Assembly: GCF_018861145.1 (NCBI RefSeq) | Contig: NZ_JAHKQT010000001.1 | Coordinates: 1-36,969, forward strand | Reading direction: 5' to 3' | DNA length: 36,969 nt | Source: Poseidonibacter lekithochrous | Lineage (GTDB): Bacteria > Campylobacterota > Campylobacteria > Campylobacterales > Arcobacteraceae | Part shown: positions 1-36,969 of the stretch, piece after piece | How positions within the stretch are numbered: position 1 is the first letter of the stretch | Layout: each line of letters starts with the position of its first letter | Program-made: the position numbers and the translations under genes | Notes under the pieces: model-generated | The model's database searches: none | What the model was told of the DNA's origin: nothing | The model's input: only the letters and a program-made list of their open reading frames with translations

Positions 1-321
1 TTTTCAGAAGAAGCCTGGAGATTAAGTGAAACATTGCCTTTATTTAATCTATTTTTATTACTTTCTTTATCAATAATATTTTTGAGTTTTTATACTTATC
101 AAAGTATTTTTCAAGCAGATATAAAATATAAAAAAATAGCTTTTGTATTTAGAGTTTTTATAGCTTACTTTATAGCCTTTCTTGTTGTATCTTTAATACT
201 TCTTGCTATTAATAAATTGCCAATTATTGAGGATACTATTTTAGCTATTAAACGAATAATCATTATCTCAATGCCAGCTTCAATGGGAGCAATTATTGTA
301 GATGGCTTTGATAAAGAGTGA
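1..321 (+). CDS. C-terminal part of an integral membrane protein (5' end outside the window)
   Basis: Frame 1 is open from the first base of the window to a TGA at 319-321, so the gene starts upstream; the TTG at 34 is probably internal. About 106 residues are visible. They form at least two long hydrophobic helices (LPLFNLFLLLSLSIIFLS, then the FIAYFIAFLVVSLILLAI segment), a short basic loop and a third apolar segment near the end (IIIISMPASMGAIIVDGF). The small-residue end PASMGAIIVDGF and the helix layout resemble the DUF2391/TIGR02587 family of bacterial integral membrane proteins, but that is recall-based and weak. No function can be assigned. A 114-base gap separates it from the next gene, which has its own promoter. 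Confidence 0.6.
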   Translation, partial: FSEEAWRLSETLPLFNLFLLLSLSIIFLSFYTYQSIFQADIKYKKIAFVFRVFIAYFIAFLVVSLILLAINKLPIIEDTILAIKRIIIISMPASMGAIIVDGFDKE

Positions 322-364
322 CTTTTATAATAATTCGAAATATTAAAAATAGATATAAAGGTCT

Positions 365-392
365 TTGTTTTAATATAGAAATATGATATACT
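365..392 (+). promoter_or_regulatory. Candidate sigma-70 promoter for the PhnD-like/kinase pair
   Basis: A TTGTTT -35-like box at 365-370 and a TATACT -10 box at 387-392 are separated by 16 bases. The start codon is 44 bases downstream of the -10 box. This is the only well-formed promoter-like sequence I see in the 322-435 gap. Assignment is by sequence only. Confidence 0.45.
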
Positions 393-435
393 TTTAGAAT
401 AAATAATTTTTATAAGAACTCAATAAAGGGAAACT

Positions 436-1263
436 ATGAAAATAAATAAAAATATAGCTTTGATTTTCTTACTATTATTTCTTATACAAAATACTTATGC
501 AAGCGATTTAAAGTTTGGTATTTATACTTCAGATAAAGCTTCTGTTATGTACAAACAATTTAAACCAATTATACAATATCTAGAAAAAGATGCTAAAAAG
601 CAAGGTCTTGAATTAAAAATTTCTATTAAAATATATCCATCTTATGAGAGTGCACTAGAAGGTATAGTAAGAGGAGACTACGATTTTGCTCGTTTTGGAC
701 CTGCAAGTTATATTCTAGCAAAGCAAAAGAATTCTGATATAAAACTTCTTGTAAAAGAAGAGCAAAAAGGAAAAGAAGTATTTAATGGAATATTTATTGT
801 AAAAAAAGACTCCCCTATAAAATCTTTAAAAGACTTAAAAAATAAAAGTTTTGCTTTTGGAGATAAACACTCAACAATAGGAAGATATCTAGCTCAAAAT
901 GAACTATTAAAAGCAAATATAACATCAAAAGATTTAAAAGCCTTTGACTATTTAAATAGACATGACAAGGTTGCACTTGCAGTTGCTTTTGGGAATTATG
1001 ATGCAGGAGTTGTAAAAGAAAGTTCTTATAATAAATATAAAAGTAGAGGATTAAAAGCTATTTCAAGCTTTCAAAATATTACGAAACCATGGTTAGTAAG
1101 ATCTGGACTGGACGATAAGATTTACAATACATTAAAAAAATCTTTATTAGATTTAAAAGATGAAAAAGTATTAAAATCTATTAAAAAAACTGCTTTTATT
1201 GAATCAAGAGATGAGGACTATACTATTATTAAAAAAAGTATAGAAAATTCCTCTAAATTCTAA
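436..1263 (+). CDS. PhnD/SsuA-like periplasmic binding protein, probable sensor partner of the next kinase
   Basis: This 275-residue protein has an N-terminal signal peptide (hydrophobic residues 8-18, probable cleavage after TYA at 20-22). The mature part is a type-2 periplasmic binding fold of the PhnD family: a first strand LKFGIYTSDKASVMYKQFKP, the FARFGPASY segment near residues 85-93 and the SFAFGDKHSTIGRYL segment that in PhnD relatives contacts an oxyanion ligand. An AAGGGA ribosome site lies 6 bases before the ATG. Its stop codon overlaps the start of the histidine kinase (TAATG), and no ABC permease or ATPase gene is near. This argues for ligand sensing rather than import, as with AioX and the AioS kinase for arsenite. 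Phosphonate, phosphite, phosphate or arsenite are all possible ligands; the sequence does not decide between them. Confidence 0.85.
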   Translation: MKINKNIALIFLLLFLIQNTYASDLKFGIYTSDKASVMYKQFKPIIQYLEKDAKKQGLELKISIKIYPSYESALEGIVRGDYDFARFGPASYILAKQKNSDIKLLVKEEQKGKEVFNGIFIVKKDSPIKSLKDLKNKSFAFGDKHSTIGRYLAQNELLKANITSKDLKAFDYLNRHDKVALAVAFGNYDAGVVKESSYNKYKSRGLKAISSFQNITKPWLVRSGLDDKIYNTLKKSLLDLKDEKVLKSIKKTAFIESRDEDYTIIKKSIENSSKF

Positions 1264-2642
1264 TGAAATTAACTTTTAAAATCACAGCTACGGTTTTAAT
1301 AACCGTAATATCTTTATTAATATTTTTTGGATTTTTTATAATCAAAGATGAAAAAAAATTTCTAGAAACACTACAAAACAGACAAGGTAAAACAATAGTT
1401 AATATAATTTCTATTTCTATTTTAGATTCAGTATTATTAAGCGATTATGCTGCTATTGATACTATTGTTGAAAACATTTCACAAGCATACAAAAACATAA
1501 TATCAATACAAGTATCAATGAATGATAAAGTTGTATCTCAAGCATTTAAAGAAGAAATGAGTAAAGATGAAAAAAGTTCGTTTAAATCAAATGTAGTAAT
1601 TGATGATGTAGTTTTAGCAAAAGTTGTTATTACTGTTTCAAATTTAGAAGATTCTAAACTTATAGATAAAAGAGTTGAATATATGATATTTATATCTTCA
1701 CTTATCACTTGTTTATTAATTTTTATATTAATTCTAATAATAAAATACCTACTTATTAATAAAATAAATTTTATTTCAAAAAGCACGAAACAAATAAAAC
1801 TAAATAATTTACATAAACATATAGAAATAAATACAAATGATGAGTTTAAAGACTTAGCAAATAATATAAATGAAATGACAAAACAACTAGATAAAGAAAT
1901 CCAAGAAAATAGAAGTAAAACGAAACTTCTTTCCGAACAATCTAAAATGGCTTCATTAGGCGAGATGTTAGGTAATATTGCACATCAATGGAGACAACCT
2001 TTAAGCGTGATTTCAAGTGCAGCAACTGGTTCAAAATTACAAAAAGAAATGGAAATGTTAGAAGATAAAGACTTTTATAGAGCAATGGATTCAATAAATA
2101 ACTCTGCACAATATTTATCTCAAACAATTGAAGATTTCAGAGGTTTTTTTAATCCTAATAATATAAAAATAAGAGAAATCGAAATTTCTAAAACTATTAA
2201 AAAAGTGCTAAATATAGTAAATTCACAGTTTGCAGCTAAAAATATTAAAATAATAAAAAATATAAATAATATTACATTAAAATCTATTGAAAATGAACTT
2301 ATTCAAGTTTTAATAAATATCTTAAATAATTCAAAAGATGCTCTTCTTGACAAAGAGGCAGAGAATAAATTGATTTTTATAAAAACATACAAAAAAGATG
2401 ATATTTTATGTATAGAAGTGCTTGATAATGCAGGTGGAATTAAAGATGATGTTATAGATAAAGTATTTGAACCTTATTTTACAACTAAACACCAAGCTAA
2501 AGGTACAGGTATTGGTTTATATATGAGTCATGATATTGTAATAAATCATTTAAAGGGAAATATCACAGTCTCTAATGAAAATTTTATATATGAAGATGTT
2601 AATTATATAGGGGCAAAATTTACTATAGAAATAAATTTATAG
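1263..2642 (+). CDS. Membrane sensor histidine kinase (HAMP, HisKA, HATPase)
   Basis: A 459-residue inner-membrane kinase. Transmembrane helices lie at about 7-27 and 141-165 around a periplasmic domain of about 115 residues, followed by a HAMP-like linker (about 166-215). The H-box has the phospho-accepting His at 241 in GNIAHQWRQPLS. The N-box is around 350-360 (INILNNSKDA), the G1 box is DNAGG at 388-392 and the G2 region is GTGIGLYMS at 414-422. The ATG overlaps the upstream stop by one base, so translation is coupled to the PhnD-like protein, which probably docks on the periplasmic domain. No response regulator gene is adjacent, so its output partner is elsewhere. The catalytic half is very similar to the kinase at 17547-19847, indicating paralogues with exchanged sensor domains. 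Confidence 0.93.
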   Translation: MKLTFKITATVLITVISLLIFFGFFIIKDEKKFLETLQNRQGKTIVNIISISILDSVLLSDYAAIDTIVENISQAYKNIISIQVSMNDKVVSQAFKEEMSKDEKSSFKSNVVIDDVVLAKVVITVSNLEDSKLIDKRVEYMIFISSLITCLLIFILILIIKYLLINKINFISKSTKQIKLNNLHKHIEINTNDEFKDLANNINEMTKQLDKEIQENRSKTKLLSEQSKMASLGEMLGNIAHQWRQPLSVISSAATGSKLQKEMEMLEDKDFYRAMDSINNSAQYLSQTIEDFRGFFNPNNIKIREIEISKTIKKVLNIVNSQFAAKNIKIIKNINNITLKSIENELIQVLINILNNSKDALLDKEAENKLIFIKTYKKDDILCIEVLDNAGGIKDDVIDKVFEPYFTTKHQAKGTGIGLYMSHDIVINHLKGNITVSNENFIYEDVNYIGAKFTIEINL

Positions 2643-2680
2643 ATGTACCCTTTTTAATTAAAGTACATCTACTTATTTTA
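2640..2680. terminator. Hairpin between convergent genes, probable bidirectional terminator
   Basis: A perfect 9-bp inverted repeat TAGATGTAC (2640-2648) / GTACATCTA (2663-2671) has a 14-base AT-rich loop and is followed on the + strand by a T-rich stretch. It lies between the kinase stop and the thiE stop and overlaps the kinase stop codon. Confidence 0.6.
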
Positions 2681-2682
2681 AG

Positions 2683-3312
2683 TTAATACTTATTAAAAAT
2701 ATCTATTAGTGCTAAAGTTCTCTTTTTTGAGACTTCTTTATTTTCAAGAATATCTGAAATCATTGCAATTCCAGATACTGCTTTTGTTTTAGCTACATCA
2801 GCTATATTTTCAATAGTGATGCCACCAATAGCAACTATAGGATAATCCACATTCAAGGACCAAGATATTAAATCTTGTGTGCCAATTGTATCATAAACTA
2901 ATTTTTTAGAAATAGGTACATAAATAGGTCCAATAGCTAAATAAGAAGGCTCAAATTCTAATGCAATATCAATCTCTTTTGGTGTGTGAGTGCTAATTCC
3001 TAAACGAATTCCTGCATTAAGTATAGCTTGAACATCTGCTTCTTGGATATCTTCTTGTCCAAGATGAATACCATATACCTTATGTTTTATACCTAATTCC
3101 CAAAAATCATTTAGAAAAAACCGTGCATTGTAAGCTTCAGAGATTTTAATTGCTTCAATAATTTCATCTTCAAGCTCTTTTCCTTTAAAAGCATCTTTAG
3201 TTCTTAATTGTGCTGTAGTAATACCTACTTCATAAAGAGGTTTTAATTTGTAAGCACGGTCAACGATAGGATAGATACCTAAAGGCGTTTCATCACATTT
3301 TGGAAATTTCAT
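2683..3312 (-). CDS. thiE: Thiamine phosphate synthase ThiE
   Basis: This protein couples HMP pyrophosphate with thiazole phosphate to make thiamine phosphate in the cytoplasm. The frame extends upstream to 3369, but the start chosen is the ATG at 3312. It gives a 209-residue protein of normal family length, lies one base after the thiG stop and is preceded by AGGTGG at ribosome-site distance; the extra 19 codons would only overlap thiG. Family features: a first strand YPIVDR (14-19), AQLRTKD with R37 and K39 for pyrophosphate contact, GIHLGQED, LAIGPIY and the glycine-rich AIGGI phosphate-binding loop. The closely related TenI is the main alternative; the place at the end of a complete thiazole/pyrimidine operon favours ThiE. 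Confidence 0.88.
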   Translation of the reverse strand: MKFPKCDETPLGIYPIVDRAYKLKPLYEVGITTAQLRTKDAFKGKELEDEIIEAIKISEAYNARFFLNDFWELGIKHKVYGIHLGQEDIQEADVQAILNAGIRLGISTHTPKEIDIALEFEPSYLAIGPIYVPISKKLVYDTIGTQDLISWSLNVDYPIVAIGGITIENIADVAKTKAVSGIAMISDILENKEVSKKRTLALIDIFNKY

Positions 3313-3313
3313 A

Positions 3314-4114
3314 TTAATCCACCTGATGCCAAAATGGCGTACCAATTGTAGGAGTTGAAGCAGAGGCAAAATCTCTTTTTTGCATTACTCCTGCCTCATA
3401 TCCTAAACGTCCTGCTTCAATTGCTAATCTAAAAGCATTTGCCATTTTTATAGGGTCAGCAGCTAAGGCAATTGCAGAGTTTAAAAGTACTCCATCATAT
3501 CCAAGCTCCATAGCTTTTGTTGCATGAGAAGGCTTTCCAATACCTGCATCTATAATTAACTGCAAAGAAGGGAATTGTTTACGTATAGCAAGTAAATTAT
3601 CGGGATTCATTAATCCCTTTCCTGAACCAATTTGTGAACCCCAAGGCATAATAATTTTACAACCAACATCTGCTAAACGCTTTGCAACAACTAAATCATC
3701 TGTTGTATAAGGAAAAACTTCAAAACCTTCTTTTATAAGTACTTCAGCAGCTTTAACTGTTTCAAAAGGATCTGGTTGCAAGTTGTATTGGTCACCAATA
3801 ACTTCAAGTTTTACCCAATTTGTTCCAAAAACCTCTCTTGCCATTTGTGCTGTAGTAATTGCTTCTTTTGCACTATGTGAACCTGCTGTATTTGGTAAAA
3901 CATGAATATTTAAATCCTTTATAATATCCCAAAATTGTGAAGCAGCATTTTCACCCTCACCTGCTGCTTGTCTTCTTAAAGATACAGTTACTATTTGTGC
4001 ACCTGAAATCTTAATAGCATCTTCCATTTTAGAAGGACTTGGATAAAGTGCAGAGCCTATTAGAAGTCTACTTTGAAGTGTTTTTCCACCTATTTCCCAT
4101 AACTCATTATTCAT
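3314..4114 (-). CDS. thiG: Thiazole synthase ThiG
   Basis: ThiG builds the thiazole phosphate ring from deoxyxylulose phosphate, dehydroglycine and the thiocarboxylate on ThiS. Start chosen at the ATG at 4114 (266 residues, [11 protein letters not shown]): it follows the thiS stop by four bases and has AAGGTGG upstream, whereas the longer frame to 4141 would overlap thiS. Visible family motifs: [11 protein letters not shown] near residues 16-26, TVSLRRQ near 43-49, WVKLEVIGD with K102 as the probable Schiff-base lysine, the [12 protein letters not shown] segment, and [11 protein letters not shown] followed by [12 protein letters not shown] for phosphate binding. The spacing to thiS and thiE implies translational coupling. 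Confidence 0.95.
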
Positions 4115-4118
4115 TTTA

Positions 4119-4322
4119 TTAACCACCTTGTACAGGTGCAAGTATTTCTACTTTGTCATTATTTTTAATAATAGTGCTTTCATAAGAATCAAGTGCTACA
4201 AAAGTACCATTTAACGCAAATGCAAACCATTTTTGCGTATATTTAAGTTCCTCAATTAAATTATTAACATTCATTTGATAACTTACTGTTCTTTTTTCTC
4301 CATTTACTATAACTTCTATCAT
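4119..4322 (-). CDS. thiS: Sulfur carrier protein ThiS
   Basis: A 67-residue ubiquitin-fold carrier ending in the Gly-Gly tail (APVQGG) that is adenylated and converted to a thiocarboxylate to donate sulfur to ThiG. The NGEKRTV start and the [14 protein letters not shown] end are typical of ThiS. Its ATG overlaps the thiO stop (ATGA). No ThiF-type adenylating enzyme is in this operon, so activation must use an enzyme encoded elsewhere, such as a ThiF or MoeB relative. Confidence 0.93.
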
Positions 4323-5347
4323 TTGTTTATTCCTTCTTTTAATGCTTGTTCTACAATTGCAGGAGCTAATAAATATCCATGTCTGTAAAGACCATTAATT
4401 CTTGTGAGTTTATCTTTTTGTTCAATATTTGGTAAGTTATCTTTTAATGCAGGACGGCAATTTGTCAACATTTTTACAATTCTAGCTTCACCAAAACCTG
4501 AGTGAACACTATATACAGCAGATAAAAGTTCCAAAGAAGAACGAACGGACATAGGAGATTTATCTTCACTTTCTATTTCTGTAGCACCTATTACATATCT
4601 ATTATTTTTTCTAGGAACAATATATATTTTATACCTGGGATGAAGAATACGTGTAGGTCTAGTAATATTTACTTCAGGAGCATCTAACCAAAGAACTTCT
4701 CCTCTAACTCCACGCAAACCTTTTAACTGTTCTTTTGCACCTAAACCTCTTGCATCAAATACCCAATCAAAATGATTCTTCTTATCATTAACATATATTA
4801 AACCAGAAGAAACTTCACTTACTTTACTCTCTTCATTCCAAGTTACACAATTATGTGCTAATAAATAATCACTTGAAGCTTTCATAAATCTTTGAGCATC
4901 TACTTGACCTTCTTGAGGAATAAAAAAAGCTTTACTATGTTGTGCTAAGTCAGGTTCTAACTTTGTAATACCTACTTTGTCAAGTAATTGTATTTTTGAA
5001 GATTCTTTTACCTTAGATTTTAGAGTTTCTATAAAATGTTCTAGTTCACTATAGTCTTGAGGGTGCGCTGTAATAATGCTACCTTTTTGCTCATAAGCAT
5101 CAGGTATTTTTACTTGTTCTAATAAATCTGGCCACAAAATAATAGAACGTTTACCATTATCAAAGATACTAGATTCAGCACTTTCTAACTCAGCAAATAC
5201 AGCAAGCATTCCTGCTGCTGTATTGCCTGCTGCTTCTTCACCATAAGCTGTATCCGAGTCAAAAAGAGTAAGAGAATGTCCTTGCTTTAAAAGATTTAAT
5301 GCTAATACTCTTCCAACTAATCCAACACCAGCAATTCCAATATTCAC
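4319..5347 (-). CDS. thiO: Glycine oxidase-type FAD enzyme ThiO
   Basis: A 342-residue FAD-dependent amine oxidase of the DAO family, expected to oxidise glycine to the dehydroglycine used by ThiG. The N-terminus has the dinucleotide-binding GVGLVG motif (residues 7-12) followed by the acidic end of the second strand (LFDSD). AAGNTAAGMLA, GLRGVRGEVLWLD and YIVPRKNNRYVIGATE are typical DAO/ThiO segments, and the C-terminal INGLYRHGYLLAPAI matches the substrate/flavin-binding end. It starts 7 bases after thiC and overlaps thiS by four bases. ThiO needs O2 and replaces the radical-SAM enzyme ThiH, which fits an aerobic or microaerobic lifestyle. Confidence 0.92.
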   Translation of the reverse strand: MNIGIAGVGLVGRVLALNLLKQGHSLTLFDSDTAYGEEAAGNTAAGMLAVFAELESAESSIFDNGKRSIILWPDLLEQVKIPDAYEQKGSIITAHPQDYSELEHFIETLKSKVKESSKIQLLDKVGITKLEPDLAQHSKAFFIPQEGQVDAQRFMKASSDYLLAHNCVTWNEESKVSEVSSGLIYVNDKKNHFDWVFDARGLGAKEQLKGLRGVRGEVLWLDAPEVNITRPTRILHPRYKIYIVPRKNNRYVIGATEIESEDKSPMSVRSSLELLSAVYSVHSGFGEARIVKMLTNCRPALKDNLPNIEQKDKLTRINGLYRHGYLLAPAIVEQALKEGINK

Positions 5348-5354
5348 AGACCTT

Positions 5355-7344
<1,990 letters not shown>

Positions 7345-7360
7345 ATATTATAAATACAGT

Positions 7361-7456
7361 CTCTTCCTTACGCTGGTATTAACCAGTTCAAGTTCAACGG
7401 GACAAGCAAATATTTGCTATCTCAGCTATATATTTCAATATAGCGCCCCGAGAGGT
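7361..7456 (-). promoter_or_regulatory. TPP (THI-box) riboswitch controlling the thi operon
   Basis: Read on the minus strand, this stretch has the conserved parts of the TPP aptamer in order: the P1/J start CTCTCGGGGCG (about 7443-7453), the pyrimidine-sensor core GCTGAGAT (7419-7426), CCCGTTGAACTTGAACTGG around 7385-7403, TAATACCAGCG (7371-7381) and the closing GGAAGAG. The Thi box is close to consensus. It is followed by 116 bases of leader before thiC that contain a 10-bp inverted repeat. Binding of thiamine pyrophosphate should switch the thi operon off. Confidence 0.95.
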
Positions 7457-7672
7457 TGATAAACGAAATATAGTGTAGATAAAATAAAAACAATCTTAAC
7501 TTGGATGAGAATAAAAGTATATAGACAAAAAAATTGTTACTATTTGATACATGAAAATATTAAATGAGAATCTGCTATTTTAGGATATTAAGTCTATAAA
7601 CTGTCATAAAAAAGCTACAAAAAAATAGATAATTCACATAAAATAACAATAGTTTAAAATATGGAGAATAAT

Positions 7673-7732
7673 ATGCCACATATAGTATTGGAAAAAAGAA
7701 AATCTACAAAATTTTTTAATAAAATAAAATGA
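7673..7732 (+). CDS. Possible 19-residue leader ORF coupled to the DUF2805 gene
   Basis: ATG at 7673 follows a GGAGA ribosome site by 6 bases and opens a 19-codon frame (MPHIVLEKRKSTKFFNKIK) whose TGA overlaps the ATG of the next gene (ATGA, 7729-7732). The next gene has no ribosome site of its own, so this short frame may serve to deliver ribosomes by stop-start reinitiation. It could also be a decayed gene start: MPHIVLE resembles the beginning of small tautomerase/isomerase proteins. The peptide itself is not recognised. Confidence 0.4.
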   Translation: MPHIVLEKRKSTKFFNKIK

Positions 7733-8013
7733 ACTATAAAAAAGAACTTAAGCCAAAGGCTGTAAAAAAAAGAGATTTAGCCTTTGAAGAGTTAGATGAA
7801 AATAGACTTATAGAAATGGCATGGCAAGATAGAATGCCCTTTGACATAATTTATTTACAATACGGTCTAAGAGAAAATCAAGTAAAAAACAAAATGCGAA
7901 AACTTATCTCAAAAAAAGCTTACGATAGATGGCGAAAAAGAGTACATGGAAGAGTTACAAAACATAGTCAAAAATGTGACCATAAACCAAGAAAATTTCA
8001 AGGTCCATGGTAA
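7729..8013 (+). CDS. DUF2805 / TIGR03643 family small basic protein
   Basis: A 94-residue protein with the family core LDENRLIEMAWQDRMPFDII, LQYGLRENQVKNKMRKLIS and YDRWRKRVHGR (residues about 22-75). This resembles a helix-turn-helix-like fold ending in a strongly basic WRKRV..R..KH segment. The N-terminal 20 residues are a lysine-rich extension. DUF2805 proteins have no established function; the basic surface would suit nucleic-acid binding, which is inference. There is no Shine-Dalgarno sequence before the ATG, whose first bases overlap the stop of a 19-codon ORF, so initiation is probably coupled. It lies 34 bases before the phasin-like gene and may share its transcript. Confidence 0.8.
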   Translation: MNYKKELKPKAVKKRDLAFEELDENRLIEMAWQDRMPFDIIYLQYGLRENQVKNKMRKLISKKAYDRWRKRVHGRVTKHSQKCDHKPRKFQGPW

Positions 8014-8047
8014 AAAAACAAACCAATTTATAATTAAAGGATGAAAA

Positions 8048-8311
8048 ATGCTAAAAGAATTATTACATACAGGAATAGGCGCAGGATTACTTTTAAAAGA
8101 AAAAGTTGAAGAAGAAGTAGAAAAAATGGAAGAATCAGGAAAAATCAAAACTAATGATGTTAAAAGTTTTTTAGAATCAATTGAAAAAAAAGGTAAAGAA
8201 GAAGAGCAAAAAAATAAAGAGAAATTAAAATCTATGTTAAAAGAGATTATTGATGACTTAGGCCTTGCTACTAAAGACGACCTTGAAAAGTTAAAACAAG
8301 AGTTAAAGTGA
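8048..8311 (+). CDS. Phasin-like small coiled-coil protein
   Basis: An 87-residue, highly charged, almost wholly helical protein: a short glycine-containing apolar head (LLHTGIGAGLLL, residues 5-16), a long Lys/Glu coiled coil, and the ending LGLATKDDLEKLKQEL. The head plus the LG.AT..DLE.L tail matches the pattern of phasin-family proteins and of the ubiquinone accessory factor UbiK. Its stop overlaps the GTG start of the UbiB-like kinase gene (GTGA), so the two are translated together. A physical partnership with the kinase or with membrane lipid is therefore plausible but inferred. AAAGGA lies before the ATG. Confidence 0.7.
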   Translation: MLKELLHTGIGAGLLLKEKVEEEVEKMEESGKIKTNDVKSFLESIEKKGKEEEQKNKEKLKSMLKEIIDDLGLATKDDLEKLKQELK

Positions 8312-9843
8312 GACTTTATTCTCCTCTTAGAGTTTATAAAGTATTTACTTTTTTACTTACTCTATTTATGGTTATCAAAAAAAATGATAAATTTCTTTTT
8401 TTTAAACCATTAAAACCCAAAAAATTAAAAAGTACTATTACAACTTTAGGAGCTAGTTTTATAAAACTCGCACAAGTTTTAGCAACAAGAGCTGATTTTT
8501 TTTCACAAGAATATCTTGATGAATTAAAAGAACTTCATGACCAAATTCCTCATATGTCAAAAGAGCATTTTGATATAGTATATAAAAATAGTTTTCCCAA
8601 AGATGTATTTAAATCTTTTGATACTACTCCTATTGCATCAGCTTCTATTGGTCAAGTTCATATAGCTTTTTTAGATGATGATACAAAAGTTGCAGTAAAA
8701 CTAAAAAGATATCAAATCAAAGAGCAAGTAAGTGCTGATATAAAAATAATAAATCTTTTTAATTCAATATTTAGACCACTTTTTTCTTTTTATACAAAAA
8801 ACTCTATTGATGCAGTTATAAGTGAATTTTCTAAGATGATTTTAGAAGAGGTGAACTTTAATACAGAATTAGGAAATCTTAAAAAGTTTTTAAACACATA
8901 CAAAGATAGTGGAATAATCTTCCCAAATCCATATGAACAGTTTTGCTCAAATGATGCAATTGTTATGAGTTATGAAGAAGGTTTTAGATTTGATGATAAA
9001 GAAAATATCTATAAAAACAATATTAATGCAAAAGTAGTTATATCAAAACTAGTGGAGTTTTACACAACACAAATGCTTATAAATGGATATTTTCATGCAG
9101 ATCCACATCCTGGAAATATTTTAATTACAAAAGATTCAAAAATAGTATTTTTAGATTTTGGTATGGTTAAAACTGTTCATAATGAAACAAGAGTTGCAAT
9201 AATTGAGCTTATAAAAGCAGCAAATGAACAAAACTATGAAGCTTATATTGATGCTAATAAACGTCTAGGAACTATTAGTTATGAAGCACCAGTTAGTGAA
9301 TTAGCTGAATTTACTGCAAAAATGTTTGAGATATTTTCAAATAATAATCTTGATAGTGAATCAATGCAAAAATTAGCTTTTGAGATACTAGAAACCACAA
9401 GAGATTTTCCATTTAAACTTCCAAGTGATGCTATTTATATTTTAAGAGTTAGTGCAATTATTGAAGGACTAGGTACTACATATATTGAAAACTTCAATGG
9501 AGTAAAAGATATTTTACCAATTTTGCAAACTAATATTCCAAAAGCATTGGGAGCAAAAGAGAGTATTATGGAAACATTAGTTGATGAAGTAAAAGATTTA
9601 CCTTTTGTAGTAAGAGATTTAAAATCTCTTATTACAAAAGCGAGTAAAGGAAACTTAGAAGTTGAGCTTTCAAAAGGTCAATTAGAATACATATTAAAAG
9701 AGCTAAAAAGTCATATAAATCCTAAACTTGGTGGTTTTGCATTAATACTAGGTTCATTTTTTCTTCTATCTTTAGATAATGGATATGATAACTATGCTAT
9801 TACTTTATTCTTATTAGGAACAGCAAGAGTATTTTATAAATAA
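8308..9843 (+). CDS. UbiB/ABC1/AarF-family atypical kinase
   Basis: A 511-residue protein-kinase-like membrane protein of the family that includes UbiB, AarF and COQ8, whose members support isoprenoid quinone synthesis or lipid handling. Visible motifs: the N-terminal KxGQ-type motif, here KLAQ (53-56, Gly replaced by Ala), the Ala-rich loop PIASASIGQVH (108-118), VAVKL with the ATP lysine K131, the catalytic HADPHPGN (D265, N270), and LDFG with D283. The C-terminus has one or two hydrophobic helices (about 470-510). The GTG start at 8308 overlaps the phasin-like gene by four bases. Campylobacterota use menaquinone, so a role in quinone biology rather than ubiquinone synthesis itself is likely. 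The 3' end is only four bases from the convergent regulator gene, with no clear terminator between them. Confidence 0.9.
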   Translation: MRLYSPLRVYKVFTFLLTLFMVIKKNDKFLFFKPLKPKKLKSTITTLGASFIKLAQVLATRADFFSQEYLDELKELHDQIPHMSKEHFDIVYKNSFPKDVFKSFDTTPIASASIGQVHIAFLDDDTKVAVKLKRYQIKEQVSADIKIINLFNSIFRPLFSFYTKNSIDAVISEFSKMILEEVNFNTELGNLKKFLNTYKDSGIIFPNPYEQFCSNDAIVMSYEEGFRFDDKENIYKNNINAKVVISKLVEFYTTQMLINGYFHADPHPGNILITKDSKIVFLDFGMVKTVHNETRVAIIELIKAANEQNYEAYIDANKRLGTISYEAPVSELAEFTAKMFEIFSNNNLDSESMQKLAFEILETTRDFPFKLPSDAIYILRVSAIIEGLGTTYIENFNGVKDILPILQTNIPKALGAKESIMETLVDEVKDLPFVVRDLKSLITKASKGNLEVELSKGQLEYILKELKSHINPKLGGFALILGSFFLLSLDNGYDNYAITLFLLGTARVFYK

Positions 9844-9847
9844 TATT

Positions 9848-10525
9848 TTAATAAAACTCACTATTATCAAAAACATATCCAGTTTTAGAAACATTTTTTA
9901 TAATAGATTGAAAACTTTTATCTCTAATTTTATTTACAATATTTCGCATACTATATATAGAACATTTTTTCGCACCCCAAACTTTTGACTCTATTTCTTC
10001 ATAAGTAAGAATAGTATTTTTATTTAATATTAAAATTTTTAATAAATCAGATTCGTATTTTGTTAACTTTATTTCCTGTAACTTATAAAACAATTTAGCA
10101 CTTTCTAAATTATATGTGTGATGATTTTTTAGTTCAATTTTTTTTCTTTCATTTAGAGCTAATGTAATATATAAATCAATTTGTTCTAATTGTACTTCAT
10201 CAATTAGAACATTCTTAACAGAACTATTTTTTGTTACTTTAAAAACATTTTCATTTAAACTTGAAGTTATACATATGATAGGAATATTTATTCCAGAATT
10301 ATTATAAATGATATTTATATCATCAAAGTTTAAATAATCTAAATCTACAATTATCAAATCATATAAAACTAATTCTTCTATTTTTATAATATCATTATTA
10401 AATTTTATTTCTTTTACTTTATCTTCTAACAGCTTATTTAGCTTCAATAACTTTTTATTAGTGCCATCAAGGACTAATATACTTTTATATTTTAAAAACA
10501 TTATTTCATTATTAGTTTTAGACAA
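9848..10525 (-). CDS. OmpR-like DNA-binding regulator with degenerate receiver
   Basis: The frame is open to 10552, but the start chosen is the TTG at 10525 because GAGGAG lies six bases before it; the ATG at 10501 has only a weak site. This gives 225 residues. The C-terminus (about 150-220) is an OmpR-type winged helix (LTKYESDLLKILILNKNTI, YEEIESKVWG, MRNIVNKIRDK, then the GYVF wing), closely related to that of the regulator at 14597. The N-terminal domain has the receiver hydrophobic pattern and a possible acceptor D61 (LIIVDLD). However, the acidic pair is reduced to one Asp (SILVLDG) and the conserved Lys near residues 104-110 is missing. It may therefore work without phosphorylation or respond to another cue. 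No kinase gene is adjacent. Confidence 0.8.
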   Translation of the reverse strand: MSKTNNEIMFLKYKSILVLDGTNKKLLKLNKLLEDKVKEIKFNNDIIKIEELVLYDLIIVDLDYLNFDDINIIYNNSGINIPIICITSSLNENVFKVTKNSSVKNVLIDEVQLEQIDLYITLALNERKKIELKNHHTYNLESAKLFYKLQEIKLTKYESDLLKILILNKNTILTYEEIESKVWGAKKCSIYSMRNIVNKIRDKSFQSIIKNVSKTGYVFDNSEFY

Positions 10526-10624
10526 ATCAAACTCCTCAAAAAAATATATCAATATATTAACATAATAACGTTACATTTTGATAAAAATAATACTAATACA
10601 ACACTATTATAATATTATTATATT

Positions 10625-10641
10625 AAATATACAGTATATTT
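10625..10641. promoter_or_regulatory. 17-bp perfect palindrome, candidate operator
   Basis: AAATATAC-A-GTATATTT is perfectly symmetric over 17 bases with a single central base. It lies 100 bases upstream of the TTG start of the divergent regulator, where an autoregulatory site could be. The binding protein is unknown. Confidence 0.4.
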
Positions 10642-10981
10642 TTGAAGATGGATTTAAAGAAAAAGTATTCTATATGAAAAAAAAGATAGATATGAGCAGT
10701 TTTACTACAAAATTAAGTTTTAAAAATTGTAATTATTGTCTAAATTTCATTTAAAGAGTGAATTAACTTCATTTTTAAATATATAAAAAATTAATATCCA
10801 AAAAAAAACCATTGTTTTTTATTGTATTTTATATCAGATTCATCTTTTTTAGACAAAATTTCGTAAATTATTTACAGTTTTTGTAATTTTAAGGTTTAAT
10901 TAAAGGTAAGTTGAGATAGAATATCGGTTCAAGTTTTTAATCTAGAAGTATACATCTTTAAATTTATATAATTTTGCCATA

Positions 10982-11012
10982 TTTGACAGTTTCACTGACA
11001 TAATTTTGACAG
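10982..11012 (-). promoter_or_regulatory. Three TGTCA repeats at 11-12 bp period, OmpR/PhoB-type operator candidate
   Basis: On the minus strand TGTCA occurs three times, at + strand positions 11007-11011, 10996-11000 and 10984-10988, so consecutive copies start 11 and 12 bases apart. Two of them sit in ACTGTCAAA or CTGTCAAAA contexts. Direct repeats of this word at 11 bp are the form of the E. coli Pho box bound by PhoB-type winged-helix regulators. The array ends 65 bases before the cold-shock start codon. Confidence 0.4.
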
Positions 11013-11076
11013 AGTTGATATGCATTTTTGATTTGATCTTAGATTATTTAGCATATTAAACACAAAAGGAATTGCA

Positions 11077-11295
11077 ATGGCAGATTTAGTAAACGGAACA
11101 GTAAAATGGTTCAACAGTGAAAAAGGTTTTGGATTTATTCAACCAGACGATGGTGGTAAAGATTTATTTGTACACTATAGACAAATCAACAACTCAGGTT
11201 ACGGAAGAGTTTCTTTAGAAGAAAATCAAAAAGTTACTTTTGAAGTTGCTGAAGGTGAAAAAGGTCCTCAAGCAGAAAACGTTACAGGACTGTAA
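11077..11295 (+). CDS. Cold-shock domain protein (CspA family)
   Basis: A 72-residue single cold-shock domain that binds single-stranded RNA/DNA and acts as an RNA chaperone. Both nucleic-acid motifs are present: RNP1 as KGFGFIQ (residues 17-23) and RNP2 as DLFVHY (29-34). The starting [15 protein letters not shown] and the ending GPQAENV are standard for the family. AAAGGA precedes the ATG. The gene is monocistronic: a long intergenic region with an operator-like array is upstream and a strong terminator follows. I do not assign a specific csp letter. Confidence 0.97.
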
Positions 11296-11305
11296 TTTTT
11301 CATTT

Positions 11306-11337
11306 AAAGGATAGTATTTATACTATCCTTTTTTTAT
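11306..11337 (+). terminator. Rho-independent terminator of the cold-shock gene
   Basis: Perfect 11-bp stem AAAGGATAGTA (11306-11316) / TACTATCCTTT (11321-11331) with a four-base loop, followed by a run of T, 10 bases after the stop codon. Confidence 0.9.
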
Positions 11338-11558
11338 TTTAATATCTAACTACCCACACTTATCCCTACTTAAAACTTTTCTTTATTCAAAATATAGATA
11401 ATTATAATTATTAACTTACAATTAAAAAAACTAACTTAATCCATTATTTTCTAAAACTAAACATATACCTACTAAATATCAGAAATTTTATTTTATTTTA
11501 TTTTTCTTACATTTTTTTCCTTTAGACTGTTCACATAATAAAAATCAAAAGGACAATT

Positions 11559-12530
11559 ATGAAAAATTCAATGACAAAAGTTTACAAAAATCTTACCTTT
11601 GCAGGATGTTTAGTAGCAAGTTTAGCTACATCTTCAATAGCTTCAAGTGTTGATAAAGTTCACTTTTTAATCCCTGGTGGTGCTGGTGGTGGTTGGGATG
11701 GAACAGCTAGAGGTGTTGGTGAGGCTTTAAAAAAATCTAACTTAGTACAAGAAACTTCTTTTGAAAATATGTCAGGTGGTGGCGGAGGTAAAGCTATTGC
11801 TTATATTATTGAAACTGCAAAAAAACAACAAAATACTTTAATGGTAAATTCAACTCCTATTGTAATTAGATCACTGCAAGGTGTATTCCCACAATCTTTT
11901 AGAGATTTAACATTGGTATCTTCTGTTGTTGCAGATTATGGGGTATTAGTTGTAAAAAAAGATTCAAAATATCAAACTTGGGCTGATGTAAAAGCTGCTT
12001 TTGAAAAAAGTCCAAGGAAAGTAAAAATTGCTGGTGGAAGTTCAAGAGGTTCAATGGATCATTTAGTTGCTGCTCAAATATTTAAAGCTGCTGGTGGAAA
12101 CCCTACAAGTGTAAGATATGTACCTTATGATGCAGGAGGAAAAGCACTAGCTGGATTATTAACAGGCGAAGTAGATGTTCTTTCAACTGGACTTGGTGAA
12201 GTATTAGAAAAACATAAAAAGGGTGAGCTTAAAATCATTGGTGTAACTTCTAATGAAGATATTGATGGAATTCCAAGTTTTAAAAGCATGGGTGCTGATG
12301 CATTTTTCGCAAACTGGAGAGGATTTTTTGGAGCTCCAAACCTTTCTGAAGAAAAAACTCAAGCTTTTGCCGATGTTCTTGGGAAAATGTATGATACACC
12401 TGAATGGGAAATTGTTAGAAAAAGAAATGGTTGGGCAAACTTATATCAACCAAGAGATGAATTTAAATCATTTTTAGAGAAACAAGAATCCGTTATTAGT
12501 TCTTTAATGAAAGAGATGGGATTCCTATAG
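11559..12530 (+). CDS. tctC: Tripartite tricarboxylate transporter substrate-binding protein TctC
   Basis: A 323-residue periplasmic binding protein of the Bug/TctC family. The signal peptide covers about residues 1-30 (hydrophobic core FAGCLVASLATSSIASS). The mature part opens with VHFLIPGGAGGGWDGTARG, the family ligand-loop signature for carboxylates, and continues with the VRYVPYDAGGKALAGLLTGEVD segment typical of the second ligand loop. The substrate is unknown: citrate, other tri- or dicarboxylates and aromatic acids are all known for this family. AAGGA lies five bases before the ATG. An 8-bp GAAA-loop hairpin follows the stop, which would favour higher levels of this subunit than of the membrane subunits. 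First gene of the transporter-regulator operon. Confidence 0.93.
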   Translation: MKNSMTKVYKNLTFAGCLVASLATSSIASSVDKVHFLIPGGAGGGWDGTARGVGEALKKSNLVQETSFENMSGGGGGKAIAYIIETAKKQQNTLMVNSTPIVIRSLQGVFPQSFRDLTLVSSVVADYGVLVVKKDSKYQTWADVKAAFEKSPRKVKIAGGSSRGSMDHLVAAQIFKAAGGNPTSVRYVPYDAGGKALAGLLTGEVDVLSTGLGEVLEKHKKGELKIIGVTSNEDIDGIPSFKSMGADAFFANWRGFFGAPNLSEEKTQAFADVLGKMYDTPEWEIVRKRNGWANLYQPRDEFKSFLEKQESVISSLMKEMGFL

Positions 12531-12534
12531 GATA

Positions 12535-12554
12535 AGAAGAGGGAAACCTCTTCT
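12535..12554 (+). promoter_or_regulatory. Intercistronic GAAA-tetraloop hairpin between tctC and tctB
   Basis: AGAAGAGG (12535-12542), loop GAAA, CCTCTTCT (12547-12554): a perfect 8-bp stem closed by a stable GNRA tetraloop, with no T-run behind it. The position just after tctC suggests an mRNA-stabilising or processing element rather than a terminator. Confidence 0.65.
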
Positions 12555-12572
12555 GATTATAAGGATAATGAT

Positions 12573-13058
12573 ATGACAAAAAATGCAATAGGTTCAATAT
12601 TTTTCTTAGCTTTTTCAAGCTTTTATTTTTTTAATGTTTTTAGTATTAAAAAAATGCCAGGTAGTCAATTTGAAGTGATGACAGCTTCTACTTTTCCTTT
12701 TTATTTAGGATTAGGAGGAATTATAATCTCACTACTTATACTTGTTCTTTCTTTTGTAAAAAAAGATAATGATTTTCTAACAATAGAATACTTAAAAAAA
12801 CTAGATTTTAAAACAACTTTTTACTTTGTTTTAGCAATGATTTTTTATGGCTTCACAATTAGAACTTTAGGGTTTATTATTTCTACAATAATCTTTTTAA
12901 CAATTGGTTTTTTACTATTAAAAGAGAAAAACATAAGAAGAATATTATTGATTTCAAGCGGTGTTTCAATTGGGTTTTATCTATTACTAAATAATGTTTT
13001 AGGCGTATATATAGACCCAGGAATGATATATGAGTATTTTGTAGGAGTTGACTCATGA
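12573..13058 (+). CDS. tctB: Tripartite tricarboxylate transporter small membrane subunit TctB
   Basis: A 161-residue membrane protein with about four transmembrane helices (near 6-24, 40-60, 80-98 and 101-140 with a break), the usual size and topology of TctB. The N-terminal FNVFSIKKMPGSQFEVMTASTFPFYLG segment is characteristic. It forms the membrane complex with TctA. AAGGA precedes the ATG, and its stop overlaps the tctA start (ATGA), so the two membrane subunits are translationally coupled. Confidence 0.88.
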   Translation: MTKNAIGSIFFLAFSSFYFFNVFSIKKMPGSQFEVMTASTFPFYLGLGGIIISLLILVLSFVKKDNDFLTIEYLKKLDFKTTFYFVLAMIFYGFTIRTLGFIISTIIFLTIGFLLLKEKNIRRILLISSGVSIGFYLLLNNVLGVYIDPGMIYEYFVGVDS

Positions 13059-14572
13059 TGGATGGTATTTTAACAGGTGTAGTTACTGCTTTTACTACAT
13101 ATAATATTATGATGGTTGCAGTAGGATGTTTCGCAGGAACATTTATAGGAATGCTTCCTGGACTTGGACCCATTTCAGCAATTGCTTTAATGATTCCAAT
13201 TACATATGGAATGGAGCCCTCTTCTGGACTTATTCTAATTGCAGGTGTTTATTATGGTGCAATTTTTGGAGGTTCAACCTCTTCTATTTTAATCAATGCC
13301 CCAGGAGTTGCAGGAACTGTTGCTAGTTCTTTTGATGGTTATCCCATGGCAAAAAATGGACAAGCAGGAAAAGCCTTAGCAATTGCAGCTTATTCATCTT
13401 TTACAGGCGGAACAATTGCAGCTGTATTTTTATTATTTGCAGCACCAGCTTTGGCAAATGTAAGTTTAAGTTTTCAATCATCGGATTACTTTGCTTTAAT
13501 GGTCTTAGGTCTTACAGCAGTTGCGGCATTTGCAGGAAAAGGAAAATTTTTAAAAGCTGCTATTATGACTGTTTTTGGTCTAATGTTAGCAACAGTTGGA
13601 ACTGATTCTGATTCTGGGATTTCTAGGTTTACTTTTGGAAGATTAGATTTAATTGATGGAATTTCTTTTCTACTTTTAGCAATGGCTGCTTTTGCTCTAT
13701 CTGAGGCTATGATGAATATCTTAGAAAATCATAAGCAATCAAAAGAAGAAATCGATGCACTTAAAAAAGATATTGGCTCTTTAAAGATTACAAAAGCAGA
13801 AGTAAAAGAGATGGCTCCAACAGTTGGGCGATCATCAGTTCTTGGTTTCTTTGTTGGAGTACTTCCAGGTGCAGGTGCTACTATTGCTTCATTCTTAGCT
13901 TATGGAATGGAAAGAAGTATTGCAAATGTAAAAGAGAAACTAAAATTTGGGAAAGGAAGTATTAAAGGACTTGCAGCTCCTGAGAGTGCAAATAATGCAG
14001 CATGTTCAGGTTCTTTTGTTCCTTTATTAACATTAGGGATTCCAGGAAGTGGAACAACAGCTATTATTTTAGGTGCTTTAATTTCTTATGGAATTCAGCC
14101 AGGGCCTACAATGTATGTAGATAATCCTGCACTATTTTGGTCAGTAATTATTTCAATGTATATTGGTAACGTTGTACTTTTAGTATTAAACCTACCATTA
14201 ATTCCATATATTGCAAAACTATTAACAATACCAAAACAGTTGTTATTGCCACTAATCATATTCTTCTCTCTTATTGGAGTTTATTTAGTAACCTTTAACA
14301 ACTTTGATATATATATGATGACACTTTTTGCAGTTGTTGCATTATTTTTAAGAATCATTGATTATCCAATGGCTCCTATGATTTTAGGATTCATTTTAGG
14401 TGGAATGATGGAAGATAACCTAAGACGGGCATTAACTATTAGTGATGGTTCTTTTGCTTTTCTTTGGGAAAGACCAATAACATTAAGTATTCTAATAATT
14501 ACAATTGTAATGTTATTTATGCCACTTATTAGTGAATATTTTGTTAAAATAAAAAAAGGTAAGCAAGCTTAA
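13055..14572 (+). CDS. tctA: Tripartite tricarboxylate transporter large membrane subunit TctA
   Basis: A 505-residue polytopic membrane protein with about 12 helices, the transport channel of the TctABC system, driven by an ion gradient and fed by TctC. Both family signatures are visible: FIGMLPGLGPISAIALMIP (about 29-47) and GFFVGVLPGAGATIASFLAYG in the second half, plus GIPGSGTTAIILGAL. The ATG overlaps tctB by four bases; a second ATG follows immediately and is an equally possible start. The 3' end carries a hairpin shared with the start of the regulator gene. Confidence 0.96.
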   Translation: MMDGILTGVVTAFTTYNIMMVAVGCFAGTFIGMLPGLGPISAIALMIPITYGMEPSSGLILIAGVYYGAIFGGSTSSILINAPGVAGTVASSFDGYPMAKNGQAGKALAIAAYSSFTGGTIAAVFLLFAAPALANVSLSFQSSDYFALMVLGLTAVAAFAGKGKFLKAAIMTVFGLMLATVGTDSDSGISRFTFGRLDLIDGISFLLLAMAAFALSEAMMNILENHKQSKEEIDALKKDIGSLKITKAEVKEMAPTVGRSSVLGFFVGVLPGAGATIASFLAYGMERSIANVKEKLKFGKGSIKGLAAPESANNAACSGSFVPLLTLGIPGSGTTAIILGALISYGIQPGPTMYVDNPALFWSVIISMYIGNVVLLVLNLPLIPYIAKLLTIPKQLLLPLIIFFSLIGVYLVTFNNFDIYMMTLFAVVALFLRIIDYPMAPMILGFILGGMMEDNLRRALTISDGSFAFLWERPITLSILIITIVMLFMPLISEYFVKIKKGKQA

Positions 14573-14584
14573 ACGCTTACCTTT
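14555..14584 (+). promoter_or_regulatory. Hairpin across the tctA stop, before the response-regulator gene
   Basis: AAAGGTAAGC (14555-14564) and GCTTACCTTT (14575-14584) form a perfect 10-bp stem with a 10-base loop that includes the tctA stop codon. No T-run follows on the + strand; instead the ribosome site of the next gene (AAGAAGG) begins. A partial terminator or mRNA-processing site that lowers regulator expression relative to the transporter is the likeliest reading. Confidence 0.55.
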
Positions 14585-14596
14585 AAGAAGGTAATT

Positions 14597-15277
14597 ATGG
14601 AAAAGTTTAAAAACTATACTATTTTATATGTGGAAGATGACGAAGGCGTTAGAACAATAAACTCACGTTTTCTAAATCGAATGTTTAACAAGCTATATGA
14701 AGCTAAAGATGGAGAAGAAGGTCTAGCTTTATATAAAAAATATCATCCTGATATTATTCTAACAGATATCCAGATGCCAAAAATAGATGGAATTACGCTC
14801 TCAAAGAAAATCAGAAAAACAGATCAAATTACAAAAATTATAATATCAACTGCTTTTAGTGATAAAGACTATTTACTTGAAGCTGTTGAATTAAGACTAG
14901 AAAAATATATTATCAAACCACTTACAAGTAGAAACTTAATTCCAGCACTTACAAAAGCTGTTCAGAGTTTGGAAAAAGAAAAAGAAATTAAAATAGAATT
15001 AGGTGAAGATTTCTATTTTGATAACACTACTTCACTTTTTTATTTTCATGAAAAAGTTTTAGAATTGAATAAAAAAGAGTTATTATTTCTAAAGCTTTTA
15101 GTTTTAAATAAAAAAAGAGTTGTAAGTTATGAAGAGATTGAGCAGTATGTTTGGGAAGATGAGTATATGAGTTTAAATTCTTTACGAACTACTATAGGTT
15201 TTTTACGAAAAAAGATTCCCTTTAACTGTATAAAAAACATATCAAATATGGGATATAAATTAAAACTTGAAAATTAA
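14597..15277 (+). CDS. OmpR-type response regulator for the tct operon
   Basis: A 226-residue regulator. The receiver has the acidic cluster EDD (13-15), acceptor D57 in ILTDIQMP and the conserved K107 in IIKPL; a winged-helix effector domain follows (about 150-222, LNKKELLFLKLLVLNKKRV, SLRTTIGFLRKK, NMGYKL). AAGAAGG precedes the ATG. It sits between tctA and a Cache-PAS histidine kinase and overlaps the kinase frame by 11 bases, the same gene logic as TctD-TctE regulation of tricarboxylate uptake. The probable job is switching the tctCBA operon in response to substrate. It is a paralogue of the degenerate regulator at 9848-10525. Confidence 0.93.
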   Translation: MEKFKNYTILYVEDDEGVRTINSRFLNRMFNKLYEAKDGEEGLALYKKYHPDIILTDIQMPKIDGITLSKKIRKTDQITKIIISTAFSDKDYLLEAVELRLEKYIIKPLTSRNLIPALTKAVQSLEKEKEIKIELGEDFYFDNTTSLFYFHEKVLELNKKELLFLKLLVLNKKRVVSYEEIEQYVWEDEYMSLNSLRTTIGFLRKKIPFNCIKNISNMGYKLKLEN

Positions 15278-17453
15278 TTACAGAAAAAGAATAGAACAAG
15301 GTGTGAAAAAAACCACACTACTTAGTTCTACAATTATTATCATCATTGTAGCAACTGTTATTGGCTCAACTCTTATAAAAACAGAATATAGTAACTTTAG
15401 AAATCATATAAAAAACTTCAAAAATACACTTATTGAAAGAGAAAAATTTTACATAAAAACTGAAGTACAAAACTTGATAAATGATATTAAATTTGAAGAA
15501 GAATCTATTTTAAATAGTAAAAAAGAAAGAATAGAAAAACAATCTATAATTGCTTTTAATTTAGCTACTTCATTATATAAAAAGACAAAGAACTTATCAA
15601 AAGAAGAACAAATAAACTTTATAAAAACTGCAATAAATCAAATAGCACAAAGAGAAAGTGATATAAACTATTTTATTTTAGATACAAAAGGAAGACTGCT
15701 ATTAAATAGTGAAAATAAAATTGATGAAAAACAATATTTTTTAGACTTTGAAGATATCAATGGCTTTAAATTTATAAATAAAATGCTTGAATCAAAAAAA
15801 GATATGCAGAATTTTATAGAATATTTTTGGTATAAACCTAAAAGTAATATTACTGCAAAAAAAATCACATACTCAAGGCATTTAAAAGAGTTAGGAATAA
15901 TAATAGGTTCAGGAAGTTTTTTAGAAGTTGAGAAAAATAAACTAAAAAATAGAATGATTAAAAAAATATTTAACCAAAATTACAATATTGAAGAATTTAT
16001 ACTTATATATAAAATAAATAGTTTAAATAATATTACAACAAATAGTGAGCTTCTAACTCAAAAACAAATCATTCCTAATAAAAATGAACTTCAAGCAATT
16101 AAAGATTTACTAATTGAAACAAACTATAAAGGTAATGATTATATTTATTATGAAAACCATAATAAACTTTTATATGGAACTTTTGTAAATCACCTACGTT
16201 ACTTTATAGGTATGGGAGTAAATTTATCTCATATAAATAATATCATTGAAAAAGAAAGAGTTATTTCTTTAGAAAACTTATATGATAATATATTTAAGCT
16301 ATGTATTATTATGGTAATCATGAGCATAATATTTTTCATCTTTTCACTTGAATTTACAAGAAAAATTGAGAATCTTTTTAATCAATATAGAAAAATAGTT
16401 AAACAAAATGAAGAAAAATATGCCCTACTTTTTAATTATAGTAATGATGGGTTTATTATTTCTCAAATAGAAGAAGGACAAGCAAATATTTTAAGTTTAA
16501 ATAATACTGCACTTAAAACAATTGGATATCAATCAAAAGAGATTTTAGATAAAGATTTTTTTAAGTTATTTAAGGATTTAAGTTTAAAAGAAATACTAGA
16601 ATCTAAATCTTTATTTAAAACTATAAAACTATTTACAAAAAATAATGAAATAAAAACCGTAGAATTAAATGTAATCATTTATTCTTATGAAAATCAAGAT
16701 TTATTATTTGCTTCTTTACGTGATATTAGTGAGAGAACTCTTTTAAAAGAAGAAAAACTAAAACAAGAAAAAATGCTAATACAAAAATCTAAAATGGCTG
16801 CAATGGGTGAGATGATAGGTAATATTGCACATCAATGGAGACAGCCTCTTTCTCAAGTCTCAGGTTTATTTTTTGATATAGAATCTGCTTATGATTATAA
16901 AGAATTAGACAAAAGATATCTTTCGAATAGGGTTAATGAAGCAAATGATTTACTTGAATATATGTCAAGAACTATAGATGATTTTAGAAATTTCTTTAGT
17001 CCAAATTCTATGAAAGAAGAATTTTTAGTAATTGATGCCGTTTCTAGTGCTATTAATATTGTAAAAGCAACACTTAAATATCATAACATTGAGATTTCTT
17101 TTTCTATAAATTTAGATTATAAAATAAATGGATATAAAAGTGAATATTCACAAGCAATTGTAAATATTATTTCAAATGCAAAAGATATCTTAATTGACAG
17201 AAAAATAAAAAATCCTAAAATAAAAATCTATCTAGATATAAAAGAAGAAATAAAACTTTGTATTGAAGATAATGCAGGAGGTGTTGATAAAAAAATTATA
17301 GATAAAATCTTTGATCCATATTTTACAACTAAATATGATTATGGAACTGGTATTGGACTATATATGACTAAACTTATCATAGAAGAAAAAATGAATGGAA
17401 ATATAAATGTAAAAAATTATAATGAAGGTGCGATTTTTTCAATAAAAGTATAA
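15267..17453 (+). CDS. Cache-PAS sensor histidine kinase, partner of the tct response regulator
   Basis: A 728-residue membrane kinase. The TM helix at 18-38 and the helix at about 342-360 enclose a large periplasmic double-Cache-like domain (YFILDTKGRLLLN, then the typical EYFWYKP at 185-191). A PAS domain spans about 383-488. The HisKA domain has the phospho-accepting His at 522 in GNIAHQWRQPLS, followed by an HATPase with VNIISNAKD, DNAGG and GTGIGLYMT. The chosen start is the TTG at 15267, inside the end of the regulator gene; the only other early start (GTG at 15303) has no better ribosome site. It probably senses a carboxylate taken up by TctABC. Confidence 0.92.
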   Translation: MKINYRKRIEQGVKKTTLLSSTIIIIIVATVIGSTLIKTEYSNFRNHIKNFKNTLIEREKFYIKTEVQNLINDIKFEEESILNSKKERIEKQSIIAFNLATSLYKKTKNLSKEEQINFIKTAINQIAQRESDINYFILDTKGRLLLNSENKIDEKQYFLDFEDINGFKFINKMLESKKDMQNFIEYFWYKPKSNITAKKITYSRHLKELGIIIGSGSFLEVEKNKLKNRMIKKIFNQNYNIEEFILIYKINSLNNITTNSELLTQKQIIPNKNELQAIKDLLIETNYKGNDYIYYENHNKLLYGTFVNHLRYFIGMGVNLSHINNIIEKERVISLENLYDNIFKLCIIMVIMSIIFFIFSLEFTRKIENLFNQYRKIVKQNEEKYALLFNYSNDGFIISQIEEGQANILSLNNTALKTIGYQSKEILDKDFFKLFKDLSLKEILESKSLFKTIKLFTKNNEIKTVELNVIIYSYENQDLLFASLRDISERTLLKEEKLKQEKMLIQKSKMAAMGEMIGNIAHQWRQPLSQVSGLFFDIESAYDYKELDKRYLSNRVNEANDLLEYMSRTIDDFRNFFSPNSMKEEFLVIDAVSSAINIVKATLKYHNIEISFSINLDYKINGYKSEYSQAIVNIISNAKDILIDRKIKNPKIKIYLDIKEEIKLCIEDNAGGVDKKIIDKIFDPYFTTKYDYGTGIGLYMTKLIIEEKMNGNINVKNYNEGAIFSIKV

Positions 17454-17493
17454 ACATTATTATTATGAAAACAATAATCTACAAAAGATTTTA

Positions 17494-17508
17494 ATTTTGA
17501 TATAATTT
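17494..17508 (+). promoter_or_regulatory. Extended -10 promoter of the second Cache-PAS kinase
   Basis: The word ATTTTGATATAATTT contains TATAAT at 17501-17506, with the start codon 40 bases downstream. The identical 15-base word precedes the RNase H gene at 27391-27405, which supports a shared promoter type. No convincing -35 box is seen. Confidence 0.55.
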
Positions 17509-17546
17509 AATATAATATATTAATTTTAGAAAAGAAAGTATCTACT

Positions 17547-19847
17547 ATGAATAAAGAAGTTAATAAAATATTAAATATAATAAAATTTACTCCACTGATT
17601 ATAATCTTATTAACATCTATATTTATTATGTTAGTAATTTATCAAGAGCATAAAAATGAATTTAATAAAGAAAAAGACTTTATAAAAAAGCAGTATATAA
17701 ATCAAGAAAAAAATAGAATCAAATCTACAATAACTGCAATACATAATTACATACAACAACAAAAACATAGATCCGAATTTGAACTAAAAAATGACTTAAG
17801 AAAAAGAATATTGAATGCACATGAAATAGCAACAAATATCTATAATAAAAATAAAGACCACTTAAGTAAAGATGAAATAATAGGTCATATTAAAAATGCA
17901 TTAGAAGTAATTAGATTTAATGAAGGGAGAGGATATTTTTCTATTCATACAATGAAAGGAATAAATATACTTCAACCAATAAACAAAGACCTTGAAGGGA
18001 AGAATATATTAAAAAGAAAAGATTCCCATGGAAATACCCCTGTATTAAATGCGATTAATATTGCAAAAACTAAAGATGAAGGCTTCATGTCTTGGTATTA
18101 CTACAAACCAAATGATAGAAAAAACACATACAAGAAGTTAGGAATTGTGAAAAGGTTTGAACCTTATGATTTAGTTATAACTACAGCTGAGTATTTAGAT
18201 GATTTTCAAAACAACTTAAAAAACAAAACTTTAGAATATATTTCAAATCTAAAGTATAAAAATGATAGTTTTATTTTTATTTTAAATAATGAAGGCAATG
18301 TCCTTTTACATCCATCAAGCAAAATTATAAATAAGAATATATTTAATGAAAAAAGTTTTTCACATGTGAGTGATAATTTTAAAAAATTTATTTATGAAGA
18401 CATAGAAAAAGAAGAAGACTTCATCTCATATGAGCTAAAAATTAACACTAATAAGGATGATAATAAGATAACCTATGTTAAAAAGCTTTATGATTGGTCA
18501 TGGATAATTGCAAGTGGTTTTAAAGTATCAAATGTAGATAAAATTATTGAAGAAAGAAAATATATTTTAGAAGATAAATATACTAATTATAGAGAAAATA
18601 TATTTTTATATATTTTTATTATTACTCTATTTTTAATCTTTATTTCATATTTTGTAGCAAAAATAATAAATAATAAATTTTTGGAATATCGATCAAAAGA
18701 GATTATCCAATTAGAAAAAGAGCTAATTACTAAAAATAAAATACTCAATTTAGAAGAAGAGTTTAATAGTTTCTTTGAATTATCAATTAACTTACAACTT
18801 ATAACAAACAAAGAAGGTATATTACTTCAAGTAAACAATGCCTGCGAATCAATATTAGGTTATAAGAAAGAAGAGATTCTTAATACTTATATCATAAACT
18901 TAATCCATCCCGATGATTTAAATAGAACTATAGCAAGAAGAGATAAACTTAAAAAAGGTGAACCTATTCAATACTTTGAAAATAGATACAAACATAAAGA
19001 TGGAGAATATGTAGACTTAGCTTGGTCTGCAACTATTAATACTTCAAATGACTTAATCTATGCAACTGCACAAAATATAACTCATGTAAAGGCAATTGAA
19101 TTAGAAAATAAAGAAAAAGAAAGAATACTTTTTCAACAAAATAAATTAGCAGCAATGGGTGAAATGTTAGGTAATATTGCACATCAGTGGAGACAGCCTC
19201 TATCTACAATTTCAACATGTGCTACAGGTGTTAAACTGCAAAATGAGATGAGTATTCTTGATCATTCAAGCTTAAATCAAACAATGAATACGATTAATGA
19301 CTCAGCTCAATATTTATCACAAACAATTGAAGATTTTAGAAGTTTCTTTGACCCAAGAAATAGTAAAGAATCACAATTTCAAATATCTCATACAATTGAT
19401 AAAACACTTGAACTTACAAAATCACAATTTATTGCAAAAAACATAGAAATAATAACAAATATTGAAGATGTTTTATTAACTTCAAAAGAGAATGAAATTA
19501 TGCAAGTCTTAGTTAATATTTTAAATAATGCAAAAGATGCTTTAGAATTAATCGAAAATCAAAGGAAAATCATTTTTATAACTGCATATAAAAATAATAA
19601 CTACCTTGTAATTGAAATTAAAGATACTGCACAAGGTATTAAAGACACAGTTATTGATAGAATTTTTGAACCCTATTTTTCTACAAAACATAAATCTCAA
19701 GGAACAGGAATTGGACTATATATGAGTCAAAATATTGTAACAAGTAGTTTAAATGGAAATATAAGTGTCAAAAATAAAACCTTTTCATATGAAGGTATTG
19801 AGTATACAGGAGCAAATTTTCATATCAATATTGAGATATTAAATTAA
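17547..19847 (+). CDS. Double-Cache, PAS sensor histidine kinase
   Basis: A 766-residue membrane kinase. TM1 is at 14-31 and TM2 at about 351-371. The periplasmic region holds two Cache-like units (GRGYFSIHTMKGINILQP near 127-144 with SWYYYKPND at 182-190, then SFIFILNNEGNVLLHPSS near 241-258). A PAS domain covers about 405-515, with an AIELENKEKER linker. HisKA has His546 in GNIAHQWRQPLS, and the HATPase has VNILNNAKDAL and GTGIGLYMS. The G1 box reads DTAQG instead of the DNAGG of its neighbours, keeping the Asp and last Gly. The catalytic half is closest to the kinase at 1263-2642, not to the adjacent tct kinase. It has its own promoter and no adjacent response regulator. Ligand unknown; Cache domains of this type often bind small organic acids. 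Confidence 0.92.
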   Translation: MNKEVNKILNIIKFTPLIIILLTSIFIMLVIYQEHKNEFNKEKDFIKKQYINQEKNRIKSTITAIHNYIQQQKHRSEFELKNDLRKRILNAHEIATNIYNKNKDHLSKDEIIGHIKNALEVIRFNEGRGYFSIHTMKGINILQPINKDLEGKNILKRKDSHGNTPVLNAINIAKTKDEGFMSWYYYKPNDRKNTYKKLGIVKRFEPYDLVITTAEYLDDFQNNLKNKTLEYISNLKYKNDSFIFILNNEGNVLLHPSSKIINKNIFNEKSFSHVSDNFKKFIYEDIEKEEDFISYELKINTNKDDNKITYVKKLYDWSWIIASGFKVSNVDKIIEERKYILEDKYTNYRENIFLYIFIITLFLIFISYFVAKIINNKFLEYRSKEIIQLEKELITKNKILNLEEEFNSFFELSINLQLITNKEGILLQVNNACESILGYKKEEILNTYIINLIHPDDLNRTIARRDKLKKGEPIQYFENRYKHKDGEYVDLAWSATINTSNDLIYATAQNITHVKAIELENKEKERILFQQNKLAAMGEMLGNIAHQWRQPLSTISTCATGVKLQNEMSILDHSSLNQTMNTINDSAQYLSQTIEDFRSFFDPRNSKESQFQISHTIDKTLELTKSQFIAKNIEIITNIEDVLLTSKENEIMQVLVNILNNAKDALELIENQRKIIFITAYKNNNYLVIEIKDTAQGIKDTVIDRIFEPYFSTKHKSQGTGIGLYMSQNIVTSSLNGNISVKNKTFSYEGIEYTGANFHINIEILN

Positions 19848-19869
19848 TAATAAAAGGAATATACATATA

Positions 19870-20235
19870 ATGAATGCGCTAGTATTAATTGCACATGGAA
19901 GTAAAAAGAGCCTATCAAATGAAGAGTTTGTAGCTTTAGGTAATGAAATAAGAAACAAAGATAAAAAGTTTAATAAAGTAGAAACAGCATTTCTAGAACT
20001 TGCAACACCAAGTATACAAACGGTTGCAAATAATCTTATTTTAAATAAAATAAGTAAAATATATTTTTATCCCTACTTTCTGAACTCAGGGAAACATGTA
20101 GGTGTTGACTTACCATATATTATAAATCAACTAAAAGAAGAAAACCCTTTAGTTGAATTTACACTATTAAAACACTTTGGAAAATCAGATAGAATAAGTG
20201 ACATAATTATAGATGATGTTTCACTATCACTTTAA
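19870..20235 (+). CDS. CbiX-type sirohydrochlorin chelatase (short form)
   Basis: A 121-residue single-domain class-II chelatase, expected to insert Co2+ or Fe2+ into sirohydrochlorin for cobalamin or siroheme. The motifs are LIAHGSKK with the metal-ligand His near residue 9, VETAFLELATPSIQ, and YFLNSGKHVGVDLP with the second ligand His. The size fits the ancestral short CbiX, which acts as a dimer. AAAGGA precedes the ATG. It follows the Cache-PAS kinase by only 22 bases and ends in a strong terminator, so the two are probably co-transcribed although no functional link is obvious. CbiX and SirB cannot be told apart here. Confidence 0.88.
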   Translation: MNALVLIAHGSKKSLSNEEFVALGNEIRNKDKKFNKVETAFLELATPSIQTVANNLILNKISKIYFYPYFLNSGKHVGVDLPYIINQLKEENPLVEFTLLKHFGKSDRISDIIIDDVSLSL

Positions 20236-20240
20236 AATTT

Positions 20241-20280
20241 AAACTAGAAGAATTATTAATACTCTTCTAGTTTAGTTTAA
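20241..20280. terminator. Hairpin terminator between convergent genes
   Basis: Perfect 11-bp stem AAACTAGAAGA (20241-20251) / TCTTCTAGTTT (20263-20273) with an AT-rich loop, located between the CbiX stop and the diguanylate cyclase stop. Flanking T-rich (+ side) and A-rich (- side) bases make it likely to act in both directions. Confidence 0.75.
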
Positions 20281-20285
20281 GATTT

Positions 20286-22127
20286 TTAGAATAAATCCAC
20301 ACTAGATATTTGTTCTTCATTAAATTTAACAACCTTGTCTCTACCACTATTCTTAGCTTCATACAATGCGATATCTGCATTTTTTATTGCACTATCTAAA
20401 GATGTTGCATCATCAGGGAACATTGATAATCCAATACTAATAGTTTTTTTCAGTTTATTACCAGCATAAACGTCAATTTCATTTTCTCTTACTCTTTTCC
20501 CAATTTTATTTGCAATATTCATGGCATTTTCAACATTACTAACACCAACAAGTAAGATTATAAATTCTTCACCACCATATCTAATTATAATATCTGATTC
20601 TCTTATACATTCAGTCATAATTCTTGCAAGTTCTTTTAATACTTTATCTCCAATATCATGTCCATATTCATCATTTACTGCTTTAAAATGATCCATATCT
20701 AATAATAACACTCCGATATTAAACTCTTCTCTTTTTGCATGAGGAATTAGTTTTTTAGCATGTTCTTCCAAGAATTTTCTATTATATAATCCTGTTAATC
20801 CATCTGTAAATGCTGATTCTTGTAAAGCATCCATTAATAGTTTAACTTCAATAGAAGGAGCAGCTTCATTAATATAACTTTTTACAAATGAAATTTTATC
20901 TTTTAAATTCTCAAGTTTTGAAGGTGTTTTACAAACAAAATTAATAATCAAATTTACTTCTTTACTAATATCTATATTTGTACAATAATGATATTTATCT
21001 TTTTCTTTAAAATAAGGACAAGAATTATGATAATCAATTGAAACAACATCATTATTTGTTCTAGCAGACCTACATAATTCAGGGTTTTCTTTTATATACT
21101 CCTTACAATAAAATGTATTACCTACTTCTTTAACAACATTCATTTTGTGTTTGTTCATATTTATCTCTAAAAAGGTAAAAGATTCAATTCCAAATTGGTT
21201 TTCAAAAACTTGTGCTAATCTATCATAAATCTCTTCTTTTGTATTATCAAGTTCAATCTCTTTTTTAAATTGATAAAGATTTGATAAATTTAAAATAATA
21301 TCTTTTGATTCTTCTAAAGGATTATTACTACTCATTGTTGACTTATTTCCAATAAACCTCTGCATTCTTTTTTCAATATCAACAAAAGCATCTTTTAAAA
21401 TAACCATTAAATTATTATACTTATCAATTGTATCTTTCATTTCGCTATTTAATATTTTTGGTTTTACTATTAAATCAAAATTACCAGTACTTGCTTCATT
21501 TATACTATTTTTTAAAGAATCAAATAAGTTTTCATATGATTTAATATTTCTTGAAGATAGGTAAATTATGGTAAATATACTAATAAAAATTAATAATGGA
21601 ATTAAATAAACTAATTCTAGTTCTCCTTCTATACTACTTTCAATATCTAAATCTAGAGATACCGCACCTAAAGTATCTCCTTGAGCTACATTATGACAAG
21701 AAAAACAATTTACTCCATTTTCAATATTAGCATTATAAGGAATTGAAATACGCATAGTTGTTTTTGTAAGATCTTCTTTAATTTCATATTGTGCAAGACC
21801 ACTTGATAAAACTTTTTTGTCAATATCATCTTTGGGGTGTCTTTGGCTATTTACATATTTATCATTTAATAATTCACTTCTTACTAACCATAAATTATTA
21901 ATACCTTTTATATTTGATAATGAGTTAATAAATGCCTTTGAGTTATGCATATTATCATTTACCATAAATGTATTTAGATTGTGAATGACTACATTTGAAA
22001 TAGATTCAGCTGCAATAATAGTAGCTTTTATATTAGATTTTTTTGAATTAAGTAGTGTTAATGAAACGATAGTAATCGATAGAATTAATGACAAAATAAA
22101 CGACAAAATAATTAGCTTTTTTCCCAT
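20286..22127 (-). CDS. Membrane diguanylate cyclase with probable c-type heme sensor and Cys-rich GAF-like domain
   Basis: A 613-residue protein with four parts. (1) TM at 5-26 and about 171-190 flanking a periplasmic domain that carries CFSCH (141-145), a CxxCH covalent heme-c motif, followed by GDTLGAVSLDL. (2) A HAMP-like linker, about 192-255. (3) A GAF-like domain, about 270-430, with Cys341, 352, 370, 382 and 399 in the pattern FYCKE..LCRSARTNNDVVS..NSCPYF..HYCTNI. (4) A GGDEF domain with active-site GGEEF (518-522) and an inhibitory I-site RESD (509-512). It should make cyclic di-GMP from GTP, controlled by product and by a redox or gas signal at the heme and/or Cys domain. No EAL domain is present. 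It is followed by the convergent terminator. Confidence 0.92.
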   Translation of the reverse strand: MGKKLIILSFILSLILSITIVSLTLLNSKKSNIKATIIAAESISNVVIHNLNTFMVNDNMHNSKAFINSLSNIKGINNLWLVRSELLNDKYVNSQRHPKDDIDKKVLSSGLAQYEIKEDLTKTTMRISIPYNANIENGVNCFSCHNVAQGDTLGAVSLDLDIESSIEGELELVYLIPLLIFISIFTIIYLSSRNIKSYENLFDSLKNSINEASTGNFDLIVKPKILNSEMKDTIDKYNNLMVILKDAFVDIEKRMQRFIGNKSTMSSNNPLEESKDIILNLSNLYQFKKEIELDNTKEEIYDRLAQVFENQFGIESFTFLEINMNKHKMNVVKEVGNTFYCKEYIKENPELCRSARTNNDVVSIDYHNSCPYFKEKDKYHYCTNIDISKEVNLIINFVCKTPSKLENLKDKISFVKSYINEAAPSIEVKLLMDALQESAFTDGLTGLYNRKFLEEHAKKLIPHAKREEFNIGVLLLDMDHFKAVNDEYGHDIGDKVLKELARIMTECIRESDIIIRYGGEEFIILLVGVSNVENAMNIANKIGKRVRENEIDVYAGNKLKKTISIGLSMFPDDATSLDSAIKNADIALYEAKNSGRDKVVKFNEEQISSVDLF

Positions 22128-22185
22128 AAATATCCTATTTTTATAATAAATAATTATATAGAAAATAGTCTTAAAACATATTGTA

Positions 22186-22602
22186 TTATCTAGTTAAATA
22201 TGAAACAATAGTCAAATAAGCTTGTTCTTGGTACTTTTTAAGCTCAAAAGGAAATAAAATAGTATTTTTTTTCTCATATGAACTAATACTTTGCGAAGGT
22301 ATGAGTTTAACCTCAGCATTAGAATATAGTTGAATTAGACCTTCCATTTTAAAGCTAACTGCACCACCAGAAAACGCTCCTTTTTTAGAACGTTTTTTGA
22401 TTAGTATTTTTTCAACTTTATTATTGTTAAAAAAAGTATTAATTTCTTCAAGATATTTTAAAACGCTATTTTTATCTTCATCATCTTCAAGTGTGATTTT
22501 TTTTATTTTTAAGTCAATATAATCAATAATATCATCAGATGAATAGTCAACAAGTGTTAATACTGTATAGTTAGATTTTAGTTCAATTCCACATACTTTC
22601 AT
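22186..22602 (-). CDS. DUF3010 family protein
   Basis: Start chosen at the ATG at 22602 (138 residues, MKVCGIELKSNYTVLTLVD): AAGGA lies at proper distance, whereas the longer frame to 22626 would include the ribosome site itself. The N-terminal GIELK..YTVLTLVDY and the central KRSKKGAFSGGAVSFKMEGLIQLY are typical of DUF3010, a family with a probable RNase-H-like fold and no known function. It lies between the cyclase gene and an unknown gene on the same strand, with gaps of 58 and 84 bases. Confidence 0.8.
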   Translation of the reverse strand: MKVCGIELKSNYTVLTLVDYSSDDIIDYIDLKIKKITLEDDEDKNSVLKYLEEINTFFNNNKVEKILIKKRSKKGAFSGGAVSFKMEGLIQLYSNAEVKLIPSQSISSYEKKNTILFPFELKKYQEQAYLTIVSYLTR

Positions 22603-22686
22603 AATTTTCCTTTTATTAAGTAACATTATAAAAGTATACTAAAGTTTTAAAAAGTGTTTGTATTTTATTTCAAATTGTAATACAAT

Positions 22687-23124
22687 TTACGAATTTTGAA
22701 TCTCCTCAAATAAATAAAAGTTTGTATGACCTGATTTCTTATCATATTCATCACTTTTTTTATCCGTAAATCTATATATCATTTCCATTGCTTTTTTATG
22801 ACATGTAGTATTTCCAATAAGCTCTGAGCTATCATCTTTTGTTAAGAAATTTTTATCATAACTTTTTTTAAAGTTTGATGCTGCTTCTTTATTTCCAAAA
22901 GTATATTTTAAAATATTTATATTTCTTTTTACATCAATTCTTGCTTTTTTATTAACATCTTCAAATCTTAAGATTCTGTTGCCATTAGAAGAAATCTTCA
23001 TTGTTGTTGCAGTCTCAATATTTTCTGTGTCATCTATAATAATATACTCTTTTCCATTAATTAAAATTTCATTATCATTTAACTTTTTAATCTCTTTGAT
23101 TAAAGTCTTTTTTCCTTTTGCCAT
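22687..23124 (-). CDS. Unrecognised 145-residue hypothetical protein
   Basis: I do not recognise this protein. It is basic and soluble, with no signal peptide or membrane segment. A short N-terminal part (MAKGKKTLIKEIKKLNDNEILINGKEYIIID) looks like a helix followed by a beta-hairpin; the middle is rich in Arg/Lys (RILRFEDVNKKARIDVKRNI); the C-terminal part contains HKKAMEMIYRFTDKKSDEYDKKSGH. AAGGGG precedes the ATG, and a GATATAAT promoter lies upstream on the minus strand. The clean start, codon use like its neighbours and separation from other frames support a real gene. Confidence 0.65.
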   Translation of the reverse strand: MAKGKKTLIKEIKKLNDNEILINGKEYIIIDDTENIETATTMKISSNGNRILRFEDVNKKARIDVKRNINILKYTFGNKEAASNFKKSYDKNFLTKDDSSELIGNTTCHKKAMEMIYRFTDKKSDEYDKKSGHTNFYLFEEIQNS

Positions 23125-23160
23125 TGTAGGCCCCTTATACTATATTCGTTAATTTTATGC

Positions 23161-23166
23161 ATTATA
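23161..23166 (-). promoter_or_regulatory. Probable -10 box for the hypothetical gene
   Basis: On the minus strand the sequence reads GATATAATGC, with TATAAT at 23161-23166, 36 bases before the ATG at 23124. It matches the other extended -10 boxes in the window. Confidence 0.45.
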
Positions 23167-23246
23167 TCTAAATAAAAATAATTGAAAATATAAATTATGA
23201 TAAAATTACAAATAAAATAAATCATAATATTAAATAGGAATAAATA

Positions 23247-23738
23247 ATGATAGTACCTCTTGCCCCAGATGAAGTTAATACAGTTTCACACTTAATTCAA
23301 TTATCAGTTGCACCTGTATTTTTACTAGCAGCAGTTGCTGGATTATTAAATGTATTTACGGGAAGATTAGCAAGGATTATTGATAAAGTAGAAAAAATTG
23401 ATGCAGGTATTGAAAATAAGAAGACAGAGGAATCAAAAAAAATAGCAAAAGATAAATCAAGAGTACGAAGATTATCTCTTATTATTAGAATGCAAAATAT
23501 TAATCGTTCTATATCCTTATGTACAATGACAGGACTTTTAATAGCTTTAGTAATTGTTACTATGTTTTTAAGCTCAATTTTACAATTTGATGGTTCAATT
23601 ATTATTGCAATTTTATTTATCTTTGCGATGCTTGCACTTATTACAGCATTAATTTTATTTCAAAAAGAGATATTTTTTACTACATCATTCCTAAAAAGAA
23701 AAGAAGAAAGTATAAAAGCTCCTTCAAAGAAAATTTAG
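23247..23738 (+). CDS. DUF2721 family membrane protein
   Basis: A 163-residue protein with a hydrophobic helix at about 20-38 (SVAPVFLLAAVAGLLNVF), a cytoplasmic charged coiled segment (RLARIIDKVEKIDAGIENKK...) and two further helices at about 90-112 and 117-140. This order and the GRLARIIDRV-like segment after TM1 are characteristic of DUF2721 proteins, whose function is not known. AGGA precedes the ATG. It stands alone, divergent from the hypothetical gene and 74 bases before the DUF302 gene. Confidence 0.85.
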   Translation: MIVPLAPDEVNTVSHLIQLSVAPVFLLAAVAGLLNVFTGRLARIIDKVEKIDAGIENKKTEESKKIAKDKSRVRRLSLIIRMQNINRSISLCTMTGLLIALVIVTMFLSSILQFDGSIIIAILFIFAMLALITALILFQKEIFFTTSFLKRKEESIKAPSKKI

Positions 23739-23766
23739 TAAAAGCTACTTTGCATAAAGAAGATAT

Positions 23767-23772
23767 TATAAT
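23767..23772 (+). promoter_or_regulatory. Probable -10 box for the DUF302 gene
   Basis: TATAAT at 23767-23772 within GATATTATAATTAC, 40 bases before the start codon of the DUF302 gene. No clear -35 box. Confidence 0.4.
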
Positions 23773-23812
23773 TACAAAAATTTAAATTAAAAAGAATAGA
23801 AGGAAAATATAA

Positions 23813-24190
23813 ATGCACTATATAGAAGAATCAAATAAAAGCGTACAAGAAGTAGTAGACTCAATACAAAAAATAGCATCAACTTATGGTTTTGGAGTTT
23901 TACATATTCATAATGTTAAGAATACATTGAATTCAAAAGGTATTGACTTTGAAAGAGAATGTCAAATTTTAGATGTTTGTAAACCAAGTGTTGCAAAAGA
24001 ATTTTTAAGTCAAGATATGTCTTTATCAGTAATTATGCCATGTAAGATTTCAGTATATACAGATAATAACACTACAAATATTGCAATGAATTCATTAACA
24101 CAATTAGTAGATGATATTAATCCTGATTTACTAGATTTAGCGCAAAAATCACAAGAAGAATTATTACAAATTATCAATGAAGTTAAATAA
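23813..24190 (+). CDS. DUF302 family protein
   Basis: A 125-residue soluble protein whose whole length fits DUF302: N-terminal helix SVQEVVDSIQKIASTYGFGVLHIHN, then the ECQILDVCKPSVAKEFLSQD segment and the strand SVIMPCKISVYTDNNTTNIAM. Two cysteines (DVC and MPC) lie at the places where many DUF302 proteins have them. No established function. GAAGGA precedes the ATG. It is the first gene of a probable cluster with the methyltransferase, which follows after 8 bases. Confidence 0.85.
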   Translation: MHYIEESNKSVQEVVDSIQKIASTYGFGVLHIHNVKNTLNSKGIDFERECQILDVCKPSVAKEFLSQDMSLSVIMPCKISVYTDNNTTNIAMNSLTQLVDDINPDLLDLAQKSQEELLQIINEVK

Positions 24191-24198
24191 AAAATAAA

Positions 24199-24879
24199 AT
24201 GAAAGAATTCGATCCAATAGCATATAAACAGATGGTAAAAGAACATCAAGAAAGTGATAATCCAACTGGCTGGTTTGATTCTATCTATACAGATGCAAAA
24301 GGTGATTATAAAGCAGTTTTTTGGGCTGATTTAGAGCCTAGCCCTTATTTAGTTAAATGGCTAAAAGAAAACCCAAGTTCTTCAAAACAAAAAAAAGCTA
24401 TTGTTGTAGGCTGTGGTGTTGGTGATGATGCTGAAGCTTTAAGTAGTTATGGCTATGAAGTTATTGGTTTTGATATATCTAAAGAAGCTATAAAATTATG
24501 TAAAAATAGATATCCAGAATCTAAAGTTACTTATTTAGTTGCAGATTTATTTGATTATGATAAGCAATGGTTTGAAAACTTTGATGTAGTTTATGAATGT
24601 AATACCATACAAGTCCTTCCAGGAAAGTATAGAATACAAGCAAGAAAGGCTATTTCAAACCTTTTAAAATCAAAAGGTCATGCTTTAATCTCATGTAGAA
24701 GCAGAAAAAAAGGCGAGCAATTAGATGATATACCTTTACCTTTAGATTTTGATGAAATTAATAAGTTTGTTACAAATGATAATTTAGAAGAAATTAGCTT
24801 CTTATCTTATAATGACACACAAGTACCTGCTATACCACATTTTTTTGCTGTATATAGAAAAAGTGAAAATAGAAAATAA
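24199..24879 (+). CDS. Class I SAM-dependent methyltransferase (TPMT-like)
   Basis: A 226-residue Rossmann-fold methyltransferase: motif I IVVGCGVGDDAEAL (68-81), the acidic residue of motif II at D92 (VIGFDIS), and a motif around VADLFDYD and FDVVYECNTIQVL. The N-terminal NPTGWFDSIY and the GxxGWFxxxY pattern resemble the thiopurine methyltransferase group, whose natural substrates in bacteria include metalloid oxyanions and small thiols. The substrate is not determinable here. There is no ribosome site before the ATG, but it lies 8 bases after the DUF302 stop, so coupled initiation is likely. Confidence 0.85.
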   Translation: MKEFDPIAYKQMVKEHQESDNPTGWFDSIYTDAKGDYKAVFWADLEPSPYLVKWLKENPSSSKQKKAIVVGCGVGDDAEALSSYGYEVIGFDISKEAIKLCKNRYPESKVTYLVADLFDYDKQWFENFDVVYECNTIQVLPGKYRIQARKAISNLLKSKGHALISCRSRKKGEQLDDIPLPLDFDEINKFVTNDNLEEISFLSYNDTQVPAIPHFFAVYRKSENRK

Positions 24880-24904
24880 TTATAAAAATCAAAGGAATAA
24901 AATA

Positions 24905-25351
24905 TTGGAATCAATAGAATTAATAATACACTCAATTTTACGATGGTTAGTACTTATAACACTATTCATACATCTGTACTGTTTATATGCAGGCTATTTT
25001 AAAAATAAGCCTTTTTCTAAATTTAACAAAATATTTTCTCATGTAACTGTTGGTTTTGTTCACCTTCAATTAGTTGTTGGGCTTTATTTAGCATATACTA
25101 GTGAAAAGATAAATGCGTTTTTAGAAAATGTAAAAGAATCTATGTCTATTTATGAGTTAAGATTCTTTGCCGTTGAGCATACAACACTTATGTTACTTGC
25201 AATCATTCTTATAACCATTGGTTCATTTAAATCTAAAAGAATTGAAGATGAAAGAAAAAAGTATAAAATACAGATGATATATTATACAATTGGTTTAGTT
25301 TTAATCCTAGCTTCAATTCCATGGAATTTAAGTCCCTTATTTAGATTTTAA
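24905..25351 (+). CDS. Four-helix membrane protein, cytochrome b-like
   Basis: Start chosen at the TTG at 24905, because AAAGGA lies nine bases upstream and this gives a 148-residue protein that does not overlap the methyltransferase; the longer frame from 24812 adds only out-of-frame methyltransferase sequence. Four hydrophobic helices are evident (about 5-25, 43-62, 85-105, 120-138). Each of the first three bears a His (IIHSILRWLVL, HVTVGFVHLQLVVGLYL, EHTTLMLLAI), and the second helix has the HLQLxxGL pattern seen in small cytochrome b-like proteins. Heme binding is inferred from the His pattern only. Confidence 0.75.
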   Translation: MESIELIIHSILRWLVLITLFIHLYCLYAGYFKNKPFSKFNKIFSHVTVGFVHLQLVVGLYLAYTSEKINAFLENVKESMSIYELRFFAVEHTTLMLLAIILITIGSFKSKRIEDERKKYKIQMIYYTIGLVLILASIPWNLSPLFRF

Positions 25352-25371
25352 GTTTTAATTCAAAAATTTGA

Positions 25372-26325
25372 ATGTTTAAATTAATAGTTTTAGGGATAAT
25401 ATCAGGAGCTTTTTTTAGTACAACATTTGTGTTAAATGAGCTAATGAGCGTGCAAGGTGGTCATTGGCTTTATTCAGCCACACTTAGATACTTTTTTATG
25501 ATTTTATTTCTAGCTTTAATTTTACTCTTTCAAGGTGGTATAAAAAGAGTTAGTGATGTATTTAAACTCTTCTTTGAAAACTATATCTTTTGGATAATAA
25601 GTGGAACCATAGGCTTTGGTTTCTTTTATGCACTTATATGTTTCGCTGCTGATTTTTCACCCGCATGGGTTATTGCTGCTTCTTGGCAGTTTACTATTGT
25701 TGCTACTTTATTTGTACTGCTATTTTTTGGAAAAGTATTTTCTAAAAAGATTTGGTTTTTTTCATCTTTGATTTTTATAGGTGTTTGTTTAGTAAACTTA
25801 TCTCATATTGATAACTTTAACTTTTCTACTTTTATTTATGGAGCTATTCCCGTATTACTTGCTTCATTTTGTTACCCTATAGGGAATCAATTGATTTGGG
25901 AAAGTCAAAATGGAACTAGTTTAAATAAAAAAAGTAATAAAGTACCACATATAAAATCTCCTTTATTAGAAAATAGTTTTAATAAAGTGATGCTTTTATG
26001 TTTAGGCTCTATTCCTTTTTGGATTATCCTTCTTTTACTAATACAGCCTTCAACTCCTAGTTCTTCACAAGTTTTAAACTCATCACTAGTTGCTCTATTC
26101 TCAGGTGTAATAGCAACTGCTATTTTTCTATACGCAAGAGGATTAGCAAAAGATTCAAATGAAATAGCAGCAGTTGATGCTACACAAGCTAGTGAAGTGA
26201 TATTTGCAATACTTGGAGGCTTTTTACTTTTTGGAACTATATCTATAAATCTACTCTCACTTATAGGATTAGTTCTTATAATGCTTGGTTTATTCTTATT
26301 TATAAAATATCAAAATAAAATATAA
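25372..26325 (+). CDS. EamA/DMT-type multidrug-resistance-like transporter
   Basis: A 317-residue membrane protein with about ten helices in two repeats. The first repeat has FFSTTFVLNELMSVQGGHW and SATLRYFFM; the second ends with YARGLAKDSNEIAAVDATQASEVIFAILGGFLLFG, typical of the EmrE/EamA superfamily (multidrug-resistance-efflux-like branch). An unusually long hydrophilic loop (WESQNGTSLNKKSNKVPHIKSP) lies between the repeats. The transported compound is unknown. The ATG is 20 bases after the previous stop and has no obvious ribosome site, so it is probably read from the upstream transcript. Confidence 0.85.
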   Translation: MFKLIVLGIISGAFFSTTFVLNELMSVQGGHWLYSATLRYFFMILFLALILLFQGGIKRVSDVFKLFFENYIFWIISGTIGFGFFYALICFAADFSPAWVIAASWQFTIVATLFVLLFFGKVFSKKIWFFSSLIFIGVCLVNLSHIDNFNFSTFIYGAIPVLLASFCYPIGNQLIWESQNGTSLNKKSNKVPHIKSPLLENSFNKVMLLCLGSIPFWIILLLLIQPSTPSSSQVLNSSLVALFSGVIATAIFLYARGLAKDSNEIAAVDATQASEVIFAILGGFLLFGTISINLLSLIGLVLIMLGLFLFIKYQNKI

Positions 26326-26327
26326 AA

Positions 26328-26341
26328 TTGATAAATATCAT
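26328..26341 (+). promoter_or_regulatory. FNR/CRP-type binding site before the hemerythrin-PAS gene
   Basis: TTGAT-AAAT-ATCAT matches the FNR consensus TTGAT-N4-ATCAA at nine of ten positions. Its centre (26334.5) is about 41.5 bases before the start expected from the TATATT -10 box at 26363-26368, the class-II activator position. Confidence 0.5.
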
Positions 26342-26362
26342 GGAAAAGTAAATTCATTCGGT

Positions 26363-26368
26363 TATATT
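26363..26368 (+). promoter_or_regulatory. Probable -10 box of the hemerythrin-PAS gene
   Basis: TATATT inside GGTTATATTTG, 31 bases before the start codon. There is no -35 box; the FNR-like site occupies that region. Confidence 0.45.
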
Positions 26369-26399
26369 TGTAAGAAATAATTTAAGGAATATAACAAAT

Positions 26400-27377
26400 A
26401 TGGATAATTTATCAAATGCAACTGAAAACTTTCCTCAAGGTCATCCAGTAAAAGTTTATCTAGAAGAAAATATTTTAATAAAAAAACTTTTTCAAGAACT
26501 TTTTGAAACTAATATGGAAGAAGATTATCAAACTTTTTATAATATTTTCAATCAAATATCTGAAGTTGAAAAACACTTTGCAAGAAAAGAAAATCAACTA
26601 TTTCCATACTTAGAAAAATATGGATGGACAGGTCCTAGTCAAGGAATGTGGGCATTCCATGATCAAATTAGAGAAGAGATTAAAGCATTAAGAAAAAAAG
26701 TTGAGCAAAAAGATTCACATAATATTTTAAATGAATCAATTGCTTTGTTTAATAGCCTAGAGCATCTTACTCAAGTTGAAGAGGGAAGATTATTACCTCG
26801 TGCTCTTGAACTACTAAATGAAGATGATTGGAAAGAGATGTACGAAGGAGATAAAGAGATAGGTTGGATGTTTTCATCTGAACCTGTTAGATATCCTGAA
26901 GTAAAAGAAGATGATTATGTTCATCCAAGTGCTGATAAGAAAAAAAGAAAGCTTCCTTTCTCACTAGATAATAGAACACACTATGATGAAGGATATTTAA
27001 CTCCTGAGCATGTAAACTTTATTTTTAAGTTCTTACCTGTTGATATTACTTATGTTGATGAAAATGATATTGTAATCTTTTATAACAGAGGAGAAGATAG
27101 GGTTTTCCCAAGAAGTGCTGGAATTATTGGACGTGAAGTTAAGTTTTGTCATCCTCCCAAAAGTGTTGACCAAGTACTTAAAATACTTGAAGAATTTAAA
27201 GCAGGAAGACAAGATACTGCTGAGTTTTGGATTCAATTTAAAGGTAAATTTATTCACATTAGATATTTTGCAGTTAGAGATGAAGAACTTAACTATAAAG
27301 GTGTAATTGAGATGTCTCAAGATGTTACTGATATTAGAAAACTTGAAGGGGATAAAAGACTTCTTGATTGGGCATAG
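26400..27377 (+). CDS. Hemerythrin-like plus PAS protein (DUF438-type sensor)
   Basis: A 325-residue soluble protein. Residues 10-150 form a hemerythrin-like four-helix domain with the expected iron ligands: H15 (GHPVK), H59 with E64 (EKHFARKENQLFPYL), H87 (FHDQI) and H122 with E127/E128 (EHLTQVEEGRLLP). A PAS domain follows (about 203-315, starting HVNFIFKFLPVDITYVDEND and ending GVIEMSQDVTDIRKLEG). No output domain is present. Proteins of this layout are linked to oxygen or NO handling and to di-iron repair. The FNR-like promoter site fits such a job. AAGGA lies 11 bases before the ATG, a slightly long spacing. Confidence 0.88.
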   Translation: MDNLSNATENFPQGHPVKVYLEENILIKKLFQELFETNMEEDYQTFYNIFNQISEVEKHFARKENQLFPYLEKYGWTGPSQGMWAFHDQIREEIKALRKKVEQKDSHNILNESIALFNSLEHLTQVEEGRLLPRALELLNEDDWKEMYEGDKEIGWMFSSEPVRYPEVKEDDYVHPSADKKKRKLPFSLDNRTHYDEGYLTPEHVNFIFKFLPVDITYVDENDIVIFYNRGEDRVFPRSAGIIGREVKFCHPPKSVDQVLKILEEFKAGRQDTAEFWIQFKGKFIHIRYFAVRDEELNYKGVIEMSQDVTDIRKLEGDKRLLDWA

Positions 27378-27390
27378 TAAAAATATACAT

Positions 27391-27405
27391 ATTTTGATAT
27401 AATTT
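27391..27405 (+). promoter_or_regulatory. Extended -10 promoter of the RNase H gene
   Basis: ATTTTGATATAATTT with TATAAT at 27398-27403, identical over 15 bases to the promoter word at 17494-17508. The start codon is 23 bases downstream of the -10 box. Confidence 0.6.
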
Positions 27406-27426
27406 GCAAAAAATTATGGAAAATAT

Positions 27427-28248
27427 ATGCAAATTACTGAAAAATTTATAGCCCTTATATCACATGACAATACACTAAATAAAGCACAAGCTAAAATATT
27501 AGAGCTACCCTTCCCTCCAAATGAAAACTGGAAGGAAGAAGTTTTAAATAAAGAAATTTTAAAAAATGATGCAAATAGACTTATGCTTTTAAGAGGTAAG
27601 TTAGCTATTAAAGCACAAGAACAAATCTTAAAAAATTATCTTACTGTTTTAGAGTTTAATAATATAAAATCAAAAGATGTAGAGAAAAAAACTAAAACAG
27701 AAACTTCATATTCTACTGAGAATACAAATGACGATGAAGAACATATAAGAATTTATTGTGATGGAGCATGTTCTGGAAATCCTGGACTTGCGGGAAGTGG
27801 TTTAGCAATATACTCAAACAACAAAAATCCGGTACTTCTACATGGAGATTTTGTAGAAATGGGTACAAATAATATTGCAGAGTTAAATGCACTTTATCAA
27901 GCTTTACTTATCGCAAAACAAACTAGCTCTGAAAATATCATCACTATTTTTTCTGATTCAAAATATAGTATTGATTGTATTACAACATGGGCTTATGGAT
28001 GGAAAGCTAAAGGCTGGACTAAAAAAGGTGGAGAGATTAAAAATCTTGAACTTATTAAGAAAACACATGAATTATATGAAAGAATAAAAGACTTAATAGA
28101 AATAAAACATGTAAAAGGTCATGCAGGAATTGAAGGAAATGAATTAGCAGATAGAATGGCAGTAACTGCTATAAAAGAAAAAACTAAAAACTATGAGATG
28201 TATTCATACGATAAAATAGAAGAAGTACTAAATTTAACTTCATACTAA
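27427..28248 (+). CDS. rnhA: Ribonuclease HI with an N-terminal extension
   Basis: A 273-residue protein. The C-terminal 165 residues are RNase HI, which cuts RNA in RNA-DNA hybrids: YCDGACSGNPG with D112, NIAELNALYQAL with E152, IFSDSKYSIDC with D177, and VKGHAGIEGNELADRMA with H232 and D242, so all catalytic residues are present. The GWKAKGWTKKGG basic handle is also there. The first 105 residues (helical, ending in an acidic/polar linker TENTNDDEEH) lack the usual eukaryote-like hybrid-binding domain motifs and I do not recognise them. The gene has its own promoter and a terminator hairpin. Confidence 0.93.
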   Translation: MQITEKFIALISHDNTLNKAQAKILELPFPPNENWKEEVLNKEILKNDANRLMLLRGKLAIKAQEQILKNYLTVLEFNNIKSKDVEKKTKTETSYSTENTNDDEEHIRIYCDGACSGNPGLAGSGLAIYSNNKNPVLLHGDFVEMGTNNIAELNALYQALLIAKQTSSENIITIFSDSKYSIDCITTWAYGWKAKGWTKKGGEIKNLELIKKTHELYERIKDLIEIKHVKGHAGIEGNELADRMAVTAIKEKTKNYEMYSYDKIEEVLNLTSY

Positions 28249-28256
28249 TATAATCT

Positions 28257-28285
28257 AAAATAGGCAAATGCCTATTTTAATCTTT
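28257..28285 (+). terminator. Terminator of the RNase H gene
   Basis: Perfect 10-bp stem AAAATAGGCA (28257-28266) / TGCCTATTTT (28269-28278) with a two-base loop, followed by AATCTTTT. It overlaps the stop codon of the convergent lipoprotein gene, so it may also act on that strand. Confidence 0.7.
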
Positions 28286-28762
28286 TAAAGTACTTCGTAC
28301 ACATCTTACATATGCTTTTCCAGTTCTATCATTATCATAAGAGTATCCATCACTAAAATAAATTCGTTTAACCTCAGTATAATCTTGTAAAGTTATATGC
28401 TCACCTAATTGTGTAGTTTTATATAAAACAGTCCAATAATGGCCTGATGCTGTAAATTTGAAAATATCATTTATAGTAGGTTTATAAACTTCATAATCTC
28501 CTAAGCTTAAAAGCTCTTCATATGAAGGCAATCTCCAATCTTTATGATTTAAAAAATCTAAGTTATTACAATGACTTATTGCATCATCTAAAAAAAGTTT
28601 TGTATCACGGGAGAGAGTATTGTCTTGCCATTGTAGTTTTAAATTGTCATCTATCACACTTTGCCCTACTCTTTTAAAATCGTAAGTATTAGCACTATTA
28701 TATGCACAAGCAGAAAACAGTAAAGGTACTATTGTTAAAGATATTTTTTGTATTAAATTCAT
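28277..28762 (-). CDS. DUF1566 (Lcl-type) lipoprotein
   Basis: A 161-residue secreted protein: signal sequence with a lipobox-like FSAC (lipidated Cys19), then a DUF1566/Lcl domain recognised by LQWQDNT, AISHCNNL, DWRLPSYEELLSLGDY, YWTVL and the end YVRCVRS, where two conserved Cys residues could form a disulfide. The family occurs in surface and adhesion-related proteins of marine and host-associated bacteria; the role of this small single-domain version is not known. AAAGGA precedes the ATG. Its upstream region contains the three-half-site operator array. Confidence 0.8.
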   Translation of the reverse strand: MNLIQKISLTIVPLLFSACAYNSANTYDFKRVGQSVIDDNLKLQWQDNTLSRDTKLFLDDAISHCNNLDFLNHKDWRLPSYEELLSLGDYEVYKPTINDIFKFTASGHYWTVLYKTTQLGEHITLQDYTEVKRIYFSDGYSYDNDRTGKAYVRCVRSTLKD

Positions 28763-28803
28763 AACTATCCTTTTAACATTTAAATAAAATGATATATAAG
28801 TTA

Positions 28804-28845
28804 ATACTATAACATAGAAATATAGTATCTATATATTATACTATA
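28804..28845. promoter_or_regulatory. Three alternating 8-bp half-sites with equal 9-bp spacers
   Basis: ATACTATA (28804-28811), TATAGTAT (28821-28828) and ATACTATA (28838-28845) are exact copies in alternating orientation, each separated by nine bases, so half-sites recur every 17 bp. The array is 42-83 bases before the lipoprotein start and 141-182 bases before the aldolase-like gene start. It is a candidate operator for a divergent promoter region; the binding protein is unknown. Confidence 0.55.
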
Positions 28846-28985
28846 CGTGTAATTATTATGTAATTCATTGAAATAAATCGAGATTTAGCTCTATTTATAA
28901 TATTAATACTAATTTTTAAAGTTTTATTGAGCAGTGTTAAGATATTATTTTAACAATTATTATTAAAAGAAAATAGGAAGTATTT

Positions 28986-29954
28986 ATGATTGAAAGAAAA
29001 GGTTCAATACTTACAGTAAGAGAAGATATAAAAGTATTTGATTGTACTATTAGAGACGGTGGATTAGTAAACAATTTTCACTTTACAGATGATTTTGTAA
29101 AAGCACATTATGAGACATGTGTTGCAGCAGGAATTGATTATATGGAAATTGGGAAAAACAATTCACCAACGATAATGAGTGAAGAAGAGTTTGGACCTTG
29201 GAATTTCTGTAAAGAAGAAGATATTAGAAGAATTGTTGGAAACAACGATACTAATATGAAAATTGCAGTTATGTCTGATATTGGTAGAACTGTAAACGAA
29301 GAATTACTTCCAGCAGAAGATTCTGTTGTTGATATGATTAGAATTGCTACATATATTCATCAAATCCCAGCAGCAATTGAACTTGTAGAAGAAGCTCATG
29401 CAAAAGGTTATGAAACTACTATTAATATTATGGCTATTTCAAAATCCTTTGATGATGAATTGAATGAAGTTTTAGAAGCAGTTGCTAAATCTAGTGTTGA
29501 TGTAATCTATATTGCAGATTCATTTGGTTCATTCTATCCTGAACAAATTAATAAATTAACTGAAAAATATCTAAAAGTTGCACAAGCAAATGGTAAACAA
29601 ATTGGTATTCATGCTCATAATAATTTACAATTAGCATATGCAAATACTATTGAAGCCTTAACTTATGGAACTAGTTTCTTAGATGTTACTATTTCAGGAC
29701 TAGGACGAGGAGCTGGAAACTGTCCAATGGAACTTTTAATTGGTTTCTTAAAGAATCCAAAGTATAAATTAATGCCAGTATTAAAATTCATAGAAGAGTT
29801 TATAATACCTTTAGAAAAAGAATTAGATTGGGGTTATAGTATTCCATATATGTTAACAGGACAACTAAATGAACATCCAAGACCAGCAATGAAAGCAAGA
29901 GATGAAAAAGACACAAACTATAGAGAATTCTATAGAAATTTATTAGCTGAATAA
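28986..29954 (+). CDS. DRE-TIM metallolyase family, aldolase-like enzyme
   Basis: A 322-residue TIM-barrel enzyme of the HMG-CoA lyase / 4-hydroxy-2-oxovalerate aldolase superfamily. The DCTIRDGG motif provides D19, R23 and D24; the metal-binding HxH is IHAHNN (H209, H211); the GLGRGAGNCPMELLI strand is also typical. It is shorter than homocitrate or isopropylmalate synthases and has no C-terminal regulatory domain. There is no acylating aldehyde dehydrogenase partner of a meta-cleavage pathway nearby, so the reaction and substrate are open. Some relatives take part in sugar or cell-surface carbohydrate synthesis. AGGAAG precedes the ATG, and a strong terminator follows: a single-gene unit. 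Confidence 0.8.
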   Translation: MIERKGSILTVREDIKVFDCTIRDGGLVNNFHFTDDFVKAHYETCVAAGIDYMEIGKNNSPTIMSEEEFGPWNFCKEEDIRRIVGNNDTNMKIAVMSDIGRTVNEELLPAEDSVVDMIRIATYIHQIPAAIELVEEAHAKGYETTINIMAISKSFDDELNEVLEAVAKSSVDVIYIADSFGSFYPEQINKLTEKYLKVAQANGKQIGIHAHNNLQLAYANTIEALTYGTSFLDVTISGLGRGAGNCPMELLIGFLKNPKYKLMPVLKFIEEFIIPLEKELDWGYSIPYMLTGQLNEHPRPAMKARDEKDTNYREFYRNLLAE

Positions 29955-29970
29955 TCTTCTCCTATAATTT

Positions 29971-30000
29971 AAAACTAGTTCTTCCGAACTAGTTTTTTTT
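29971..30000 (+). terminator. Rho-independent terminator of the aldolase-like gene
   Basis: Perfect 11-bp stem AAAACTAGTTC (29971-29981) / GAACTAGTTTT (29986-29996) with a TTCC loop and a following T-run, 16 bases after the stop codon. Confidence 0.92.
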
Positions 30001-30050
30001 AAATATATATTTTATAAATAATTATTTAACCGATTTATAACTTTTTATAC

Positions 30051-30056
30051 TATAAT
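30051..30056 (+). promoter_or_regulatory. -10 box of the hybrid kinase gene, implying a leaderless or near-leaderless mRNA
   Basis: TATAAT at 30051-30056 ends seven bases before the A of the ATG at 30064, so transcription should begin at or within a base or two of the start codon. No Shine-Dalgarno sequence is present. Confidence 0.5.
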
Positions 30057-30063
30057 AAGTATT

Positions 30064-33000
30064 ATGAAAACATTACTTCTTATTATTATCTTATCTATAT
30101 ATATGTATTCTGAAGAGACTATAAAAATAGTTTATAATTCACAAACTCCTCCTTTAAAGTTTACTAATACTAAAAATCAAGCCAATGGATTAATTATCGA
30201 TATTTGGAGACTATGGGCAAAAAAAAACAATATCCAAGTTGAGTTTATTGACGCACCTTGGGATCAAACAATTGAGATGATTAAAACAGGCAAAGCAGAT
30301 ATTAATGCAAGTATTTTCTATACAGAAAATCGTGATAAATATTTAGATTTTGCAGATAAACCTTTATTTAATAACAAAAAATACTTTTTTTATCATAATA
30401 GTCTAGGAGATATTGCACATATTAGTGATTTAAAACCTTATGTTATTGCTATTGATAATGGCTATCCTAATATTTTTATGAAAGAAAATTATCCAGATTA
30501 TTCTATAAATTCATATGAAAGTTCGAATGAGGCAAATCGTACATTTTTAAATGGTGAAGCAAAAGTGGTATTATCTTCACTTACTACATTTTACTATAAT
30601 TTAAGAAGAAATAAATCAGATGAAAATCAATATAAATACAGCCAAATAACTTATGCTTATGAAAAACAGTATTTTGGAGCAGTTAAACAAGGAAATAAAA
30701 AACTACTAGAAAAAATTAATAATGGGTTTAAAAAGATTAGTGATGAAGAATTAAAACTAATTGAGCTAAAGTGGACAAAAGAACTAGACTTAGTAAATTT
30801 TAATATGAATGAAAATACTGCAATATATAATAAAGATACATTTCTTCAAGAGAGAAAAGAAATCAATATGTGTGTAGATCCTAATTGGTTTCCACTTGAA
30901 GAGATTGATAATGGCAAGCATGTAGGTATGATTGCAGATATCTATGAAGAGTTTGAAAAAGAATTAGGCATTAAAATTAAACTCATTCCAACAAATACTT
31001 GGACTCAATCTTTAGAATATCTAAAGCAAAGAAAATGTGATATTTTAAGTGCTGCTGCACAAACAAATGAACGAAAAGAGTATATGAATTTTACGAAACC
31101 ATATTTAACTTTTCCTGAAGTAATGATTACAAGAGATAAAGAACCTTTTGTTTCAGATTTTAAAGATATCATTCATAAAAAAATTGGAGTAGTTAAAAAC
31201 TCTGCTATAGTAGAATTACTTAAAATAAAATATCCTAAAATAAATTTAGTTGAAACTGTAGATGTTACTGATGGCTTATTTAAAGTTAGTAGTGGTGAGT
31301 TGTATGGCTTTATTAATACAACTACAGCAGTTAGTTACGCTATTGCTAAAAATGGTATGACTCATCTTAAAGTTGCTTCAAGAGTAGGTATTGATTATTA
31401 TTTAAGAGTTGGTATAAGAAATGATGCACCAAAACTTTTAGATACATTTAATCATATTATTACCAATAGAGATAAAACAAAAATAAAACAAATAAAAGAA
31501 AAATGGTTAACAATAAAATTTGATGAGAATGTCGATTATTCTCTTATTTATAAGATACTAGTATTCTTTATATTTATACTTTTATTATTTATATATTGGA
31601 ATAGAAAATTACAATATGAAATTCATGAAAGAAAAATAGCTCAAGAAGAACTCCACAAGTTTTCACAAATTATTGAACAAAGTCATGTTTCAATAATGCT
31701 AACAAGTAGAAGAGGAATTATTGAATATGTTAATCCTTATTATACTAAAGAAACAGGATATACTTATAAAGAAAGCATTGGTAAGAATCCAAGAATATTA
31801 AATTCTGGATATCAAGATAAATCATTTTATGATAATTTATGGGAAACTATTTTTTCAGGTAGAACATGGAATGGAGAATTTTGTAATAAAAAGAAAAATG
31901 GTGAAATATTTTGGGAAAGTGCAATTATTGCTCCAATCTTTGATGATAAAAAAGAAATAAAATACTTTGCTTCAATTAAAGAAAATATAACAGAAAAAGT
32001 ACAAACATTAAAAAAATTAGAAATAGCTCAAAAAGAAGCTATTAAAGCGAATCAAACAAAATCTGATTTTTTAGCAAAAATGAGTCATGAAATAAGAACT
32101 CCAATGAATGCAGTTTTAGGAATGTTATATTTATTAGAAAAATCCACATTAAACCTAACACAAGAAAATTATATTAAAAAAGCAAATAGTGCTGCAACTT
32201 CTCTTTTAGGAGTAATTAACGATATTCTTGATTTTTCAAAAATTGAAGCAAATAAATTAGAAATAAAAAATTCTGAGTTTAATATCCACGATTTAATAAA
32301 TGACACAATGAGTATTATGAGTGTAAAAGCCCAAGAACATGAATTAGAACTTTTAACATATTATGATAGTGATGTTCCAATGATTGTTATAAGTGATAAA
32401 TTAAGAGTTTCTCAAATATTAAATAATCTTATTTCAAATGCCATTAAATTTACGAAAAAAGGTGAAATATTAATTTCGGCAAGCTTATTAAATCAATCAA
32501 AAAAAGCTGCCACTTTAATGTTCTGTGTTAAAGATAGTGGTATGGGTATCTCAAAAGAAAATCAGAAAAAACTTTTTCAAGAGTTTTCACAAGTAGATGA
32601 TTCTGCAACAAGAAGTTTTCATGGAACAGGTTTAGGTCTTGCTATTTCTAAAAAACTATCCTCTTTATTAGGAGGAAAGATTTGGATTGAAAATAGTAAA
32701 GAAGATGCCGGAACAACTATTTGTTTTACGATACAAGTTAAAACAAAAACAAGTAAGAAAAATAAGAACCTTGTTTTACCAAAAGAAATGAACCATTTGA
32801 ATGTATTAGTAGTTGATGATAATATCTTAGCTTCAAAAGTTTTAAGAAAGATGCTTGAATCTTTTCATTGCAATGTTGAACATGTATACAGTGGATTTGA
32901 AGCAATACAAGAGGTGCAAAGAAAAAACTTTGATATGATTTTCTTAGATTATAAAATGCCTGGGTTAAATGGAATAGAAACATATAAAAAATACAAAGAA

Positions 33001-34206
33001 ATCCTTAAAGAAAATACACCTAAAACTTTAATGGTAACAGCATACTCACAAGAAATTTTAGAAAAAGAAATAGAAAAACACGGAATTATTGGATATTTAA
33101 CAAAACCGATTTCTCCGTCATCTTTATTTGACTCAATAATAAACTCTCTTAATAATACAATAATTACTAAAGAAGAATATGTACAAGAAGAATATGAAAC
33201 GCTTAAAGGTATAAATATATTATTAGCTGAAGATAATAAAATAAACCAAGAGTTTGCTGTTACCTTACTTGAATCAAATGGAATAAATGTACAGATTGCA
33301 AATAATGGTCTTGAAGTATTAGAACAAATCAAAAGTAAAAAATTTAAGCTTATACTTATGGATATTCAAATGCCTAAAATGGATGGATTAGAAGCTACAA
33401 AATGTATACGAAAACTAAAAGATACTTACTTTAAAGAAATACCAATTATTGCACTTAGTGCAAATGCTTTAGTTGGTGATAAAGAAAAAAGCATTGAAGC
33501 AGGAATGAACGATCATATTACAAAACCAATAAATCCTAAAATACTTTTTGATACTTTAAAAATATTTATTGATGAAATTAAACCAATAGAAAAAGTTCAC
33601 AATATAAAATATCAAAACTATAAGCTTGATGCAGAACTATTTGATGTAGAAGAAGCAATAAATAGAATGGGTAATAATGAAAAAGCCTATTTAAAAATAC
33701 TAAATCAATTTTGTCTAAAGTATCAAGATGTATTTGAAGATATTTATAAACTTATTAATAAAAAAGATATTAATAGCTTAGAACGTAAGATTCATGAATT
33801 AAAAGGTATTGCAGGGAATATTGCAGCAAAAAGATTATTTAATGACTTAAGTGGATTAGATACAATACTAATTAATAATAAAATGCCATCAGATAAAATG
33901 TTTACACAGTGTCAAAAAAGTCTTGAAGATGTGATTAAAAATATAAATGATTTAAATACAAACACAAGTATTACAAAAAAAGAATTTGATAAAAAAATAG
34001 TGGTTGAACTATTATTAAAAATAGATACTTATATTAATAAAGATATCGTTTTATGTGAGAAATATATAGATAAGCTTACTCCTTATTTAGAAGGTTCTTA
34101 CAAAGATTTTTCTTTACAACTAACAACTTCTTTTGATGATTTTGATAGTGAAAAAGTAAATGAACTTATAAAAAACTTTTTAAAGGATATTCGTAATAAT
34201 GAATAA
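30064..34206 (+). CDS. BvgS/EvgS-like hybrid histidine kinase with two periplasmic solute-binding domains
   Basis: A 1380-residue unorthodox sensor kinase. In order: signal/anchor sequence (1-17); two SBP_bac_3-type domains (about 20-240 and 264-484, each opening with an IKIVYN or INMCVDPNWFPLE strand and ending in KWTK or KWLT); TM (494-511); PAS (about 525-640, with a PAC end EIKYFASIKENITE); HisKA with H675 in MSHEIRTPMN; HATPase with NNLISNAIKF, DSGMGI and GTGLGLAIS; receiver 1 (D962); receiver 2 (D1100 in LMDIQMP); and an HPt domain with H1244 in HELKGIAGN. All four phosphotransfer residues are intact. The likely scheme is amino-acid-like or other small-ligand sensing and a His-Asp-His relay to a response regulator. 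The end overlaps the next gene by eight bases, which offers two receivers as targets. Confidence 0.95.
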   Translation: MKTLLLIIILSIYMYSEETIKIVYNSQTPPLKFTNTKNQANGLIIDIWRLWAKKNNIQVEFIDAPWDQTIEMIKTGKADINASIFYTENRDKYLDFADKPLFNNKKYFFYHNSLGDIAHISDLKPYVIAIDNGYPNIFMKENYPDYSINSYESSNEANRTFLNGEAKVVLSSLTTFYYNLRRNKSDENQYKYSQITYAYEKQYFGAVKQGNKKLLEKINNGFKKISDEELKLIELKWTKELDLVNFNMNENTAIYNKDTFLQERKEINMCVDPNWFPLEEIDNGKHVGMIADIYEEFEKELGIKIKLIPTNTWTQSLEYLKQRKCDILSAAAQTNERKEYMNFTKPYLTFPEVMITRDKEPFVSDFKDIIHKKIGVVKNSAIVELLKIKYPKINLVETVDVTDGLFKVSSGELYGFINTTTAVSYAIAKNGMTHLKVASRVGIDYYLRVGIRNDAPKLLDTFNHIITNRDKTKIKQIKEKWLTIKFDENVDYSLIYKILVFFIFILLLFIYWNRKLQYEIHERKIAQEELHKFSQIIEQSHVSIMLTSRRGIIEYVNPYYTKETGYTYKESIGKNPRILNSGYQDKSFYDNLWETIFSGRTWNGEFCNKKKNGEIFWESAIIAPIFDDKKEIKYFASIKENITEKVQTLKKLEIAQKEAIKANQTKSDFLAKMSHEIRTPMNAVLGMLYLLEKSTLNLTQENYIKKANSAATSLLGVINDILDFSKIEANKLEIKNSEFNIHDLINDTMSIMSVKAQEHELELLTYYDSDVPMIVISDKLRVSQILNNLISNAIKFTKKGEILISASLLNQSKKAATLMFCVKDSGMGISKENQKKLFQEFSQVDDSATRSFHGTGLGLAISKKLSSLLGGKIWIENSKEDAGTTICFTIQVKTKTSKKNKNLVLPKEMNHLNVLVVDDNILASKVLRKMLESFHCNVEHVYSGFEAIQEVQRKNFDMIFLDYKMPGLNGIETYKKYKEILKENTPKTLMVTAYSQEILEKEIEKHGIIGYLTKPISPSSLFDSIINSLNNTIITKEEYVQEEYETLKGINILLAEDNKINQEFAVTLLESNGINVQIANNGLEVLEQIKSKKFKLILMDIQMPKMDGLEATKCIRKLKDTYFKEIPIIALSANALVGDKEKSIEAGMNDHITKPINPKILFDTLKIFIDEIKPIEKVHNIKYQNYKLDAELFDVEEAINRMGNNEKAYLKILNQFCLKYQDVFEDIYKLINKKDINSLERKIHELKGIAGNIAAKRLFNDLSGLDTILINNKMPSDKMFTQCQKSLEDVIKNINDLNTNTSITKKEFDKKIVVELLLKIDTYINKDIVLCEKYIDKLTPYLEGSYKDFSLQLTTSFDDFDSEKVNELIKNFLKDIRNNE

Positions 34207-35704
34207 AAAATTAAATATATTAATTGTGGATGATGTCCCAGCAAATATTCACACTTTAATGTCTATTTTAAAAGATGACTATACAATAACAGCAGCGACA
34301 AGTGGTGAAAAAACATTACAATTATTACAAACTTCAACACCAGATTTAATACTTTTAGATATACTAATGCCAAATATGAATGGATATGAAGTTTGTAGGA
34401 AAATTAAAGAAAATGCTAATACTTCAAATATTCCTATAATTTTTGTAACTTCTTTAAATAGTATTGAAGAACAAGAAAAAGGCAGAAAAGCTGGTGGAAT
34501 AGATTTTATTACTAAACCATTTTCTAAAGAACTTGTTTTAAATAAAGTAAATACATACTTGAAGATAAATACATTAGAGAAGGGAAGAATAATGAATAAT
34601 TCAAAACAATCAATATTAATTGTAGATGACTCTCCTGAAAATATTCACGTAATAATAGAAGTATTAAAAAAAGATTACATAGTCTCAGTAGCAATTAGTG
34701 GTAAAAAAGCACTAAATATGCTAAATGATGGATTAAGACCTGATTTAATATTACTAGATGTAATAATGCCTGAAATGGATGGTTATACCTTATGTGAAAA
34801 AATCAAAGAAATCAAAGAGTATATGCATATACCTATAATTTTTGTTACTGTCTTAGAAAAAGAAAAAGATATTGTTAAAGGATTAGAACTTGGAGCAGTT
34901 GATTATGTAGTTAAACCAATAGAACCCATAGTACTAAAAGCAAGGGTTCAAACTCACTTAAAACTTAAAACTTATCAAGACCAATTAATTCATGACTTAC
35001 AAATAAAAGATGAATTAATATTAAATCAATCAAAACTTGCAATCATTGGTGAAATGTTTGAGACTATTACAGATCAATGGAAACAACCATTAACAACTAT
35101 TAGTGTTGCTACTTCTGGAATAAAATTACAAAAAGAACATAAACAATTAACTGACGAAATTTTAATTAGTACCTTGGATAATATTACAAAGTCTGTAGAA
35201 TATCTTTCAGAATCAGTAAATGATTTTAAAAGTTTCTTAGTTATGGATTCAAAGAAATACAGATTTGATATAAAAGATATTATTGATAAAACATTATTAC
35301 TTTTAAAATCAAAATTTAAAAATAGTTCCATTAATATTATAAATAAAGTAGAAAATATTGAGATAACAAATTTCCAAAATGACTTAATACAAATATTAAT
35401 GAATATCTTAATTAATGCAAAAGAAGCATTTAAAGATACAAATAAGAATAAAGAAATTACTATTGAATCTTCAATCAATAAAGAAAATATCATATTAAGT
35501 ATTACTGATAATGCTGGTGGTATTGAAGAAAATATATTTGATAAAATATTTGACAAACACTTTACAAGCAAATCATATAATGAAGGAAGTGGATTAGGCT
35601 TATATATGAGTAAGAAAATCATAAAAGAGCATTTAAACGGTGAAATAAAAGTATCTAATGTAAAAGATGGTGCATCTTTTAAAATAATATTACCTAAAGA
35701 ATAA
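34199..35704 (+). CDS. Two-receiver, kinase-like protein lacking the phospho-acceptor histidine
   Basis: A 501-residue cytoplasmic protein. Two receivers stand in tandem (1-125 and 137-258; D54 in LLDILMP, D187 in LLDVIMP, with K106 and K239). Their similarity (ILIVDD.P.NIH, PDLILLD, IPIIFVT) suggests duplication. A kinase core follows (about 270-500). Its H-box reads ETITDQWKQPLTTIS, where the three paralogues in this window have GNIAHQWRQPLS, so D292 replaces the phospho-accepting His. The HATPase motifs are intact: NILINAKEA, TDNAGGI and GSGLGLYMS. It overlaps the hybrid kinase gene by eight bases and is its probable relay target. Without the His it cannot autophosphorylate in the usual way. 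It might bind ATP as a switch or act as a phosphatase or scaffold; these are inferences. No DNA-binding domain is present. An internal start at 34592 is possible. Confidence 0.9.
   Translation: MNKKLNILIVDDVPANIHTLMSILKDDYTITAATSGEKTLQLLQTSTPDLILLDILMPNMNGYEVCRKIKENANTSNIPIIFVTSLNSIEEQEKGRKAGGIDFITKPFSKELVLNKVNTYLKINTLEKGRIMNNSKQSILIVDDSPENIHVIIEVLKKDYIVSVAISGKKALNMLNDGLRPDLILLDVIMPEMDGYTLCEKIKEIKEYMHIPIIFVTVLEKEKDIVKGLELGAVDYVVKPIEPIVLKARVQTHLKLKTYQDQLIHDLQIKDELILNQSKLAIIGEMFETITDQWKQPLTTISVATSGIKLQKEHKQLTDEILISTLDNITKSVEYLSESVNDFKSFLVMDSKKYRFDIKDIIDKTLLLLKSKFKNSSINIINKVENIEITNFQNDLIQILMNILINAKEAFKDTNKNKEITIESSINKENIILSITDNAGGIEENIFDKIFDKHFTSKSYNEGSGLGLYMSKKIIKEHLNGEIKVSNVKDGASFKIILPKE
34577..34594 (+). 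promoter_or_regulatory. Internal ribosome site and ATG within the two-receiver gene
   Basis: GAGAAGGGA (34577-34585) stands six bases before an in-frame ATG at 34592, exactly at the linker between receiver 1 and receiver 2. Translation from here would give a 370-residue protein with receiver 2 and the kinase-like core only. Confidence 0.4.
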
Positions 35705-35728
35705 AGTGTTCCTTTAGGTTGTATTTTT
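35692..35728 (+). terminator. Weak hairpin terminator after the two-receiver gene
   Basis: ACCTAAAG (35692-35699) / CTTTAGGT (35712-35719), an 8-bp stem with a 12-base loop overlapping the stop codon and followed by TGTATTTTT. It lies before the convergent alanine racemase gene. Confidence 0.5.
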
Positions 35729-35744
35729 ATCTACATTTATAAAT

Positions 35745-36920
35745 TTATAAGTTACTTAACATTAATACATAATCTTTAATATCAATTACTTTTTCATTTT
35801 TAATATATACACGTGGAACTCTTTTATCTACCATACACACAATTTCATAATTGATTGTATTTAAACTCTGAGCAACGCTATCTATTGTAATTCCATTTAT
35901 ATCATTTCCACCAAATAAAACTACTTCATCACCTACTTTAGTATCAAAATTTGTAACATCAATAATACACTGATCCATACATATACTTCCAATAATAGGT
36001 GTTTTAATCCCTCTAATCATAACTTTTGCTTTTCCTGATAACATTCTAGTATATCCATCAGCATAACCAATTGGAAGAGTTGCTATTTGAGATTTTTTAG
36101 CATTTTTATATTTTAAACCATAACTAACACCACAATTAGCATCAAGATCTTTTACTTGAGAAACTTTTGCCTTTAAACACATTACTTCTCTTAGTTTAAC
36201 TGCACTTTTACTTACATGTTCGGAAGGATATAAACCATATAGCATAATACCTGCTCGAACCATATCAAAATTAAACTCGGGCAAGTCTATTATTCCAGCA
36301 CTATTAGATACATGTTTTATAGGAATATTTAATCCTCTTGCTTCTAATTTAGAAACAATATGATTAAACTTTTCTACTTGTTTAAAAGTAAATGTTTTAT
36401 CAATTTCATCAGCAACTGCAAAGTGAGTAAAAATACCTTCAATAAATAAACCATCAAGTTTTGACATATCTAAGATTGATTCAATAGTTTCATCAGAAAA
36501 AACCATACCTAGTCTACTCATTCCCGTATCTAGTTTAATATGTATTTTTACTCTTTTATTTAAGGTAAGTGCTACTTTTGAATACTCTTGCGCTTGTTCT
36601 TTTGTATATATAGTTTGAATAATATTGTTATTTATTATATCAAGTGCAAGTTCATTTGGAGTATAACCTAGTACCATTATCTCAGTATTAGGAAAACCCT
36701 TCCTTAATTGTATTGCTTCACTTAATGTGGCAACTGCAAATCTATCTGCTCCATTTTCAAGTAAAACACTTCCAATACTAAGAGCCCCATGACCATATCC
36801 ATCAGCTTTAATAACAGCTGTTACTTTAGCATTTTTATTAGTAACCCTTCTTACTTCTCTCATATTATGAGCTAAATTATCTAAATTAATTTCAGCCCAA
36901 ACTGGTCTTGATAATTTCAC
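35745..36920 (-). CDS. alr: Alanine racemase
   Basis: A 391-residue PLP enzyme converting L-alanine to D-alanine for peptidoglycan. The cofactor lysine is K38 in VIKADGYGHG and the second catalytic base is Y267 in CGVSYGLKYK. The segments LDTGMSRLGM, HVSNSAGI and the C-terminal GSICMDQCIIDVT (where alanine racemases have GRVCMDQ) are all present. The start is GTG at 36920, supported by AGGAG eight bases upstream. The length is usual for the family. A TATAAT at 36934-36939 lies too close to the ribosome site to be the -10 box of a normal leader, so the promoter is probably further upstream, outside the window. Confidence 0.97.
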   Translation of the reverse strand: MKLSRPVWAEINLDNLAHNMREVRRVTNKNAKVTAVIKADGYGHGALSIGSVLLENGADRFAVATLSEAIQLRKGFPNTEIMVLGYTPNELALDIINNNIIQTIYTKEQAQEYSKVALTLNKRVKIHIKLDTGMSRLGMVFSDETIESILDMSKLDGLFIEGIFTHFAVADEIDKTFTFKQVEKFNHIVSKLEARGLNIPIKHVSNSAGIIDLPEFNFDMVRAGIMLYGLYPSEHVSKSAVKLREVMCLKAKVSQVKDLDANCGVSYGLKYKNAKKSQIATLPIGYADGYTRMLSGKAKVMIRGIKTPIIGSICMDQCIIDVTNFDTKVGDEVVLFGGNDINGITIDSVAQSLNTINYEIVCMVDKRVPRVYIKNEKVIDIKDYVLMLSNL

Positions 36921-36969
36921 TTATATTTCTCCTATTATATACCGAATCATTATTCTTATAAAAGTAATT

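Follow-up and report, generated by a model that had tools for sequence, protein, structure and literature searches.

The window analysed here, a stretch of 36,969 nucleotides from Poseidonibacter lekithochrous, carries on its forward strand a gene (34199–35704) for a 501-aa protein composed of two receivers (REC), a DHp domain without its histidine and a CA domain, as judged by its ORF, Pfam and an AlphaFold2 model. In this protein Asp292 replaces the phospho-acceptor His. We propose that it is probably a pseudo-histidine kinase under Rec control, which would receive phosphate from the BvgS-like hybrid kinase encoded next to it and, in a regulated way, bind or dephosphorylate a partner. The proposal builds on what was observed here: two species carry the substitution, it has arisen repeatedly, the receiver and ATP signatures are retained, and selection is purifying. 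Rec-controlled histidine kinases occur widely, and their structure has been understood only recently.

The ORF starts with ATG and overlaps by 8 bases the 3′ end of the hybrid-kinase ORF (30064–34206). Its H-box stretch reads GEMFETITDQWKQPLTTIS, in which a GAT codon (35072–35074) specifies Asp292, as established by translation and alignment, and Gln296 (35084–35086) follows at +4 (DQWKQ, hence DxxxQ). In the paralogues whose ORFs begin at 1263, 15267 and 17547, the H-box reads GNIAHQWRQPLS. The original prediction, made from the letters of the window, was thus correct in placing Asp at the His position and in assigning His to these paralogues. It had also claimed that the His was lost selectively from a protein with an intact ATP site and no DNA-binding or other output domain, and both points are supported. 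Pfam detects two Response_reg domains and a HATPase_c domain in the 501-aa protein, with no HisKA match at E ≤ 0.001. The first receiver (aa 7–117, 34217–34549, the best Pfam Response_reg stretch) contains the phospho-acceptor Asp54; the second (about aa 137–262, 34607–34984) contains the phospho-acceptor Asp187 together with Thr217 and Lys239, as located by Pfam, signature check and model. Receiver Lys residues are all present, and the signature check found the acidic pair, the Asp, the Thr/Ser and the Lys. In the CA domain (aa 393–500, 35375–35698; Pfam, alignment) the N box (NILINAKEA), G1 box (DNAGG) and G2 box (GSGLGL) are intact.

Pfam and the model agree on a layout of REC, then helix, DHp and CA. 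In the AlphaFold2 model a continuous helix (aa 243–313, 34925–35137) runs from the last helix of the second receiver through the signalling helix into DHp helix 1. A heptad spacing rule has been described for the signalling helix between REC and DHp (PMC13269768). The Lys-to-acceptor distance of 53 in the window protein falls in the 4 mod 7 class, as do 110 of 128 REC-HK-type rows.

On sequence grounds Asp292 is derived rather than ancestral, because five more distant orthologues (48–58% identity), found in the same two-gene module, have His. The GAT codon recurs in an orthologue from a second species, 86% identical in protein sequence, which rules out a sequencing error or a one-strain mutation. 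The original prediction had taken His in orthologues as a sign of such an error or mutation: the five orthologues do carry His, but this reading fails, as the Asp is common to two species and evolved independently in two further lineages of REC-HKs. An old family state is likewise ruled out by the five His orthologues and by the Asp rows not forming one clade. In the sample, Asp292 is confined to the two species, and the reading frame is intact in both. One genome-contig scan, which may omit records near the window's own genome, gave no closer named orthologue above 40% identity over the whole protein; its closest match, at 40%, is a Sulfurimonas MAG (L156) with His present.

To what extent is His loss peculiar to this gene? 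Among 104 Arcobacteraceae genomes, the His motif CAYCARTGGMRNCARCC was found 2941 times, against 3 times with Asp, and the 3 Asp matches are all in frame and all within REC-HK proteins; Asp in this motif is thus more than chance. In the same genomes 22 of 126 REC-HK proteins lack the His. Four His-less sequences served to build the census profile, and extra loci were added from other scans; REC-only matches and those covering fewer than about 300 of 380 positions were left out, except for two short matches cut by a contig end (L327 and L047), which were retained by hand. In the resulting 128 REC-HK-type rows, His is present in 105; the other 23 have Leu (10), Asp (4), Glu (4), Arg (2), Asn (2) or Ile (1) in its place. 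None of the 23 has lost the Asp, Thr/Ser or Lys of its receiver, and the acidic pair, ND in the row of G413, reads DD in the other 22. The heptad-spaced signalling helix is also kept in all 23, with Lys-to-acceptor distances of 53, 60 or 67, all 4 mod 7.

On the tree there were at least five separate His losses, three of them to Asp, counting one case from another family; a single Asp clade is rejected (p-AU 1.2e-7). His loss is therefore recurrent in the REC-HK class and occurred independently in several relatives. The N, G1 and G2 boxes are readable in all three Asp lineages (window, G086 and G413). G413, the third Asp event, was picked up by an Asp-specific scan. The Arcobacteraceae events free of this bias are two to Asp, one to Leu (G076) and one old, in the locus described below, so that a preference for Asp over other replacements is only suggestive. 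Two Tyr kinases were also found in Arcobacteraceae, outside the REC-HKs.

The neighbouring hybrid kinase (30064–34206, 1380 aa) contains two SBP_bac_3 domains, PAS, HisKA (His675), HATPase_c, two receivers and an HPt domain (His1244), as assigned by Pfam and motif comparison. The HPt scores 22.3 in Pfam, below the cut-off of 24.6, but all 7 orthologous hybrids retain its HELKG-type motif with His1244. With this His conserved, the suggestion that the hybrid feeds phosphate to the window protein is plausible. BvgS/EvgS-type hybrids adjoin DNA-binding regulators such as BvgA or EvgA. The hybrid in the window resembles them in its tandem SBP_bac_3 (Venus flytrap) domains, PAS, HisKA, CA, receiver and HPt, but carries two receivers and adjoins a REC-REC-HK protein without a DNA-binding domain. 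No partner regulator was found, and the flanking genes, an HMGL-like aldolase and an alanine racemase, offer no clue to one. A position downstream of a hybrid kinase, directly or past one REC gene, is shared by the window Asp gene, G096, G086 and the Leu form G076. Yet adjacency alone is no predictor of His loss, because at least seven His forms (G035, G036, G061, G074, G072, G080 and G083) have it too, with 20 of about 75 further His REC-HKs sampled, and G413 does not adjoin a hybrid kinase. Fisher tests carry no weight in this analysis, since the rows are related to one another and the second denominator is approximate.

The closest solved relative is LvrB of Leptospira, a Rec-controlled histidine kinase (a class also called 'hybrid response regulators') and the top structural match of the model. 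Both proteins have a REC-signalling helix-DHp-CA layout and adjoin a hybrid kinase, and the REC of LvrB is phosphorylated by the hybrid LvrA (PMC5863495). They differ in that LvrB has an acceptor His161 and autophosphorylates, while the window protein has Asp292 there and two receivers; the phospho-acceptor His in DHp that marks the LvrB-type class is thus missing. LvrA is cytosolic, whereas the window hybrid bears two SBP domains and an HPt.

We suggest the following route. The SBP-type hybrid would sense a periplasmic ligand and, as gene order and conserved residues suggest, relay phosphate by way of its own receivers and His1244 of the HPt to Asp54, Asp187 or both. Phosphorylation of the second receiver might then be transmitted through the unbroken signalling helix to the DHp-CA half, as it is in LvrB, a step to which the fold and the heptad spacing point. 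By established chemistry, this half cannot form a phospho-His because residue 292 is Asp, and the output would therefore be a conformational state of the HK core, presumably ATP-binding but non-phosphorylating. Such a core could bind, and most likely dephosphorylate, a response regulator, or restrain the regulator of another kinase. Among these outputs a phosphatase is the most likely, with binding only rated second. The original prediction had named an ATP-dependent switch, a phosphatase and a phosphate sink as possible roles. Published work reports that HisKA phosphatase activity requires the +4 position and not strictly the H-box His, although CrdS H371A partly lost the activity (PMC3510030), and that the unphosphorylated symmetric state of LvrB is proposed as its phosphatase-active form (PMC13269768).

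The Asp292-QWK-Gln296 stretch, which sequence and model place on the DHp helix, spells DxxxQ, a putative match to the phosphatase motif of CheZ and of HisKA_3 kinases (NarX). In HisKA_3 the Asp is the residue just after the His; in the window protein it occupies the His position itself, shifting the register by one. Gln at +4 is ordinary in this kinase family and only the Asp is new. A bolder reading, which we consider doubtful, is that His-to-Asp changes in HQW[RK]Q-box Rec-controlled kinases are gains of function that convert HxxxQ to DxxxQ. A kinase would then have become a dedicated phosphatase, gated by its receiver and dependent on ATP, on at least three occasions (in the window lineage, G086 and G413), with the ATP site kept each time.

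The closest functional precedent is the pseudokinase DivL, established as such and described in PMC4211667 as having neither kinase nor phosphatase activity, which tells against our proposal. There, as in the window protein, the acceptor His is replaced (Tyr550) in an intact, conserved gene that keeps the HK fold and works with receivers, although conservation of the replacement here extends to two species only. DivL differs by its PAS sensors in place of two fused receivers, by a Tyr common to most homologues where the window Asp is recent, and by weak ATP binding where the window ATP motifs read as intact. A binding-only scaffold of this kind, in which the DHp-CA core would catalyse nothing and only recognise a partner or phosphorylated regulator, is possible, if clearly less probable than our proposal.

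The largest His-less group argues for such a scaffold. It comprises 18 genomes with the locus order hybrid kinase/REC/REC-HK (locus A), in which the ATP boxes (N and G2) were lost along with the His while the protein stayed conserved and folded: a degenerate member is modelled as DHp-CA, with LvrB again the top match and DivL also listed. Wherever the DNA upstream of a locus A member was fetched, it contained a hybrid kinase, either adjoining the member or separated from it by one REC gene. A methionine sulfoxide reductase gene adjoins locus A and may point to methionine oxidation stress. Against the scaffold, the three Asp lineages, the window protein included, still have readable N, G1 and G2 boxes, unlike DivL and the 18-genome family. 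Within the Arcobacteraceae there are proteins with His and an ATP site, with Asp and an ATP site, and with neither; this natural series makes the function of a histidine kinase fold without histidine directly testable. His loss in REC-HKs suggests that phosphate relays can end in a phosphate-switched non-kinase; if the HK half repeatedly loses kinase chemistry while receiver input is kept, a phosphorelay could end also in a binding or dephosphorylating protein, beyond DNA binding, enzymes or another kinase.

The intact ATP boxes, together with 46 canonical H-box pattern matches in the genome, would also suit a mixed dimer in which a paralogue supplies the His and the CA domain of the window protein phosphorylates it. 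We consider this improbable: we found no evidence for a co-conserved partner, and the phosphate-relay input would be redundant.

Purifying selection acts on the HK halves in every pair tested. Their dN/dS is 0.19–0.21 between the two Asp species (0.14 for DHp helix 1), 0.08–0.19 in six pairs of fully degenerate HK halves and 0.07–0.14 in three His pairs. The HK of the neighbouring hybrid, at 0.13, lies slightly below the window HK half; since Asp292 is also limited to two species, constraint may be relaxed in its lineage. Early gene decay, with the Asp as a lesion in a kinase on its way out, could draw on this restriction to two close species and on a window gene dN/dS above that of most neighbours, but is unlikely given the intact frame in both, a dN/dS far below 1 and two more losses to Asp that arose independently and left the frames open and the ATP boxes in place. 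A pure phosphate sink, an option raised by the original prediction, or a relay buffer would leave all function to the two receivers and make the HK half a relic. This fits the conservation of the receivers in all 23 His-less proteins and the lower identity of the HK half than of REC in 6 of 6 locus A pairs, but is unlikely, since purifying selection continues to act on the HK half and the Asp forms keep their ATP boxes.

Between the two Asp species, protein identity is 86–90% in the region of this gene against 95–98% for most neighbours. Import of a divergent block is unsupported as an explanation, the synonymous divergence resembling that of the neighbours. The alanine racemase next door displays the same pattern.

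The His-less REC-REC-HK protein, two receivers fused to a histidine-kinase half (DHp and CA domains), is encoded at 34199-35704 on the + strand (501 aa), and its reading frame starts within the final 8 bases of the upstream hybrid-kinase gene (1380 aa). Pfam detected two receivers and HATPase_c, with no match to HisKA at E <= 0.001. The H-box reads TITDQWKQPL, with a GAT codon for Asp292, and those of the other three H-box kinases in the window read NIAHQWRQPLS. Both receiver Asp residues and the ATP-binding boxes are intact, which agrees with the original prediction that Asp replaces the acceptor His while these elements are kept. The interpretation given with it holds as far as a role other than that of a kinase. 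In an AlphaFold2 model built from 22 sequences (mean pLDDT 84), REC1 and REC2 are followed by a long helix, the second DHp helix and the CA domain; residues 243-313 form a single continuous helix running from the end of REC2 through the DHp helix bearing Asp292. The relative placement of the domains is uncertain because of the low pTM (0.48).

In the 104 Arcobacteraceae genomes, the H-box pattern matched 2941 times with His and 3 times with Asp. A second pattern, requiring the preceding Glu-Met instead of Gln at +4, gave 23 matches with codons not starting with C, 5 of which were in-frame H-boxes, three with Asp (the window gene, the G096 orthologue and a G086 gene) and two with Tyr (other kinases, in G097 and G076). 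These Tyr kinases (IAYQWRSPL at L151:1923-4586 in G097, LTYQWRQPL at L065, G076:C187) lie outside the REC-HK class and carry the same residue as the pseudo-histidine kinase DivL. With a Leu, Pro or Arg codon there were 5 matches, none of them an H-box, and with a Gln codon there was no match. Across the phylum (397 genomes), the Asp pattern matched 6 times, and the only true H-box beyond the window and G086 was found in G413. The four proteins with Asp, from the window, G096, G086 and G413, share the REC-HK architecture.

The H-box was read in 128 REC-HK-type rows, of which the family supplied 126; the other two were a Sulfurimonas MAG and G413. The acceptor was His in 105 and another residue in 23 (Leu 10, Asp 4, Glu 4, Arg 2, Asn 2, Ile 1). 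On a 65-row tree, the minimum number of changes was at least 5 to a non-His state and 3 for the Asp state. The acceptor His has been lost repeatedly in Rec-controlled kinases, mostly within one bacterial family. Grouping the window, G096 and G086 proteins as one clade was rejected (p-AU 1.2e-7); the exact place of G086, G076 and G413 is unsure because of their long branches.

The G096 orthologue (86% identity) also has Asp, and those of G035, G036, G061, G074 and G072 have His, with 50-58% identity over their length (48% for the G072 fragment, cut by the contig end). On the tree, the window and G096 rows form one branch nested within His rows. The REC-HK gene lies downstream of the hybrid kinase in 7/7 orthologous loci (the hybrid being only partial on the contig in G074 and G072), and the HPt motif around His1244 is kept in all seven hybrids. 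At L268 and L333 (G044:C3), a His-bearing REC-HK and a hybrid kinase occupy a single open frame. The window hybrid has a distant relative with SBP, PAS, HK, two RECs and HPt, after which comes, at L236:4933-5991 (G067:C1), a REC-HD_5 protein and not a REC-REC-HK; this gives the relay type a different output.

One group, locus A, accounts for 18 of the 23 proteins without His. At the loci whose flanking genes were read (among them L144 in G083, L136, L137, L139, L141-L143 and L152), the order begins with a hybrid kinase bearing two SBP domains, continues with a stand-alone REC and the REC-HK, and at most loci ends in a methionine sulfoxide reductase-like gene (Pfam-confirmed in G083 only, absent from the stretch read in G055). 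A link of this relay to methionine oxidation is possible. In G080 and G083 the REC-HK is intact and retains both the His and the ATP boxes. The remaining 18 genomes have lost the His, and the 17 of them with full-length sequence have lost the N and G2 boxes too. The pseudokinase version occurs in three genera and the intact kinase in one. The receiver was the sole Pfam domain detected in the two members tested (G004, G067). In the model of one member (mean pLDDT 78), a long helix joins REC to a DHp hairpin, and a CA domain follows; its PDB matches were histidine kinases, with LvrB first and DivL at rank 45. The HPt His was missing at the aligned position in 5/5 hybrids (locus A of G083, G004, G060 and G092, plus G086); therefore, the phosphate source there would be the kinase or its receiver directly.

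Simple pairwise dN/dS estimates for the window gene between the two Asp species were 0.16 (whole), 0.19-0.21 (HK half), 0.14 (DHp helix 1) and 0.22 (CA), and 0.13 for the hybrid's own HK; HK-half values were 0.08-0.19 in six locus A pairs and 0.07-0.14 in three His pairs. Such low values argue against pseudogenes. Each of the 23 His-less rows retains the Asp, Thr/Ser and Lys of its receiver; the acidic pair is DD in 22 and ND in G413. The distance from receiver Lys to acceptor is 53, 60 or 67, in every case 4 mod 7, a class that also holds 87 of the 105 His rows; heptad spacing of the REC-DHp linker is stated to be a hallmark of Rec-controlled kinases (PMC13269768). Therefore, input and transmission appear to be kept and the kinase step lost, and the window protein is filed as a putative Rec-controlled kinase turned pseudokinase.

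RocA, ChrS and RcsCDB reportedly belong to the literature on His-less or pseudo-histidine kinases, as does DivL (PMC4211667). Among open-licence papers on pseudo-histidine kinases and hybrid response regulators, no report of a REC-HK lacking its His was found, nor, in the open-licence literature, any paper on a pseudokinase in Arcobacter. For LvrB of Leptospira, PMC13269768 describes a phosphorylated REC acting through a coiled coil to release the CA domain, and proposes the unphosphorylated symmetric state as the phosphatase form; LvrB is phosphorylated by LvrA, the product of the adjacent gene (PMC5863495). The logic of the window pair is the same, its sensor being BvgS-like. With the His lost, the switch would produce a shape change only.

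In HisKA kinases, the residue required for phosphatase activity alone is at +4 relative to the His (in CrdS, N375 relative to H371), and the His contributes to phosphatase activity without being essential (PMC3510030). The +4 position of the window protein is Gln296. Together with Asp292 it makes DxxxQ, the motif of CheZ and of HisKA_3, in which it lies one residue later. A phosphatase would rank above a scaffold mainly because of Gln296 and this motif; Gln296 gives no independent support, because Gln at +4 is normal in this kinase family. The role of the window protein may be that of a phosphatase, a binding protein or a sink. In the 18-genome locus A group, the +4 residue is variable and the ATP boxes are lost, and a binding-only role would fit better.

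In the comparison of the two Asp species, the alanine racemase gene (35745-36920) beside the window gene has a pairwise dN/dS of 0.19, as high as that of the window gene, with four other neighbours lower (0.05-0.10). The RNase HI-like protein at 27427-28248 has an RNase H match starting only at residue 105 of 273.
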